Origin: Fulvivirga imtechensis AK7
GTDB taxonomy: Bacteria; Bacteroidota; Bacteroidia; Cytophagales; Cyclobacteriaceae
DNA: 64,000 nt
Direction: 5' to 3'
Assembly: GCF_000331535.1 (NCBI RefSeq)
Contig: NZ_AMZN01000010.1
Coordinates: 1-64,000 of the forward strand
Below the pieces are notes generated by a model, which was given only the letters and a program-made list of their open reading frames with translations, made no database searches and was not told the origin of the DNA. Shown piece after piece: positions 1-64,000 of this stretch; positions within the stretch are counted from its first letter, which is position 1, and every line of letters starts with the position of its first letter. The translations under genes and the position numbers were made by a program.

Positions 1-296
1 ATTACAAACTTGAATATCAATGACTTAAATATGACAAAGTAGTAATAGTTATTAGTTGTTATAGTTTAAAGTTTAAATTATGAAACATCCTATAAGTTAT
101 CAAGGGCAATTGCAAAGATTCACAGTAACATTATCGCATATAAAGTAAAGTAATTAACAGGCCATATATTAGACACAGACAAACTTAGATTTCCTTCGAA
201 ATATAAGGTAAGCAGAATAAAATCGAAAAAGATGAGGTGGGGGTCAGGTTCAAGAAGTAATCGATGTTGTACGGTCACAATCTGAGGAAGCTACAA
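1..296. other. AT-rich intergenic stretch, no gene seen
   Basis: This stretch lies downstream of tsf. It is AT-rich and has no open frame with gene-like features on either strand. I see no RNA gene or convincing repeat in it. It may hold the promoter of a gene to the left of the window, but nothing specific can be supported. Confidence 0.5.
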
Positions 297-330
297 ACAA
301 AAAACGCCCGAGATATCTCCCGGGCGTTTC
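297..330 (-). terminator. Intrinsic terminator of tsf
   Basis: Read on the minus strand, the 7-bp stem ACGCCCG/CGGGCGT closes a loop of about 10 bases and is followed by a run of six T. It lies 20-50 bases past the tsf stop codon, so it is a textbook rho-independent terminator for the ribosomal operon. Confidence 0.85.
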
Positions 331-350
331 ACAAAGTAATTACTGCTTAA

Positions 351-1181
351 TTAGCCAATAGACACTCTCTTAAATTCAGCCACAGTTAATCCTTTGGATA
401 TGCCATCCAGATATTTTGCTACTGTAACAGAGTTATCCTTTACGAACTGCTGATTAAGTAATGTATTATCTTTAAAGAACTTCTGTAGTTTACCTTCAGC
501 AATTTTATCAACGATATTTGCCGGTTTGCCTTCAGCCAGGGCTTGTTCTTTTCCTATTTCAAGTTCTTTTTCGATGGTAGATGAATCAACACCTTCTTTA
601 TCAACCGCCACAGGATTCATAGCCGCTATCTGCATCCCTACATCTTTTCCGGCCTCCTGTACGTCAGCTCCATTCACTCCTTTAAGAGATACAAGTACTC
701 CTAATTTGCTTCCGGCATGGATGTACGGCACTACAGCTTCACCTTGTACCTTTACGTATTCGCTGATCTCGATTTTCTCACCTATCTTACCCACCAGTTC
801 GGTAATCTTTTCTTCCACAGTAAGGTCACCTAATTTCTCCTTTCTTAGTGCATCTATATCAGCAGGTTGCTTTTCAAAAGCCACATCAAGAATGGCATTG
901 CCCAGATTTTGGAATTCTTCGTTTTTACCCACGAAGTCAGTCTCACAATTAAGAGCGATAAGGATGCCCTCTGTGTTGTCAGCATTGGTTCTGACAAATA
1001 CGGATCCTTCGGTAACTTCACGGTCAGCCCGGGAAGCAGATACTTTCTGTCCCTTCTTTCTCAACAGGTCGATTGCTTTATCAAAATCACCTTCTGCTTC
1101 AGTCAATGCCTTCTTGCAGTCCATCATTCCGGCACCGGTCATTTGCCTAAGCTTATTTACGTCTTGCGCTGTAATAGCCAT
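351..1181 (-). CDS. tsf: Elongation factor Ts
   Basis: This is the guanine-nucleotide exchange factor that recycles EF-Tu from its GDP form during translation. The 276 residues fit the family. The N-terminal UBA-like segment (residues 1-45) carries the familiar LRQMTGAGMMDCKKAL stretch, and the TDFVGKNEEF signature that contacts EF-Tu lies at residues 81-90. It is the last gene of rplM-rpsI-rpsB-tsf. A 161-bp gap with a terminator-like hairpin separates it from rpsB, so it may be partly uncoupled from the genes upstream. The ATG at 1181 gives the standard MAITAQDV start. Identification is secure. Confidence 0.98.
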   Translation of the reverse strand: MAITAQDVNKLRQMTGAGMMDCKKALTEAEGDFDKAIDLLRKKGQKVSASRADREVTEGSVFVRTNADNTEGILIALNCETDFVGKNEEFQNLGNAILDVAFEKQPADIDALRKEKLGDLTVEEKITELVGKIGEKIEISEYVKVQGEAVVPYIHAGSKLGVLVSLKGVNGADVQEAGKDVGMQIAAMNPVAVDKEGVDSSTIEKELEIGKEQALAEGKPANIVDKIAEGKLQKFFKDNTLLNQQFVKDNSVTVAKYLDGISKGLTVAEFKRVSIG

Positions 1182-1273
1182 AGTTACTTATATTTTAATT
1201 CTTAATATTGATTTTGTGTTCATCCGGATCATACGAAAACCGACTTTAGCCTGTCTTATAGTCCGGGTTTAAT

Positions 1274-1312
1274 AAAAAATTGAACATCAGTTTATGGCCA
1301 ATGTTCAATTTC
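1274..1312 (-). terminator. Hairpin with T-tract between rpsB and tsf
   Basis: On the minus strand, AAATTGAACAT pairs with ATGTTCAATTT across a loop of about 12 bases and is followed by TTTTTTATT. It starts about 30 bases past the rpsB stop. It can act as an intrinsic terminator or attenuator and would lower tsf relative to rpsB. No clear TAnnTTTG promoter was found between it and tsf, so read-through is likely. Confidence 0.65.
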
Positions 1313-1342
1313 TGAATTATCTATTATGATATCGTTGTAGGT

Positions 1343-2110
1343 TTATTCTACTGTCTCCTTCTCGTCTGCCGATCTTTTGGCATCCTCCTCTTTCTGTAGA
1401 CTAGCCTCTTCTTTATCTTTCTTCCTTTCCATCAGCCCTTCTTCGATGATCTTACCTACCTGCTGCGTGATAAGCGAGATAGATTTAAAAGCATCATCGT
1501 TAGCTGGTATAGGGAAATCTACACCTGTAGGATCAGAGTTGGTATCAACCATAGCAAATACAGGGATGTTCAGCTTCTGAGCTTCTTTCACAGCAATGTG
1601 TTCTCTTTTTACATCGATAACAAACAAAGCGGCAGGAAGCCTGTTAAGGTCGGAAATTCCACCCAATACTCTTTCCAGCTTTTCCTTCTCACGAGAAACG
1701 GTCAAACGTTCTCTTTTTGCCAGGTTCAGGTAAGACTCGTCCTTCATCAACTTGTCGATAGAAGACATTTTCTTCAACGATTTTCTGATTGTTGCGAAGT
1801 TGGTAAGCATACCACCTAACCATCTGTCAGTTACATAAGGCATGTTCAGTCTCTTAGCCTCAGCAGTCACCACATCTTGCGCCTGCTTCTTAGTAGCTAC
1901 AAACAATACCTTTCTACCTGATCTTACTATGTTCTTAAGTGCATAAGATGCTTTGTCGAGGCACTCAAGGGTCTTATTTAAATCAATAATGTGGATGCCA
2001 TTTTTCTCCATAAATATATATGGAGCCATTTTGGGATCCCACTTTCTCGTTAAGTGTCCGAAATGAACACCAGCATCTAGTAAGTCCTTATATTCTAATT
2101 TATCAGCCAT
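1343..2110 (-). CDS. rpsB: 30S ribosomal protein uS2
   Basis: Structural protein of the small ribosomal subunit. The 255-residue sequence has the S2 hallmarks: LLDAGVHFGHLTRKWDPKM near the N-terminus, DRWLGGMLTNFATI around residue 95, and NIPVFAMVDTNSDP around residue 185. The C-terminal 30 or so residues form a charged Lys/Glu-rich tail, which is variable in this family. It sits between rpsI (45-bp gap) and tsf, the usual Bacteroidota order. An intrinsic-terminator-like hairpin follows the stop codon. Confidence 0.98.
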   Translation of the reverse strand: MADKLEYKDLLDAGVHFGHLTRKWDPKMAPYIFMEKNGIHIIDLNKTLECLDKASYALKNIVRSGRKVLFVATKKQAQDVVTAEAKRLNMPYVTDRWLGGMLTNFATIRKSLKKMSSIDKLMKDESYLNLAKRERLTVSREKEKLERVLGGISDLNRLPAALFVIDVKREHIAVKEAQKLNIPVFAMVDTNSDPTGVDFPIPANDDAFKSISLITQQVGKIIEEGLMERKKDKEEASLQKEEDAKRSADEKETVE

Positions 2111-2155
2111 TAATAATTAATTGTTTTTCTTTATTGTTATCCGTCAGCGGAACTA

Positions 2156-2542
2156 TTAACGCTTGCTGAACTGGAACTTTCTTCTTGCTTTCCTTCTACC
2201 GTATTTCTTTCTCTCAACCATTCTGGGATCTCTGGTAAGAAAACCTTCTTTTTTAAGAGGAGAACGGTGCTCAGGGTCAATCTCTACTAAAGCACGTGAA
2301 ACCGCCAAACGGATAGCTTCTGCCTGACCGGCAGGTCCGCCACCATCAACATTTACTTTTATGTCGTAGCTGCCATCCTGATTAACAGTGTTAAGTGGCT
2401 GACGCACTATAGTTTGCAAAATACCAGCAGGAAAGTAATCTTCCACAGTCTTGTTATTCACAATGATCTCTCCTTTACCAGCAGATACATAAACCCTGGC
2501 AATTGAGGTCTTTCTTCTTCCGATTGAACTAATTACTTCCAT
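2156..2542 (-). CDS. rpsI: 30S ribosomal protein uS9
   Basis: Small-subunit ribosomal protein whose C-terminal tail reaches the P-site tRNA. At 128 residues the length is normal. Visible hallmarks are the N-terminal GRRKTSIARVY, the central GGGPAGQAEAIRLAVSRAL and the basic C-terminus ending in KFQFSKR. It starts three bases after the rplM stop, so the two are almost certainly translated from one message. Confidence 0.98.
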   Translation of the reverse strand: MEVISSIGRRKTSIARVYVSAGKGEIIVNNKTVEDYFPAGILQTIVRQPLNTVNQDGSYDIKVNVDGGGPAGQAEAIRLAVSRALVEIDPEHRSPLKKEGFLTRDPRMVERKKYGRRKARRKFQFSKR

Positions 2543-2545
2543 TGA

Positions 2546-2989
2546 TTATAATTTAATTTCTTTAGGTTTCTGAGCTTCATGCGGATGCTCAGCACCCTCA
2601 TATACATATAGATTTCTAAATAATGCTCTTCCCAATCTGTTCTTTGGCAACATACCTCTAACGGCTCTTTCCACCAGGATGGTAGATGATTTTGCCATTA
2701 CTTCCTTAGGAGTAGCAGATCTCTGACCTCCGGGATATCCTGTGTGAGAAACGTAAACCTTGTCGGTCCATTTTTTACCGGTAAGTTTGATCTTATCGGC
2801 ATTGATAATAATTACATTATCCCCACAATCTACATTTGGTGTGAAACTAGGCTTATTTTTACCTCTGATCACTCTGGCAACTTCACTAGCCAAGCGTCCT
2901 AAAACTTTGGAATCAGCGTCAATGACCACCCACTCCTTGGTTACGCTTGCTTTGTTAGCCGAAACTGTCTTATAACTTAAAGTATCCAC
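2546..2989 (-). CDS. rplM: 50S ribosomal protein uL13
   Basis: Early-assembly protein of the large subunit and first gene of this ribosomal operon. At 147 residues it has the family motifs WVVIDADSKVLGRLAS, KKWTDKVYVSHTGYPGG and MLPKNRLGR. The start codon is GTG at 2989. It gives the MDTLSYKT start common in Bacteroidota, and no ATG is available near it. A promoter and a small leader hairpin lie just upstream (3024-3076). Confidence 0.97.
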   Translation of the reverse strand: MDTLSYKTVSANKASVTKEWVVIDADSKVLGRLASEVARVIRGKNKPSFTPNVDCGDNVIIINADKIKLTGKKWTDKVYVSHTGYPGGQRSATPKEVMAKSSTILVERAVRGMLPKNRLGRALFRNLYVYEGAEHPHEAQKPKEIKL

Positions 2990-3023
2990 GCTGTAAAAGC
3001 TTTATTTTTTTGACAATAGATAA

Positions 3024-3076
3024 TTCTCCCCTTCAAAAAGGGACACAAAGATAGATGTATATATTTTGAAATGCAA
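3024..3076 (-). promoter_or_regulatory. Promoter and leader hairpin of rplM operon
   Basis: On the minus strand there is TTG (3074-3076), a 20-base spacer and TATCTTTG (3046-3053), a full match to the Bacteroidota -33/-7 consensus TTG-N19/20-TAnnTTTG. The predicted start of transcription lies near 3040. The first transcribed bases can fold as CCCTT-TTTG-AAGGG (about 3027-3042). The position upstream of L13 would suit a ribosomal autoregulatory leader, but the hairpin is small and that role is inference. Confidence 0.7.
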
Positions 3077-3093
3077 CAGGTGCTATTAAATTA

Positions 3094-3807
3094 TTAGGAA
3101 TTCTTCTCAAGCTGCGTAACCAACACTCTAAAATCTTTTGGATAGGGCGCCTCTACCCGTACCGTCTTATCATCCGGCAGGTTAAATTGCAGGCTAAACG
3201 CATGTAAAGCCAGTCGCTGGATTAAAGGTTGCTCCTCGGTGAACTTCTTTAAATTATAATTTCTTTTGAGCTGAGATAAAAACACAGGCTTTCCACCATA
3301 GGCCTCATCTCCTGTAATAGGCGCTTCCCGGCTGGCCAAATGTATTCTGATTTGGTGCATACGCCCGGTTACTGGCTGACATTCTACCAGGCTATGTGCC
3401 TTAAACGCTTTCTGCGTATTGAATATGGTGACGGCTTCTTTGCCTTTGAGTTTGTCTAGTTTTACTGTGCCTGTTGAAAGTTTTTGAATGGCAGCTTCCA
3501 CTCTTAGGTTATTGAAATCATGTATACCGTCTACCACTGCATGGTAGATCTTGGTCACTTGTCTGCCTTCAAATTGCATGGATAAATGGCGGTATGCCTC
3601 CGGATTTTTAGCAATGGCCAATGCCCCGGTAGTCTCTTTATCTAATCTATGACAAACCTGTGCGTCTTGGTGATACTGCCTCGCCATAGAAAGTATATTC
3701 TTGTCATCACTTCTATCAGCCAATGTGGAAATAAAGGCGGGCTTGTTTATAATAATATAATTATCATCTTCCCAGAGGATGAGGTCTTCAAATTTCATTT
3801 TTGCCAT
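3094..3807 (-). CDS. RluA-family RNA pseudouridine synthase
   Basis: Converts specific uridines in rRNA or tRNA to pseudouridine. The 237 residues cover the catalytic domain only. The active-site motif HRLDKETTG lies at residues 53-61, with catalytic Asp56. The NKPAF segment near residue 21 and GRMHQIRIHLA near residue 160 complete the RluA pattern. There is no N-terminal S4 domain, so it belongs with the short RluA-type enzymes. Its target cannot be read from sequence. A -7-like element abuts the first ATG (see 3813), so translation may be leaderless or may start at Met4. Confidence 0.9.
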   Translation of the reverse strand: MAKMKFEDLILWEDDNYIIINKPAFISTLADRSDDKNILSMARQYHQDAQVCHRLDKETTGALAIAKNPEAYRHLSMQFEGRQVTKIYHAVVDGIHDFNNLRVEAAIQKLSTGTVKLDKLKGKEAVTIFNTQKAFKAHSLVECQPVTGRMHQIRIHLASREAPITGDEAYGGKPVFLSQLKRNYNLKKFTEEQPLIQRLALHAFSLQFNLPDDKTVRVEAPYPKDFRVLVTQLEKNS

Positions 3808-3812
3808 GGGTG

Positions 3813-3820
3813 CAAAGTTA
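3813..3820 (-). promoter_or_regulatory. -7 promoter element next to the pseudouridine synthase start
   Basis: Minus-strand TAACTTTG matches TAnnTTTG exactly. It ends only five bases before the ATG at 3807, so transcription would begin at or beside the start codon. No good TTG is seen 19-20 bases further up, so this is supported by one box only. Confidence 0.4.
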
Positions 3821-3833
3821 GGATTTTCTGATG

Positions 3834-3922
3834 ATTGTTTTCTGTTTGATGTTTTCTGTTTGATGTTTTCTGTTTGGTGTTTGATGTTTGGTGTTTGATG
3901 TTTGGTGTTTGATGTTTGATGT
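3834..3922. repeat. Low-complexity heptad repeat (TTTGATG/TTTGGTG)
   Basis: About 85 bases are built from alternating heptamers such as TTTGATG and TTTGGTG, preceded by repeats of TTTTCTGTTTGATG (period 14). The composition is strongly strand-asymmetric (G/T only, almost no C). Related spacers recur at 8640-8735. No coding function is visible. Confidence 0.75.
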
Positions 3923-4038
3923 GTGTACGTTGTACCTTCTTTTTTTCGCTTACAGCTTGATGCTTAAGGCTTGATGCTCTACCTGCCTACTGCTTCTGCC
4001 AACTGCCGATTGACGTTTGGTTGTTGGTGGTTGGAAAA

Positions 4039-4075
4039 CAAAAAATCCGGCACTTTTAGAAAGCCGGATTTTTTA
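4039..4075. terminator. Bidirectional intrinsic terminator
   Basis: AAAAAATCCGGC pairs with GCCGGATTTTTT across an 11-base loop. A-tract and T-tract flank the GC stem, so it works from either side. It lies about 20 bases past the stop codon of the large minus-strand gene that begins at 8049. Confidence 0.85.
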
Positions 4076-4095
4076 ATTTGTACTGAACTACTTAT

Positions 4096-7000
4096 CTACT
4101 CCAGGATTATTTTCTGCTCATAGCTGCTGTTATCTACTATCAACTTCACTATATAAACACCTTTAACAAGCTTATCAAGATGAATGGGCTCACCAGCATA
4201 ACTACTTTCATAAACAATTTTTCCTGCAACATTCAATATACTCACTCGTGCGTTCTCCATTTGTCCGTCTGCCAGCCGGATATAAATTGTTTTTTGCGTT
4301 GGATTGGGATAAACCACCAATTGCCCTATATCAGCAGAGATCTCTTCTCTTTCCGGGGATACTGCTGCGGCAGGAACAACGTTGATGGTATAATCTTCCA
4401 CTTCACTAAACCACTTTGCACCACATGGTGTTGGGGTCTCGTTATATGCAATCCTCACTCTTAGTCTGTAAGTGCCACTGGCACCGGTGGGAGCAGCAAC
4501 AGATGATGAATAAGAGGTGTGTGCACCCATTCCGTTAAGCACCTCTTCCCCGGTGTCATAAAAATCACCATCTCTGTTCCAATCTACCCAGGCTTTAGTT
4601 TGGGTGTTCGCCCAGCTATAGTGCGGAGTAACTGTCAAAGTTGCCGGTGTACCCTGATATAGCGTGGTCGATATAGCTGTAAAATCCGAGTATCCGTCTG
4701 CCTCATAGGTAGTAGTATTGTTGATGCTCCCAAATTTAACACGTTTGATGTACTGACCTGAAGGGTTTCCATTAGTAACGGCACAATAAGAAACGGGTTG
4801 ATGTGTGGTAGCGCTCGCACTGTTTGAGAAACCTGAGTAAGTACTTTGCTTTCTTGCCCTGATTCTATAGCTATAATTTGTAGCAGGCTGAAGGTTGTGG
4901 TCTGAGTATGAGATGGTGTTTGCATTAAGCTCGGTTAACGAGATATATGTGCCTCCATTTTCAGACCGTTGTATCTCAAACCCTTCTTCATCAGTCGAAT
5001 TATCGTTCCATGCAAGATCGATTTGAGTACTGGAAACAGCTACTGCCGTCAAATTACCTGGTGCTGCAAGGGTGGTTCCGGCTTCTATATTAGCGGTATA
5101 ATCTTCCACCTCTCCGTACTGGAAACTCTCACACGCAGTGGGTGTCCCATTATATTTCATGGATACACGTAGTCGTGTAGCACCTAACAAAGCATTAGAA
5201 GGTACGTTAAGCACCCCTTCTACTGTTTGGTTGGTACTTCCTGAGTCAAATGCCAGTTCATTTACATCATCAAAATCACCATCCTGATTAAAGTCCACCC
5301 ATACTCTGAAGTATTCCTGATAGGTTTGTCCACTAAATCCCGGAGTTAGAGCGATGCTGTTGCTTCCCTGTGAAAGCGGTATGATCATATTTGTGAAATC
5401 GGAATAATTGGTTGCTCCTGACGGGTTGGAGAAGCTACCGACAGCAACACTGGCAATATGTTCATAGGAGGAATTGCCGCTGGTCGAAACGCAGTATGTT
5501 ATTCCCGGATCTTCCACAGTGATGTATGCTGTTTTTGTATGTGTGTCGGAACCAGCGTTGTTTGTTGCAGTAAGTGTGACTGTATAAATACCCGCATTGG
5601 CGTAAGTAACAACAGGATTTTGTTCGACACTTGCTGATGGTGTGCCTCCCGGAAAACTCCAGCTCCATTCCACCGGTGAGCCGGTAGACTGATCTGTAAA
5701 GCTGACACTATTACCGGCCGTTATTACAGTAGCGTCAGCCACAAATGCTGCGACAGGAGCCGTTGTGCCACCAGACGTGTAAACATCAGCTACCCAAAGG
5801 CCACGGCCATATGTTCCCGCATATATTTTCCCTGTCTCTTCATGTATTTCCAACTCATTTACTATCACATTGGGAAGGCTTTGAGAAAACAGGATCCAGT
5901 CGCCAGTATTATCATCTTTATAATAAACTCCTACATCCATACCTGCATAAATTCCGTTGGGAGAGTTTTTATGCCAAACCACGCAGTTGGCATTTATATC
6001 AGGTAACGTTCCGGATATATTAGTCCAACTGTTGCCGGCATTGGTAGAAATATATACTTTTTGCCCACTGTAGCCACGAATAGCAACAGCCACTTTTTGA
6101 GGGTCATCTGGATGAACTGCAATATAATTAACTATCGCGGGCAAGTTATTGGTGATATTTGTCCAGTTGCCACTCCCTCCATTGGTAGTCCGATAAATCC
6201 CACTTTGAGAGGCAGCATATATATAGTTGGAATTGGAAGGGGCAATGGCTATACTTTCAATTGTTGAATTTCCGGCCTTTCCTGCATTTGTCCACGACTG
6301 CATGCCATTCGAGCTTTTCTTAACCGTTCCACCGGAAAGCCCTACATAGAAGGTATTGGATACATCCTGCGCCTGGGCGTAGGGTACTACCCAGGCTCCT
6401 GTGCCGGGGCCACTCAGGCTGATGGAGTTTTCACCTCCTGAAGTACTTTTATACCACGATCCGCCATTTTGAGTGGTGCCATATACTATATTGGGATTAT
6501 CTTTATCAATAATAGCTTCGCCACCATCAGCCCCCAGCCATTCATACCATGTAGAATTTTTATACACACTGGTACCATTGTCTTGCGCACCGCCTGCTAC
6601 CATGGTGTGGTCCAGTTTGGCAACTCCAATACCATAAAACTGACGCGTAGCAATACCGTTAGATAAATTCGACCAGGAGTCACCGCGATCGGTTGTCGTT
6701 ACCAGATAGCCATCATTCCCTATATAGAGTGTATTGCCAATATACTCCATAACATGGATGTCGGGATGTACAGCAGGTACTCCCTCGGGACCTAATACGT
6801 GGGTCCACTTTGATGTTTGAGTCCATGAAAGACCCCCGTCAAGTGATCTGTATGTTACCACAGCCCCAACGTGTAGCTCATTGGGGTTGGTCGGGGAAAC
6901 GGCAATATCCAGATCGTACCATGACTGACTGGCGTTGTCACTGGGACTATAGCCCATAATATTATATCCATTGTTCGAGCTTTTCCTTTTAGAAAACGAA

Positions 7001-8049
7001 TTTCCACTATCTGTTGATCTGTATATTTCTCCTCCACCGATACCGTAGACGATATAAACGTAACCTGGCGCTGCCGGAGTTACCGCCAGAAATGCCCTGT
7101 ATGATGAAGAAAAAGAAGATGGCAATCCTCCTGAGATTACGGTAAATGAATTACCTCCGTTAACCGATTTTAAGAAATTAGAACCTGTAGCATACACTGT
7201 ATTAGGATCACCCGGTTTAAATTCAATATCATAAACGCGTTGGTTGTAGATCTGCGTCCAGGTGGCGCCCGCATCGGTGGTCTTATAAATTCCGTCTGAG
7301 CCTGCCACCAGTAAAATGTTTGGGTTACCGGGATGCATAATGATCCTCCCTAAAGCCCTTCGTTGTGATATATCATGCTGCAGCCCTGTCTGTTGCCAGG
7401 TGGCTCCTCCATCAGTTGACTTCATCACTCCAATACTGTAAGTATCCCATGAGTCAGGATCACCAGTGGTAATATAAACTGTGCTGGGGTTACTGTAGTC
7501 AATAACAATATCTGACACTCCGATGGCAGCCAGGTCATCTGCTATGGGTATCCATGAATTACCCCCGTCTGTAGATTTCCATGCTCCACCGGATGGGGAC
7601 CCTACATACATCAAGTCAGGGTTATTTTCCAGCCTGGCAAAAGCCTGTATCCTTCCTACACCCGGAGCCCAACTGGTAGTTATCTGCTCAAGCCTTCCGG
7701 GCCCAAGAGGCGACCAGTCGTTGACTGAGCTTGTGCGAGATGCCGCCATCGCTTTGGTTTTAAAAGAAGAAAATTCCTTCCAGCTTTCATCCTGACTAAT
7801 GATAGTACCATCAGGCCGGCTTCTTCTTTTCATAAAATACAAAATCCGTTGCATTTGCTTATATCCACTACCCCTTCCGGTTTCGTGGGTATCATAATAA
7901 GCATCTGTTGCTTTTTTCACTTCTTCATATGTACCTCCTTCCCGGAGAACATCCCATGGTTTTTTGATTTGGGCATAACTAAAACTAACTGCTCCTACGA
8001 TCAAGATCATCAGAAGCATATATTTCTTTAAGTTAAGGTTATATTTCAT
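4096..8049 (-). CDS. T9SS-exported sortilin/BNR-repeat multidomain protein
   Basis: A large secreted or cell-surface protein of 1317 residues. In order it has a signal peptide (1-26, ending SYAQ), a long BNR/sortilin-like beta-propeller region with many copies of STDGGxTW-type repeats (about 110-745), a PKD domain (about 765-850), a GEVED domain with DFNQDGDFDD (about 855-990), a fibronectin type III domain (about 995-1085), a second GEVED domain with DWNRDGDFYD (about 1090-1225) and a type A T9SS sorting domain beginning VVYPNP. Such proteins bind or degrade polymers outside the cell, but no catalytic residues can be assigned, so an enzymatic role is not claimed. It is monocistronic and closed by a strong terminator. 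Confidence 0.88.
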   Translation of the reverse strand: MKYNLNLKKYMLLMILIVGAVSFSYAQIKKPWDVLREGGTYEEVKKATDAYYDTHETGRGSGYKQMQRILYFMKRRSRPDGTIISQDESWKEFSSFKTKAMAASRTSSVNDWSPLGPGRLEQITTSWAPGVGRIQAFARLENNPDLMYVGSPSGGAWKSTDGGNSWIPIADDLAAIGVSDIVIDYSNPSTVYITTGDPDSWDTYSIGVMKSTDGGATWQQTGLQHDISQRRALGRIIMHPGNPNILLVAGSDGIYKTTDAGATWTQIYNQRVYDIEFKPGDPNTVYATGSNFLKSVNGGNSFTVISGGLPSSFSSSYRAFLAVTPAAPGYVYIVYGIGGGEIYRSTDSGNSFSKRKSSNNGYNIMGYSPSDNASQSWYDLDIAVSPTNPNELHVGAVVTYRSLDGGLSWTQTSKWTHVLGPEGVPAVHPDIHVMEYIGNTLYIGNDGYLVTTTDRGDSWSNLSNGIATRQFYGIGVAKLDHTMVAGGAQDNGTSVYKNSTWYEWLGADGGEAIIDKDNPNIVYGTTQNGGSWYKSTSGGENSISLSGPGTGAWVVPYAQAQDVSNTFYVGLSGGTVKKSSNGMQSWTNAGKAGNSTIESIAIAPSNSNYIYAASQSGIYRTTNGGSGNWTNITNNLPAIVNYIAVHPDDPQKVAVAIRGYSGQKVYISTNAGNSWTNISGTLPDINANCVVWHKNSPNGIYAGMDVGVYYKDDNTGDWILFSQSLPNVIVNELEIHEETGKIYAGTYGRGLWVADVYTSGGTTAPVAAFVADATVITAGNSVSFTDQSTGSPVEWSWSFPGGTPSASVEQNPVVTYANAGIYTVTLTATNNAGSDTHTKTAYITVEDPGITYCVSTSGNSSYEHIASVAVGSFSNPSGATNYSDFTNMIIPLSQGSNSIALTPGFSGQTYQEYFRVWVDFNQDGDFDDVNELAFDSGSTNQTVEGVLNVPSNALLGATRLRVSMKYNGTPTACESFQYGEVEDYTANIEAGTTLAAPGNLTAVAVSSTQIDLAWNDNSTDEEGFEIQRSENGGTYISLTELNANTISYSDHNLQPATNYSYRIRARKQSTYSGFSNSASATTHQPVSYCAVTNGNPSGQYIKRVKFGSINNTTTYEADGYSDFTAISTTLYQGTPATLTVTPHYSWANTQTKAWVDWNRDGDFYDTGEEVLNGMGAHTSYSSSVAAPTGASGTYRLRVRIAYNETPTPCGAKWFSEVEDYTINVVPAAAVSPEREEISADIGQLVVYPNPTQKTIYIRLADGQMENARVSILNVAGKIVYESSYAGEPIHLDKLVKGVYIVKLIVDNSSYEQKIILE

Positions 8050-8733
8050 TTGTTTAAATTTAGTATTGAGATATTAGCATTGAGTATGAGATAGCCAGAA
8101 GACCCTAAGTAGTGTCTTTAAGAAAACGCCAATGTCTGCGTTACGCTCGCCCAAAAAATGCTCACGTACCTCAGTACGCTCCGCTTTTTGGCACTTCGCA
8201 AGCCTTGACCTTGACGTTTTCTTAAAGCCACTTAGAGTTTTCTTATAGACACTAAGTAGGGCTCGACTATTACTCACACCTTTGTTACCTGCTGCTTTTG
8301 TCAACTACCGACTATTCCTGTTGCACTCTAAAAAAAAGCATAGTAATCCCTCCCTACACATCATTAGACTGCAGGAGAATGCCGGTATTACAATGTCATC
8401 TGATAGAATTAGAAGTTTACAAGATCAGTATCGACAGGTCTTTGATCAAGTGCGGCTTCCTGAGATGAAGAGTATTCTTATTATCTGTCATAGATTTTTG
8501 GTTTAGGTTGTCAATTGATTTCATTTTGAACGGATCCAGTCAACATGAAATTTAAATTAATAAACCTCCAATTTAAGAAAGAAGTTGATGCAACAGTTGT
8601 TGAAAATTATCTGATAGTGATATGATTTTAATATAATGTTTCTGGTTTCTGGTTGCTGGCTGCTGGTTTAATCTGGTTTCAGGTCGAGTCCTGGTTTGCT
8701 TGCAGCTTGAAGCGTAAAGCTTGCGGCTCTCCA
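8050..8733. other. Gene-free spacer holding a family 1 repeat and low-complexity sequence
   Basis: The spacer contains one complete family 1 element (8112-8252), an unassigned stretch (about 8260-8620) and a G/T-rich low-complexity stretch (about 8640-8735) with repeats of CTGGTTTCTGG-like and GCTTGCAGCTTGAAGC-like words. Short frames here read through the repeat or lack codon structure, so I do not call a gene. Confidence 0.6.
8112..8252 (+). repeat. Family 1 MITE-like element, copy A (complete)
   Basis: A 141-bp element beginning GTGTCTTTAAGAAAACG and ending GTTTTCTTATAGACAC. The termini are inverted repeats of each other. It is flanked by direct 6-bp repeats TAAGTA (8106-8111 and 8253-8258), a clean target-site duplication. 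The right half repeats the end twice, as a CGTTTTCTTAAAG part and an AGTTTTCTTA part. It encodes no transposase. Confidence 0.85.
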
Positions 8734-10044
8734 TTAATCCAATACAAACTTAAATCCCACGGAAATCATGCTCGCTGTTAGTCCCGAATCCCGCTTGTAC
8801 ATCAGGTACCTTAGATCAATACTTTTCATGCCGAGTTTTCCAATGTGGATCCCCGTGAAAATATCCGTATATGAAACTCCTAAACCATACTGGCTAGCAT
8901 TAAACTTTGACAAGTCATAATCCGATGTGTAATATTCATCCGTTGACAAATGCTGGTCATACGGAGCAAAATAATCAGCAGCCGTTTGACTATAATACCT
9001 GTATGAGGGATACAACGTGAATTTGTCAGAGATTTTTACAGGCAATTCAACGCTCGCTGTAGTAGATCTGATACCCCAGTCATCAGAGTAATAGCGATAG
9101 TAAGTACGCACGACAAACATCTGATTAATATAATAATTTAGCCTTCCTCCGATAGCCAATTTAAATCGTGTATCCGGCAGTCGCTCGACATCATCAGCCA
9201 AGTGAAAACCCTCGATAAACGAGTCTGCGACATCACTAAAATATACCCTTTGAAATGGTGTGGACAGTAGACCTTGCTGCCTGACCAGGTCAAGCGCCAA
9301 AGACCCTTGCATATTTTTATTGATGATTTGCGAAAAGCCAAACCCCAGTGAGTAAGAATTCCTGCCTTCACTGTCAAACCGTGTAAACGAAGGGCTGTAA
9401 TTGACATTCCCTGTTATCGTATTCTGTGTAAACAGGCTGTTATTAATTCCGTTGCCATCAGGCGAAAAAGGTCGCAACTCGATAGGATAAATAGCATTCC
9501 AGGTATCCAGGTAGACATTACCGGTTATGCTGACTTCTGTATTTTTTTCATTGAACAATTTGGCATAACTACCGCCAAAACCTATTGACAAGTAATCATA
9601 TTCACTTGCAACAGATGCTTTTGCCGACCAAATGCTGTTCCGGTCATCGGAGCTATGGCTGTAAGAGCCGGTGACATTGAACCAAACATCGCTGGAGGAA
9701 GCCCCTGAAGAAGCCTGGAATTCATCTGCATCATCACGATCAAAAGGATTAACATTGCTGGAGGAAGCCGATGAATAAGCTGATATCCCTGCATCCACCG
9801 TCAATACATCGTCATCGTTTAGTGGTATGGATACAATTATTGAAGGCGCCATATCTGTTAGCTTTTCGGTACCAATACCACCGCTAACTGCGGCATTATC
9901 TCCATCTTGAGAATAGTAACTGGTCAATATATCTATTTCCGCACTTTCAAGTACACGCTTTTTATATACTTTCACAGAATCCTGTTCCTGCGCATAGCCT
10001 GATAATACAACTAACAACGCAGGTATTACAAATAATGCTTTCAT
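8734..10044 (-). CDS. DUF3570 outer-membrane beta-barrel protein
   Basis: A 436-residue exported protein with a signal peptide (MKALFVIPALLVVLSGYAQ) and a long run of alternating aromatic/polar strands ending VGFKFVLD, typical of an outer-membrane barrel. It matches the DUF3570 family known beside ApbE and DUF4266 genes. I start it at the ATG at 10044, because the longer frame begins inside the upstream gene and would hide the signal peptide. It is the last gene of the six-gene sigma-factor operon, four bases after the DUF4266 gene. Its molecular function is unknown. Transport or anchoring of the small lipoprotein is only a guess. Confidence 0.82.
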   Translation of the reverse strand: MKALFVIPALLVVLSGYAQEQDSVKVYKKRVLESAEIDILTSYYSQDGDNAAVSGGIGTEKLTDMAPSIIVSIPLNDDDVLTVDAGISAYSSASSSNVNPFDRDDADEFQASSGASSSDVWFNVTGSYSHSSDDRNSIWSAKASVASEYDYLSIGFGGSYAKLFNEKNTEVSITGNVYLDTWNAIYPIELRPFSPDGNGINNSLFTQNTITGNVNYSPSFTRFDSEGRNSYSLGFGFSQIINKNMQGSLALDLVRQQGLLSTPFQRVYFSDVADSFIEGFHLADDVERLPDTRFKLAIGGRLNYYINQMFVVRTYYRYYSDDWGIRSTTASVELPVKISDKFTLYPSYRYYSQTAADYFAPYDQHLSTDEYYTSDYDLSKFNASQYGLGVSYTDIFTGIHIGKLGMKSIDLRYLMYKRDSGLTASMISVGFKFVLD

Positions 10045-10048
10045 CGCC

Positions 10049-10258
10049 TTAATTACAACCACAACCTCCACCTGTTTTTCCTCCGTTGGCACCGGCTGCC
10101 GCCTCACGATATGCCTGAAAATTATTCTCGAACCGGTCAGCTTTTTTCGTAGACAGTATCATGTCAGGGTCATTTATATTTATTTTATCATATTCCTTCA
10201 CTGCGGCACATGAGCCCAGTGTAATCACTACACCAACCATAAAGACTATTTTTTTCAT
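10049..10258 (-). CDS. DUF4266 small lipoprotein with Gly/Cys tail
   Basis: A 69-residue lipoprotein. The lipobox LGSC puts the lipidated residue at Cys17. The mature part is about 50 residues and ends in GKTGGGCGCN, a Gly-rich tail with a CxC pair. DUF4266 proteins are known to sit between ApbE and DUF3570 genes, and I recall the Gly/Cys tail as a family feature. The start overlaps the apbE stop (ATGA), which shows tight coupling. The tail could bind a metal or be modified, but no standard ApbE flavinylation motif (D-x-x-S/T-G-A-T/S) is visible here. Function is unknown. Confidence 0.8.
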   Translation of the reverse strand: MKKIVFMVGVVITLGSCAAVKEYDKININDPDMILSTKKADRFENNFQAYREAAAGANGGKTGGGCGCN

Positions 10259-11238
10259 TGCTTTTCTAATTTCACGTTGTCTGATGTTTGAATATTTCCC
10301 TGATCATCAATTATAATACACTCCACCCCGGGCAACTGGTTGATCCTGTCTATTCCTACCTGCACGCCCATTACAAAAACAGAGGTTGCCAATGCATCGG
10401 CAAGCTCAGCCTTCGGGGCAAAAACGGTTGCACTAATAATCCCTCTGGAAGGATAGCCCGTTCTAGGGTCAATAATATGGGAGTAGCGCAGACCATTGAA
10501 CGTCACGTACTTCTCATAATTCCCTGAGGTGACTACTGCTCCTTCTTTTACAGGAAGGAGTGCAAAAACTTTATTCTTATTCATAGGGTTGGTAATAGCG
10601 ACTTTCCAATCGCTACCATCTGGCTGATTACCCCAGGTGGCCATGTCGCCAGAAGCATTGATAATTCCTGCCCTAACCCCTTTCGATATTAGCAGCGACT
10701 TCGCCTTATCCGCAGCGTAGCCCTTACCAATAGCTCCAAAACCAATCTTCATCCCCTGAAGTTTTAAAAAAACGGTCAGGTTCTCCTGATCGAGAATGAT
10801 ATTATGATAGTCCACCTTAGCCACAGATTCTCTGATCTCTGCCTCCGATGGCATTTCTGTCATGCTGCCATCAAATTTCCAGACCTTATCCATCGAAGCG
10901 TAGCTGATATCAAAAGCACCATCTGTTAGTCTCGAAATGCCAATAGCCCTCTGGATCAGATCAAACAACTCCTGATCAACTTTGGCAGGTTTTATTCCGG
11001 CATTTCGATTGATCTCTGAAGTCTGAGAGGCTGGATCCCATGACGATATCAGCTTTTCAATCCTGGTGATCTCGTCAATGGCCATTTCAATGTACTGATT
11101 TGCCACCACGGAGTCATTTGCCACCACGGTGATATCAAAACGGCTGCCCATGAGCTTAAGTACACGCTGATATGCCTCCTGGGCATTTACCACCGTTGAA
11201 AACAATGGCACTACAACAAAAAGCAGGTATTTTTTCAA
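10255..11238 (-). CDS. apbE: FAD:protein FMN transferase (ApbE)
   Basis: Periplasmic flavin transferase that splits FAD and attaches FMN to Thr/Ser of target proteins. The 327 residues show a signal peptide (ending VNAQ), the GAIGKGYAAD segment near residue 170, INASGDM near residue 193, HIIDPRTGYP near residue 255 and ADALATSVFVMG near residue 278, all ApbE hallmarks including the Mg-binding region. The start codon is TTG at 11238, overlapping the thioredoxin stop as TTGA. No obvious flavin-carrying partner is encoded in the operon, so the substrate is open. Confidence 0.92.
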   Translation of the reverse strand: MKKYLLFVVVPLFSTVVNAQEAYQRVLKLMGSRFDITVVANDSVVANQYIEMAIDEITRIEKLISSWDPASQTSEINRNAGIKPAKVDQELFDLIQRAIGISRLTDGAFDISYASMDKVWKFDGSMTEMPSEAEIRESVAKVDYHNIILDQENLTVFLKLQGMKIGFGAIGKGYAADKAKSLLISKGVRAGIINASGDMATWGNQPDGSDWKVAITNPMNKNKVFALLPVKEGAVVTSGNYEKYVTFNGLRYSHIIDPRTGYPSRGIISATVFAPKAELADALATSVFVMGVQVGIDRINQLPGVECIIIDDQGNIQTSDNVKLEKQ

Positions 11239-11687
11239 GGATTTACCTTTTCAAAAGATCTCAACAATTCGATATATTCCTGCGGGGTCATCTTTTGATA
11301 TCCTGTCTCCCCTAGCACCTCGCCCTCTTCAGTCAACACCACAACGAAAGGAAAGTAGCCGTTCCTGTTATACCGCTCTGCCAGCTTTTTGTTGTGCTCC
11401 TGCTGCTCTATGGGTAGGGCATTTTGCTTCTTGCGGGGAAAATCCGCCTGTAGCATCACAAAATGGTCTCTAGCAAAGTCCCGGAACTCATCAGTACTCC
11501 AAACCTCCCGGTCTAATTTGATACAAGGCGCACACCAGTCAGAGCCTTGAAACACAATCACTATGTTACGCTCTTTCTCAGCCGCTACTTTCTTAGCTTC
11601 ATCATAATTGGTAAACCACTCCTGTGCATTTGCAGCCATGGTTAAGCAAACCAACACGGTTCCTACAACTATTCTCCTCATATTCAT
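11235..11687 (-). CDS. Exported thioredoxin-fold protein
   Basis: A 150-residue thioredoxin-like protein with a signal peptide (about 1-21, ending NAQ) and the redox motif WCAPC at residues 51-55. The GYFPFVVVLTEEGEVLG stretch supplies the cis-Pro region in variant form. It belongs to the DUF255/thioredoxin_7-like group and would act in the periplasm, reducing or isomerising disulfides. The natural client in this operon is the Cys-containing DUF4266 lipoprotein (inference). It overlaps apbE by four bases and follows the anti-sigma/barrel gene by 17 bases. Confidence 0.88.
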   Translation of the reverse strand: MNMRRIVVGTVLVCLTMAANAQEWFTNYDEAKKVAAEKERNIVIVFQGSDWCAPCIKLDREVWSTDEFRDFARDHFVMLQADFPRKKQNALPIEQQEHNKKLAERYNRNGYFPFVVVLTEEGEVLGETGYQKMTPQEYIELLRSFEKVNP

Positions 11688-11704
11688 TTTTTATTATCCA
11701 ACTA

Positions 11705-13075
11705 TTATTTCACCCGAAACTTTAATGCTGATCTTAAACCCACCATTGCCAGTTCCTGTTCCTCAATCCCCAAGGTCCTTATACTTCTATTATAAAATGC
11801 AGAAAGCTGCAAAATCGAGCTGTTTTTTAATTTTTTCTCAACGCCAAAAGCGACATCCATTGTACCCGGGTTCAGGTATACATCATCAACATGTTTATTA
11901 GCTTCAATATTAACAGCGTAGTCATCTTCGCTGCCTGTATCGATATCATACTGGTAGGAATACCTGAATTTTTGCAGGAAAAGCATTTGGGGTGTCACCC
12001 CGGCAGAGATAAAAACATAATTATCCCTTGAAAGCGGGTAGTTATACTTCAGATGTAATGGCAACCCGAGTGAATGATTATCAACTCTTATATCTGAAAT
12101 TACACCCAACTCATTTTGTAGAGCCGGAAAATCAAGCATCTCCTCCCTCTGCAGGTCTTTCTCTTTCGAAATACTGTAGTGTGTAAATTGATATTTCACA
12201 CCACTTTCTATGCGTAAGGCCGGAGAAAGTATGAATTCTGTCATGATACCGGCATTTATCCCAACACCTCTGTTACCCAGATCAACATTTGCTTTGAGGA
12301 TATCCACTTCGGGGCCGTACTGAAAGCCCACACCGTCCATTTTCTGTTTTTCAATATCTCTGAGTATTTCAACAGACAGTCGTTTTTTCGCGGACTTTTT
12401 CGTTTCGGCAATCTTAGGTGTTACTTCTTGATCAACTGCTGCTATCAAAATGTCAGAAGTAGTGGGATCAAGCAATCCTTCATATCCCTTTTTGGCAACG
12501 AACTTTGGTTCATCCAGGTTGTCCTGACGTAGGTATACATCCCCTTCCTCATCCAGATAGCCTAGTTTATATTTTGCTAAAAACCCTTTTATTTCTTCGG
12601 ACAACTCTTCTACAGCGCCCAGCCTGACATGTCTGTCATCTGACGATCCATACCAGGCTACCAGTTGATAGTTACCTGTTGACTTCCTGGCTTGCGCATT
12701 GCTATTAGCCTGCCTGATACCATTGCTCCTTTCTCTGTAGATATAAACGGTGTCGACAGCGGACATTTTTAATACCTGGTATTCTCTTTCCAACTGATCG
12801 TAGGCCACCTCCCACGCTTTGAGTTTTTGTATTGTTGTCAACAACTCCTGATCATGTGCATCATAGAAATAGGAGAACAGGCCAAAGTTGATCAGGCTGA
12901 TGATCGCAACGGCTGCAGCATAGCCTGCTACTTTTCTATAAGGTGTATACCAGGGCTCGTATGCCGCACCAGACATACGATCTCTAAACCCTTGTAGCGC
13001 ATGTTCGTCAAAACCGGTATCACGATAAGCCTCGGCTTTTTCTTTAATTTTCTTATCAAACGTATTGTCATCCAT
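11705..13075 (-). CDS. Anti-sigma-like membrane protein fused to a beta-barrel domain
   Basis: A 456-residue protein with no signal peptide. It has a charged cytoplasmic segment (1-48), one membrane helix (about 49-72), a heptad-like stretch (about 80-103), a linker region, and a C-terminal part (about 235-456) with alternating strands and DVAFGVEKKL-type barrel endings resembling outer-membrane beta-barrel proteins. It overlaps the ECF sigma gene by eight bases, the usual place for an anti-sigma factor. The cytoplasmic segment is therefore the likely sigma-binding part. The mix of an inner-membrane helix and a barrel-like domain is unusual, and the barrel fold might instead be a soluble periplasmic beta domain. 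Confidence 0.7.
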   Translation of the reverse strand: MDDNTFDKKIKEKAEAYRDTGFDEHALQGFRDRMSGAAYEPWYTPYRKVAGYAAAVAIISLINFGLFSYFYDAHDQELLTTIQKLKAWEVAYDQLEREYQVLKMSAVDTVYIYRERSNGIRQANSNAQARKSTGNYQLVAWYGSSDDRHVRLGAVEELSEEIKGFLAKYKLGYLDEEGDVYLRQDNLDEPKFVAKKGYEGLLDPTTSDILIAAVDQEVTPKIAETKKSAKKRLSVEILRDIEKQKMDGVGFQYGPEVDILKANVDLGNRGVGINAGIMTEFILSPALRIESGVKYQFTHYSISKEKDLQREEMLDFPALQNELGVISDIRVDNHSLGLPLHLKYNYPLSRDNYVFISAGVTPQMLFLQKFRYSYQYDIDTGSEDDYAVNIEANKHVDDVYLNPGTMDVAFGVEKKLKNSSILQLSAFYNRSIRTLGIEEQELAMVGLRSALKFRVK

Positions 13076-13628
13076 GCTTTTTACCCTTTATTTCTCTCAT
13101 TTTGTTAATTGCAAGCTGCAGTTTGGTTCTGGCCACTGAAAGATTGGATTTTGACGTACCCACACTGATATTCAACTTTTGGGCTATCTCTTCATGTTTA
13201 TAGCCCTCGATTACATACAGGTTAAATACTATCCGATAAGATGCTGGCAGTTCTTGAATTAAAGTTATAATCTCTTTCTCTGAGATTTCATCCAGCACAT
13301 CCTCAGGGATATACTCTTGTTTCGCGTACGAAATATCCACACCGTGGTAGTGTTTTTCATTACGCCTGTAGTAATCGATAGCCGCATTGATCACTATTCT
13401 TCTTAGCCATCCTTTAAATGACAGTCCTTTGGTAAATTTGTCAAGGTTTGTAAAAACTTTAAAGAATCCGTCATTTACAATTTCAATAGCTTCCTCCCTG
13501 TCACGTGAATACCGGAGTGCAATACCCATAACATAGTTATAAAAGCTTTTATAAAGCTCTTCCTGGGCTGTGCCGTTTCCCTTTTTGCAGGAATCAAGTA
13601 ACCGGTAAAAACTTTGATTCTCTTCCAC
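13068..13628 (-). CDS. ECF-type RNA polymerase sigma factor
   Basis: A 186-residue extracytoplasmic-function sigma factor. Region 2 includes the DREEAIEIVNDGFFKVF stretch (about residues 43-60) and SFKGWLRRIVINAAIDYYRR (about 70-90). Region 4 contains YKHEEIAQKLNISVGTSKSN (about 143-162), the DNA-binding helix-turn-helix. The start is GTG at 13628. It heads a six-gene minus-strand operon. The upstream CAACCCTTT (about 13667-13675) and CGTGTAGAC (about 13647-13655) could be an autoregulated ECF promoter, but this rests on eye only. Confidence 0.93.
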   Translation of the reverse strand: MEENQSFYRLLDSCKKGNGTAQEELYKSFYNYVMGIALRYSRDREEAIEIVNDGFFKVFTNLDKFTKGLSFKGWLRRIVINAAIDYYRRNEKHYHGVDISYAKQEYIPEDVLDEISEKEIITLIQELPASYRIVFNLYVIEGYKHEEIAQKLNISVGTSKSNLSVARTKLQLAINKMREIKGKKHG

Positions 13629-13802
13629 TATTGTTGTTGTAAATGTCTACACGCAAGGTATTCTGAAAGGGTTGGTTGCGAAAGAACGTTTCTCATCATT
13701 TTTTATGACTTTAATCGGTCTGAAGTTTTCTATTTGACCGACCAACCGCTGAGGAAATTTCTGCGTGATGTCTAAAAACATTAACTGTTAAAACATCTAA
13801 CT

Positions 13803-14417
13803 GTGTCTGGTAGTAATATTTTAGTTTCGGCAGAAAGTTATGTACGGCAGCTTTTTAGTAAGCAACTGCCGGATAAGCTATGTTTCCATAATCTTGCCCA
13901 CACCGAGATGGTAGTAAAAGCGAGCAAAGAGATCAGCCAAGGAATGCAGCTTACCAATGAAGAACGGGAAATAATATTGATAGCCGCCTGGTTCCATGAT
14001 ACGGGTTATATCAGAACCTATGCAGGACACGAAGAGGAAAGTAAGAATATTGCCAGAGAATTTTTACAAAAAAACCAATATACTCCTCTAAAAATCAGCA
14101 AAGTACTGACCTGCATTGCCGCCACTCAACTGGAAAAGGCACCGAAAGAAATTTCTGAAAAAGTACTTCGTGATGCTGACCTGTATCACCTTTCGAGCAG
14201 CAACTATTTCAAATGGCTCGGTCTGTTACGAAAGGAGTGGGAAACGGTACTTGATTCGAAAGTAAGTGATGATCAATGGCACCTCCAAAATTTGGATTTT
14301 TTACACCAACACAATTATTGCACAGCCTACGGACAAAAAAAACTGGAAAAAGGAAAGCAGGCTAATTTAAAGAAAAATATTCAAGCATTGGAGGGCTATT
14401 ATCATGACGCACAATGA
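13803..14417 (+). CDS. HD-domain phosphohydrolase
   Basis: A 204-residue metal-dependent HD hydrolase. Visible ligands are His29/His33 in HNLAH and the HD pair at 65-66 in WFHDTGYI, followed by GHEEESKNIA. Family members cleave phosphomonoesters or cyclic dinucleotides, and the substrate here cannot be read. The start is GTG at 13803, and no ATG fits before the conserved region. It overlaps the following glycosyltransferase by 14 bases, so it belongs to the glycosylation operon even though its biochemical link to it is unclear. Confidence 0.82.
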   Translation: MSGSNILVSAESYVRQLFSKQLPDKLCFHNLAHTEMVVKASKEISQGMQLTNEEREIILIAAWFHDTGYIRTYAGHEEESKNIAREFLQKNQYTPLKISKVLTCIAATQLEKAPKEISEKVLRDADLYHLSSSNYFKWLGLLRKEWETVLDSKVSDDQWHLQNLDFLHQHNYCTAYGQKKLEKGKQANLKKNIQALEGYYHDAQ

Positions 14418-15159
14418 GTATCAACTCACCATTATAGTACCTGTATATAATGAGGCAGAGTGTCTGCCGCGTTTCAAGCAGGAGATGGACCAATACATTT
14501 CATTAACACCTATTCCATCAAAGATACTTTTTGTCAACGATGGGTCTAATGATGGTAGCCTGGAAATCATCAAAGACATTTGTCACCACCATGAAGATTA
14601 TTATTTTGTTTCTCTTGAAAGGAACTGCGGACTGAGCACAGCTATTAAAACTGGAATAGACCTCTGCGAAACCCGCTACATCGGCTATATAGATGCCGAT
14701 CTGCAGACTTCTCCGCTTGATTTCCTCAAATACTTTCAATACCTGGATAGTTACTGCCTGATCAACGGTATCCGGGCGAAACGAAATGATTCATTGATAA
14801 AAAAGCTATCCTCCAAAATCGCCAATGCCTTTCGCAGGCTTATGATCAATGATGGCATTCAAGACACCTGTTGCCCACTAAAAATAATGGAGACAAATGT
14901 GGCTAAGCAGCTACCCTTCTTCAAAGGTATGCACCGCTTTATTCCGGCCTTGGTACAGCTTAAAGGATGCACTGTAAAGCAAATAGAGGTGCAGCATTTT
15001 CCCCGTTATGCCGGCACCGCTAAGTTCCACCTTTTTAATCGACTGGTGGGCCCATTTCTTGATACGTTGGTGTTTGTCTGGATGCGAAAGAAAAATATCA
15101 GGTATAAAATTTCTGAATTCGAATTGATACATGAACGCGAGCAATTAGTACATGAATAA
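14404..15159 (+). CDS. DPM1-like glycosyltransferase family 2
   Basis: A 251-residue GT-A fold enzyme likely to move a sugar from a nucleotide donor to polyprenyl phosphate. It has IIVPVYNEAE near the start, VNDGSNDGS at 44-52, the DADLQ metal motif at 97-101 and QDTCCPLK at 153-160. It lacks C-terminal membrane helices, so it resembles dolichyl/undecaprenyl-phosphate mannose synthase rather than ArnC/GtrB types. Overlaps on both sides (14 bases with HD, 8 bases with the LAB_N gene) indicate translational coupling. Product: probably a lipid-linked sugar used by the ArnT-like protein downstream (inference). Confidence 0.87.
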   Translation: MTHNEYQLTIIVPVYNEAECLPRFKQEMDQYISLTPIPSKILFVNDGSNDGSLEIIKDICHHHEDYYFVSLERNCGLSTAIKTGIDLCETRYIGYIDADLQTSPLDFLKYFQYLDSYCLINGIRAKRNDSLIKKLSSKIANAFRRLMINDGIQDTCCPLKIMETNVAKQLPFFKGMHRFIPALVQLKGCTVKQIEVQHFPRYAGTAKFHLFNRLVGPFLDTLVFVWMRKKNIRYKISEFELIHEREQLVHE

Positions 15160-15796
15160 CACCTGGATCTTTGCTATCGGCTTTATCGCCCAGGGACTAT
15201 TCTCTGCCCGGCTTTTAGTACAGTGGATCAAGTCGGAAAGAGCGGGAAGAGTATTATCCCCTACTCTTTTTTGGCAGTTAAGCTTGCTTGCCTCCTTTTT
15301 GCTGATCGTCTACGGGGTATTGAGGAACGACATCGTTATTATAGGCGGGCAGGTAGTATCCTACTTTATCTACATTCGCAATCTGCGATTTAAAAGGGCG
15401 TGGAATTCACTGCCGATATGGTTTAGATTTACCGCTTTGACCAGCCCTATAATGGCCTTTATTTACTTGCTACTCAACAAACAGTTCCTCATCAATCAGT
15501 TACTGCATAATCCGAATATTTCCATTCCCCTGATGGTGTGGGGCTCTGTCGGCCAGGTGATCTTTACCTTCCGGTTTGTATATCAATGGCTTCAGTCAGA
15601 AAAGGTGCAGGAGTCGGTGCTACCTCCAGGGTTTTGGATCATCAGCCTTATAGGGTCATTGATGATCATTGCATACGGCATCTTCAGGCTTGATCCTGTA
15701 CTGATTGTGGGCCAGGTGTTCGGAACAGCCATTTATTCACGAAATTTACTGATCCACTATAAACAAGTAGCCAGGAAAGAACAACCTGCTTCATGA
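15152..15796 (+). CDS. Membrane protein with two tandem LAB_N domains
   Basis: A 214-residue integral membrane protein built from an internal duplication. Residues about 10-80 (AQGLFSARLLVQWIKSER, then GGQVVSYFIYIRNL) align with residues about 130-200 (GQVIFTFRFVYQWLQSEK, then GQVFGTAIYSRNL). Each half has three hydrophobic helices and a conserved GQ, the lipid-A biosynthesis N-terminal domain (LAB_N). LAB_N is, to my knowledge, grouped with the SWEET/PQ-loop fold. A doubled unit between a lipid-sugar synthase and an ArnT-like transferase suggests a flippase or sugar-lipid carrier, which is inference. It overlaps the next gene by four bases. Confidence 0.8.
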   Translation: MNNTWIFAIGFIAQGLFSARLLVQWIKSERAGRVLSPTLFWQLSLLASFLLIVYGVLRNDIVIIGGQVVSYFIYIRNLRFKRAWNSLPIWFRFTALTSPIMAFIYLLLNKQFLINQLLHNPNISIPLMVWGSVGQVIFTFRFVYQWLQSEKVQESVLPPGFWIISLIGSLMIIAYGIFRLDPVLIVGQVFGTAIYSRNLLIHYKQVARKEQPAS

Positions 15797-17361
15797 GCAA
15801 AGATCAATATCCTTATCACATTCCCCTGCTATTGGTAATCTGTAGTCTGGCCTTCTTTTCGCATCTGGCCAGCTATTCCCCTCCTACCATTATGGAGGCA
15901 CGCAATTTCATCTCGGCCCGGGAAATGCTTGAAACCGGTGACTGGATGATCCCCACCCTCAATGGAAATATCAGGATCAGAAAACCGCCACTCCCCACCT
16001 GGATAACGGCCGCCTCAATTGCTGTTGCAGGAGATCCTAACAGTCTGACTGCACTCCGATTTCCGGCAGCGCTCATTGCCACATTGATGATCCTCTTTCT
16101 GTATGGATTCGTTAAAGATATTACAAAAAACCAGGAGACGGCCTTTTATTCGGCTGCCGTGCTCGCTACATCCTTCATGTTTATTGAAGAGGCAAGAAGC
16201 GGGGCATGGGACATCTATAGCAATGCTTTTATGCTTGGAGGAGTCTGGATGTTTTACAAGTCTTCACAAACCGGACAACTTAAATATTGGTCTCTTGCGG
16301 GGTTACTAATGGCGCTTTCATTTTTGAGCAAAGGGCCCGTCTCCTTCTACGCCATGCTACTGCCTTTTCTGATCGCCTTTTTTCTAGGCAAAAACAGGTT
16401 TTCCTCCCCTATTGGTCGTGGGTTAGCGGTATTTTTCACCATTTTCCTGGTGGCAAGCGCCTTTTGGCCAGTCTATCTTTATTTCAAAATACCTGATCTT
16501 GCCGCAAAGATGGTGGAGGAGGAAAGTAGTGCATGGGTAAACAGGCATAATCGTCCCGTGTGGTTTTACCTGCACTTTCCGCTTTTTACCGGTATCTGGA
16601 CATTCGTACTTCTATCTGCACTGATCGGTTTGCGAAAGGCAGGAGCCGGTTTCGAACCTTCGAAGGTACGGCTCATTATCACTTGGTTCTTAGCGGCATT
16701 TGTGCTTTTATCTGTTATACCTGAGAAGAAGGAAAGGTACTTCCTACCAGCTCTGCCACCTCTGGCCATGCTATGCGGTATGTTTATCAGCCACCACCTT
16801 GACCAACTTAGCAAGCGATCAATGAAAAAGCTTGATGAGGTTGTATTGAAAATACAGGGGATACTTATGCTCTCCGCCATGCTTGTTATTCCCGCTTTCC
16901 TATGGCTATATGGCTATAAAACCGGAGACATGAGATTACCCACATTTATCTTTTTGAGTTTTTTAGCATTACTCCTTTTTTTTATAATTGGCTGGCCAAT
17001 CTCAAAAGGAAGGATCAGCCATGTCTATGCTGCAACGATCACTGTGATGTTATTCATTTGTCTAACTTCATGGCCTTTTCTGCCAAATATGATGGGGGAC
17101 AATCCTCTTTACACGGACTTGAGAGGAGTCAGAACTATTACGACAATAGCCGAACAACCACTTTACAGCACGGTGGAGCTTAATCCTGTCAGGCTATGGG
17201 AGATAGGAAGTAAAGTCAGTTTTGTAGAAGAGGGAGAAATGCCTCCAACGGCAGCGGTTGTAATATCCTCCGAACCCATACCCGGAGCCAAAAAGCACTA
17301 TAAATTCTATCCGAACCCTGATGACGAGTGGGAAGTGCTTTATTTTAATATTTCCAGGTAA
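15793..17361 (+). CDS. ArnT-like membrane glycosyltransferase (GT39/GT83)
   Basis: A 522-residue polytopic transferase expected to use polyprenyl-phosphate sugar as donor at the periplasmic face. The first loop has the acidic residues of the active site (MEARNFISAREMLETGDWMI, with RKPPLPTW after it), as in ArnT and PMT proteins. Roughly eleven further hydrophobic helices follow, then a short soluble tail. The acceptor is probably lipid A or another envelope lipid, but this is not provable here. It closes the four-gene operon and is followed by a family 1 repeat in inverse orientation. Confidence 0.87.
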   Translation: MSKDQYPYHIPLLLVICSLAFFSHLASYSPPTIMEARNFISAREMLETGDWMIPTLNGNIRIRKPPLPTWITAASIAVAGDPNSLTALRFPAALIATLMILFLYGFVKDITKNQETAFYSAAVLATSFMFIEEARSGAWDIYSNAFMLGGVWMFYKSSQTGQLKYWSLAGLLMALSFLSKGPVSFYAMLLPFLIAFFLGKNRFSSPIGRGLAVFFTIFLVASAFWPVYLYFKIPDLAAKMVEEESSAWVNRHNRPVWFYLHFPLFTGIWTFVLLSALIGLRKAGAGFEPSKVRLIITWFLAAFVLLSVIPEKKERYFLPALPPLAMLCGMFISHHLDQLSKRSMKKLDEVVLKIQGILMLSAMLVIPAFLWLYGYKTGDMRLPTFIFLSFLALLLFFIIGWPISKGRISHVYAATITVMLFICLTSWPFLPNMMGDNPLYTDLRGVRTITTIAEQPLYSTVELNPVRLWEIGSKVSFVEEGEMPPTAAVVISSEPIPGAKKHYKFYPNPDDEWEVLYFNISR

Positions 17362-17392
17362 AAACAACCCTCTATATTTAACTACATTCATA

Positions 17393-17517
17393 GTGTTTGT
17401 AAGAAAACTAAGTGGCTTTAAGAAATGAAGTCCCAAAAAGCGGAGTCCCGTACAGTTGTCAGGATGAGCATTTTTGGGACAAGCATAACGCAGACATTGG
17501 CGTTTTCTTAGAGACAC
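17393..17517 (-). repeat. Family 1 MITE-like element, copy B (inverse, shortened)
   Basis: A 125-bp copy in the opposite orientation to the others. It begins GTGTTTGTAAGAAAAC and ends GTTTTCTTAGAGACAC. The middle keeps the AAGCGGAGTCCCGTACAGTTG-type segment in reverse sense. No clean 6-bp target duplication is visible. Confidence 0.75.
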
Positions 17518-17555
17518 TACATGAAAAAATCTATCTCAAAGGCCCCTTTCTGACA

Positions 17556-17632
17556 TCATTCTGAACTTGATTCAGAACCTCCTCGTCTGTTACTCCACAT
17601 TGCAAGGGGATTCCAAATCAAGTTTGGAATGA
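17556..17632. repeat. Imperfect inverted repeat of the TCATTCTGAACTTGATTC type
   Basis: TCATTCTGAACTTGATTCAG at the left pairs with TTCCAAATCAAGTTTGGAATGA read backwards at the right. The left arm is itself palindromic (TTCTGAA...TTCAGAA). This resembles short dispersed extragenic repeats seen in many bacterial genomes. Only one copy of this form is in the window. Confidence 0.6.
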
Positions 17633-17685
17633 CGAATCAACTTTTGAGATTCTTTTTTTATCGGAGGTAGATTAGCAACTTATAA

Positions 17686-19119
17686 TCAATTCCACCCCCC
17701 ACCCAAGGCACGATATATATTCACTTTGGCATCGAGCTGCTCTTTCTTTGTTTCAATCAATTCAAATTTCGATTCCAACGCCTCACGTTGGGTCAACAAT
17801 ACCTCCATATAATCCGCTCTTGCGGATTTAAAGAGTATATTGGAGATCTCTACAGCCTCTGTCAATGCATCCACCTGCTGAAGTTTTAAGTAATAGCTGT
17901 TGGCCAGGTTGCTAATGCTGGCAAGCTGATTAACTACTTCCATGTAAGCCTTCAACACCGTTTGTTCATAATGATACACTGCCTGCGCCTGTTTAGCGTT
18001 AGCGATATAATACCGCGATTTAATAGCATTTCTATTTACTAATGGAGCAGAAAGCTCACCCACGAGACCATACATTAGCGATTGGGGAGTTTTTACCAAA
18101 TATGCTGGGGTAAATGACTGAAAACCTATGCCAGCTTTCAGCCCTAACGATGGATAAAAATCAGCTCTGGCTATATTAATGTCCAAATTGGCCGCAGCAA
18201 GCTCAAATTCCGCCTGCCGTATGTCCGGCCGATTTTCAAGCAACTGGGATGGTATCCCTAATCTAATACTGTCCAGAATAATATCCTCGAACGCATTAGG
18301 ATCACCAGGGATGGTTCCTGAGTACCTGCCCACCAAATAATTAATCTCGTTCTCGGTTTCGACTATTTCCTGCTGCAGGGCATACTGCAAACTTCTGGTA
18401 GCCAATACTTGTGCTTCAAACCGTTTTACAGCTAACTCAGTAACCCTGGCAGATTGCTTTTGCAGCTTAACTATTTCCAGCACATCACTTTGGATCTTGA
18501 TATTTTGCTGTACTATGGCCAACTGACTTTTCAGCGCAAGTAACTCATAGTAGGCTGTGGCTATTTCTGCAATCAGGTTTGTAACCATAAAATTTCTACC
18601 CTCGATGGTAGCAAGATACCTGGTAAAGGCGGCCTTTTTTGCATTCCGAAGCTTGCGCCAGATATCGACCTCCCAGGACGCATATAACCCCGCTTCTAAT
18701 TCAGTAAATGGCTCCGGAAACTCCTTCCCCGGTCTGATTTCATTATTGGCCTCCAGCGCTCCGTTCCTGGTATACCGGCCTACCTTGTCAAGGCCGGCTT
18801 CAGCGCCAATCCCCACAGATGGCAAATATTCTCCCTTACGCTCCCGAACCTCACTTCTGGCAACCTCCATCTCTTGTAGCACAATATTTAGTTCCTGGTT
18901 GTTGTGAAGTGCTGTGTCGATCAGGGCGATGAGATTGGGGTCGTGAAAATATTCCCGCCAATTTGCTTTAGCTGAATTGACTGAATCAGCTACATCTATG
19001 GGGTACTTACCTGGTAAGGTCCTGTTTGCTTCCCTGTTTGTTAGTTCGGGAACACACGCATTAATAGTAATAACCAAAACACCTATTCCTAAACCTTTTA
19101 TGATATATTGAATATTCAT
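17686..19119 (-). CDS. RND efflux outer-membrane lipoprotein (TolC/NodT family)
   Basis: A 477-residue outer-membrane channel of a tripartite drug pump. The lipobox INAC places the lipidated Cys at residue 22. Two repeats of the outer-membrane efflux domain follow, with characteristic LIAEIATAYYELLALKSQL, and PDIRQAEFELAAANLDINIARADFYPSLGL in the second half. It ends with ALGGGWN, as many NodT-family proteins do. It is the last of three genes (adaptor, pump, channel), 11 bases after the pump gene. Confidence 0.93.
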   Translation of the reverse strand: MNIQYIIKGLGIGVLVITINACVPELTNREANRTLPGKYPIDVADSVNSAKANWREYFHDPNLIALIDTALHNNQELNIVLQEMEVARSEVRERKGEYLPSVGIGAEAGLDKVGRYTRNGALEANNEIRPGKEFPEPFTELEAGLYASWEVDIWRKLRNAKKAAFTRYLATIEGRNFMVTNLIAEIATAYYELLALKSQLAIVQQNIKIQSDVLEIVKLQKQSARVTELAVKRFEAQVLATRSLQYALQQEIVETENEINYLVGRYSGTIPGDPNAFEDIILDSIRLGIPSQLLENRPDIRQAEFELAAANLDINIARADFYPSLGLKAGIGFQSFTPAYLVKTPQSLMYGLVGELSAPLVNRNAIKSRYYIANAKQAQAVYHYEQTVLKAYMEVVNQLASISNLANSYYLKLQQVDALTEAVEISNILFKSARADYMEVLLTQREALESKFELIETKKEQLDAKVNIYRALGGGWN

Positions 19120-19130
19120 TTGATTTTCGT

Positions 19131-22100
19131 TTAATTTTTATTGCCATTTTCCGATTCTGAGTTGTCGTCATCCTTATGCACAAGCCGATCGTATTCTTCG
19201 ATAGAATGTACATACTCTTCGGATAAAGGCTCGTGGTCCTGATCCTTTATTAAATTGCGGCCTTCGGTTATTTTTCCAAATATGAAGTATAACCCAGGGA
19301 TGATGACCACTCCGAAAATTGTCCCGATCAGCATGCCTCCTAAAGAAGATGAGCCGATTGTTTTATTTCCAATGGCACCTGCTCCCGAGGAAAGCACTAA
19401 AGGGATTAATCCGGCTATAAACGCAAATGAAGTCATCAATATTGGTCTGAACCTGACCCTGGCCCCCTCTATGGCTGCTTCAAACACCGAGGCGCCTTGT
19501 CTGTGTTTCTGAACAGCAAACTCTACGATAAGCACGGCATTTTTTCCCAACAAGCCTACCAGCATGATCATACCCACCTGGGCATAAACATCATTGGCCA
19601 GCCCCATCAATTTTAAAAGCAGGAATGAACCAAATATTCCCACAGGAAGTGATAAGATCACTGCCAAAGGCATGATGAAGCTCTCGTACTGTGCGGCTAA
19701 CACCAAATAGACGAAGATGAGTACGACAACAAAAATGAACAAGGCCTCGTTTCCGCGGCTCGCCTCATCATAAGACAGATCTTCCCATGCTATATCATAA
19801 CCTGTGGGTAATGTAGCTTGCGCCACTTCCCTAATGGCTCTAATTGCATCTCCGGTAGTATAACCTTCGGCCGGAAGGCCTCTGATTGAAGCTGAGTTAT
19901 ACAAATTATACCGGGTGATTTCGTTAGGCCCTTGCTTTTTAAGCAGTTTCATGAAGGAAGAGTAGGGTACCATTTCACCCGCTTCATTTTTCACAAACAG
20001 GTCGTTGAGGTCGGATGGGAATCTTCGATATTCCGGCCCTGACTGTACATACACCTTAAAAAACCGGCCAAACCGAATAAAGCCCTGTTCGTAGGTACTG
20101 CCTATCAGGATGTTGAGGTTTTCCATAGCCCTGCCAATACTCACACCCTTTTGCATAGCCACCTGGTTATCGATCTTTAGTTCATACTGAGGATAGTTGG
20201 CAGCAAAAAATGTAAATAATCCTGTCAACTCTTTTCGCTCCCTCAGCGCATCCATAAATTCATTGTTGATTCTCTCAAACTCTTGATAATCGGTGGAATT
20301 TGTCTTATCCAGCATACGCAGGGAAAAACCACCTGAAGAGCCAAAGCCGGGAACAGCCGGAGGCTCAAAATATTCCACCACCGCTCCAAGATCCCTGGTT
20401 TTATGCTCCAGTTCCTCCATTATTTCATGAACAGTGTGCTTTCGCTCCGACCAGTTTTTCAGGTTGATCAGACAAGTACCCGCATTTGATCCCCTACCTT
20501 CTGTCATGATCTCATATCCGGCCAGCGCCGAAACCGACTCAATACCTTCTACTTTTTCACAGATCTGCTGAAGCTCCAGGGCTACATGATTGGTTCTTTC
20601 AAGTGTTGCTCCCGGAGGGGTTTGAATAATAGCGTAAATAACCCCCTGATCTTCATTAGGAATAAACCCGGATGGCAGTAACTGGTTTTCTACGAAAATC
20701 CCTGCCCCAAAAAGCAGGAGTATGACCAAAGTGAGCGCCCTGCGGTTTACAATTAATTTCAGTAAACCGACATATTTCCCTGTAAGCCGGTCAAAGCCAT
20801 TGTTAAAGCCCGCCATGAACCGGCTAAACACTGTCTTTTTCTTAGATTTTCCATGGTTGTTTTTCAACAGAATGGCACATAATACCGGGGTTAGTGTAAG
20901 CGCTACGAGTCCTGATATAACAATGGAACTAGCCATTGTAATTGAAAACTGCCTGTAAAAAACACCCACAGGGCCCGACATAAATGCTATCGGGATAAAT
21001 ACAGCCGCCATTACCAGGGTAATAGCCAGAATAGCGCCACTGATCTCTCCCATAACAGCCCTCACGGCTTTATAAGGCGACATATTACTTTCTTCCATCC
21101 TGGCATGTACCGCTTCAACCACTACAATGGCATTATCAACTACAATACCAATAGCCAGCACCAGGGCGAACAGGGTGATCAGGTTGATAGACAGTCCAAA
21201 AAGCTGCATCACAAAAAATGCACCTACCAGGGATACAGGTACAGCCAAAATCGGTATCAGTGTAGAACGCCAGTCGCCCAGAAATAAAAATACCACCAGG
21301 GCTACCAGTATAAATGCATCTCTAAAAGTATGCATCACCTGCTCAAATGATGCATCCAGGAATTGTGATACGTCATAACTTATCTTGTAGTCCATACCGG
21401 GAGGAAAGACTTCCTCCATTTCTTTCAGCTTTGCTTTTACTTCTTTGATCACGGTTGAAGCATTACTGCCAACGGTTTGCTTCAAAACAATAGAGGCAGC
21501 CGGATGTCCATCCAGGTTGGAATAGATATCAAAGAATTCACTGCCCAACTCTACTGTAGCTATATCTTTCAGGCGAATGAGTTGCCCTTCTCCATTGGCT
21601 CGAATAATGATGTTTTCGTACTGCTCGGGTTTGTTATACCGTTCCTGATAAGTAAGCACATACTCCAGAGACTGAGCCTGCTTACCTGAACTTTGCCCTA
21701 ACCTACCCGGCCTTCCTATAATACTCTGTTCCATCATGGCTTCCATCACATCTTCAGCCGAGATCTTATACGCTCTCATTCGATCCGGCTTTAGCCACAC
21801 TCTCATGGCATATTGACGGCTTCCCAGTATTTGTGCCCTTGCAATTCCCTTTGTACGTTCTATCTCCGGGATAATATTAACATTGGCATAGTTGTACAAA
21901 AATTTCTCGTCAGCATCCTTATCCTGGCTGTAGAGGTTTACATACATCAACATGCTAGGTTGGATAGGAGTAATAACCACTCCTTCGCGTTGCACAAGGG
22001 GTGGGAGTAATGGCATTACCTGATCAACCCTGGTTTTTACTCTGACTACGGCCTGGTTAGGATCGGTGCCCGGTTCAAAGACCACCCTAATGGTAGCCTC

Positions 22101-22361
22101 TCCGGCACTGGTAGCATCGGATGATATGTATCGCATGCCCTGAGCTCCATTGATAGCTCTTTCAAGAGGAATAAGTGTGGAGTTAACCAAAACCTCAGCG
22201 CTCGATCCGGGATATGCAATGAATATATTTACAGTAGTTGGGGCTATCTGGGGAAACTGTGATATTGGCAAATAATTAATCGCCAACCCTCCTGTGAAAA
22301 GTAGAACAACCGAGATGACAATAGCCAATACGGGTCTGTGAATTATTCTGCTCAAATTCAT
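19131..22361 (-). CDS. AcrB-like RND multidrug pump (HAE1 type)
   Basis: A 1076-residue proton-driven inner-membrane pump. Twelve membrane helices and two large periplasmic loops are laid out as in AcrB. The N-terminal FIHRPVLAIVISVVLL-like segment, GAQGMRYISSDATS and the TM4 motif GIVVDNAIVVVEAVHARMEE are visible. The TM4 motif has Asp-Asn where AcrB has Asp-Asp, a variant I recall in Bacteroidota pumps. The hydrophobic substrate range (drugs, bile-like compounds) is typical of the family but unproven here. It lies 27 bases after the adaptor gene. Confidence 0.94.
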   Translation of the reverse strand: MNLSRIIHRPVLAIVISVVLLFTGGLAINYLPISQFPQIAPTTVNIFIAYPGSSAEVLVNSTLIPLERAINGAQGMRYISSDATSAGEATIRVVFEPGTDPNQAVVRVKTRVDQVMPLLPPLVQREGVVITPIQPSMLMYVNLYSQDKDADEKFLYNYANVNIIPEIERTKGIARAQILGSRQYAMRVWLKPDRMRAYKISAEDVMEAMMEQSIIGRPGRLGQSSGKQAQSLEYVLTYQERYNKPEQYENIIIRANGEGQLIRLKDIATVELGSEFFDIYSNLDGHPAASIVLKQTVGSNASTVIKEVKAKLKEMEEVFPPGMDYKISYDVSQFLDASFEQVMHTFRDAFILVALVVFLFLGDWRSTLIPILAVPVSLVGAFFVMQLFGLSINLITLFALVLAIGIVVDNAIVVVEAVHARMEESNMSPYKAVRAVMGEISGAILAITLVMAAVFIPIAFMSGPVGVFYRQFSITMASSIVISGLVALTLTPVLCAILLKNNHGKSKKKTVFSRFMAGFNNGFDRLTGKYVGLLKLIVNRRALTLVILLLFGAGIFVENQLLPSGFIPNEDQGVIYAIIQTPPGATLERTNHVALELQQICEKVEGIESVSALAGYEIMTEGRGSNAGTCLINLKNWSERKHTVHEIMEELEHKTRDLGAVVEYFEPPAVPGFGSSGGFSLRMLDKTNSTDYQEFERINNEFMDALRERKELTGLFTFFAANYPQYELKIDNQVAMQKGVSIGRAMENLNILIGSTYEQGFIRFGRFFKVYVQSGPEYRRFPSDLNDLFVKNEAGEMVPYSSFMKLLKKQGPNEITRYNLYNSASIRGLPAEGYTTGDAIRAIREVAQATLPTGYDIAWEDLSYDEASRGNEALFIFVVVLIFVYLVLAAQYESFIMPLAVILSLPVGIFGSFLLLKLMGLANDVYAQVGMIMLVGLLGKNAVLIVEFAVQKHRQGASVFEAAIEGARVRFRPILMTSFAFIAGLIPLVLSSGAGAIGNKTIGSSSLGGMLIGTIFGVVIIPGLYFIFGKITEGRNLIKDQDHEPLSEEYVHSIEEYDRLVHKDDDNSESENGNKN

Positions 22362-22388
22362 ATCTTCTTTATTTTTAGGTGGAAAGAA

Positions 22389-23474
22389 CTACTCAGCATG
22401 AAGTTGATGAAGCTGAGAGATGGCGCCTTCGGGTTCTAAAAATTCGTAGACAATCTTCTGCCCTTCTTTCACTTTTCGCAGACCTTCTAATAGAATATTA
22501 TCTGTTTCTCTAAGTCCTCTCTTCACCTCATAGAGGTGTGTCAGTTCAGCTCCGATCTTAATTTCCCTGGACCTAAGGATATCATTTTCATCAACCACAA
22601 AAACATACTTCTTGTCTAATACTTCAAAAGTGGCTTTCTGTGGAATAAGAAGTGCATTTGGCAGTGGTGTTTCAATTAATATGTTCCCTGTTTCTCCATG
22701 CCTAAGCAGGCCATCAGGATTTGGGAATGTAGCTCTGAAGGCAATATTTCCCGTTTCATTATTGAAGTCAGCCTCTATGGTGGTAACCTTTCCTACATGA
22801 TCGAATAGCTTATTGTTGGCCATTAACAACCTGGCATTTGCCACACTATCCTTCCTAACTTTACTTTTATAGTCAAGGTATTCTGCCTCGGGTACATTAA
22901 AATAGACCCACATTTCATGATTGTCAGATAGTGTAGTAAGGAGCTCCCCTTCTTCCACAAGACTCCCAAGCCTTACATGAAAATGATCCATAATACCATC
23001 AAAAGGCGCCTTGACCTTAGTAAAATCAAGATGCACCTGCTCCAGTAAAACCTCCGCCTTGGCTTTATCTAACTTTGCCTTAGCCAAAGCCAGTTCATTA
23101 GGAGCAACAACATTCTTTTCGGCAAGCTGTTTGGTGTTTTCATATTCGATCTGCGCATAGCTGGCTTCCGCTTGTGCTTTTTTCAACTGTGCCTCATATA
23201 GCCTCGGCATAATTTGAAACATCAACTGGCCTTTTTTTACAAACTGGCCCTCGTCTACATAAATATTTTCCAAATACCCCCGTTCCAGCGCTCGCATTTC
23301 TATATGCTGAGAACTATGGACCTGGCATACATAGTCTTTGGTAATTGATGTGTCCTTTTTTACCGGGTTTGTAACTAAAAATTTGGTCTCAGACCCATGT
23401 TCTTCCTTATGTGACTGGCAGGCTGTAATGCACAATACCGCGCAGAACCCCACCAGTATGATATTTCTTTTCAT
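22389..23474 (-). CDS. RND efflux periplasmic adaptor lipoprotein
   Basis: A 361-residue membrane-fusion protein linking the pump to the channel. The lipobox ITAC gives a lipidated Cys near residue 19. A biotinyl-lipoyl-like half-motif (LENIYVDEGQFVKKGQLMF), an alpha-helical hairpin (about 95-150), the returning lipoyl half (TKVKAPFDGIMDHFHVRLGS) and beta-barrel segments follow in order. It is first of the three-gene pump operon. No regulator gene is adjacent. Confidence 0.93.
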   Translation of the reverse strand: MKRNIILVGFCAVLCITACQSHKEEHGSETKFLVTNPVKKDTSITKDYVCQVHSSQHIEMRALERGYLENIYVDEGQFVKKGQLMFQIMPRLYEAQLKKAQAEASYAQIEYENTKQLAEKNVVAPNELALAKAKLDKAKAEVLLEQVHLDFTKVKAPFDGIMDHFHVRLGSLVEEGELLTTLSDNHEMWVYFNVPEAEYLDYKSKVRKDSVANARLLMANNKLFDHVGKVTTIEADFNNETGNIAFRATFPNPDGLLRHGETGNILIETPLPNALLIPQKATFEVLDKKYVFVVDENDILRSREIKIGAELTHLYEVKRGLRETDNILLEGLRKVKEGQKIVYEFLEPEGAISQLHQLHAE

Positions 23475-23703
23475 ACTATTGTTAATTGTCTAAAAAAATT
23501 TTAGGTGCTTAAATGCTAAAAGTTATTGGAGGTTGTCTTTGCGGTAATGGGTGTGTCTGATGCTCCGGTTGGGATATGGGAACGAAAGCTTGACTTGTTT
23601 TGCTTCACGTCTGCCCAAAAACCCGGTAGCAGCATTCCATATGTCAACTCAGATCTCCTGTTGGAGTATTGAGGCGATCAAAAACAAACAAAGGACAACC
23701 CAA

Positions 23704-24123
23704 TCAGAAAAGAAAGCTTTTCCAGGAGTGGAAAAGCACATAAAGGGGAATAAATAGTTTGGTATAAGCAAATACCTGGTAATAAGACGATGCTATTGAT
23801 ACAGCTAATCTGGTCGGTATAAATGATTGGCCATCAAAGTATGAAAGATGCTTTTCGCCTGACTTTTCTTCAGTGTTATTATCGTCCTCACCTTCTTCTT
23901 TAGAGATCGGGGCTTCCGGTAGCTCTGGTAATCCCTGCTCATTGGTATGGGTGGTGTAGGCCATCAACACCTGAGAAGAATATTCACTACCTGAAGCATA
24001 AATATAAGGCTGCACCGAGGAACCGTCAGCCGCGGATAGATCGACACCCGTAACCGACAGCAGCAGGATTATAGCAAGCTTTAGTGCAATAAGGAGTGAA
24101 AAGTTTTTATCAGCAGTCGCCAT
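23704..24123 (-). CDS. Small exported protein of unknown function
   Basis: A 139-residue protein with an N-terminal hydrophobic stretch (about residues 9-28, LLIALKLAIILLLSVTGV) that could be a signal peptide or anchor, an acidic middle (EEGEDDNNTEEKSGE) and a hydrophobic C-terminus (FIPLYVLF). I do not recognise a family. It is supported as a real gene by a good upstream promoter (24141-24170) and by position. It lies 229 bp upstream of the efflux adaptor on the same strand, so it might affect that pump, but this is not shown. Confidence 0.55.
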   Translation of the reverse strand: MATADKNFSLLIALKLAIILLLSVTGVDLSAADGSSVQPYIYASGSEYSSQVLMAYTTHTNEQGLPELPEAPISKEEGEDDNNTEEKSGEKHLSYFDGQSFIPTRLAVSIASSYYQVFAYTKLFIPLYVLFHSWKSFLF

Positions 24124-24140
24124 TCTGGTAAAAGTAGTGG

Positions 24141-24170
24141 CAAAGATAGTTGCAAAACCAAAAAATCAAA
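24141..24170 (-). promoter_or_regulatory. Promoter of the small exported protein gene
   Basis: Minus-strand TTTG (24167-24170), an 18-base spacer and TATCTTTG (24141-24148) match the Bacteroidota promoter form. The -7 box ends 18 bases before the ATG at 24123. Confidence 0.6.
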
Positions 24171-24264
24171 ATATGCGGCCTATCATTCGGTAAGAAATCC
24201 AAAGCCGATCTTATGCTGTTAATACGCCAAATAGCCATAAGGTAATAGCCCACCTCCATAAATA

Positions 24265-25896
24265 TCATTCAGCAGGAAGGATAATTAAGAATGTTGTGCC
24301 CTCGTTGGGCTTGCTCAAGACTTCAATATGTCCTTTATGATTTTCTATGATCCTTTTACACAATGCAAGACCAACACCTGCTCCACGTTCTGAATGGTCC
24401 AGACGCTGGAAAAGCTTAAAAGCCTGGTCAGAGTACCGGCTGTCAAACCCTTGCCCATTATCTTTAAATGTGAATTTAATGTACTTGCCATTGGCTGAAA
24501 GATTGGGATATTTTCTTATCTCCTCATTTGCCAAAGTTTCCGCTTCAATCTCGATCACAGGGTCTCTGTCAGTGAATTTCAGGGCATTGCTGAGAAGATT
24601 CGAAAAGAGTTGATGGATCTGGATGGGGATTCCCTTTACTGTGGGGAGATTAGTGTATATAATGTCTGCCCCCTTCTCTCTGATAAGCAGGTCAAAGTCC
24701 TCTCTAACATTGCGTAGGGTTTTGCTAAGATCTACAGTAGCAAACAGCTCTTCATGCCGGGAAAGCTTGGAGTACTCCAAAACACCCTTGATGAGCATCA
24801 CCATTCGCTGCGCTGAGGAATTTATTTTTGACAGGTTTCTTTTTGCTGCTTCCTTATCATCGATATTCCTCTCTGCAAGCTCACTGAAAATTTGTATTTT
24901 ACGCAGTGGCTCCTGCAAATCATGTGACGCAACAAAGGCAAACTCTTCCAACTGCCTGTTCCTGATCTCTATGTCACGCAGGTATTTCTTCATTTTGTCT
25001 TCTGCCTGCTTCCTTTCAGTAAGGTCGCGTGTCACCTTGGAGAAACCTATGATGTTATTTTCATCGTCATGCAAGGCTGTGATTACAATGCTTCCCCAAA
25101 ACGTACTGCCATCCTTTCTTACGCGCCAGCCTTCGTGAATTGCCCTGCCATCATTTTTAGCCATTTCAATAAGCTGCTCCGGAAACTTCTTATCACGATC
25201 CTGCTGCCTGTAGAATATCCTGAAGTTCTTGCCAATAATCTCATCCTCCGAATACCCTTTGATCTGCTGAGCGCCTTTGTTCCAGTTAGAAATATTTCCA
25301 TCGGTATCCAGCAGGATAATGGCGTAATCCTGTACTTCTTCAATCATCTTATGGTAGCGCTCCTCACTCTTCTTTAGGGTCAGTGTACGCTCTTCGACTA
25401 TCTTCTCTAATGATTCCGTCAGAGACTTATATTTTTTTTCATTCTTCCGAAGGATCTGCTCCCTTTCTCGCTTTTCAGAAATATCCACCAACATATTGAT
25501 AGCCCCGGTCATCTTCCCCGCTGGGTCCAGCAGTGGTTTGGGGTGAGGCAGCACATTCATACGAACGCCATCCGGCCGCTCAATGACAATCTCATAGCCC
25601 AGAACATCGCGTTTTTCTTTTAAGGCTATTGCCATGGGACAATCCCCTAAAGACATTGGAACACCGCCTGTATCATAGATTTTCCATGATCCGCACCACA
25701 AGTCCTTCCCTAACACCGGAGTGCGGCCCCAAAGTTTGACAGCCGCCTCGTTAAAAAAGGTAATGCGGCCCTGCATATCACAGGCATAGATCGCAACGGG
25801 TAATTGTTCGATAAGGGACCAATCTCCTGTTTCATGCATGCTTAGGGCAGTTAGGTCAGCTTTACCGGAAGAGCGAGTATTTAATTTATGATGCAT
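24265..25896 (-). CDS. PAS-domain sensor histidine kinase
   Basis: A 543-residue soluble kinase without membrane helices. It has PAS 1 (about 25-140), a coiled-coil linker (about 140-180), PAS 2 (about 180-295), a dimerisation/His domain with the H-box FVASHDLQEPLRK (phospho-His325), then an ATPase domain with LFSNLLSNALKF (N box), FKDNGQGFD (G1) and GAGVGLALCKRI (G2). The H-box form is that of phytochrome-like kinases. It senses an unknown intracellular cue. The single-domain response regulator that precedes it on the same strand (57-bp gap) is its likely partner. Confidence 0.93.
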   Translation of the reverse strand: MHHKLNTRSSGKADLTALSMHETGDWSLIEQLPVAIYACDMQGRITFFNEAAVKLWGRTPVLGKDLWCGSWKIYDTGGVPMSLGDCPMAIALKEKRDVLGYEIVIERPDGVRMNVLPHPKPLLDPAGKMTGAINMLVDISEKREREQILRKNEKKYKSLTESLEKIVEERTLTLKKSEERYHKMIEEVQDYAIILLDTDGNISNWNKGAQQIKGYSEDEIIGKNFRIFYRQQDRDKKFPEQLIEMAKNDGRAIHEGWRVRKDGSTFWGSIVITALHDDENNIIGFSKVTRDLTERKQAEDKMKKYLRDIEIRNRQLEEFAFVASHDLQEPLRKIQIFSELAERNIDDKEAAKRNLSKINSSAQRMVMLIKGVLEYSKLSRHEELFATVDLSKTLRNVREDFDLLIREKGADIIYTNLPTVKGIPIQIHQLFSNLLSNALKFTDRDPVIEIEAETLANEEIRKYPNLSANGKYIKFTFKDNGQGFDSRYSDQAFKLFQRLDHSERGAGVGLALCKRIIENHKGHIEVLSKPNEGTTFLIILPAE

Positions 25897-25952
25897 GTTG
25901 GTTTTATTTCATGGTTAAATAAAGATACAAAATGCAGCGTTTAAATGCAGTT

Positions 25953-26375
25953 TTACCTCTCAAAACCAAGTAGAAATGGCATTTCCTGCCCATCAAAAAT
26001 TGCAAACAAGAGTTCTGACAGGTAGCTGATGCTAGCCGGTTTCACCAAATAGTGTGTAGCGCCCAATTGTCTGGTTTCTTCTATGTCATTTTCATAGGAT
26101 GACGTGGAATAAATGATTACAGGCACCTGCAAAAGACGGGAATTCTCCCTGATCTTCTTTAGGCAATTCTTACCTGATAACTTGGGCATATTGAGATCCA
26201 GAAATATAAAATCAGGAAGAAACGCCTGGTCTTTACTCAACTTCTCCAAAGCTTCAACCCCGTTTTTTGCTGTAGTACACTTGTATGAATGATTGATGTC
26301 ATGCAAAGCCAAAGCAAAAATTTCCCGATCATCGGGATCATCGTCAACCAGGAAGCAATTCAGAATTTGACTCAT
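25953..26375 (-). CDS. Single-domain response regulator (Rcp1-like)
   Basis: A 140-residue receiver domain with no output domain. It has the acidic pocket DDDPDD (11-16), the phospho-acceptor Asp60 in FLDLNMP, a switch Ser/Thr in IIYSTSS and the conserved Lys in YLVKP. This form goes with phytochrome-type kinases, in line with the PAS kinase just downstream. I place the start at the ATG at 26375. A TTG two codons earlier is less likely. Output is probably through protein contact. Confidence 0.92.
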   Translation of the reverse strand: MSQILNCFLVDDDPDDREIFALALHDINHSYKCTTAKNGVEALEKLSKDQAFLPDFIFLDLNMPKLSGKNCLKKIRENSRLLQVPVIIYSTSSYENDIEETRQLGATHYLVKPASISYLSELLFAIFDGQEMPFLLGFER

Positions 26376-26832
26376 ATTCAAACAGCTTTAGTAGCTACAA
26401 GGGTTAATACAACAAACTATTTAAAATAATTCAGCACAGTGTAAATTCTGAAATATAAGAACAATAATAAGAATATAAATAAAATATAACTACATAAATA
26501 GCTATTGTTTTGTGTTTAAACAACATATCATGCGTATCCAAATATTAGAAAGGTATTTTGTAAAATAACATCAGTTGGATATAAAAGGATAAAAATAGGC
26601 GGTCATTCTGAAAGGAGGAAGAATCTTACTAAGTGGCAAAAGTACCCTTGAACTTAGTAAGATCCCTCATTTCCCGGAGAGAGTGCCCGGGTCAGGCAGA
26701 ATGATCTTAAAAAGAGTTTTTGCCTGTTTTCTGATTATACATACCTTTAATTGGTTCTCTTGTGTCAAACTCGGGTTAAACTATCGGAGACTTAAAAGTA
26801 GCCTGGCCTAAAAGTTAACTTACTGGCAACTG
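26376..26832. other. Spacer with a diverged family 2 repeat
   Basis: This 457-bp gap holds the response-regulator promoter region (AT-rich) and a diverged family 2 element (26568-26776). I see no gene. Confidence 0.6.
26568..26776 (+). repeat. Family 2 MITE-like element, copy 1 (diverged)
   Basis: About 209 bp. The left end ACATCAGTTGGATAT is a degenerate form of ACGTGAGTTGGATAT found in the other copies, and the right end AAACTCGGGTT is a degenerate form of AACTCACGT. The body shares GTCATTCTG, AGAATCTTACTAAG, ACTTAGTAAGAT and CAGGCAGAATGA with copies 2 and 3. No target duplication remains visible, so this is probably the oldest copy. Confidence 0.7.
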
Positions 26833-27270
26833 TTACTCCGTAATACCCCTGATGCTCAAAGGGAATACGAAGAATTCGAGAAAATGCTGGTGAACGCTAC
26901 CGACATGGCGGGCATAACTGTCCAGACTGATCCACAGTTCCAACCTGTATTTTTCGTCCAGTTGGTCGAGCACCTCATACACTTTTTCGACTTCTTCTTT
27001 CAACATTTGTTCCTGGGGTTCACCCATGGGGCAGTACATTTGTATCATCCGTTCAAGCTCCTCTTCGAATATTTTTTCCACCTCTTTGTAATATGGGTGC
27101 AGTATAGGTGGAGAGGTAAAAGTTCTCAGATGAGACAATTCAATGGCATCGGCCTTTTCTTTTCGATCGATGCCCCCATCTGAGCAGGCTGCCAGCATCG
27201 AAACCAGCGCAGGCGCTCTGAGCAAAAGCATTCTGTCCTCATGAGATAGTTTTTCAAGTTGCTTTTCCAT
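26833..27270 (-). CDS. TerB-like small protein
   Basis: A 145-residue, mostly helical, acidic cytosolic protein. The segment ACSDGGIDRKEKADAIEL (about 28-45) resembles the acidic helix start of the TerB/DjlA fold (tellurite-resistance associated). The rest has the pattern of amphipathic helices. Function is unknown, and TerB-fold proteins are linked to metal or membrane stress. It stands alone on the minus strand, with repeat-rich DNA on both sides. Confidence 0.6.
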   Translation of the reverse strand: MEKQLEKLSHEDRMLLLRAPALVSMLAACSDGGIDRKEKADAIELSHLRTFTSPPILHPYYKEVEKIFEEELERMIQMYCPMGEPQEQMLKEEVEKVYEVLDQLDEKYRLELWISLDSYARHVGSVHQHFLEFFVFPLSIRGITE

Positions 27271-27512
27271 AGTAGACCAGTTTTGGTGAAAGGTGTGTAA
27301 TATTAAACAAAGAGTCTAAAATGAATGTTCCATCCTTTCGATTCTAAGAACCACCAAGCTTAGAGGTAAGCCCGGGACAGGTGCGATGACGGCTAGAGTT
27401 TTCTTAGAGATACTACTTATTGACCTGATTACAAATTCAACACTTCAGCGCTGCTTTACTAAACTTCCAAAAATTTGGTAAAGCTGAACTGCTCAGAAGC
27501 ACAGACAGGCAA

Positions 27513-27680
27513 ACTAGTGTTAAGTTAAGCATACTTTAGCCATACCAAGCTTTGTTCTTTTTGTCCCATGCTGCCTTAAAAAATACTTACGTAGCTATGG
27601 CTATGCTCATATTTTTTGCGTTGCCTGGAACAAAAATAACTGCAACTTATACGGCACAGTACACTTAACTCAACACTAGT
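27513..27680. repeat. Family 3 near-palindromic element
   Basis: A 168-bp element with terminal inverted repeats ACTAGTGTTAAGTTAA and TTAACTCAACACTAGT (15 of 16 bases pair). The arms continue to pair imperfectly toward the centre (GTTCTTTTTGTCCCATGC against GGAACAAAAATAACT), so the whole unit could fold as one long hairpin. There is no coding content. Its right end shares two bases with family 1 copy C. Confidence 0.75.
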
Positions 27681-27836
27681 GTCTCTAAGAAAACGTCAAT
27701 GTCTGCGCTACGCGTGTCCCAAAAATGCTTTTCCCGACAACTGTAACAACTGTACGGGACTCCGCTTTTTTGGACTTCATCCCGCTCTTTAGCGAGAACG
27801 TTTTCTTAAAGCCACTTAGAGTTTTCTTACAAACAC
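27679..27836 (+). repeat. Family 1 MITE-like element, copy C
   Basis: A 158-bp copy beginning GTGTCTCTAAGAAAACG and ending TTTCTTACAAACAC. It carries a variant centre (CCCGACAACTGTAACAACTG) shared with copy F and in part with copy B, not with A and D. No target duplication is visible. Confidence 0.8.
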
Positions 27837-27911
27837 AAATTAGCTTTCCTGGTCCTCAGAGGCTTAGGAAAGCATTTTAACATTTGTTCCCAATAACATT
27901 GATTGATTTGT

Positions 27912-29327
27912 CTAATGATGATGATGACCGCCCTCCCCTTTTTTCATTTCGGAGTAAAGGTAATAGGCTCCTTTAGTAACAAACTGCGATCCGTGGGGAA
28001 GGTCGGCTATTTGCTTTATCTGAACATACCCCTGATCCTTTATACCAGTGCCCACCGGAACCCTGCGAAAAGTAATTCCATGATCTTCTACGGCTTCACT
28101 ATGACCTTCTGCATGGTGATGTTCCTCATTTTCATGTTCTTCTATGTCTTTTACTAAAACAAATACATACGACTGCCCCTGGTCGTTTACAATTGATTCT
28201 TCCGGTAGAGCAGCCATGTGCTCATCTCCTGAATATATCTTCGCCTCCACATACAGTCCTCTTAGAAATTCGTGATGCTCCTCTTCAATATGCCCATGCA
28301 CCTTTACGGTCTTACTGTCGCGGTCAAAGGATTTACCTATAAGAAAAACACTTCCTCTATATCTTTCCTCTCCTAAGCCTGGCACCGTAAAAAGTATGAG
28401 TTGCCCGATTTTTATTTTATTGATATCCTGCTCAAATACATTAAGTTCAAGATGCATATGATCAGTATCTACCAGTTCATAGATCTCCTCCTGTGATTGT
28501 ACAAATGCTCCGTTGTGAACATTAAGCGCTGTGATATAGCCACTTAATGGCGCCCGGATTGCAATGGAGCCGGAGATCTCCCCTGCTGCAATACTTTTCG
28601 GTGACAAGCCCATGTATTGCAACTGTTTTTCAAGGGCCTTCTTACGGGTCAATGCACTTTTGTACGCTACACTGGCAGCCTGAAACTGCTTTTTGGCTGT
28701 GACCTGAGCTGAATCCAATTGTCTCTGGCGTTCATATTCCGACTCCAGATACTCCAGATTGTTTATTACGTTCAGGTATTCCTCCTGAAGCTTGATATAG
28801 TCCATATGCTCTAATACAGCCAAGACTGCTCCTTTCTTAACATAATCACCCACGAGGTAATTGACTTTTTTTACAAACCCATCCATAGGAGCTGAAACAG
28901 CCGCTATATTTTGCGGAGGAAGGTCCAGGATCCCGTTTGTTTTCACGAAACCGGAGATGTTGAGCGTATCCAAAGTACTGTATTGAAGATCAGCATTGGC
29001 CAGTTGTATTTCGGTTAACGATACCATACCTTCTTCTCGGTGGGTTTCTGCTCCGTGCTCCTCGTGTGCATCACCACCATGATCATGTTCATCTTCTGCC
29101 GGTCTGCCGGACTCTCCGCAACCAAATAATAATATGGTCGCGACCACGTATTTCAAACTATTTTTTATAGCTAGTGTCTCTAAGAAAGCGCCAATGTCTA
29201 CGTTACGCTTGTCCCAAAAATGCTCACGTACCTCAGTACGCTCAGCTTTTTGGCACTTCACAAGCCTTGACCTTGACGTTTTCTTAAAGACACTTAAAGT
29301 TTTCTTACAAGCACTAGCTAAATCCAT
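27912..29327 (-). CDS. Czc/Cus-type metal efflux adaptor lipoprotein with in-frame repeat insertion
   Basis: A 471-residue periplasmic adaptor of a heavy-metal RND pump. It has a lipobox LLFGC (Cys near 71), a His/Asp/Glu-rich segment after it (EDEHDHGGDAHEEHG), lipoyl halves with an intervening helical hairpin, barrel domains, and more His clusters (HENEEHHHAEGH and a C-terminal GGHHHH). His-rich adaptors suit Zn/Co/Ni/Cd. The first four codons (MDLA) are followed by 49 codons that come entirely from family 1 copy D plus its target duplication. Removing them restores MDLAIKNSLKYVVATILLFGC, a normal lipoprotein signal. Translation may still start at 29327, giving a 49-residue insertion before the signal helix, or at a downstream TTG/GTG. 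Confidence 0.88.
   Translation of the reverse strand: MDLASACKKTLSVFKKTSRSRLVKCQKAERTEVREHFWDKRNVDIGAFLETLAIKNSLKYVVATILLFGCGESGRPAEDEHDHGGDAHEEHGAETHREEGMVSLTEIQLANADLQYSTLDTLNISGFVKTNGILDLPPQNIAAVSAPMDGFVKKVNYLVGDYVKKGAVLAVLEHMDYIKLQEEYLNVINNLEYLESEYERQRQLDSAQVTAKKQFQAASVAYKSALTRKKALEKQLQYMGLSPKSIAAGEISGSIAIRAPLSGYITALNVHNGAFVQSQEEIYELVDTDHMHLELNVFEQDINKIKIGQLILFTVPGLGEERYRGSVFLIGKSFDRDSKTVKVHGHIEEEHHEFLRGLYVEAKIYSGDEHMAALPEESIVNDQGQSYVFVLVKDIEEHENEEHHHAEGHSEAVEDHGITFRRVPVGTGIKDQGYVQIKQIADLPHGSQFVTKGAYYLYSEMKKGEGGHHHH
29174..29314 (+). repeat. Family 1 MITE-like element, copy D, inside the adaptor gene
   Basis: A 141-bp element, the same length as copy A, beginning GTGTCTCTAAGAAAGCG and ending TTTCTTACAAGCAC. 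It is flanked by 6-bp direct repeats TAGCTA (29168-29173 and 29315-29320). Element plus one duplication is 147 bp, exactly 49 codons, and the minus-strand frame stays open through it. Confidence 0.9.
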
Positions 29328-29342
29328 TATTACTAAATATTT

Positions 29343-32300
29343 TTATCGATTTGTCTGTTGGTTATAATCTTCCAGAAATTGACCCGTAAGGCTCTTAAAT
29401 TCAATGATCGCCAGGTTATACTGGTAAACACTGTTCAGGTAGTCCTCACGCAGCGTCAGGGCCTGCCCCAGGTTTTGGATAAATGCTATATAATCGACCT
29501 CACCCGCTTTATACCCGAACTCCGCTGTCCGTATCTGTTCTTCGGCAAGCTGCAGCCCCTCCTCTTCATAAAATTTTAAAGACGCCCGGGCTTTTTCCAA
29601 ACTGGCTATGGCAGATGCCAGTTGCCGATTCTGCTCTTGCATCTGCATCTGGTACTCTCTCTCTGCAATAGACTGCTGAATACGAGCAGCCTGAGTCTTT
29701 CCTTTTTGGGCGAAAAAAAGGAGGGGAACGTTCAGCCCTATCCGGTATTGATAAAAACCTTCCTGGCCGTTAATGGTTTGGTCGCTATATCCTAATGAAA
29801 TGCCGGGAAGAAACTGAGACCGCTCCATTTTTACTGCTGCATCCGCCACCTTCTGATTCTGAGTGTAGTACTCCAGAACAGGATTATCAGGCTGCACACC
29901 ATCGGCAGTTCTTGCACTACTCTGAAATTTGTACAGGCCTGCGGGAGGTGAGATAACACTATCAATATTAAGCCAGGTACTCAAATTCTGACTTGCTGCT
30001 GTATAGTCGGCTGAGGCCTGTTCGAACATAACTGCTACCTTCTTTGCCTGGCTGGTTGCAGACAGCAGCTCCAGCTTACCTGTGGCTCCGGTTTCAAATC
30101 TCAATCGAGCCGCAGCCTCAAAATTCCGAAAGATGCTATCCTGTTGACGTATTAGCTGTAGTTTGCTTACCGCCAGTAACCAGCTATTGTAAGCTCGACT
30201 AACTTCAGCGATCAATGTATTGGCAGAAATATTTCGATATTTCTCACTCCTGGTCACCAATTCCTGTTGATAATGGTGCTTTTGAATATAAGTAGTGGGA
30301 AAGTCGATATTTTGTTGGACCCCAAAAGAAGATACTCCTTCAATATCATCTCCATTGGTTTCCTCACGCTGATGAAAAATACTGGTTCTTTCAAAATCAA
30401 AAGCCGTTTTCTCCAGCGCCTTTTGTTGTTCTACCTGTAAGTCTGCTTTCTGCAGTGAGGGGTGGCTCTTTAGCGTCAGGTCAATGGCCTGCTCCAGGGT
30501 CAGGAATGTACTATCCTCCTTTTCCTGGGCTATCAGCATACCCGTTTTCCCAGTCACAAACATAAAAACCACCAATATAATCGCTGTTTTAGGCTTAAAT
30601 GATATACCTTTTTCCAAATAGTAGTAAAGAACAGGCAGCACCACCAACGTCAATAATGTAGCTGTTATCAGCCCACCAATCACAACAGTGGCTAAGGGCC
30701 GCTGTACCTCTGCTCCCGCGGAAGTGGAAAGCGCCATAGGCAAAAATCCCAGTGAAGCCACAGAAGCTGTCATGATCACAGGGCGTAAGCGAATAGATGT
30801 TCCTTTCATAATACGTTCATTCAGATCCTTTACCCCTTCTGCTTTAAGGGCATTAAATTCGGAGATCAATACGATGCCGTTGAGTACAGCTACGCCAAAT
30901 AAAGCGATAAATCCTACACCTGCGGAGATACTAAAAGGCATATCACGCAGCCACAACGCCAGCACTCCACCTATGGCAGACATCGGTACCGCTGTAAATA
31001 TCAATAGTGCCTGGTTCATCGATCCGAAAGTAAAAAACAAAAGCACCAGAATAAGAAGCAGGGCAGCCGGCACCGCAACGGACAGCCTTTCCCTGGCTTT
31101 TATCAGATTCTCAAACTGACCTCCATAGGTAATGTAATAACCCGGTGGCAATTCGAGCTGTTTGCCCAGCACCTGCTGAATGTCTTCCACCACGCTCTCG
31201 GTGTCTCTGTTACGGGTATTTACCCCGAGTACGATCCTGCGTTTGGCATCATCACGGGAAATTTGTGCCGGAGCCTCCTTTAAAGAGACACGGGCTATTT
31301 CCTTTAAAGGCACCTGTTCCCCGGAAGGAAGTGGAATATACATGGCTTCCACATTACCGATATCTTTCCTGAACCCTTCCTGAAAACGTACTACCAGGTC
31401 AAATCTCCTTTCTCCTTCAAACACCACCCCGGCAGTACCTCCGGCAAAAGCTGTATTGATAGCTCTATTAACATCTTCTACGGACAGCCCATACTGCGCC
31501 ATTTTATTTCTCTTATAGTTGATCTGGATTTGTGGCAAGCCGGTTAGCTGCTCTACCACCGTACCCCCGACACCTTCAATCCGGCTGATCAGCTCATTGG
31601 CTTCATTGCCCTTCCGAAACAGGAGATCCAGGTCTTCACCATAGATCTTTACCGCAATATCCTGCCTGACCCCGGTGATCAGTTCATTGAATCGCATCTG
31701 GATGGGCTGGGTAAACTCGGTTGCAACACCTGGAATGGAATAGATAACCGCCTCCATCTTTTCAAACATCTCTTCTCTTGAAGAAGCGCTGACCCAATCT
31801 TTTTTATCTTTCATTACAATAATGATGTCTGCCAACTCCATAGGCATCGGGTCGGTCGGTATCTCTGATGTCCCGATCTTTGTTACTACTTCCTTCACCT
31901 CAGGAAATTCTTTCATCAGGGCGTCTTGTATTTTTTTAGATACCTCAATCATCTGCTGCAATGATGTACCTGTTGGCAATATTTGGTGTGATGCAATGTC
32001 TCCTTCATCCAGTGTAGGTATAAATTCTCCTCCCAATGTTGAAAATATCCAAATACTACCGGCAAAGAGCAGAACGGCTGCCATAATTACCAGTGGTTTG
32101 GCCCTTAAGGCAAACCCGATCACCGGACGGTAAAGCCGGTGGAAAAAATCCATGATCATGTCCGAGATATTCCTCTTGACCACAATCTTCTTTTTCATCA
32201 CCAGAGCCGCCATCATGGGTACATAGGTCAGCGATAGGATGAACGCTCCCAGTATGGCAAAGCTCACCGTCTGAGCCATAGGCCTGAACATTTCACCTTC

Positions 32301-33704
32301 TATGCCTACCAATGCAAGAATGGGCAGATATACGATTAAAATGATGATCTCTCCGAAAGCTGCAGATTTCCTGATATGGCTGGCAGCCTTCCCTACCTGG
32401 ATGTCCATTTGCTGCTGACTCAATCGTTGGCCATTGAAGGTGCCATAGATACGGTGTACAATAGCCTCTACAATAATCACCGCCCCATCGACTATTATCC
32501 CGAAATCAATAGCTCCGAGACTCATCAGGTTGGCCGAGACACCAAAGATGTTCATCATACCCAGGGCAAAAAGCATGGACAATGGTATGACAGAAGCCAC
32601 CACAAGACCGGCACGCAGGTTGCCCAATAGCAATACCAGGATAAATATAACGATCAGCCCCCCTTCAACAAGGTTGGTAGTAACTGTGGTAATGGCACGG
32701 TCTATCAGCCTGGACCGGTCCAAAAACGGGTCGATGTAAAGGCCCTCCGGTAAACTTTCCTGAATTTGCTCCATGCGTGCTTTTACCGCTTGTGTTACAC
32801 GATGCGAATTTTCACCTTTTAGCATGAGCACCAGCCCTCCCGCCGTTTCCCCCTCGCCATTCCTGGTAATAGCTCCAAAGCGTGGAGCATGGCCGAATTG
32901 TACCTTCGCCACATCTCTGATCAATACAGGGGTGCCCATAACATTCCTGATCAACACCTCTTTGATGTCGTCTAATGAATTGACCATCCCTTCTCCACGT
33001 ATAAAGTAGGTTCTGCTGGACTTCTCGATATATGAGCCACCGGTATTCTGGTTGTTTCTGGCAATCGCACTGTAAACATCTTCCACAGTAAGGTGATAAG
33101 CGCGAAGCCTTTCAGGATCAATAGCCACTTCGTATTGCTTCAGATATCCTCCAAAGCTGCTGACTTCTGCTACTCCGGGTATACCGGTCAGTTGGCGTTT
33201 TACGATCCAGTCCTGGATTGTGCGAAGCTCCATCGGGGAATATGCTGTGTCGTATCCCTTCTCCTTTGCGATGGTATATTGATATATTTCGCTAAGGCCG
33301 GTAACCATGGGCGCCAACTGTGGGGAGCCAAAGCCTTCGGGGATGTCCTTTACAGCAGTCTGTATCTGCTCGTTTACTAACTGTCTGGCAAGGTAAGGGT
33401 CCACTTGTTTTTCAAAAACTATAGTGATCATCGAAAGTCCAAAGCGCGATATGGACCGGATCTCCTCCACATTAGGAATAAACGACATCGACACCTCCAA
33501 CGGGTAGGTAATGAACTGCTCCACCTCTTGTGTAGCCAGATCAGGCGCCTGCGTAATTACCTGCACCTGATTATTGGTAATATCCGGCACGGCATCAAGA
33601 GGGATGCGCGTGAGGGAATACGCCCCCCAACTGATCAGGGCAACTACAAACAGCCCGATAACCAGTTTATTCTTTATAGAAAAACTAATAATTGAATCAA
33701 ACAT
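29343..33704 (-). CDS. CzcA-like heavy-metal RND pump fused to a TolC-like channel domain
   Basis: A 1453-residue fusion. Residues 1-1035 form a heavy-metal RND pump with twelve membrane helices. The TM4 motif is D400-F-G-x3-D406-G-A-x4-E413, the form seen in Co/Zn/Cd/Ni exporters rather than the Cu/Ag CusA form. A hydrophobic segment (about 1040-1058) ending LIAQ-EKED looks like an internal signal peptide with a possible cleavage site after residue 1060. Residues about 1063-1453 are an outer-membrane-factor (TolC) domain. Such CzcA-TolC fusions are common in Bacteroidota. It precedes the adaptor gene by 15 bases. Confidence 0.92.
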   Translation of the reverse strand: MFDSIISFSIKNKLVIGLFVVALISWGAYSLTRIPLDAVPDITNNQVQVITQAPDLATQEVEQFITYPLEVSMSFIPNVEEIRSISRFGLSMITIVFEKQVDPYLARQLVNEQIQTAVKDIPEGFGSPQLAPMVTGLSEIYQYTIAKEKGYDTAYSPMELRTIQDWIVKRQLTGIPGVAEVSSFGGYLKQYEVAIDPERLRAYHLTVEDVYSAIARNNQNTGGSYIEKSSRTYFIRGEGMVNSLDDIKEVLIRNVMGTPVLIRDVAKVQFGHAPRFGAITRNGEGETAGGLVLMLKGENSHRVTQAVKARMEQIQESLPEGLYIDPFLDRSRLIDRAITTVTTNLVEGGLIVIFILVLLLGNLRAGLVVASVIPLSMLFALGMMNIFGVSANLMSLGAIDFGIIVDGAVIIVEAIVHRIYGTFNGQRLSQQQMDIQVGKAASHIRKSAAFGEIIILIVYLPILALVGIEGEMFRPMAQTVSFAILGAFILSLTYVPMMAALVMKKKIVVKRNISDMIMDFFHRLYRPVIGFALRAKPLVIMAAVLLFAGSIWIFSTLGGEFIPTLDEGDIASHQILPTGTSLQQMIEVSKKIQDALMKEFPEVKEVVTKIGTSEIPTDPMPMELADIIIVMKDKKDWVSASSREEMFEKMEAVIYSIPGVATEFTQPIQMRFNELITGVRQDIAVKIYGEDLDLLFRKGNEANELISRIEGVGGTVVEQLTGLPQIQINYKRNKMAQYGLSVEDVNRAINTAFAGGTAGVVFEGERRFDLVVRFQEGFRKDIGNVEAMYIPLPSGEQVPLKEIARVSLKEAPAQISRDDAKRRIVLGVNTRNRDTESVVEDIQQVLGKQLELPPGYYITYGGQFENLIKARERLSVAVPAALLLILVLLFFTFGSMNQALLIFTAVPMSAIGGVLALWLRDMPFSISAGVGFIALFGVAVLNGIVLISEFNALKAEGVKDLNERIMKGTSIRLRPVIMTASVASLGFLPMALSTSAGAEVQRPLATVVIGGLITATLLTLVVLPVLYYYLEKGISFKPKTAIILVVFMFVTGKTGMLIAQEKEDSTFLTLEQAIDLTLKSHPSLQKADLQVEQQKALEKTAFDFERTSIFHQREETNGDDIEGVSSFGVQQNIDFPTTYIQKHHYQQELVTRSEKYRNISANTLIAEVSRAYNSWLLAVSKLQLIRQQDSIFRNFEAAARLRFETGATGKLELLSATSQAKKVAVMFEQASADYTAASQNLSTWLNIDSVISPPAGLYKFQSSARTADGVQPDNPVLEYYTQNQKVADAAVKMERSQFLPGISLGYSDQTINGQEGFYQYRIGLNVPLLFFAQKGKTQAARIQQSIAEREYQMQMQEQNRQLASAIASLEKARASLKFYEEEGLQLAEEQIRTAEFGYKAGEVDYIAFIQNLGQALTLREDYLNSVYQYNLAIIEFKSLTGQFLEDYNQQTNR

Positions 33705-33776
33705 TCATTCAGGGTTAAATCAATAAACTTCAATTAAATTCAGACAGGAACAGACCTGTCCGGATAAAGTTATTGA

Positions 33777-34172
33777 TCAAACCTGTGGCGGCTGAAAAAG
33801 AGAATCGGGAAAACGGGAGGATAAAAAAGATATATAAAAGTCTGATTTGACAGGCAACGTACTATCGAGCGCTCGCAGCTCAAAATGCTGATCACTTACA
33901 TAAAAGATGGCAGTATTACAACATTGATCATTCGAGTGGAAGGGCAGCTTGTCATGATCTGCATTGTCGTGATGTTGATCGGAATCCACATGCTCGCTGG
34001 CATATTCCTGTACCAAAAACTTCCAGAATGATCCTCCACTACAAGCCTTGTGCTCCTCGTAGTGTTCAAATAGCACGGGCAATTTTTGTAGCTCACAACA
34101 TAGATCCATAGTAGGCGCCAGCCCTCTGATCAGGAATAAAACCAGCAATGATATGGAAAAGAAGCGCTTCAT
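33777..34172 (-). CDS. Small exported Cys/His-rich protein of metal-efflux locus
   Basis: A 131-residue exported protein with a signal peptide (about 1-22). The mature part has the pairs CCEL and QCCN and a His/Asp-rich stretch (HVDSDQHHDNADHDKLPFH), ending in FQPPQV. This recalls the HYC_CC_PP-type small proteins found next to metal pumps in Bacteroidota, an assignment I hold only moderately. It probably binds metal in the periplasm. It has a -7 box TAGCTTTG (34180-34187) and an inverted-repeat operator candidate upstream. It lies 72 bp before the pump gene, and co-transcription is plausible. Confidence 0.7.
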   Translation of the reverse strand: MKRFFSISLLVLFLIRGLAPTMDLCCELQKLPVLFEHYEEHKACSGGSFWKFLVQEYASEHVDSDQHHDNADHDKLPFHSNDQCCNTAIFYVSDQHFELRALDSTLPVKSDFYISFLSSRFPDSLFQPPQV

Positions 34173-34179
34173 TTCGCTG

Positions 34180-34218
34180 CAAAGCTAACGAAAAATGACG
34201 TGCAATGGTATTGCATGT
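34180..34218 (-). promoter_or_regulatory. -7 box and TGCAAT-N3-ATTGCA operator candidate
   Basis: The minus-strand -7 element TAGCTTTG (34180-34187) is eight bases before the ATG at 34172. Upstream lies the dyad TGCAATGGTATTGCA (34201-34215), extendable by AC and GT outside. The -33 TTG available inside the dyad leaves only a 15-base spacer, so the promoter is suboptimal or activator-dependent. Confidence 0.5.
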
Positions 34219-34261
34219 TTGGCTACATTTCCATTTTATAATAAAAAGGATCTGAAATGTT

Positions 34262-35167
34262 CTAAAAATCTTCTTCGATAAGCTCTTTATTTAAAGCGGC
34301 ACCAGCCATACTCCCTGCAGCAATAGCCCCACTAACCGAGCGAAAGGGATTGGTGTTGTCACCAGCGGCAAATACACCAGGCACAGATGTTTTTTGGAGT
34401 TGATCCACCTCAATATAGCCACCCTCGTTGAGCCGGCAACTCAATAGTTGTGGTATTTGCAAATGCTGCTCAAAGGCCAGACGGGTATAAAGAGCTTCCA
34501 ATGGAATGCCAGTCCCATCATCAAAGACAAGTTTCGAAAGATGGCCTTTTTTATGAATTATTTCTACCAACCTGCTTTGGACTATTGCTATGTTATGGCT
34601 TTTCAATGTTAACTCCTGCTCATTTGTTAATGTAGAAATACCATTGGTAAATAATGTCAGCTCGGGTGTCCAGTGGTGTATCATTTTTGCAAATTCAAAG
34701 GCCATTTCTCCGTTAGCCAATACCCCGGTTTTTTTGCCTTTTACTTCATATCCATGGCAGTATGGGCAGTGTAATACCGATATACCCCAGCAATCTTCAA
34801 ATCCGGAAACCTCAGGCATAATATCTTTGATACCATTGGCCAGAATGATCTTTCGAGAGGTTATAACTTTTCCATCACCCACCTGCACTTCAAACTCCGT
34901 TGTTTTCTTCTTTACAAACCTGACTTCGTCATTCATGATACCAACAGTATTGTAGAACAGCACTTGCTCCCGGGCACGATTAAGTAATGCGGCAGGTTTT
35001 TCACCATCCATAGTGATCACGTTATGAGAAGCGGGCGTTTGCCTGTTACAGGGTTTTCCACTGTCAATGATCAGCACGTCTCTCAAAGACCTTCCAAGGG
35101 TCATGGCTGCGGACAAGCCTGCAAAACTGCCCCCGATAATTACAACATCGTAGTGTGGATCGGTCAT
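34262..35167 (-). CDS. Thioredoxin-reductase-like FAD/NAD(P) oxidoreductase
   Basis: A 301-residue flavoprotein. It has an FAD-binding GGSFAGLSAA near the N-terminus (12-21), the redox-active CPYCHG at 134-139, an NADP-binding region reading GVLANGEMAFEFA, and the C-terminal FAD contact GVFAAGDN. The CPYCHG form is that of the TrxR-like group related to GliT/HlmI dithiol oxidases, rather than the CATC of true thioredoxin reductase. I start at the ATG at 35167. The longer frame runs into the promoter. The locus begins with a strong promoter overlapped by a palindrome, so it is probably repressor-controlled. Confidence 0.9.
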   Translation of the reverse strand: MTDPHYDVVIIGGSFAGLSAAMTLGRSLRDVLIIDSGKPCNRQTPASHNVITMDGEKPAALLNRAREQVLFYNTVGIMNDEVRFVKKKTTEFEVQVGDGKVITSRKIILANGIKDIMPEVSGFEDCWGISVLHCPYCHGYEVKGKKTGVLANGEMAFEFAKMIHHWTPELTLFTNGISTLTNEQELTLKSHNIAIVQSRLVEIIHKKGHLSKLVFDDGTGIPLEALYTRLAFEQHLQIPQLLSCRLNEGGYIEVDQLQKTSVPGVFAAGDNTNPFRSVSGAIAAGSMAGAALNKELIEEDF

Positions 35168-35182
35168 ATTATATTTTTTAAA

Positions 35183-35225
35183 TGCAACATTGTTGCAAAT
35201 ATATAAACCTTCACTTTGAACGCAA
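35183..35225 (-). promoter_or_regulatory. Promoter and overlapping palindromic operator of the oxidoreductase gene
   Basis: Minus-strand TTG (35223-35225), a 19-base spacer and TATATTTG (35196-35203) form a full-consensus Bacteroidota promoter. The dyad TGCAACATTGTTGCA (35183-35197) sits at the expected transcription start and touches the -7 box, the classical place for a repressor. A similar dyad lies upstream of the gene at 34172. Confidence 0.75.
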
Positions 35226-35245
35226 CAATACTGCAAGTAATATTA

Positions 35246-35489
35246 ACGTGAGTTGGATATAAAATGCCTAAAAATAGGCTGTCATCCTATCCCGAAGGCT
35301 TTAAGGCTTTCGGGAGAAGGATCTTCCTAAGTTGTGAATAAGTACCCTTGTACTTAGTAAGATTCTTCATTCTTCCCCGAGGCAAGTTAGGCAAGTTCGG
35401 AACAGGCAGAATGACCTTAAACAGAGAGTTTTGAGTCAATTTTCCTGATATGCATACCTTTAACCGGTTTTGTTATATCGAACTCACAT
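35246..35489 (+). repeat. Family 2 MITE-like element, copy 2 (complete)
   Basis: A 244-bp element with ends ACGTGAGTTGGATATAAAA and TATATCGAACTCACAT, which are inverted repeats. It is flanked by 8-bp direct repeats TAATATTA (35238-35245 and 35490-35497). An inner stem pairs AGGATCTTCCTAAG-like sequence with CTTAGTAAGATTCTT. No open frame. Confidence 0.85.
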
Positions 35490-35547
35490 TAATATTATCC
35501 TGATTCAGGCGTCATACGGCTCATACCCGTCACGTGCCCGGAGCTAC

Positions 35548-36378
35548 TCACGAATATATCGCACCTTCAGCTATTGTTCGTGCTGCTTCAAGGTCCGCCT
35601 TTACACTATCTATCTTCATACCTATTGTCAACAGCGCTGTTTTACCCAACGGCAGGCGCAAAGGTGGGACTTCACTATCTACCAACCGGTAGATAGCCTG
35701 AGCGGCTTTTTGCGGGTCTCCCTCCTGCTTGCCGTTCACTCCTTTCAGCTTCATGCGAAATGCTCCGGCCGTTTCATTATAATCTTCAATCACACGCACT
35801 GCGGTACCCAGTGAATCGCCTGCAAACCTTGTCCGAAAAGGTCCTGGCTCCACTATTGTAACTTTGATGCCCAAGGGGGCTACCTCCTGGGCAAGCGCTT
35901 CGCTAAATCCCTCAACCGCAAATTTGCTGGCATTATAGATGCCAAAACCTGCGAAGGCCTTCACTCCCCCATGTGAAGATATCTGTACAATATGACCACT
36001 TCTTTGAGCCCTCATAAGCGGCAGTACCTCCTGAGTAAGCTTTAATGTACCAAAAAAATTAGCTTCAAAAATAGCCCTTACCTCATCCATCGAAGTTTCT
36101 TCTACAGCCCCAACCATACCAACACCTGCATTATTGACCAGTACATCCACACGGTGAAACATTGCTCTGATCGCGGCCGTCATTTTCCGTATTTGATCTG
36201 GCTGGGTGACGTCTAACTGATATGAAAATCCTTTGTTTTGAAAGTTTGCATTAAACTCCTCCACCTGAGATGCTTTCCTGAATGTGCCTATAACAAAATC
36301 GCCTTTTTCCATAACAGCTTGGGCAATAGCCTTGCCCAAACCGCTGGATATACCTGTTATCAACCAGATTTTTCTCAT
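35548..36378 (-). CDS. Short-chain dehydrogenase/reductase
   Basis: A 276-residue classical SDR. The nucleotide-binding TGISSGLG (8-15), NNAG (82-85), catalytic Ser134/135, Tyr148 and Lys152 (YNASK) are all in place. The basic residue after TFRK suggests NADP preference. The substrate is unknown. Its start overlaps the stop of the YceI gene by four bases (ATGA), so the two are one operon. Confidence 0.92.
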   Translation of the reverse strand: MRKIWLITGISSGLGKAIAQAVMEKGDFVIGTFRKASQVEEFNANFQNKGFSYQLDVTQPDQIRKMTAAIRAMFHRVDVLVNNAGVGMVGAVEETSMDEVRAIFEANFFGTLKLTQEVLPLMRAQRSGHIVQISSHGGVKAFAGFGIYNASKFAVEGFSEALAQEVAPLGIKVTIVEPGPFRTRFAGDSLGTAVRVIEDYNETAGAFRMKLKGVNGKQEGDPQKAAQAIYRLVDSEVPPLRLPLGKTALLTIGMKIDSVKADLEAARTIAEGAIYS

Positions 36379-37016
36379 AATTCTTTCGCTTTTGTTAGTT
36401 CGATGTTTATGTCCAGTTCCACCTCATTGCCCACCAACAGACCACCTGCAGCCAGGGTACCGTTCCAGTCGAGACCCCAGTCTGTACGATCGATAGCACC
36501 GGTTACTTTAAATCCGGCTTTTATATTTCCGAATGGGTCAGTCACTGTGCCGCGGTACAGTACATCGAGTATTATTTGTTTCGTTACCCCATGCATGGTG
36601 AAATCACCGGTAAGCTTATATTTATTTTTCCCTACCGGCTTCAATGAACGGCTCTTGAAGGTAATCGAGGGATATTTGGCTACATCAAAAAAATCTGATG
36701 ATCTCAAGTGTGTATCCCGCTGCTCATTTTCCGTATCAATACTGTTTACATCAATGGAAAAGTCAATTTTTGCATCCGAAAAATCGGTCTTATCCGATAA
36801 CACAATCCCATCGAATTTATTGAACTTTCCCTCTGTCTCAGAGATACCGAAATGTGAAATGGCAAAACCTACCTTAGCATGTGAGGCGTCATAGAACCAT
36901 TTTGTAGTTTGTGCATTGACTGCGCCATGTAGCAGCGTAATGAAAATGCTGCCTGTTATGAGGCGGAAATATCTCTGAAACGCTGCCTTACAGAAGTTTG
37001 TAGTTTGAGTTTTCAT
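36375..37016 (-). CDS. YceI-family periplasmic lipid-binding protein
   Basis: A 213-residue exported protein with a signal peptide (ending VNAQ near residue 36) and one YceI beta-barrel domain. Typical segments are DASHAKVGFAISHFGISETEGKF, FFDVAKYPSITFKS and LTGDFTMHGVTKQI. Family members bind isoprenoid chains, and expression often rises under acid or membrane stress. It is first of a two-gene operon with the SDR. Confidence 0.93.
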   Translation of the reverse strand: MKTQTTNFCKAAFQRYFRLITGSIFITLLHGAVNAQTTKWFYDASHAKVGFAISHFGISETEGKFNKFDGIVLSDKTDFSDAKIDFSIDVNSIDTENEQRDTHLRSSDFFDVAKYPSITFKSRSLKPVGKNKYKLTGDFTMHGVTKQIILDVLYRGTVTDPFGNIKAGFKVTGAIDRTDWGLDWNGTLAAGGLLVGNEVELDINIELTKAKEL

Positions 37017-37317
37017 TTGTAAAATCGCTTTAAGTAATTAATAAAATTGACTTTACAAAGGTCTGCCAGTTTGTGCCGTGGAAAAATGAACTGGATTAGG
37101 AAAGGCACTTGAACTAGTTCAACTTGTCCTGAAGATGGGATGGCCAGAGAAATGGGAAGAGACTCATAGGACACAGAGAACTCTCCGGCAAAAGGCACAA
37201 GTGACACTATCGCTTAACACTTGCGCCAGGTGCAGAAGCTCAGAGGTAGCAGGGAATTCTCCTCAAAATTTCTTTAGAGAATTCTCTGCTTGTTCTAGCG
37301 GTTAGATTTTCTGTTTA
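37017..37317. other. Spacer with imperfect hairpins
   Basis: This 301-bp gap has the YceI promoter region and two imperfect hairpins: about 37190-37232 (GGCACAAGTG against CACTTGCGCC) and 37252-37288 (GAATTCTC against GAGAATTC). The second lies about 30 bases past the chitinase stop codon and could end its transcript. No gene is seen. Confidence 0.5.
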
Positions 37318-39930
37318 CTATTCCCGGATCACCCGCTTATTACCGATTACCTGGCCATTGGCTTCTACCTGGTATAGATATATCCCTGGTTTTACTTTTC
37401 CACTATCTTTCAGTGTCAACTCATACCAACCCGGATCAAGGCCGCCAACATACTGACTAATGACTGTCCTGCCTTCGCTATTAATCAGCTTTAGTGTAAC
37501 ATCACCTTTCTGTTTCAGGTTGATTTTAATATTCAGCCTATCACTGAAAGGATTTGGATATGCCAGATCACCGGCCTCCACCGAACTCGACTGAAGCATT
37601 TGCATGTCACAATCCCTGACATACTCCCATGGATCGCCAGCAGTTGGAACATTTCCCTGCGACCACCATTTATTGCGATAGATTTTGTTTTCATAAACCA
37701 CCTCAGTACCTGAAGCGGCATACACCTTTTGTGGCTGCCAGGCCTCACCACAAGGGTCTGTTTCACCATTGCAATTCTTAATAAATTCCCACACATCGGC
37801 CTCCCCAGGCACCTCTCCCTGTGTCCACCATTTGTTTTGGTACAGCTTGCCATTGTACTGCACCACATTACCTCCAGAGGCATAAGTAGTGCCTGCATCC
37901 CACTGAGGTGCATCGCAGGTACTGGTCTGCAACCTGACCTCAAATGCCGCCTCTGAAATTGTGGTTGAGCCTTCGTTATCGGTAGCTTCTACTTTGAAGA
38001 CGTAACTTCCTTCTGCTGTAGGTGTCCAGAGGGCATAGTACTCATCTCCTGCTGTACTTACATTCAAAAGCTGTCCATCGATGCTCAGCACCACATTTTG
38101 CACACTCGTGTCATCTGTAACGGAAGCGCTAAGTCTTATTTCACTGAATTCGCTCTGCTCAATGACCTGACCATCAGCAGGGCTTAACATGCTCACCACC
38201 GGAGGCTGGTTGCCGATTTCATTAATAATGTAAACCTTGATGATCTTCGATGAAGTGGCCTGGTCATTATCCTCTGCAGTAACTTTCAGGGTCAACTCAC
38301 CATACTGCTGCGGTGTGAACTGCGCTTCATATAAATTCCCGTTGAGCGCTCCGCTTAGTGTTGCACCTGCTGCCTCGAAAGAAACACCAGCTATGGTGCC
38401 ATCTGCATCTGACGCTGACGCCTGCAGGGTAATTGGAGTAAATGTTTCCATTACTATGGTGTCCGTATCTACCGGAGCCACCCAGCTAACATTCGGGTGC
38501 TTGTTGATATCCGTATTACCGGCTGCCTCATTAATGGCCTTCATAATGCTGCCTTCCGATTCGAAAGGAACATCCTGAGTAAGCTCCCATATGATCAACC
38601 CCTGATGGCCGTAGTCACGGGAGTACTCCAGCTTTTCACCTGCCAGTTTGGGGGTGTTGAAGTAAATATTTTTACCATTAGCCGCCACATTTCCCAATAA
38701 CATACGACTGTCCAGCGGATCGTAGCTGGTGGGGGCATTAGGGAATTCGTTGACAATATCCTTGTAAGGCACATAAGTAAATCCATTGCCGACCGGCTTC
38801 CTTTGTGAGAAGTCGTAGCCATACATAGGTACTCCTATGGCAAGTTTACTTTTCGGCACAGAAAAACCTCCGTCATGATTCCACGCGGGCTCTGCCAGTC
38901 CCATCCAATATTCCAGTGCATCCTGAGCGCTGTAGATTGGGTTATTGGCCGATTGACCAGGGTAAGTGCTTAACGGCACTTTGTAGAGTGATGAATGCGG
39001 CCCTTTGGGGGACTCATTCCATGAACCTGTAAAGTCATAAGTCATCAGGCCGAGCCAGTCGAGGTAATCTACCAGTTTGTCGTCATAGTTGTTACCATAC
39101 CAGGAGGTGCCGAACACAGCCGCTGAAAGCAACTTATCAGGATCTTTTTCCCTCAGCTTCTGCGCCAGCCTCGTAAGACCAATAGCTGCCTGATGCGGAC
39201 CCTGGTCGCTATCTCCCCACTTACTGCCCCGAACACGACCACCCTGATCACTGGTACCTGAGATTGAAGCATCGGCCCACCAGCATTCCATATCCAGGTC
39301 CACACCATCTAATCCTCTGGCATCGAGGTAATTGAGGATGAGGTCGGCAATTTCTTCCAGCTTTTGGTCATTGTTATAATATCTGTCCATAAGCCATAGG
39401 AAGGCAAAGTCCGTGGCCCCTCCCAGTGCTACAGACACTGTTACTCCTGCCTGTTTGGATTTTTCATACACCCCCAGGTCAAATAAAACAGAATCAACTT
39501 TATATTCCTGGGTGGCATCGAAAGCAATAGAGGCAAAATTGCTGCTGTTGTAGTCATTGTTGTTTTGTTTAAACATCAAAAACGATACATTCAAATGCGT
39601 AACTACCTCCGGATTAAATTCATTGGCAATGTCGTAGCCCTGTACCCAGGTGGGCAGGTATCCGATAATACGTTGCGGTCCATCATAGTCCGGCCCGAGG
39701 CCTCCGTCCCCACAGGCCCCCATGTTCTGCCAGCTTCCATCGCTGCCAGGCGTACTGCTGGTCCAGTATTTCGCCTCATAGTTAATACCGTTATAAGAAA
39801 CCTGATCTCCCTGCACATGTTGAGGGTTATCAGGATCCCAGGGTGAAGCACAATCCGGGAAATTGTATTGGGCATGACTGAAGACTGTGCCCAATAGAAG
39901 AAGAAAAATGGTACAAATAGTTGGTTTCAT
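37318..39930 (-). CDS. Secreted multidomain GH18 chitinase with T9SS sorting domain
   Basis: An 870-residue chitin-degrading enzyme. In order it has a signal peptide (MKPTICTIFLLLLGTVFSHAQ-like), an N-terminal CBM5/12 chitin-binding module (about 25-72), a GH18 catalytic domain (about 85-465) with the full DGVDLDME motif at 208-215 (Glu215 is the acid), two Ig-like domains (about 475-570 and 575-665), two further CBM5/12 modules (about 670-715 and 725-770) with NKWWTQGEVP/NKWWSQGNVP, and a T9SS sorting domain starting YPNPF. I use the ATG at 39930. The longer frame adds 29 residues that would block the signal peptide. Confidence 0.95.
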   Translation of the reverse strand: MKPTICTIFLLLLGTVFSHAQYNFPDCASPWDPDNPQHVQGDQVSYNGINYEAKYWTSSTPGSDGSWQNMGACGDGGLGPDYDGPQRIIGYLPTWVQGYDIANEFNPEVVTHLNVSFLMFKQNNNDYNSSNFASIAFDATQEYKVDSVLFDLGVYEKSKQAGVTVSVALGGATDFAFLWLMDRYYNNDQKLEEIADLILNYLDARGLDGVDLDMECWWADASISGTSDQGGRVRGSKWGDSDQGPHQAAIGLTRLAQKLREKDPDKLLSAAVFGTSWYGNNYDDKLVDYLDWLGLMTYDFTGSWNESPKGPHSSLYKVPLSTYPGQSANNPIYSAQDALEYWMGLAEPAWNHDGGFSVPKSKLAIGVPMYGYDFSQRKPVGNGFTYVPYKDIVNEFPNAPTSYDPLDSRMLLGNVAANGKNIYFNTPKLAGEKLEYSRDYGHQGLIIWELTQDVPFESEGSIMKAINEAAGNTDINKHPNVSWVAPVDTDTIVMETFTPITLQASASDADGTIAGVSFEAAGATLSGALNGNLYEAQFTPQQYGELTLKVTAEDNDQATSSKIIKVYIINEIGNQPPVVSMLSPADGQVIEQSEFSEIRLSASVTDDTSVQNVVLSIDGQLLNVSTAGDEYYALWTPTAEGSYVFKVEATDNEGSTTISEAAFEVRLQTSTCDAPQWDAGTTYASGGNVVQYNGKLYQNKWWTQGEVPGEADVWEFIKNCNGETDPCGEAWQPQKVYAASGTEVVYENKIYRNKWWSQGNVPTAGDPWEYVRDCDMQMLQSSSVEAGDLAYPNPFSDRLNIKINLKQKGDVTLKLINSEGRTVISQYVGGLDPGWYELTLKDSGKVKPGIYLYQVEANGQVIGNKRVIRE

Positions 39931-40407
39931 AGGAGTAAATTTTAGTTGAACAAATAGATCTGCTGCTATAGACTTATTTTTGACATAGATCGACCGTCTA
40001 CAAGAATTTAAATGCAAAGCATTTCCCTCATTACCTGGATGGTATTGGTAAGTGTCGCTGTGATTGTCTACGGGTGATCTCGATTTAATCAGGCTTCTAA
40101 AGCCTCTGCTCCGAAATGATAGAATGCCAGTCGGGAGGAAATTGAATTGGTTGGTAGTTGGTACTCATAATTGGTTGGTTTTAGGTTGAAGTAATGAAAT
40201 AATGCAGTTAAATAGAGTTGCAAACACTCCGTCTATCCGGCATTAAAACAAGGGCATATTACCTAAACACCGATATTTCTCCTAATTTTTTAGCTGTATG
40301 GGGTGTAGTTGTAGCTGAATGGTGTGGCCGTTTACAGTTCTCTGGTTCTCAGTTCACAGTTTCTTCACAAAAAATTAGAGGCCTGGTGCTTAAGGCTAGT
40401 GGCTCTG
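39931..40407. other. Gene-free spacer
   Basis: This 477-bp gap upstream of the chitinase and downstream of the Crp-like gene contains low-complexity G/T-rich words (about 40140-40200 and 40330-40400). No open frame with gene character, RNA or MITE was seen. Confidence 0.5.
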
Positions 40408-40995
40408 TTAGGGTTTACCGGCCAATTGGGCTCTGATCTTGCTTAAGAATTCGGCTGACATGCCCAGGTAGGAAGCTACTACTTTTTGCGGTACACGCTG
40501 TACAATGCCGGGATACTGTTCCAGAAATTCAAGATACCGTTCTTCGGCCGTTTTGCTAATATTAGACAGGGCCCGCTTCCGGGAATAGGCAAATGCCCGC
40601 TCTGTGGTAATCCTGAAATATTCACTCATGTTGTGACTTCTTGCACACAAGCCTTCAATGTCGTCATACTTCATTTGAAAGATGACGGAATCTTCCAACG
40701 CTTCTACAAAAAGTGTTGCTGGTGTTTGGGTGATGTAGCTATAAAAGTCACTCACAAACCAATCGTCTATCGCGATCTGAACAGTATGATCTTTTCCATC
40801 ATTATCGACAAAAAACGAACGAAATGCTCCCCTTACCACATAGTTGCGATAGCCACTGACGAAGCCCGGCTGGTCAAGGAATTGCCGCTTTTTCATCCTC
40901 GTGGTTCTGATAATCGATATCAACTCCTGCTCTTCTTCCGGAAGCAGGGTCACAAAGCGCCTGATGTTATTGAGTATGGTATCGTGATTATTCAA
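40408..40995 (-). CDS. Crp/Fnr-family transcription regulator
   Basis: A 195-residue regulator with a cyclic-nucleotide-binding-like beta-roll (about 25-120) and a compact C-terminal helix-turn-helix (VPQKVVASYLGMSAEFLSKI, about 170-189). It lacks Cys ligands for an Fe-S cluster, so it is not Fnr-like in sensing. The start is TTG at 40995, with no ATG or GTG near. Its DNA target is unknown. It lies 33 bp after a small monooxygenase-like gene on the same strand. Confidence 0.87.
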   Translation of the reverse strand: MNNHDTILNNIRRFVTLLPEEEQELISIIRTTRMKKRQFLDQPGFVSGYRNYVVRGAFRSFFVDNDGKDHTVQIAIDDWFVSDFYSYITQTPATLFVEALEDSVIFQMKYDDIEGLCARSHNMSEYFRITTERAFAYSRKRALSNISKTAEERYLEFLEQYPGIVQRVPQKVVASYLGMSAEFLSKIRAQLAGKP

Positions 40996-41028
40996 TTTGC
41001 TGTATTATTGATCCCTAAGATATGAAAT

Positions 41029-41331
41029 TTACATTTTTTCACCTTTCACCAGCAACGTCCATTTTATCGATTCCTCTTTCAGGTGCATAAACTTCAACCT
41101 ATCTTCATCCCCCATAAAACTTTCCAGATCATTTTCAGATGCAAAAGAGACAAAATGGATCTCATAGGGCTGTTCCTCTTCTGTGACAACGAAGCTATCG
41201 GTACCCGGCCGCAAGCGATAAATGAGTCTGCCGTTATACTTTTTCATCAGAGGTATGGCCAGCTCTTCAAATTGATGAAAAACCTCCTCTTTGCCGGGTT
41301 TTATAAATATGAACTGAGTAATGTAGATCAT
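41029..41331 (-). CDS. Small ABM/DUF1330-like protein
   Basis: A 100-residue protein with the alternating beta-alpha-beta pattern of dimeric alpha-beta barrel (ferredoxin-like) proteins: IYITQFIFIKPGKEEVF at the start, then a helix, then YEIHFVSFAS and a second helix. Antibiotic-biosynthesis-monooxygenase-like and DUF1330 proteins share this plan. No catalytic residue can be named. It precedes the Crp-like gene by 33 bases and is likely co-transcribed. Confidence 0.6.
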   Translation of the reverse strand: MIYITQFIFIKPGKEEVFHQFEELAIPLMKKYNGRLIYRLRPGTDSFVVTEEEQPYEIHFVSFASENDLESFMGDEDRLKFMHLKEESIKWTLLVKGEKM

Positions 41332-41342
41332 GAGATGATACT

Positions 41343-41440
41343 AAAAATGCTCACGTACCCCAGTACGCTCCGCTTTTTGGCACTTCACAAGCCTTGACCT
41401 TAACGTTTTCTTAAAGCCACTTAGAGTTTCTTACAAACAC
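41343..41440 (+). repeat. Family 1 MITE-like element, copy E (left end missing)
   Basis: About 98 bp: AAAAATGCTCACGTACCC, the central GTACGCTCCGCTTTTTGG part, and the complete right end CGTTTTCTTAAAGCCACTT then GAGTTTCTTACAAACAC. The left terminal repeat is absent, so the copy cannot be mobile as it stands. It fills the space between two minus-strand genes. Confidence 0.75.
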
Positions 41441-41443
41441 TAC

Positions 41444-42100
41444 TTAACTCTTTTCTGCGCAAACAATTAATGTCTCCACCCTCATTTTTTCCCCATTAAT
41501 TTCCTGCTCCGGCTCCTTTTTCTCCAGTATTTCACATATGTTGAACCCGATTCCCAGCAACAAATCGGCAAGCTCTTTTTTGTTAAACATATTGAACCCG
41601 TACTTCACAAACGGGTAAAGCTTCATAACAGACTTTGGTCTTATCGCAATGAACACTTTCCCACCTGGCTTTAGTACTCTTTTTATCTCCGATAATACCT
41701 GCTCCTGATCCTCCCAAAAGTAAATGGTATTGACTGTAAATACTTTGCTAAACATGGCGTTATCAAAAGGCAAATTCCGAGCGTCACCCATTAGAAACTG
41801 AGCTTGTCCTTTGTTTATGAATCCGCTATTTCGTTTGCACGCCTCCCTGACCATGGCTTCGGAAAAATCAAGGCCGGTATATCTGATCGAGGGATCTGTT
41901 GAAAGTATGTCCTTCACAAAAAAGCCATTTCCCATGCCAATTTCTAGAATATTGTCATTGGCAGTCAATTGAAGTGCAGCAATCGTATTTATATTGATAT
42001 GCAGGTTTCCGTCATTCATTTTCTCGCCCACCTCCACGGCATGCTCTCCCGAAGGCTGGCGAAGCTGTCCGGCTATACTCTTAAGTGTAGACTCATCCAT
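41444..42100 (-). CDS. Class I SAM-dependent methyltransferase
   Basis: A 218-residue Rossmann methyltransferase. Motif I is ILEIGMGNGFF (about 54-64), the acidic residue of motif II is in YTGLDFSEAMV, and FSKVFTVNTIYFWEDQEQVLSEIKRVLKPGGKV gives motifs IV to VI of the UbiE/Methyltransf_11 type. The substrate is unknown. It stands alone on the minus strand, divergent from the antiporter gene. The stop codon lies four bases past a family 1 repeat. Confidence 0.9.
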   Translation of the reverse strand: MDESTLKSIAGQLRQPSGEHAVEVGEKMNDGNLHININTIAALQLTANDNILEIGMGNGFFVKDILSTDPSIRYTGLDFSEAMVREACKRNSGFINKGQAQFLMGDARNLPFDNAMFSKVFTVNTIYFWEDQEQVLSEIKRVLKPGGKVFIAIRPKSVMKLYPFVKYGFNMFNKKELADLLLGIGFNICEILEKKEPEQEINGEKMRVETLIVCAEKS

Positions 42101-42364
42101 ATTATCTGCCGGTTTTTCTTTTTTAGAAGATTTGTACTAAGGGATGTATTCCAGAGCCAGACTGAAATAATTGCCACCCGGTTTACATGTTTGCTCCGAA
42201 GTACTTCATACGTTGTTTTCAAATAATCTGTTTCAAGGATCGTTCGGTTTTCGATAAACATAGATCGCAGCAATAACAAAGATATTTATCCATTGTTTTC
42301 TTAATGTTCTGCTTTTAGCGGTTGCTGTAAGGCAGAATTTGACTTTTTCATGAAGTAATGAGAT

Positions 42365-44437
42365 ATGGGAAATTTTGATCACCTGATCCATGAGTTTGAG
42401 TTGCCGCTTTCCAACCCGGTACTTATCTTTTCATTGATCCTTTTTATCATTCTGTTAGCCCCGATACTTCTAAAAAAGCTCAGGCTGCCTGGTATTATCG
42501 GTTTGATTATTTCCGGAGTCGTTATTGGCCCACATGGACTCAATGTACTTGAACAGAATGATGCCATCACCTTATTTTCGACAGTAGGTTTGCTCTACAT
42601 TATGTTCATCGCTGGTATAGAACTGGATATGTTTGAATTTAAGAGAAACAGGCACAAGAGCTTAGGTTTTGGCTTTTTCACTTTTATTTTTCCGCTGGCC
42701 CTGGGCATACCTATTTGCTATTACCTGTTAGACTATGGTTTTACCGCCAGCATACTCATCTCCAGTATGTTTGCCACACATACACTTGTAGCATACCCTA
42801 TAGCTACGAAGTTCGGTATTTCGAAAGACCAGGCGGTGGCCATTACAGTTGGCGGCACCATACTTACCGACACGGCGGTGCTGATCATACTGGCAGTGAT
42901 CACCGGGTCTGCCAATGGCGGATTAACACCGGAATTCTGGGTTAGCCTGAGTATTTCCCTGGCTATTTTTTTGCTTATTGTCTTTCTTATTTTGCCCAGA
43001 ATAGCTACCTGGTTTTTCACCAATCTGCAGGAAGACAGGATATCTCACTATGTGCTGGTGCTGTCTTTGGTATTCTTTGCCGCATTTCTTGCTGAAGCTG
43101 CCGGGGTGGAAGCCATTATCGGAGCTTTTATGGCGGGGCTGGCATTAAACAGGCTTATTCCACATACATCTGCTTTAATGAACAGGATCGAGTTTGTAGG
43201 GAATGCCATTTTTATTCCTTTCTTCCTGATCAATGTCGGCATGTTGGTGGACCTGAGTATACTGTTCCGCGGGCCTGATGCCATCATTATTGCTCTCACT
43301 CTGTCTGCTGTAGCCCTGGCAGGCAAGTATATTGCGGCATTTGTTACTCAAAAAACATTTAGGTACAGTGCTCATCAGCGTCAATTGATCTTTGGGCTGA
43401 GCAGTGCACATGCAGCAGCTACATTAGCAGTAATATTGGTGGGTTACCGGGCCGGTATCATTGATGAAAATATTCTCAACGGCACTATAATCCTCATCCT
43501 GATCACCTGTATCGTAGCCTCATTTGTTACTGAACATGCTGCAAAAAAAGTAGCCAGGGACCATGATAACCTGGAGAGCCTGGAGACCGAAGCTCCTCCA
43601 CAAGAGGAAAATGTACTGATCCCTATTGCTAATTTCAAGAATCTTGAGCCCTTGGTAGATCTGGCTGTTCTTTTCAAACCGAAAAAACGTTCGTTCACTA
43701 TCCATATACTCACCGTAGTGAAATACGACAGCGAGGCGGAAGTAAACATGCAAAAAGTAAAGCGTAAGCTAGATTACTTCGTGCAGTACCTGTCTGCCAC
43801 AGATACAACCCTGAACCCTGTGGTTACATTTGATGTGAATACAGCCGAAGGAATTATAAGGAAGTCACGGGAGGTAATGGCCGAAATTTTCATTATGGGA
43901 TGGCCACAGAAGCGGACATTCCTGAGCCGGATCTTCAGCCAGATCACTGAAACCATCATCAGTTCCACTGACAAAACCATTCTGTTTTGTAATATCAGAA
44001 GACCTGTAAACACCACCAAAACCATAAAAGTGGTGTGTCCGCCAAATGCTGAGCTTGAGCCTGGCTTTTATTACTGGCTCAATAAACTCCGGCTGCTTGC
44101 CGCACAACTACGCTCTGAAACTATTTTTTTCTGTAGTAAAAAAACACGAACCGGCATTTCATCAATCGTTAAAAAGTCGATCCCCCCGATAAAATATCAT
44201 GCTTTTCCCGACCTGAGCGATTTCCTGGTTTTAGCCCGCGAGGTAAAAACCGATGATCTTCTTGTTGTGGTATCAGCACGAGAGGATAGCATTTCATACC
44301 ATGGTGAATTAAGAAAAATGCCTGAGAAGCTCAATAAATATTTTAAAGATTATAACATGCTGCTGATATACCCGGGGTTAAAAGATGAAGTAGGCCAGAG
44401 TATTGTCCGGGAAAAACAAATGGTAACGGAAAGCTAA
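42365..44437 (+). CDS. CPA2-type cation/proton antiporter with cytosolic C-terminal domain
   Basis: A 690-residue protein. Residues about 15-390 form a Na+/H+-exchanger domain of about 12 helices, including LRLPGIIGLIISGVVIGPHG near the start and GVEAIIGAFMAGLALNRL in the middle. Residues about 410-690 are soluble and resemble two universal-stress-protein-like folds in degenerate form. Such proteins exchange Na+ or K+ for protons, and the tail probably regulates. It converges on the GH92 gene, with stops only three bases apart. Confidence 0.9.
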   Translation: MGNFDHLIHEFELPLSNPVLIFSLILFIILLAPILLKKLRLPGIIGLIISGVVIGPHGLNVLEQNDAITLFSTVGLLYIMFIAGIELDMFEFKRNRHKSLGFGFFTFIFPLALGIPICYYLLDYGFTASILISSMFATHTLVAYPIATKFGISKDQAVAITVGGTILTDTAVLIILAVITGSANGGLTPEFWVSLSISLAIFLLIVFLILPRIATWFFTNLQEDRISHYVLVLSLVFFAAFLAEAAGVEAIIGAFMAGLALNRLIPHTSALMNRIEFVGNAIFIPFFLINVGMLVDLSILFRGPDAIIIALTLSAVALAGKYIAAFVTQKTFRYSAHQRQLIFGLSSAHAAATLAVILVGYRAGIIDENILNGTIILILITCIVASFVTEHAAKKVARDHDNLESLETEAPPQEENVLIPIANFKNLEPLVDLAVLFKPKKRSFTIHILTVVKYDSEAEVNMQKVKRKLDYFVQYLSATDTTLNPVVTFDVNTAEGIIRKSREVMAEIFIMGWPQKRTFLSRIFSQITETIISSTDKTILFCNIRRPVNTTKTIKVVCPPNAELEPGFYYWLNKLRLLAAQLRSETIFFCSKKTRTGISSIVKKSIPPIKYHAFPDLSDFLVLAREVKTDDLLVVVSAREDSISYHGELRKMPEKLNKYFKDYNMLLIYPGLKDEVGQSIVREKQMVTES

Positions 44438-44440
44438 GCA

Positions 44441-46738
44441 TCATCTCTTATCCGGCCTACTACTCATATAAAAAGTAAGCGTTCCTCCATTTACTATATC
44501 TTCATGAGTAACATATCTTCTGTCCAGCAGTTTACCATTCAGCGTCACCCGCTTCACAAACACATTTTTATCGCTTTGATCCTTAGCCTCAACTGTGAAC
44601 GTTTTGCCATTTTTCAAATGTATGGTCGCTGACTTTACTACAGGGCTCCCCAGCATGTATTCGTTGGAACCCGGCGCTACGGGGTAAAATCCAAGGGCAC
44701 TGAACAGGTACCAGGCGCTCATCTGGCCAAAATCATCATTGCCCCCCAGGCCGTTCGCTGCAGGTTTATACATGGTTTTCAATATCATTCTTATCTTATC
44801 CTGCGCTTTCCAGGGTGCATCCGTCCAATTGTAAAGATATACCACATGGTGAGAAGGCTCATTGCCATGTACATAATTGCCAATGATACCATCTCTGGAT
44901 ATATCTTCGGTATGCTCAAAATACTTATCAGGAAGCTCCATTGAGAAAAGCGAATCCAGGTGTTGTGTGAACTTCTGCTTCCCACCCATCATGTCGATCA
45001 TGGTGGCCGGGTCGTGCGGCACATACAGGCTGTAATTCCACGAATTGCCCTCTATAAATCCCTGTCCATGGGTATCCAACGGGTCAAATTCCTTCTTCCA
45101 TTCTCCGTTAGACAGTTTGGGACGCATAAAACCTGACCTGGCGTCATATACATTTTTGTAGGATGCTGACCGTTTGATGAATTCATTATAAATATCCTCT
45201 TTGCCCAGCCTCCCGGCCATTTGAGCAATGCACCAATCGTCATAAGCATATTCAAGAGTTTTGGACACTGAGGCGCTGCTTATATCTTCTGGCACATAGC
45301 CCTTGTCTATGTATGCACCAATTCCGTCAAAATACCGCGTGTTGGCGGTTTGAATACAGGCTTCCAAAGCTCGTTCCACATCGAAATCAGCATTGCCTTT
45401 GATCACTGCATCGGCAATGACAGGTACGCTATGGTAGCCGATCATACACCAGTTTTCATTGGCATGGTGCGACCAGATGGGCAGCATTTTATGCACGCTC
45501 TGATCATAGTGGGCCATCATAGACCGGATCATATCCTGGTTGCGTGCGGGCTGTAGTATATTAAAAAGAGGATGCAAAGCACGGTAAGTATCCCAAAGGG
45601 AAAAGCTCGTATAGTTGATAAAACCATCGGCCTGATGGATATTTTGATCCAGTCCTTTGTACTGTCCATCTACATCCATGTATACAGTCGGCCCTAAAAA
45701 GGCATGGTACATGGCTGTATAAAAATTGGTCATTTCCCCATCACTGCCGGCATCAGCGGTAATTCTGTTAAGCTCCTTATTCCAGGTGGCCTGTGTTTGT
45801 GATTTAACCTGATCAAAATCCCATCCTGGCACTTCCGCCTGCATATTTTTAATGGCGCCCTCTGTACTCACCGGAGATAAAGCAAACCTGATCTTGATCT
45901 GCTCCCCCTCACTAGTATCAAAATCGAAATGCGCCCGTATCTTTTCGTTGGCAGCCTCTGGAAAGTTATTCTCCTGGTCAAATCGCCCCCAGAAACCACG
46001 ATATGGATGCTTTTCATAGGTTTTTAGTCCATAGCTTTTGAATGGCTTACTGAAAGCCATGGCAAAATAGATGGTACGCGTTCTGGCCCAGCCGTTGGTA
46101 GACCTGTAGCCGGTGACAAGGGTATCATTTTCGACCCTCAAAAAGGCCCAGGTTGTTTTTTCATCGTAATTGTAAATCCCATACATCAGATCGAGGATGA
46201 TGTGAGCTTTGTCCGACTCCGGAAAGGTATATCTGTGCATACCTACCCTGGTAGTGGCAGTCAGTTCAGCCGTAATATTGTAGTCATCAAGTTTAACCTT
46301 GTAGTAGCCGGCTTCAGCAGTCTCATTTTCATGCGAAAACACTGAGCGGTAGCCGGTCTCCGAATTTTTCGCAGTTCCAGGATTTAATTGCAACTCACCC
46401 ACGGTAGGCATCACCAGGAAATCACCCAGATCGGAATGGCCCGTACCGCTGAAATGCGTATGACTAAAGCCCACTATGGTTTTATCTTCATGTTGATACC
46501 CGGCACAGTATTTATAAACATCTCCCGTATATTTCCCATTTACAGCATAAGGTATAGTATCCGTATCAGGACTTAATTGCACCATACCAAATGGCGCTGT
46601 AGCTCCCGGGTAGGTGTGGCCCATACGAGCCGTGCCTATCATGGGGTCAACATATTGGATTAAGTTTTTAGTATTGTCCTGCCCATAAAGGGTACAAGCC
46701 TGGCTTATAAAAAATAAAAAAAAGGAAACCTTTCTCAT
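44441..46738 (-). CDS. GH92 alpha-mannosidase
   Basis: A 765-residue exported glycoside hydrolase with a signal peptide (about 1-19). Family hallmarks include YVDPMIGTARMGHTYPGATAPFG, VGFSHTHFSGTGHSDLGDF, the DTYRALHPLFNI segment, GNEPSHHVVYLYNW and GGNDDFGQMSAWYLFSALGFYPV. GH92 enzymes are Ca2+-dependent exo-mannosidases, usually alpha-1,2, acting on N-glycans or yeast mannan. No SusC/SusD pair is nearby, so it is not part of a typical polysaccharide locus here. It has no T9SS domain. Confidence 0.95.
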   Translation of the reverse strand: MRKVSFFLFFISQACTLYGQDNTKNLIQYVDPMIGTARMGHTYPGATAPFGMVQLSPDTDTIPYAVNGKYTGDVYKYCAGYQHEDKTIVGFSHTHFSGTGHSDLGDFLVMPTVGELQLNPGTAKNSETGYRSVFSHENETAEAGYYKVKLDDYNITAELTATTRVGMHRYTFPESDKAHIILDLMYGIYNYDEKTTWAFLRVENDTLVTGYRSTNGWARTRTIYFAMAFSKPFKSYGLKTYEKHPYRGFWGRFDQENNFPEAANEKIRAHFDFDTSEGEQIKIRFALSPVSTEGAIKNMQAEVPGWDFDQVKSQTQATWNKELNRITADAGSDGEMTNFYTAMYHAFLGPTVYMDVDGQYKGLDQNIHQADGFINYTSFSLWDTYRALHPLFNILQPARNQDMIRSMMAHYDQSVHKMLPIWSHHANENWCMIGYHSVPVIADAVIKGNADFDVERALEACIQTANTRYFDGIGAYIDKGYVPEDISSASVSKTLEYAYDDWCIAQMAGRLGKEDIYNEFIKRSASYKNVYDARSGFMRPKLSNGEWKKEFDPLDTHGQGFIEGNSWNYSLYVPHDPATMIDMMGGKQKFTQHLDSLFSMELPDKYFEHTEDISRDGIIGNYVHGNEPSHHVVYLYNWTDAPWKAQDKIRMILKTMYKPAANGLGGNDDFGQMSAWYLFSALGFYPVAPGSNEYMLGSPVVKSATIHLKNGKTFTVEAKDQSDKNVFVKRVTLNGKLLDRRYVTHEDIVNGGTLTFYMSSRPDKR

Positions 46739-46957
46739 GATCTGTAGGTGTTTACTTGAAGTTCTGATGACACCATTAAAAATAGCAACTAAAAAGTTTA
46801 TTCCTAATACACGCTGATCATGGAAGATGGCTTCTGATCAAATGCAGCTTTAGCAATTTTTTAAAATTCATTTCAATTTCTTAACCAAGAGATAATTTTT
46901 TCCTTCCATTTGTCGATCAGCAATTATGGATTTTTGCTCTAAAATCCGTTTTTGACA

Positions 46958-47215
46958 ATGTTTTACACGCTTAAAATCAATGCGCTGGCTGAAAAAAACC
47001 ACTCAAAAAATGAAGTACTGATCAAATTCAATAAAGATCCTCGTCACGGTAAGATCCATTTTATTACACTGGACTATAAAATGACCTCTAACATTTACAA
47101 AAGGAAAACCGGACAGCAGGCTGAAAAGTACCAAATTGAAATTACCTGTTATGATAACGGTGAGAAGGTGACCTACCTGAATACCCGAAAGGTGTTTTGC
47201 AAGAATAACTCATAG
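46958..47215 (+). CDS. Small basic protein of unknown function
   Basis: An 85-residue lysine-rich protein with an alternating pattern (MFYTLKINALAEKN..., DPRHGKIHFITLDYKM, YQIEITCYDNGEKVTYLNTRKV) suggesting a small beta fold. I do not recognise a family. The ATG at 46958 is preferred over a TTG two codons earlier. It stands alone, 140 bp ahead of the secreted lipase gene. Confidence 0.5.
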   Translation: MFYTLKINALAEKNHSKNEVLIKFNKDPRHGKIHFITLDYKMTSNIYKRKTGQQAEKYQIEITCYDNGEKVTYLNTRKVFCKNNS

Positions 47216-47354
47216 CTGGTGCAATAAGCGCATTCATCCCTCTCAGTGCAGATGGTTTATTTCCCCAAATAGCGTATTCAGGCAGCAACAACTCCTTAAG
47301 TGAAGTTGTTTATATGCTATTAAAACACAATTTTCTCACCTAACCCATACCCAT

Positions 47355-48971
47355 ATGAAAAAAATATCTACTCTCTTGCTTGCCCTATTCTTTTTGCTTC
47401 AACTTCAAGCGCAGGATCGTGGCAATTTAGTAAGCTATGAACTGATCGCAGAAAAAAATACTGATCAGATTGATGAACTACTGACTGAATCAGTCGGTGG
47501 CATTCCCGGTCTTTTTATTGGTTTTTTAGTGCCAACCACATTTGATGTCCGTGTTTACAAGGTAATTTACAACACCATCGATGGCCGCGGAAACCCGACC
47601 ATTGCCTCTGGCGCCTTATATATTCCCCTGCCATATCCCGGTGCAGCCCCTCTTGCAGCATATTTGCATGGCACGATCATAGATGAGGCCAGCGTACCCT
47701 CTAACCTGATAGGTGTGGAAGGAGCGATAGGCTGGGCTATGGCTACAGATGGATATGTAGTGGCCTTGCCCGATTACATTGGTCTGGGTGAGAGCCCTGG
47801 CCCACATCCCTATGTTCATGCACAAAGTGAGGCCACAGCTTCTATTGATATGATGCGTGCGTCACGACAATTGTGCGGCATGATCGGAGTTGGTTTAAAC
47901 GGTCAGGTCTTCATAGCAGGTTATTCTCAGGGAGGACATTCTGCGCTGGCCACTCAAAGGGAGATCGAGCGCCACCACGCCAGTGAATTTGATCTGGATT
48001 TTGTCGCAGCCGGATCAGGCCCTTATGACCTGTCCGGCACGCAAAAAAGCTTTGCATTTAGCAACCCGTATTACCCTAATCCTTCCTTTTTCCCTTATAT
48101 CCTGCAAGGATATCAGGAAGTGTACCGAAACATATATAGCTCGTTGGACAAAGTTTACGTTCCGCCCTATGATGAAATGATACCTGTATTACTGGATGGC
48201 TCACTGTCTACAGAGGAAATAGATGCCCAACTACCGGCCAACTGGAAAACTATGTTCCGAAATGATTTCTTAAACGATGTAGCCAATAATCACTTTGATC
48301 CCGTGAATGTGGCTTTACGGAAAAACAATGTTTATGCCTGGGCTCCAAGAACCCAAGCCCGGTTGTATTACTGCACAGAAGACGACCAGGTAGATCCGGC
48401 AAACTCAGTTGTTGCCTGGTTTAATTTCTTTTTGAGAGGAGCGGGAGGACGTGTGGCTGCAGTTCCGCTGGGACCTTTTAAACATCGGGAGTGTGCACCC
48501 ATAGCCCTGTTTGTGTCAAAACTTAAATTTGATGAGTATAGAAAAGATCAGCATGATGAACCAGGCACACATAAAGAATCCATCCTGGCATTACGCACTG
48601 AAACAGAAGCGCTGAATAATGAGCGCCTTACCGAATTTGTCAGGGAAGAGAATATTCCGGACCTGGCAGCACAGCTAAGGGAATATGGATTGACCAGTCT
48701 GGCCAATGTTGTTGAAAACCAGGAAAAACCAACAGCGCTGAAGCTATATCCAAACCCCGCTACTTCCTACACTGTACTTGATTTAAGTCAAATCAAAGAC
48801 AATGTAAATACCATAAAAATAATCAGTCTGTCAGGAAAGACGGTGAAGGAAATTCCTGTGAAAGAAAAGTATGATACTTTTGAACTGGATGTTCGTGATC
48901 TTGACGCGGGGATGTACATTGTTGCTGTTGAAGGGGATGGAGTGTATTATGTTAGTTTGATGAAGGATTAG
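47355..48971 (+). CDS. Secreted alpha/beta-hydrolase (lipase/esterase) with T9SS sorting domain
   Basis: A 538-residue exported hydrolase. It has a signal peptide (about 1-20, LQLQAQ) and an alpha/beta-hydrolase core (about 60-420) with the nucleophile elbow GYSQGGH (Ser191) and the oxyanion region AYLHGT near residue 105. ALPDYIGLGES is typical of the secretory-lipase group. A likely acid is Asp in CTEDDQVDPANSV and a likely His in GPFKHRECAP. The C-terminal 75 residues form a T9SS sorting domain (LYPNPATSY start). The substrate, lipid or ester, is open. Confidence 0.9.
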   Translation: MKKISTLLLALFFLLQLQAQDRGNLVSYELIAEKNTDQIDELLTESVGGIPGLFIGFLVPTTFDVRVYKVIYNTIDGRGNPTIASGALYIPLPYPGAAPLAAYLHGTIIDEASVPSNLIGVEGAIGWAMATDGYVVALPDYIGLGESPGPHPYVHAQSEATASIDMMRASRQLCGMIGVGLNGQVFIAGYSQGGHSALATQREIERHHASEFDLDFVAAGSGPYDLSGTQKSFAFSNPYYPNPSFFPYILQGYQEVYRNIYSSLDKVYVPPYDEMIPVLLDGSLSTEEIDAQLPANWKTMFRNDFLNDVANNHFDPVNVALRKNNVYAWAPRTQARLYYCTEDDQVDPANSVVAWFNFFLRGAGGRVAAVPLGPFKHRECAPIALFVSKLKFDEYRKDQHDEPGTHKESILALRTETEALNNERLTEFVREENIPDLAAQLREYGLTSLANVVENQEKPTALKLYPNPATSYTVLDLSQIKDNVNTIKIISLSGKTVKEIPVKEKYDTFELDVRDLDAGMYIVAVEGDGVYYVSLMKD

Positions 48972-48998
48972 AAAATTTTGCAGGACCAACTCCGGTGA

Positions 48999-49090
48999 CT
49001 TTAACCGCAGAGGTAAACTGAGAGGAAACAGAGATCACAGAGAAATCTCTCAATGTTCTCTAAGAGTCTCCGTTACCTCTGTGGTTTAAA
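48999..49090. repeat. Inverted repeat CCGCAGAGGTAA...TTACCTCTGTGG
   Basis: TTTAACCGCAGAGGTAA at the left pairs with TTACCTCTGTGGTTTAAA at the right, with Gly/Arg-rich-like AGAG words in between. It lies between convergent genes and its right arm includes the stop codon of the VWA gene at 49086. It could serve as a shared terminator. The same kind of CCGCAGAGG word is known as an extragenic repeat in other bacteria. Confidence 0.6.
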
Positions 49091-50411
49091 CCTCCATGCT
49101 CTTAGCATTCATCGCTCTTACGGCACGTTCTATTCCTGCGGGAGTCAGCGGAAACATGGGGATCAGTTCTTTCATCACCTGGATGGTGTAGGTGTGCGGC
49201 CAGTATCTTAGCGGCTCAGGGTTGAGCCAAACGCACTTTTTAAATTTTTGCGCTATTGCCTGCAGGTTTTTAATACTCAATGTACTTAGCTCATAAGGCG
49301 CCATGGCAGCATCACCAATGAAGAAGATCCGGTATGCTTTGTTATGCGTCAAGAGGTTTTCTACCGGTATGGACTTTGACCTGCGCTCATCGGTATAGAT
49401 GCGGTCATAAATGGTGTTATGGAAGTAATATACCTCCAGGTCATGGGCAAAGCGTGTCTTCATTTTCCTGAAAAGCTTTTGCACACTTCTGACGTAGGGC
49501 GCCATTGAATAACCTCCATTGTCAATCAACACCATCACTTTCAGCTCTTCACTTTTTTCGCTCGACAGCTCCGGAATAAATAGCCCCCCACGTTTTAACC
49601 CTGATTTGATGGTCTGAGGCACATCCAGTTTCTCTATGGCGCTCTCTTCTATCACCCCTTTAATCGAGGCCAATGCTGCATCTACATTATCATCGTTGAG
49701 CAGCGCGTCCCTGTCGATAGGAAAATAGTTTTTGTCACCCATCACCTTTCTGGCCATCTTGCCCCCTCCCTGGCCACCTACGCGAATACCATTTTTAGCA
49801 GCACCTCCATGCCCGTAAGGAGAAATACCCCCTGTGCCGATCCAATGGCTCCCTCCCTGGTGTCGGCTTCTTTGCTGCTGGCGAACCTTTTCCATACGCT
49901 CCAGCAGTTCTTCGAGCGATAAGTCCGAGTAATCAGCCATTTTATCCAACAGGCGTTCTGCCGGCTCGCTGCCATTGTCAACAGAATCCTTATCCACCTG
50001 GTCGGGGTTGTCCTTATCCCAGATCTCTTTACCTGAGATCACTTCCTTGATGTCGTAGCTCGTCAGATGTACCTGATCCAGAAAGGTGTTGACCAACTCT
50101 TCATCAGTAAGGTCCCGATCCGCCTCATCCAAAAACTGGGTTTTCCATTGAGCAAAGGTTTCGGAGCGGAGAATGGCATCCTGTAATGTCTGTCCGGGTG
50201 TAATAGGTATGTGAAGGAAATACTCATAATAGGCCTTGGTGAACGGCCCTATGTCTGCCGGCTCTTTTACAACAATTCCTTTCAAGACATTGTAAACATC
50301 CCCAAGGGTCTTGATCAACCCTTTTTGCATGGCTTTACGAAGCAGGAGCAGAGTTCTTACATCTGCTTTTAAACCATGGGATCGAAATTTTTCCGGCAGC
50401 GAGCTTAACAT
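49086..50411 (-). CDS. CoxE/VWA-domain protein
   Basis: A 441-residue cytosolic protein. It has a helical N-terminal region (1-175), a Gly-rich linker (about 184-218) and a von Willebrand factor A-like domain (about 288-441). The metal-site motif is D297-N-G-G-Y-S302, a variant of the usual DxSxS, so metal binding may be altered. Such proteins work with a MoxR ATPase to mature or activate other proteins. The MoxR gene lies seven bases upstream. The stop codon is inside an inverted repeat. Confidence 0.87.
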   Translation of the reverse strand: MLSSLPEKFRSHGLKADVRTLLLLRKAMQKGLIKTLGDVYNVLKGIVVKEPADIGPFTKAYYEYFLHIPITPGQTLQDAILRSETFAQWKTQFLDEADRDLTDEELVNTFLDQVHLTSYDIKEVISGKEIWDKDNPDQVDKDSVDNGSEPAERLLDKMADYSDLSLEELLERMEKVRQQQRSRHQGGSHWIGTGGISPYGHGGAAKNGIRVGGQGGGKMARKVMGDKNYFPIDRDALLNDDNVDAALASIKGVIEESAIEKLDVPQTIKSGLKRGGLFIPELSSEKSEELKVMVLIDNGGYSMAPYVRSVQKLFRKMKTRFAHDLEVYYFHNTIYDRIYTDERRSKSIPVENLLTHNKAYRIFFIGDAAMAPYELSTLSIKNLQAIAQKFKKCVWLNPEPLRYWPHTYTIQVMKELIPMFPLTPAGIERAVRAMNAKSMEV

Positions 50412-50418
50412 ATCAAAA

Positions 50419-51324
50419 TTAGTTTAAACCTCCGAAAGCAGCATTGTTGGCGCCCAGCATACGGGCCACTCGCTCCATATCGGCCTGGGTTTTGATCAAT
50501 GCGCCTATTCCTTCCAGTCCCTGGATCCTCTTCACCGCCTCTTTTGGCGCTATATCACTCATGTACTTCAGCCAATTCAGAATTTCACGTGTAGTAGGCG
50601 CCCTTTCCAGCCCCAGCCTTCGCAGATGATAGAAAACATCCAATGCCACCTTCACTACCTGCTCGTCCAGGACCGGGTGGTGCTTTTCAATGATCTTTGC
50701 CATCACCTCTTTATCCGGAAAATCGATGTAATGATAGATGCACCTTCCCTTAAATGCAGTGGGCAACTCCTGTTCACGATTGGAAGTGATGACGATAGCC
50801 GGCATATCTTTCTCCGAAATTTCGATCACCTCACCGGACTCCGGCATAATAAATTTTCTATGGCTCAGCGCATACAGCAGGTCGTTGGGAAATTCTCTGG
50901 GAGCTTTGTCTATCTCATCTATCAGCAGCACTGAGTTGGGCTTGCTATAGGCGATTGCGGCAGGTCCTTTTACCACATAGTCAGCCAGCGATTCGGGATT
51001 TCTATTGCCCGTGGTAAGTTTACTCGCCAGCCCTTTTTCCTCTCGCTGGGCATTGAGTATCTCTATTTGTGAATCACGCAGGTACTTCACATGGTCAAAC
51101 CGCGCTACAAATTGTTCTATATTGCTTTTGGAGCCAACAGGATATACTTCCAGATCGAGCCCGCGGTCGTTTGCGTAATGGATGGGAAGATCGGTTTTTC
51201 CCGTTCCAGGCTCCCCTTCTATCAACAGCGGCATACCCAACACACGTGCCATGTGGAATGCCTGAGCCAGAGCAGGGTCGCATAAGTATTTATCTGATCC
51301 TATCCAGTGAGATGTTTCTGCCAT
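50419..51324 (-). CDS. MoxR-type AAA+ ATPase
   Basis: A 301-residue AAA+ chaperone-like ATPase. Walker A is GEPGTGKT (37-44), Walker B is LLIDEIDKAP (about 133-142), sensor 1 lies in VITSNREQE, and LGLERAPTTREILNW includes the sensor 2 Arg region. It pairs with the VWA gene just downstream, as is usual for MoxR-CoxE units that assemble metal cofactors or enzyme complexes. The client is not encoded nearby. Confidence 0.93.
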   Translation of the reverse strand: MAETSHWIGSDKYLCDPALAQAFHMARVLGMPLLIEGEPGTGKTDLPIHYANDRGLDLEVYPVGSKSNIEQFVARFDHVKYLRDSQIEILNAQREEKGLASKLTTGNRNPESLADYVVKGPAAIAYSKPNSVLLIDEIDKAPREFPNDLLYALSHRKFIMPESGEVIEISEKDMPAIVITSNREQELPTAFKGRCIYHYIDFPDKEVMAKIIEKHHPVLDEQVVKVALDVFYHLRRLGLERAPTTREILNWLKYMSDIAPKEAVKRIQGLEGIGALIKTQADMERVARMLGANNAAFGGLN

Positions 51325-51544
51325 AGTTATATTAAACTGCTTGCTAAAAATTTAGTTCAATTCCAATCCGCAAATATCCGATGGTTAGTTGGAAGTCTCA
51401 AGGATTTAGGGAAAATCCTCCTTTTGTGGCCCATCTGATCCGAACAGTCTTTACCTGACATAAGTCATAAAAAAGCCATGACATGCCTCATACCGGGTGA
51501 GCTACAAGGCTCCTACCTTTATCACTCATTAAAACCTGATTGCT

Positions 51545-52378
51545 ATGACCAAGATATTAGTTCCCACGGACTTTTCATCATTTGCTTTTAGCGCTGCCAA
51601 AGCTGCGGTGTTCATTGCCAGGCAAACTAAAGCTACCATTTATCTCCTACATGTGGTCAATGCGCCTGCGGACTGGAGTGGCCTGTCAGCTCAGACAAAA
51701 AAGAAATATCCTAACATCGAAATCCAAATCAATGAAGCAGAGACCCAGCTTAAGAAGGTGGCAGCCGACAAGCTGTTTAAAGGCTGTAAGGTTAAGACAT
51801 ATGTAATTGGCGGCCTGATCTATGATCGGATTGCCGCCTTTGCGCAAAGCAATAATATGGACATGATCGCTATCGGAGCCCATGGCGCAGACGAAAAGGA
51901 CAGGTTGTTTATAGGTTCCACTACCCAAAGGGTAATACGGACGGCTACATGTCCGGTCCTTTCTGTGAAGAAGAATACGGAGATCAAATCCATCAAAAAG
52001 ATATTATTCACTTCCAATTTTGAAGAAAATGTATCGGATGCTGTTCGTACAGTTGAAAAACTAGCTTCAAAGACAAAGGCCGGAGTAGATTTTTTATACA
52101 TCAATACACCGGGCAATTTTGCAGACACTGAAACAGCAGAAAAAAGAATGGCTAAATATGCTTCAAAATCACGAACAGTTAAGTTTAATACTTTTATTTA
52201 CAATGAATCGGACGTGAGTAAAGGGATATTGAGCTTTATGGAAAGAAGTAAACCTGATTTGGTAGCATTGATCACTCACGGACGTAGAGGACAGCCTGCA
52301 TATCACATGAGTGTTACTGATTCACTTCTGCTTCATGCCGGGGTGCCTGTACTAAGCTTTGTACTTGGAAAGAAGTAA
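51545..52378 (+). CDS. Universal stress protein with two tandem domains
   Basis: A 277-residue protein with two UspA folds (about 1-140 and 150-277). The first keeps the ATP-binding signature G-x2-G-x9-G-S (GAHGADEKDRLFIGSTT, about 117-133). The second has GRRGQPAYHMSVTD in its place and is probably degenerate. USPs help in stress survival. The gene stands alone, divergent from the MoxR gene, with a 220-bp promoter region. A TACCTTTA box (about 51516-51523) is a weak -7 candidate. Confidence 0.9.
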   Translation: MTKILVPTDFSSFAFSAAKAAVFIARQTKATIYLLHVVNAPADWSGLSAQTKKKYPNIEIQINEAETQLKKVAADKLFKGCKVKTYVIGGLIYDRIAAFAQSNNMDMIAIGAHGADEKDRLFIGSTTQRVIRTATCPVLSVKKNTEIKSIKKILFTSNFEENVSDAVRTVEKLASKTKAGVDFLYINTPGNFADTETAEKRMAKYASKSRTVKFNTFIYNESDVSKGILSFMERSKPDLVALITHGRRGQPAYHMSVTDSLLLHAGVPVLSFVLGKK

Positions 52379-52497
52379 TGTGTTTTTCTTTGGAGCAATT
52401 GATCTTTCCGTTTAATTCGAACGACTACTTCGCTGGAGTATGTCTAAATACAGGCTCGCATACTCTTGGCGGTCGTTGGTCCCAGGGTCATAATTTA

Positions 52498-53043
52498 ACG
52501 TGAGTTTGATATAAAATGCTTAAAAAAAGGGCAGTCATCCTATCCCGAAGGCTTTAAGGCTTTCGAGAGAAGGATCTTCCTAAGTTGCCGGCAGTATCCT
52601 TGAACTTAGTAAGATTCTTCGTGCCTCCCCGAGGCAAGTTCCATAGCCATTAACTTAAACACTCCGCTAGGAACTCAATGCCTGTAGACCTCATAAAATG
52701 ATGGAATAACTCTAAATCCAATCATTTTTATTCCTGGCATTGAGTTATCACCTCACCCTTGAACAGGCTGAAATAAAAGCCACAGAAGAACCGCCCTCTC
52801 CTCAAGGAGAGGGATGTACAGACTGTAGTAAAAGCACAGGCTTTTGATGGGTGTGAAACATGTATTTTCTAAAAGTCATAGTTTCTTTAAGTTACCGCGT
52901 ATGTCCTCTGGAACTATATTGACTGTTAAGTTAACGGCTATGGAAGCAAGTTCGGGACAGGCAGAATGACCTTAAAAAGAGGTTTTCAGGTTATTTTTGG
53001 ATACGAATACAATTTAATCGGTTCTACTATATCGAACTCACGT
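52498..53043 (+). repeat. Family 2 MITE-like element, copy 3, interrupted
   Basis: The ends ACGTGAGTTTGATATAAAA and ATATCGAACTCACGT are inverted repeats. It is flanked by 7-bp direct repeats TAATTTA (52491-52497 and 53044-53050). Without the nested element the copy would be about 243 bp, the length of copy 2. Sequence is close to copy 2, for example CATCCTATCCCGAAGGCTTT. Confidence 0.85.
52641..52943. repeat. 303-bp inverted-repeat element nested in family 2 copy 3
   Basis: The ends CCATAGCCATTAACTTAA and TTAAGTTAACGGCTATGG pair at 17 of 18 positions. It splits copy 3 right after GAGGCAAGTT, a place that is continuous in copy 2. Inside are a hairpin with AACTCAATGCC (52672-52682) against GGCATTGAGTT (52736-52746) and a perfect CCCTCTCCT/AGGAGAGGG stem near 52791-52812. 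No transposase gene. Confidence 0.8.
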
Positions 53044-53239
53044 TAATTTAACCAAAGATTTAAAATATGTACCAATCCCATTGATTTAATTTTCTCTTTC
53101 CTCCTCCAAAAATATGAGGGGTTTCTCTGATGGTTATCGGGGACATCCCTGAAAACAGGGATATATCCTGATGATCCTATTCACCCTACCGGATCATTGA
53201 TCCCGGCGATGTATGTTTAAACACCCTTGTTTAGCGGCT

Positions 53240-53290
53240 GAATCACAAGTTTTTATCAAAGATTTACTGATTTATGTAAATCCGTGATTC
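53240..53290 (+). other. Double-stem hairpin in the PKS leader
   Basis: GAATCAC (53240-53246) pairs with GTGATTC (53284-53290), and inside it GATTTAC pairs with GTAAATC. It ends 73 bases before the PKS start codon. It may be an RNA leader structure or another extragenic repeat. Confidence 0.5.
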
Positions 53291-53363
53291 CCCTGACTAC
53301 TTCCACAATGCTTCTTTTCAAATTGTACCTACCAAAGTTTGTACGTCTAAAACCAACTTACTC

Positions 53364-56300
53364 ATGTTCAAGCAACCAATAGCTATTATCGGTATGTCCT
53401 GCCGGTTTCCCAAAGTCCAGAGCCTGCAGGATTTTTGGAACCTCCTGAAAAACGGAGAAGAGACCATCGAAGAGATCAACCGTTGGGATATTCAAGCATA
53501 TTTCAACTCTGACAAAAGTGCCAGGGACAAAACGCACCAGCGTCACAGTTCTATGCTGAAGCATATTGACGACTTTGATCCTTTATTTTTTAACATCTCA
53601 CCGGCTGAAGCCGCAGAAATGAGCCCTTCGCAAAAGCTGATGATGGAGCTGGTATGGGAGTGTATTGAAAACAGCAACACGGCATTTGATCATATTTCCG
53701 GGAAAAAGGTAGGGGTTTATGTCGGGAATATATGGAGTGACTTTGAACACCTGAGAAAACATAAGTATGCCGAGGTGACGTCTCATTCGGCTGTGGGGCA
53801 GTCTGCCAATATCATTGCCAACCGCATTTCTTTTTTTTATGGTTTTTCAGGTCCCAGTCTGGTGGTTGACACAGGCTGCTCATCATCGCTTGTAGCCCTT
53901 CACCTGGCCTGCCAAAGCTTATGGGATGGCTCAACAGAACAGGGCATAGTTGGCGGTATAAATCATATGCTCGACCCGGACCAAAATATACTGCTTTCCA
54001 AATTTGGCGGTCTTTCTGCCAGGGGCAAATGCAGCACATTCGATGAAAATGCTGATGGTTTCGTCCGGGGTGAAGGAGGTGGCGTGCTGCTATTAAAAAG
54101 GCTTTCCGATGCAGAGAGAGATGGAGATCACATCTATGCCGTTATCAAAGGCAGTGCTATCAACAACAATGGCTTTAATGAAAACTTACCCGCCACCAGT
54201 GTAAAAGGACAAATGGATGTACTTGAGGAAGCTTATCGTGACTCAGGTATACAACCTCACGAAGTCCACTACGTTGAGGCTCATGGCACCGGCACACAGC
54301 TCGGGGACCCTACGGAAAGTAAGGCGTTGGGTACTTTTTTTAGTAAGAATCGTAAAAAGCCGCTGCATGTGGGTTCGGTTAAAACCAACATCGGCCATTT
54401 GGAAGGAGCAGCAGGCATGGCTGGTTTGATAAAGACAGTATTGGCCATCAATAACAACAGTCTTCCCAAAAACCTTAATTTCAATAAGCCCAATCCGAAA
54501 ATAGATTTTAACGGCCTCAATCTAAAAGTGCAGGCGAAACATACCCCCTGGCCTGTTGTAAACGGGGAAACCCGGAAAGCCGGCATCAATTCTTTTGGCT
54601 GGGGAGGCACCAATGGCCATACCGTAATTGAAGAATATAGACCTACGAAAGACAGAAAAAGCACCAGGTATAAACACCACCATCAATTTGTGTTACCCAT
54701 CTCGGCTCGTTCAGAAAAAGCATTGGTAGATTATGCCAGGGCATACAAACATCACCTTGAGTTCAACATCAATGGTATTGTGGATGAGTTTATCAATGTA
54801 GCCACAGCAGCCGCTCTGCGAAGGCCTCGCTTTGAGTTTGGAAAGTTGTTTGCCGCTGATGGCAAACTTGAAATGATAGAAAAACTGGATAGCTATATAA
54901 AAGATCCTGATGCTGCCTTCTCTACATTGGAAAAGCAGAAAATAGTATTTGTTTTCCCCGGCCAGGGCTCTCAGTGGATAGGTATGGGCCGTGAATTATA
55001 CAAACAAGAACCTGTTTTCAGAAAGATGATCGATAAATGTGAAGCTGCATTTTCAAAATACTGCGACTGGTCATTAATAGCACAATTGCAAGCCGATGCT
55101 GACACGGGCCGGCTAGACGAAATAAATGTTATCCAGCCTGCACTATTTGCTATGCAGGTGGCCCTGGCCAGGCTATGGCAATCGTTCGGTATTGAGCCTG
55201 ATGCCGTTACCGGACACAGCATGGGTGAAGTAGCTGCCGCTTATATTTCAGGGAGTATCAGCCTAAGCGATGCTGCCAAAGTGATCTGCACCAGAAGCTC
55301 CCTGATGAAAACCGTCAGCGGTAAGGGAGGCGCTATGGCCGTAACTGAGCTAACAGTAGCTGAGGCCAATGAGATCATCAAAAAATACAGGGGCTTGTCA
55401 GTAGCTGTAAACAACAGTCCGAAATCTACAGTAATAGCAGGAGACCAGTCTATGATAGAAGCCCTGCTGGAAGAATTAGCAGCTCTCGGGAAGTTTTGCA
55501 AGCAGGTAAAAGTTGATGTAGCATCTCATAGTGAACAGATGGAGCCACTGAAAGACTCTCTGGCTCAAGCGATTAAAGATCTTAAGCCACAAAAAAATAC
55601 GATTGCCCTTTATTCAACCGTAAAAAATCAGGAAGTGTCCGGTGAAACGCTGACAGCAGCATATTGGGTCAATAATCTAAGAAATGGGGTTCAGTTTGCC
55701 GGTGTAATGGAGGAGCTGATCAAAAATGAATACAATGTTTTTATCGAGGTCAGCCCCCATCCCGTGCTTACCACTTCAATCAATGAGTGTATGGAAGCCT
55801 TCAAAGGAAATGGTTTAGTTTCCGGTTCTTTATACAGAAACAAACCTGAAACAGACGAACTGTACAGCAACTTTGATCTGCTTTATCAGCAGGGATTAAA
55901 GGTAAACTGGAAGAAATTTTACAATGATCCGATTGTTCCATTTGTTACGTTACCGCCATACCCGTTCCAAAGAGCCACCTACAGCCTGACTGAACGAAAA
56001 GTCAGCCTTCATTCAAAACGCGAAGGGCATCTGTGGATAGCCAAAGAGGTGAAGCTGGCCCAAATGAACCATGTTCACTTTTGGGAAGCCCAGCTAGGGT
56101 TGGATGAGTTCCCTTTCCTTAAAGATCATACGGTTGCCGGCAAGGTGGTACTTCCCGGTGTCGCCTATGTGGAAATGCTACATGCTGCAGTGGCACAGCT
56201 AACGGGTCGGCAGCAACTGGATATCAATAGCCTGATGTTCAAATCAGCTATTGTTTTAAGCAATGACGAAAAAACAAACATTCAGTTGAAGATCGAAGAC

Positions 56301-59300
56301 AAAGCAGGTGAAAACAAATTCCATTTTTATGAATTAAATAACGACCAGTGGGTAGAAACCGCCAATGGTACTTATCAGCTAAATCCATCTCATAAACAGG
56401 AAACCAATAATACCCCTGATTTTGAAGGCACTATTCCTCCGGCAGCGCTGTATCAGCAACTACAAAGTCTGGGGCTCAACTATGGACCTGATTTTCAAGG
56501 AATAGCAAAGATTAAAACCGATGGCAACCACATTCTGGCCGCTGTCAGGGTGAAAGAAAACCTGAGGTATCACCTCAGCCAATATGGCTTTCACCCGGCA
56601 GTGCTGGATGCCTGTATGCAAACATTATTTACCACGCAAACCAATACTACTGACAAGGCTGCAACCACCTATCTTACAGGTATAGACACCCTTCAGATAC
56701 TTGGTTCAATAAGCTTTTGCGATGAGCTGTTGGTAAGCGCCGAGATCACCAGGCAGGAGACATCCGGTGGAGGTCAACTAATATCTCTAACTGCCAATGC
56801 CACTATTGCTGATGTCACAGGAAAGGTTTTGCTAAAGATCAAGGGCCTGAGCGGCAAGATCTTTAGAGTGGAAGACGCTCAGGAGGCTAAAGACAAGTGG
56901 TATCACCATATTAAATGGATACATGGACAACCTGAGTTAAAGGATAATTCGAGAAAATCGTGTTTAGTTGTAGCACCGGAAAGCACAGATGATATAACGC
57001 CCTTTTTATCAGCATTGAGAGAAGCAGGGCATGATCTCCACCTGACAAACACCCAGGAGGAAATAACTAATATTGATAACATTGATGAGATCATCTATTT
57101 TGATAATACCAGGGAGGATCCATCATCTACAAAACCAGCCCTGGATCTGATCCGGTTTCTACAGTGTCTGGAATCTAAAAAACTGTTGCGTTATCCAAAA
57201 TTAACAGTGATCACCCATGGCGCGTATTCGATCAAATCTGCTCATATCAATATGTCTACCGCACAGGTAATTGGGGTGAGCCGTGTGGCTGCCAATGAAC
57301 TATCGCAGTATGAATTACAAACAATCGATCTTAGCTATAATCCCAATGTTTTAGAGTTAAAGACACTGGCCCAATTGATTACCCAACGGCCTTCGGATGA
57401 AAAAGAAGTGGCCATTCGAAATGAAGAGGTATATTTTGCCCGTCTTGAGCATTATGAGCCGGAGCTTTGCTTTGATAAAAATACTTTCTCCGGATCAGGA
57501 TATCATCTGATCACCGGGTATAAGGGTATTGCCTTCACCGTTGTCGAGTGGATGTTTACCAGAGGTGCTCGCAACTTTTGCCTTCTAAGCAGAAGCAATA
57601 CTATGGACCGGGCGCTTGAAAGCAGGGTCAGGGCTTTGGTAAAACAGGGCGCCAGATTTAAAATCGTAGACTGCGATGTGTGTGACAGTAATAGTTTGAG
57701 TCAGGTGCTGGATACACTTGAAAATGAGGCCGGCCTTAAAAGCATTGTTCATGCAGCGGGCCTTATCAAGCCTGAGCAGATCACCGAACTGACAGCAGAG
57801 GAATTTGACAGAATAACAGGGCCAAAAGTTCAGGGCGCCTGGCACCTGCATCAGGCTAGTAAAAACTATCAACTCGACCACTTCATCATGTTTTCTTCTG
57901 CGTCCTGCCTGCTAGGCCTTAGCGGACAAGCCAGCTATGTTGCAGCCAATACTTTCTTAGATGCACTGGCAGCTTACCGTCAAAAGCAACATTTACCTGC
58001 TCTCAGTATCAACTGGGGGGTAATGACAGATGCCGGCATGGTGGCTTCCGCCAAAAATCTTGAGAAATTTGCCGAAGCCGAAGGATTTATTGCTACCGAA
58101 ATGCAAACCGCTGTCGAAGCTTTTGACAGTATATTCGATCGCTGCCCAGCCAATATGGGGGTGTTCAGGTTGGAAGCCGAAAAAACTGCCGAACATTTCC
58201 CGGCATTGGGCGCCAGCAACTATTTAAGTGCAATACTCCTTAAAAAAGAAACTACCGGGGAAGGCCAAAGCCTCATCAAAAGGTTAGAAAATGTTCCTAA
58301 TGCAGATGAATGGTTGAAAGCATTTGAGATTCACCTCAAAAAACTGACCGCCAGCATCATTAAAACTTCAGAAGATCAACTGTCCATCAGCATGAAATTT
58401 AAAAGCCTGGGGATAGACTCGCTGATGGCAGTACAGTTCAGAAATAAATTGGAAAAGGAACTCAATATAAAACTCTCTGTAGTTGACATCTGGGAACATC
58501 CCACTATTTCCGAATATGCTTCATTTTTAGTAGAGAAACTATTCAAGGTGAACGCCTATAAGGACAAAGCCCCATCAGAACCTGCCATCTCAGCATCCAT
58601 TAAAACTTCAGTCTGTACAACGCAACTGGTATGTTTTCATGATGCCGGTGGAAATGCCAGCCTATATGAAGGATGGGATGAAAAACTCAATGATGACATA
58701 CAACTGATCACCGTTGAGTTACCTGGCAGAGGGCAATCCTCTTCTTTAGAGCCATTCTTAGTGATGAAACATGCAATTCAAAAGATCACTGATGCACTTA
58801 TTGGCATTGTTGATCAGCCGGTCATTTTCTTTGGACACAGCATGGGCGGGCTGTTGGCCTTCGAGGTGATCCGCGAACTTAGACGAAGGAAGAAAAAGCT
58901 CCCTGTAACCCTGATTGTATCATCCACCCCGCAGTTGGGCTCCTATGACAGACGCCAGTTAGATCACACGATGGATGATAAAGTGCTTACCAGGCGCTTT
59001 CCTCACCTGAGCCAAAAGGCTATTGCTGATGATGAGCTTAGAAGTTTCCTCATACAATTACTTAGAAACGACCTGGCCCTCCTCGACAGCTATCAATATC
59101 AGTTTGAACCACCTGTGGATGTAGAGATCATAGGCATCCATGGCAAAAGTGATGAAACGGTCAGCAAAAAGCAGGTGGAGTTATGGAGCAATGAAACAAC
59201 AATGGGATTCAGGTTGGTACAACGTGATGGTGACCACCATTACCTGCGAGCTTGTACCGATTTCGTAACCCAGCTAATCAATAATGAAATGAATAATCGA

Positions 59301-59324
59301 TCACCAGAATACATAAACCGATGA
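53364..59324 (+). CDS. Single-module type I polyketide synthase (KS-AT-DH-KR-ACP-TE)
   Basis: A 1986-residue synthase. KS (about 5-425) has Cys172 in DTGCSSSL, His307 in EAHGTGT and His345. AT (about 525-830) has Ser619 in GHSMGE and His722 in VASH, close to the methylmalonyl form YASH and unlike malonyl HAFH, so specificity is open. DH (about 895-1170) has His922 in HxxxGxxxxP and Asp1082. The KR region (about 1180-1560) keeps Ser1512, Tyr1525 and Asn1529, but its nucleotide loop reads TGYKGIAF instead of TGGLGGLG, so activity is doubtful. ACP has Ser1686 in GIDSL. TE (about 1755-1975) has Ser1826 in GHSMG, Asp1930 and His1958. There is no ER and no methyltransferase domain. The product is unknown. 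The stop overlaps the next gene (ATGA). Confidence 0.95.
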   Translation: MFKQPIAIIGMSCRFPKVQSLQDFWNLLKNGEETIEEINRWDIQAYFNSDKSARDKTHQRHSSMLKHIDDFDPLFFNISPAEAAEMSPSQKLMMELVWECIENSNTAFDHISGKKVGVYVGNIWSDFEHLRKHKYAEVTSHSAVGQSANIIANRISFFYGFSGPSLVVDTGCSSSLVALHLACQSLWDGSTEQGIVGGINHMLDPDQNILLSKFGGLSARGKCSTFDENADGFVRGEGGGVLLLKRLSDAERDGDHIYAVIKGSAINNNGFNENLPATSVKGQMDVLEEAYRDSGIQPHEVHYVEAHGTGTQLGDPTESKALGTFFSKNRKKPLHVGSVKTNIGHLEGAAGMAGLIKTVLAINNNSLPKNLNFNKPNPKIDFNGLNLKVQAKHTPWPVVNGETRKAGINSFGWGGTNGHTVIEEYRPTKDRKSTRYKHHHQFVLPISARSEKALVDYARAYKHHLEFNINGIVDEFINVATAAALRRPRFEFGKLFAADGKLEMIEKLDSYIKDPDAAFSTLEKQKIVFVFPGQGSQWIGMGRELYKQEPVFRKMIDKCEAAFSKYCDWSLIAQLQADADTGRLDEINVIQPALFAMQVALARLWQSFGIEPDAVTGHSMGEVAAAYISGSISLSDAAKVICTRSSLMKTVSGKGGAMAVTELTVAEANEIIKKYRGLSVAVNNSPKSTVIAGDQSMIEALLEELAALGKFCKQVKVDVASHSEQMEPLKDSLAQAIKDLKPQKNTIALYSTVKNQEVSGETLTAAYWVNNLRNGVQFAGVMEELIKNEYNVFIEVSPHPVLTTSINECMEAFKGNGLVSGSLYRNKPETDELYSNFDLLYQQGLKVNWKKFYNDPIVPFVTLPPYPFQRATYSLTERKVSLHSKREGHLWIAKEVKLAQMNHVHFWEAQLGLDEFPFLKDHTVAGKVVLPGVAYVEMLHAAVAQLTGRQQLDINSLMFKSAIVLSNDEKTNIQLKIEDKAGENKFHFYELNNDQWVETANGTYQLNPSHKQETNNTPDFEGTIPPAALYQQLQSLGLNYGPDFQGIAKIKTDGNHILAAVRVKENLRYHLSQYGFHPAVLDACMQTLFTTQTNTTDKAATTYLTGIDTLQILGSISFCDELLVSAEITRQETSGGGQLISLTANATIADVTGKVLLKIKGLSGKIFRVEDAQEAKDKWYHHIKWIHGQPELKDNSRKSCLVVAPESTDDITPFLSALREAGHDLHLTNTQEEITNIDNIDEIIYFDNTREDPSSTKPALDLIRFLQCLESKKLLRYPKLTVITHGAYSIKSAHINMSTAQVIGVSRVAANELSQYELQTIDLSYNPNVLELKTLAQLITQRPSDEKEVAIRNEEVYFARLEHYEPELCFDKNTFSGSGYHLITGYKGIAFTVVEWMFTRGARNFCLLSRSNTMDRALESRVRALVKQGARFKIVDCDVCDSNSLSQVLDTLENEAGLKSIVHAAGLIKPEQITELTAEEFDRITGPKVQGAWHLHQASKNYQLDHFIMFSSASCLLGLSGQASYVAANTFLDALAAYRQKQHLPALSINWGVMTDAGMVASAKNLEKFAEAEGFIATEMQTAVEAFDSIFDRCPANMGVFRLEAEKTAEHFPALGASNYLSAILLKKETTGEGQSLIKRLENVPNADEWLKAFEIHLKKLTASIIKTSEDQLSISMKFKSLGIDSLMAVQFRNKLEKELNIKLSVVDIWEHPTISEYASFLVEKLFKVNAYKDKAPSEPAISASIKTSVCTTQLVCFHDAGGNASLYEGWDEKLNDDIQLITVELPGRGQSSSLEPFLVMKHAIQKITDALIGIVDQPVIFFGHSMGGLLAFEVIRELRRRKKKLPVTLIVSSTPQLGSYDRRQLDHTMDDKVLTRRFPHLSQKAIADDELRSFLIQLLRNDLALLDSYQYQFEPPVDVEIIGIHGKSDETVSKKQVELWSNETTMGFRLVQRDGDHHYLRACTDFVTQLINNEMNNRSPEYINR

Positions 59325-59779
59325 ATATGGAACTACAAGACGTTGTACCTAAAATAGCCAAAGATGTTATAGGCACCTGGAAACTGGTATCCTGGACGTT
59401 CAAAAATGAGCATGGAAAAGAAGTGAATTACTTCGGTACAAATCCGGCTGGAATACTCATGTACACAGAAAGCGGGTACATGAGCGTACATATCATGAAG
59501 GAAAACAGAACTAAGTTCAAAAGTGAAGGGATGTACGATGGCACCTCCGAAGAAATTACTGAAGCCTTCAAAACTTACTTCGCTTACTTCGGCAAGTTTA
59601 TAGAGAGTGCACCTGGTGTATTACGACATACTGTAGAAGGTGGCACCTTCCCCAACTGGCTTGGCAATGTCGAGGAAAGATATGGAAAGATCATGGGTAA
59701 TAAGCTTGTGCTTTCTACTCCACCGATACATACTGAAGGCCGTGACATTGTATTTGATGTTGTATGGCAAAGGGTATAG
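59321..59779 (+). CDS. Lipocalin-like protein coupled to the PKS
   Basis: A 152-residue protein matching the lipocalin_5 type. It has IGTWKLVSWTFKNEHGKEV near residues 17-35, YFGTNPAGILMYTESGYMSVHIM, then the FIESAPGVLRHTVEGGTFPNW segment and LVLSTPP near the end. It has no signal peptide, so it acts in the cytosol. Proteins of this type are often found beside PKS or terpene genes and may bind or cyclise a hydrophobic product. The start overlaps the PKS stop by four bases, so the two are translated together. Met3 is an alternative start. Confidence 0.85.
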   Translation: MNMELQDVVPKIAKDVIGTWKLVSWTFKNEHGKEVNYFGTNPAGILMYTESGYMSVHIMKENRTKFKSEGMYDGTSEEITEAFKTYFAYFGKFIESAPGVLRHTVEGGTFPNWLGNVEERYGKIMGNKLVLSTPPIHTEGRDIVFDVVWQRV

Positions 59780-60198
59780 TGATGAAGCGACACTTCCCTG
59801 AAGCGCTGATGTAATATATTGTTTGTTAGCCATAGAAGAAGGTCATATTAAAGCAATAAAATAGCCCAAAGGAAGATGTTATAAGCAAATTAATTTTATC
59901 AAAATACTGAATTACAGTCAATTGCAACAAAGTAATAAAATGCCACCAATTATATTACATCAACATTATTGATGCTGACATTAAAGTACTTTCAATTTTT
60001 GTAAATAGTAAATTACTAGTTCTCAACCTTTAAAACATTAATCACATGAAATGAAGCATAAACTCCAGGCATCTTAAATTACACCAGCCGCGATAGTCAA
60101 TCAGGACAGGCCCCGATAGTGATATAACGATCGGGAGGCGGGATGAAAAAAGTTTATTGCGAATTCCATGTGGCCATTGAAAATCAAATTATATACAC
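59780..60198. other. Gene-free spacer after the PKS pair
   Basis: This 419-bp AT-rich gap has one small hairpin (about 60110-60133, CCCGAT against ATCGGG) just before the next gene. No open frame or repeat of the families above is seen. Confidence 0.5.
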
Positions 60199-60612
60199 AT
60201 GAACCAAATAAGTGAAATCAAAGGAAAATCTCTTTTAAGAGAGAAGAATCTAGAGGTCACCTACGACCCTGACACCAACATTCTGTTTTGCCGTTGGATC
60301 GGCTTTCAGAATAAAGAGAAGATCATGACCAGTGGCAAAAAAATACTGGAGTTGTTTAAGCAGCAAAAGAATTGCGCCAAAATTCTCAATGACAATCGTG
60401 AAGTAACTGGTCCATGGCAGGATGCCGCCGAATGGACGGCTAAAGAGTGGTTTCCTCAAATGGAGAAGGCAGGTCTGAAACACTTTGCATGGATTTTTTC
60501 CGACAATATTTTTGCCGAATTATCGGCGAAGAGCGCTCAGCCAAGTTCCGATATCGTTACCACGTTCAAGTCATTCAATGAGGCCGTGGAATGGCTAAAT
60601 TCGAAGCCCTGA
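60199..60612 (+). CDS. SpoIIAA/STAS-like small protein
   Basis: A 137-residue cytosolic protein with the alternating beta-alpha pattern of SpoIIAA-like (STAS-related) proteins: LEVTYDPDTNILFCRWIGF, then a helix with a KKILELFKQ core, CAKILNDNREVTGPW, then KHFAWIFSDNIFAE and a last helix. In Bacteroidota many such short proteins are known, without defined roles. It is followed at once by a family 1 repeat, and it has no clear operon partner. Confidence 0.65.
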   Translation: MNQISEIKGKSLLREKNLEVTYDPDTNILFCRWIGFQNKEKIMTSGKKILELFKQQKNCAKILNDNREVTGPWQDAAEWTAKEWFPQMEKAGLKHFAWIFSDNIFAELSAKSAQPSSDIVTTFKSFNEAVEWLNSKP

Positions 60613-61050
60613 TTTAGTGTCTCTGAGAAAACGTCAATGTCGGCGTAACGCTTGCCCAAAAAATGGTGATCCCGACAGTGGTAACAGTTGTATGGGACTC
60701 CATTCATGGACTTCGCATCTGTGTGCCATAGCAATTTGGTGCCGCGCTTGACCTTGACGTTTTTCTTAAAGCCACCTGGAGTTTTCCTACAAGCACTAAC
60801 AAACCCCGTATTGATTGGTCATTCAAGAACAGGGGTATTTTTATATATACTATCGTTTTATTGGCACCTCATCCCCATAGGTTGTGATCCACCAGCCGTA
60901 AAGTAATTCCTAAACCTTGATGAACCCTTTGGCGTTGTTAGCCTGTGTCGAATGGCCCGGCATTATAAAAAGGGACAAATAATTTTCAAAACATTGTCTT
61001 AGAAATAAAACCCCCCTAACTTTAGGCTGGTTTTATTCATCTATACATCT
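60613..61050. other. Spacer with a family 1 repeat
   Basis: This 438-bp gap holds family 1 copy F (60617-60796) and about 250 bp that includes the promoter region of the next gene. No gene is called. Confidence 0.6.
60617..60796 (+). repeat. Family 1 MITE-like element, copy F (long form)
   Basis: A 180-bp copy beginning GTGTCTCTGAGAAAACG and ending TTTTCCTACAAGCAC. The centre has the CCCGACAGTGGTAACAGTTG variant also seen in copy C, plus about 20 extra bases. No matching target duplication. Several point changes suggest it is old. Confidence 0.8.
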
Positions 61051-61488
61051 ATGGAAATACTTCGACATGCACATTCCGGACTGCGTTGGCTGGTCTTACT
61101 TTCACTTATTATTGCCATTCTAAATGCAATAGGAAAAACAGGCGGGCAGAAAGCATTTACAGATAAAGATAAGAGGACCGGTCTTTTTGCGCTGATCTTC
61201 ACCCATCTCCAGCTTCTACTCGGCCTTGTGCTGTATTTTACCAGCCCGAAGGTAGTATTTTCCTCTGCAGCCATGAAATCCGATGTACTTAGGTTTTTCC
61301 TGGTGGAGCATTCGTTATTAATGCTTATCGCTGTAATATTGATCACTATAGGCTATAGTCGCTCAAAAAAGGCTCAGGAGCCAGGTAAAAAATTCAAATC
61401 CATACTGATATTTTACCTTTTAGGGTTACTACTTATACTAGTCGGCATACCCTGGCCGTTCATGGATTATGGGACATCCTGGTTCTAA
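61051..61488 (+). CDS. Four-helix membrane protein
   Basis: A 145-residue integral membrane protein with four hydrophobic segments (about 11-30, 48-66, 84-104, 115-135). The N-terminal HAHSGLRWLVLL and the loop His residues are of the type often labelled cytochrome b-like in Bacteroidota, but no haem ligand pair is certain. Function is unknown. It overlaps the macrodomain gene by 20 bases and is probably translated with it. Confidence 0.65.
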   Translation: MEILRHAHSGLRWLVLLSLIIAILNAIGKTGGQKAFTDKDKRTGLFALIFTHLQLLLGLVLYFTSPKVVFSSAAMKSDVLRFFLVEHSLLMLIAVILITIGYSRSKKAQEPGKKFKSILIFYLLGLLLILVGIPWPFMDYGTSWF

Positions 61489-62014
61489 CAATATCGGATC
61501 ACGGCTTGAGGTACAGCAGGGCGACATCACACAGCTACAGGTAGATGCCATTGTAAATGCAGCCAACAGCTCTCTGCTGGGAGGTGGCGGTGTAGATGGC
61601 GCCATACATCGTGCTGCCGGTCCGCGATTGAAAGAATATAATCGCACCCTAGGAGGCTGTGATACCGGTGATGCCAGGATCAGCCCTGGTTTTGACCTTC
61701 CCGCAAGACATGTGATCTCTACCGTGGGGCCCGTTTGGAAAGGGGGGCAGCAAAAGGAAGACGAACTACTAAAAAGCTGCTATAAACGTAGTTTGGAAAT
61801 AGCTGTACAAAACCATGTCCGCACTATAGCCTTTCCATGCATCAGTACCGGCATCTATGGTTTTCCATTTACAAGTGCAAGTAAGATCGCCGTTGATACT
61901 ATTTATACCTTCTTGCGGCAGAACGAAACGATAGAAAAGGTCATTTTAGTAGCGTTTTCAAATGAAGACTTTTACTCATTAAAAGAGATTGTCAGTAACC
62001 AACTTAAAAAATAG
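61469..62014 (+). CDS. Macrodomain ADP-ribosyl hydrolase
   Basis: A 181-residue macrodomain of the YmdB/MacroD type. The substrate loop VNAANSSLLGGGGVDGAIHRAAG (about 30-52) has the Asn and Gly-rich run that holds ADP-ribose, and FPCISTGIYGFP (about 121-132) is the second loop. Enzymes of this kind remove ADP-ribose from proteins or deacetylate O-acetyl-ADP-ribose. The first 15 residues lie in the overlap with the gene before, and a later start is possible but less consistent with the family. Confidence 0.93.
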   Translation: MGHPGSNNIGSRLEVQQGDITQLQVDAIVNAANSSLLGGGGVDGAIHRAAGPRLKEYNRTLGGCDTGDARISPGFDLPARHVISTVGPVWKGGQQKEDELLKSCYKRSLEIAVQNHVRTIAFPCISTGIYGFPFTSASKIAVDTIYTFLRQNETIEKVILVAFSNEDFYSLKEIVSNQLKK

Positions 62015-62157
62015 TCTATTTAGTCTTTTTTCTTACATCTCCCCGCTTATCAAATATGGCTATTTGTCTTTGTGGGGATTATTGCGCACATTACAACATT
62101 TTATTGCCCGGCTAAACCCAAACGCTACCGGGAGTCCTTTTACTTTTCATTGTTTAT

Positions 62158-63936
62158 ATGGTTGGCAAAATTGTAGTTATTGGAGATTCCTCGGAAGATT
62201 TTAGTTGTCTCAGGAATCAGCTAATGACCCTTGGATATGACCGTGAGGAAATTACCAATATCAGCTTTCAGGAGCTCGGCGACTTAATAGTTGTCGAGGC
62301 TGAAGAACTGGTGTTTTTGAGCCTATCACATACCAATCAACCTCCACTTGAAGTTTTTTCATACATCCAGGAACTGTTTTCTGAAAAACCAATCATTGTT
62401 CTTTCAGATAAAGAAGATCCGGGTATCAGCAAACAACTCATTAGCGTGGGCGCGCAAGACTACCTCGTAAAAGAAACTTATGATCAATTTTTGCTCAAAA
62501 AAGCCATACGATATGCCATTGAACGCAGATCTCTGCTCAAGCAGGTAGCTCATGCCAAAAATGACTATGAAAAGCTATTTCTACACCATCCTAATCCGAT
62601 GCTGGTCTTTGACAGAGATACACTTTGCTTTCTAAGGGTAAATCATGCTGCAACAGAACAATATGGATATTCAGAATCTGAATTCCTGAAACTTACACTT
62701 AAGGATATTCGCATCAGGGGAGACCACTCTAAATTAAATAGATTATATAAAAGCCTCATAAACAGTGAACGCCTTCATGACGTGGGCATATGGACACATA
62801 GAAAAAAGACAGGAGAAGAATTTTACGCCCACATATATTGGTTGCCAACAAAATTTGAAGGTCGTAAGGCTCAGTTGCTCGTTGCCATAGATGAAACTGA
62901 AACCATTGTAAATGCCGCAAGGAACGAGGAGCTCACAAAAGAAATAAAAGCCTATGCTGACCGCATTAACAGCATCCTTGAAAGTATAACCGATGGTTTT
63001 TTTGCTGTGGATAATGAATGGAAGTTCACCTATGTAAACAGGGTATTTGAAAAAACTTTCGCACGTAAAAGGGAAAATTTAATAGGCAAGAATGTATGGG
63101 AGGTTTTTCCTGCCAAATTTGGAGAAAAGATAGCCCCTCGATATGAAAGAGCCATGCGCACAAGAAAGCACTTCAACTTTGAAGAGTATTTTGACGCACT
63201 GGACATGTGGTTTTCGGTTTCCGTATACCCCTCGGAAGGCGGGCTGGCAGTATACATTCAGGATGTTACCAAATCACGGAAACTTAAGGAAAAGATCTTT
63301 AATGATCAGATCAACCTGAATGCCCTCATCAATAACACGGACGACCTGATATGGTCCATTGATAAAGATCTCAACCTCTTGTCGGCAAATGAAGCATACA
63401 AAAAAAGGATGCGGTCTTTTAGCCAGACAGAAATCAAAGAAGGCCGACCGGTTATTCTGAAAGATGCGGATAAAGAGCTTCAGGAAAAGTGGACAAGCCT
63501 GTATAAAAAGGCGCTGACAGGCCAGAGCTATAATATGGAAAGTGCTGCCAACACTACAGATGGAAGCATATTTTATACCGAAGTAAGCTTTAACCCTATA
63601 AGAAATCCACAACAAGAGGTAATCGGTGTTGGATGCTATGCCCGCGATATTACCGAAAGGAAAAAACACCAACTTATGATCGAGCACCACAACCGCTTAT
63701 TAGAAGATATCGCCTGGAAGCAATCTCACAAGATGCGCGGACCTGTGGCAAGCATACTGGGCATTATGCAGATCTTTGATTTCGATGACATGGATAATCC
63801 ATTTAACCATGAGCTACTTCAACATCTAAAAAACACTACAGAAAAACTCGATGCCATGATCAAGGATATAGTAAGCTCCACAGCAGCGCTCGATCATGAT
63901 ATTTTTAATGAAAACGGATCGGCAAACACCCTGTAG
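62158..63936 (+). CDS. PAS sensor with degenerate receiver and kinase-less His domain
   Basis: A 592-residue soluble signalling protein. Residues 1-130 look like a response-regulator receiver, but the phospho-acceptor position reads VFLSLSH, so Asp is replaced by Ser. The late Lys in YLVKE is kept. Three PAS domains follow (about 135-255, 280-375, 395-505). The end (about 510-592) is a dimerisation/His domain with WKQSHKMRGPVASILG and no ATPase domain after it. This kinase-less ending is common in Bacteroidota PAS proteins. It may pass phosphate from or to other proteins, or act by contact. It stands alone in its strand context. Confidence 0.85.
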   Translation: MVGKIVVIGDSSEDFSCLRNQLMTLGYDREEITNISFQELGDLIVVEAEELVFLSLSHTNQPPLEVFSYIQELFSEKPIIVLSDKEDPGISKQLISVGAQDYLVKETYDQFLLKKAIRYAIERRSLLKQVAHAKNDYEKLFLHHPNPMLVFDRDTLCFLRVNHAATEQYGYSESEFLKLTLKDIRIRGDHSKLNRLYKSLINSERLHDVGIWTHRKKTGEEFYAHIYWLPTKFEGRKAQLLVAIDETETIVNAARNEELTKEIKAYADRINSILESITDGFFAVDNEWKFTYVNRVFEKTFARKRENLIGKNVWEVFPAKFGEKIAPRYERAMRTRKHFNFEEYFDALDMWFSVSVYPSEGGLAVYIQDVTKSRKLKEKIFNDQINLNALINNTDDLIWSIDKDLNLLSANEAYKKRMRSFSQTEIKEGRPVILKDADKELQEKWTSLYKKALTGQSYNMESAANTTDGSIFYTEVSFNPIRNPQQEVIGVGCYARDITERKKHQLMIEHHNRLLEDIAWKQSHKMRGPVASILGIMQIFDFDDMDNPFNHELLQHLKNTTEKLDAMIKDIVSSTAALDHDIFNENGSANTL

Positions 63937-63971
63937 GTAGATTAACCGATAAAATTGTATCTTTAGACACT

Positions 63972-64000
63972 ATGAAAAATCTCCTGTTACTGATTGTCTG
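63972..64000 (+). CDS. Start of an exported protein (cut by window edge)
   Basis: ATG at 63972 opens MKNLLLLIV, the beginning of a signal-peptide-like sequence, and the window ends there. A -7-like TATCTTTA (63958-63965) lies just upstream. Nothing more can be said about the product. Confidence 0.4.

Follow-up and report, generated by a model that had tools for sequence, protein, structure and literature searches.

What becomes of an exported protein when a mobile repeat settles among the codons of its signal peptide? The question is raised by an efflux adaptor gene of Fulvivirga imtechensis AK7 (Table 1), located in the 64,000-nucleotide stretch of DNA analyzed here as a whole (hereafter, the window). 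A sequence-only reading had placed a 141-bp repeat and its 6-bp TAGCTA duplication, jointly adding 147 bp, or 49 codons, between codon 4 of this gene and the signal helix, with the frame open throughout. The position, the lengths, and the duplication were all confirmed: the insertion point follows nucleotide 13 of the gene, i.e., codon 4, and the frame runs uninterrupted from the ATG at 29327 to the stop at 27912, over 471 codons.

The adaptor gene with and without its insert

Profile searches with the adaptor protein yielded matches to HlyD_D23 (1.6e-32), extending to the end of the profile, and to HlyD_3 (8.1e-18), and the HlyD barrel-sandwich domain is present. The long ORF that precedes the adaptor gene (29343-33704) is a single frame whose translation, read by eye, resembles a fusion of an RND pump with an outer-membrane efflux factor; in the relatives, likewise, an ORF ends just ahead of the adaptor start.

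Removal of the insert together with one copy of the duplication yields the N-terminus MDLAIKNSLKYVVATILLFGC, the normal lipoprotein signal that had been anticipated. Comparison with relatives also came out as the sequence-only reading required: two Fulvivirga-group orthologs (65-66% identity), from F. kasyanovii (G001; MKIKLTYILLIISAPFLLSGC) and from a congener (G014; MKLKITYILILLTLSFPLLKC), lack the insert and carry the same 21-residue signal, with the Cys at residue 21 in both orthologs and in the insert-deleted adaptor. As assigned by eye, this signal combines a positive n-region with a hydrophobic stretch and a lipobox Cys. Thus, the repeat indeed occupies signal codons of the adaptor, but the further claim that it lies in an essential targeting region proved too strong, because the insert affects only the n-region, the most tolerant part of the signal, and leaves the targeting helix and the lipobox unaltered. 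The n-regions of signal peptides are usually net positive, and the extension encoded by the repeat has a net charge of +6. The copy within the gene, copy D, differs from the 141-bp consensus by eight substitutions, with no gap columns and no stop, and given this number of differences without a stop, it is probably not brand-new, the existence of subfamilies being the alternative reading of these differences.

Table 1. Features of the adaptor locus and of the other genes carrying a repeat copy in the signal n-region
Feature	Position	Strand	Details
Efflux adaptor, CusB/HlyD-type periplasmic membrane-fusion lipoprotein	27912..29327	-	471 aa with insert; HlyD_D23 1.6e-32
MITE copy D, read as part of the adaptor ORF	29174..29314	-	141 bp
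TAGCTA target-site duplication, copy closer to the mature protein	29168..29173		
TAGCTA target-site duplication, copy closer to the start codon	29315..29320		
Adaptor native ATG	29325..29327	-	Ortholog starts at the matching place, Cys at residue 21 in each
Adaptor signal hydrophobic region and lipobox	29118..29150	-	YVVATILLFGC, intact
1453-aa ORF	29343..33704	-	Ends 15 nt before the adaptor ATG
PGA_cap lipoprotein	C2:105336		Copy of 180 bp
DUF7948/CHU_C surface protein	C8:71090		
GSDH-type lipoprotein	C37:14457		
OmpA-TPR protein	C95:1770		Copy of 189 bp
Omp85-type lipoprotein	C8:45398		
Additional n-region case, lipoprotein	C4:80485-80628		MTTVKVKQLI / insert / IYLLILNTPFISC; start from sequence alone
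Additional n-region case, secreted protein	C26:35261-35410		MLKYIT / insert / NILLLFVATSGFCQ; start from sequence alone

The repeat family and the positions of its copies

The family was characterized in a sample of 2.446 Mb (24 contigs, including the 64-kb window), or 36% of the 6.74-Mb genome; the sampled contigs were those already known to carry repeat copies, a choice that is expected not to affect the position of copies within genes. Similarity search identified 151 repeat regions, 104 of which have both ends, whereas the other 47, with no recognizable end pair, were omitted from the in-gene census. The modal length is 141 bp (22/104 copies). Exact 6-bp duplications, mostly of the AT-rich form TANNTA, flank 49 of the 104 full copies, and 24 more copies match at five of the six bases (73/104 at five or more). 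In a smaller first set, 25 of 48 copies had exact duplications, compared with 0/48 at each of six shifted offsets, where partial matches were common at offset 2 only. Chance is therefore excluded as the source of the duplications. The element is short, multicopy, and bounded by terminal inverted repeats (ends GTGTCTCTAAGAAAAC), the features by which miniature inverted-repeat transposable elements (MITEs) are recognized. Its 16-base end pattern has 281 exact matches across the genome, compared with zero to two in each of 14 congeneric genomes. Thus, the repeat is a MITE whose expansion is specific to a single lineage of the Fulvivirga group.

The copies are too short to encode a transposase, and no autonomous partner was seen among the end pairs located 300-5000 bp apart in the sample, which held ordinary genes (ten longest ORFs, by eye), the remaining pairs being longer copies with other repeat sequence inside. 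Both consensus strands can be read as open frames in one common register, and both orientations are used in genes; however, about 7% of 20,000 simulated sequences with the same ends are equally open on both strands, so this openness cannot be taken as good evidence that coding was selected for. An ATG occurs within some repeat strands, and in that orientation, translation might start inside the repeat.

Besides copy D, the window contains five copies or remnants of the family (8112-8252, ~17393-17517, 27679-27836, ~41343-41441, and 60617-60796), a perfect duplication (TAAGTA) being found only at 8112. Three longer copies elsewhere (C14:88637-89103, C45:11155-11643, and C55:17940-18304) contain a different, nested repeat, with ends like TAGCCGTTAACTTAAG / CTTAAGTTAACGGCTA, and the genome seems to hold several short-repeat families. 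Within the window, another dispersed repeat is represented at 35270-35443 and 52523-52998 by segments that are 83-94% alike.

Copies of the MITE are rare inside genes. Under a mechanical rule, by which an insertion is interior if it falls at least 10 codons inside an ATG-started ORF of at least 120 codons, the empty sites of 7 of the 104 copies are interior, compared with 2167 of 3000 random TANNTA sites from the same contigs; the same trend had been seen earlier, when 48 copies were compared with 2000 random positions. All seven were dismissed by eye, mostly because the likely start follows the copy, and reading by eye of the long-ORF list and of a wider list of shorter ORFs revealed no sound mid-protein insertion among the 104 full copies. 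The wider list, consisting of empty sites spanned by an ORF of at least 60 codons that extends at least 10 codons to either side, had 24 rows: one real gene with its last 12 codons trimmed by the copy (C14:38074), five cases with the likely start after the copy, one of the n-region genes of the census (C8:45398), and 17 that, by eye, resemble chance frames. Several candidates were set aside individually. By eye, the likely start follows the copy at C43:97074, C8:38041, and C56:17314 in the sample and at C3:70446, C39:74687, C44:32840, and C122:3035 outside it, and the frames on the minus strand of C14:38074, at C87:17583 (sample), and at C22:22878 (outside the sample) were judged to be unlikely genes; at C84:40603, the first ATG follows the copy.

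With starts and signals assigned by simple rules and by eye, 6 of the 104 full copies lie between a gene and its supportable start codon, and all six are in frame, stop-free, and located in a signal n-region, after three to eight codons. No copy among the 104 was found, by eye, in the first nine codons of genes that lack a signal. Insert-free orthologs support the start in all six genes, namely, those for the adaptor and for the PGA_cap, DUF7948/CHU_C, GSDH, OmpA-TPR, and Omp85-type proteins. When the flanks are joined, the distance from the start to the lipobox or corresponding motif, as judged by eye, equals that of the nearest-fitting ortholog for the adaptor, OmpA-TPR, PGA_cap (G014), and DUF7948 (G001); the discrepancy is two residues for GSDH and eight for the Omp85-type lipoprotein, which is conserved in the start region only. 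Direct observation thus covers the insertions themselves, the corresponding empty sites in relatives, the maintained frame, and the restriction to n-regions within the sample.

Outside the sample, a search with two repeat-encoded peptides as queries, in which the best 150 of 447 and 449 candidates were scored, identified at least nine places with long frames: two further n-region cases (Table 1), four copies located before a start codon, two with no likely gene, and one possible exception. At C51:140867-140989 (approximate coordinates), a copy apparently breaks the frame between the nearest upstream ATG and a lipoprotein ORF that may start at an ATG inside the repeat, possibly a start codon supplied by a mobile repeat; no ortholog of this lipoprotein was found in 14 congeners.

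The 3' edges of genes are occupied as well. The stop codon of a frame of at least 150 codons lies within 9 nt of the copy end for 30 of the 104 copies, and among noninterior sites, 27 of 97 copies are stop-adjacent compared with 82 of 833 random TANNTA sites, an approximately threefold excess. In 18 of 32 listed frames, the stop is TAG, with TA contributed by the target and G by the repeat. Examples of such copies are found at C6:122856, C6:179365, C70:104078, and C8:74496; one DUF7948/CHU_C gene has two copies, one in the signal codons (C8:71090) and the other at the stop codon (C8:74496).

How unusual the n-region series is can be gauged from the TANNTA sites in predicted coding sequences of the sample, a total of 8050: 83 in n-regions, 151 in h/c-regions, 152 in early non-signal positions (the nine initial codons of genes lacking a signal), 185 at C-terminal ends, and 7479 in interiors, under simple gene and signal rules that counted 674 of 1757 genes, probably too many, as signal-bearing. 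The chance that an insertion is both in frame and open is 0.145-0.158 at n-region sites, where a compatible codon phase is already enriched (44/82), and 0.142 at any coding site. With insertions treated as independent and with crude gene calls, the probability that all six are in frame and open is about 1e-5, and that all six fall at N-termini with a signal, and none at those without, has a probability of about 0.002.

A related copy (84% over 123 bp) is present at positions 4957-5079 of a contig assigned to a Balneolales metagenome-assembled genome (SLQI01000324.1; L063), and either interlineage transfer or misbinning of the contig would account for it. This copy interrupts the interior of a HepT-like gene (named from its translation), with stops near the junction. 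The element itself therefore does not avoid gene interiors, and the observed pattern is more simply explained by selection than by targeting.

Proposed translation through the repeat and its alternatives

The explanation that we consider likely is that a nonautonomous MITE of ~141 bp, generating a 6-bp TANNTA duplication, spread in one Fulvivirga-group lineage, and that selection removed the copies that fell inside proteins, sparing two gene edges: stop codons and, for copies that are in frame and stop-free, the interval between the start codon and the Sec helix. In the n-region genes, including that of the adaptor, translation would start at the native ATG and proceed through the repeat, so that the precursor would gain ~49-65 residues ahead of the helix and the cleavage site or lipobox, which would stay as they were. 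Cleavage of the signal peptide would then take the extension with it, and for this reason the mature protein would be unaltered. Initiation at the native ATG, export, loss of the extension, and the role of selection in shaping the pattern are inferred.

Whether the extension is translated or the start has shifted downstream had been left open by the sequence-only reading. The in-frame series (6/6, with ~0.15 expected for each) and the PGA_cap gene favor translation through the repeat. In the PGA_cap gene, the only in-frame start codon between the native ATG and the lipobox is a GTG within the hydrophobic helix and, in the DUF7948 gene, the sole start after the insertion point lies within the repeat; therefore, if the exported proteins are produced, repeat-encoded residues must be synthesized as well. 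In the adaptor gene, where in-frame starts are available between the native ATG and the lipobox (GTG at codon 23, TTG at codon 58, and GTG at codon 61), translation through the repeat is the reading suggested by these other genes. Initiation at GTG23, within the repeat, or at TTG58, after it (MKYVVATILLFGC), with the native ATG silent, would be possible in terms of frame, and several copies in the opposite orientation have an in-frame ATG, one of which may be used at C51:140867. Such a displaced start nevertheless appears unlikely to us because the frame between the native ATG and the signal would then be of no consequence, yet it is kept in all six census cases. Furthermore, the PGA_cap gene has no usable later start, the native upstream region of the adaptor gene is intact, and initiation at TTG58 would leave a signal of 12 residues before the Cys, which is very short.

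Considerably less probable is that the insertion spoiled export and turned the adaptor gene into a young pseudogene. An addition of 49 residues ahead of a lipoprotein signal is unusual, and the transcript can form a strong hairpin (z -4.9), which could lower expression. Against an inactive adaptor, the 471-codon frame is intact, with the HlyD_D23 match continuing to the end of the profile; copy D, already eight substitutions away from the consensus, is still stop-free; and the same outcome is seen in the conserved PGA_cap and DUF7948 genes, each with a match in all 15 genomes of the genus, the present one included. A pure preference of the element for AT-rich TANNTA sites in n-regions, with tolerance being irrelevant, would agree with the AT-rich duplications and with the favorable phase of n-region sites but is scarcely credible, given that n-regions hold merely 83 of the 8050 coding TANNTA sites and that the six out of six copies in frame and open would be left unexplained.

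Returning to translation from the native ATG, we lean, by a modest degree, toward a broader view in which n-regions serve as a safe harbor within genes for a protein-coding transposable element of 141+6 bp that can be read on either strand in the register dictated by its TANNTA target, the signals of at least eight envelope or exported proteins having been lengthened to ~65-90 residues with the mature proteins unchanged. These genes, at least eight in number, would serve as natural replicates for asking how long a stretch is tolerated before a Sec or lipoprotein signal helix. The pattern suggests that mobile elements can persist within genes at the cleaved front end of exported proteins. A general rule, which can be checked in genomes rich in short mobile repeats, would be that insertions into coding sequence persist where the encoded segment is subsequently removed from the protein. 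There is a warning for annotation as well: N-termini extended by repeats look like miscalled starts but may be real.

Comparison with known repeat fusions and long signals

The closest precedents are the Rickettsia palindromic elements (RPEs) and the repeat fusions of enterobacteria. RPEs are described as repeats of ~150 bp with an open frame that are inserted in frame in unrelated protein genes, many of them metabolic, and these insertions are predicted to be compatible with a folded protein (PMC10969869). The Fulvivirga repeat resembles RPEs in containing an open frame and in being joined in frame to host genes. In contrast to RPEs as described, it has no sound mid-protein copy (0/104, by eye), and its in-frame copies lie in signal n-regions. 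Among the enterobacterial RU/ERIC/YAPL repeat fusions is RU-2 in YPO1552, in which residues 1-30 of one protein are repeat-derived and the signals of its homologs are unrelated to the repeat. Unlike in this fusion, the native start, helix, and cleavage region are kept in Fulvivirga, and the repeat lengthens only the n-region, in at least eight genes. Long autotransporter signals are exceptionally long N-terminal sequences that still use Sec (PMC2805444); there, the length is a trait of a protein class, whereas the Fulvivirga extension is made by a mobile repeat that is absent from relatives. In the open-licence literature searched (Rickettsia elements, MITEs with signal peptides, Fulvivirga, and extended n-regions), we found no description of mobile repeats in signal n-regions. 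With RPEs and the enterobacterial RU fusions as precedents, what is new in the Fulvivirga family is its restriction to n-regions of signals: the repeated use of n-regions in one genome with the native signal intact, the exclusiveness of this location among the in-frame copies of the sample, and a host from the Bacteroidota.
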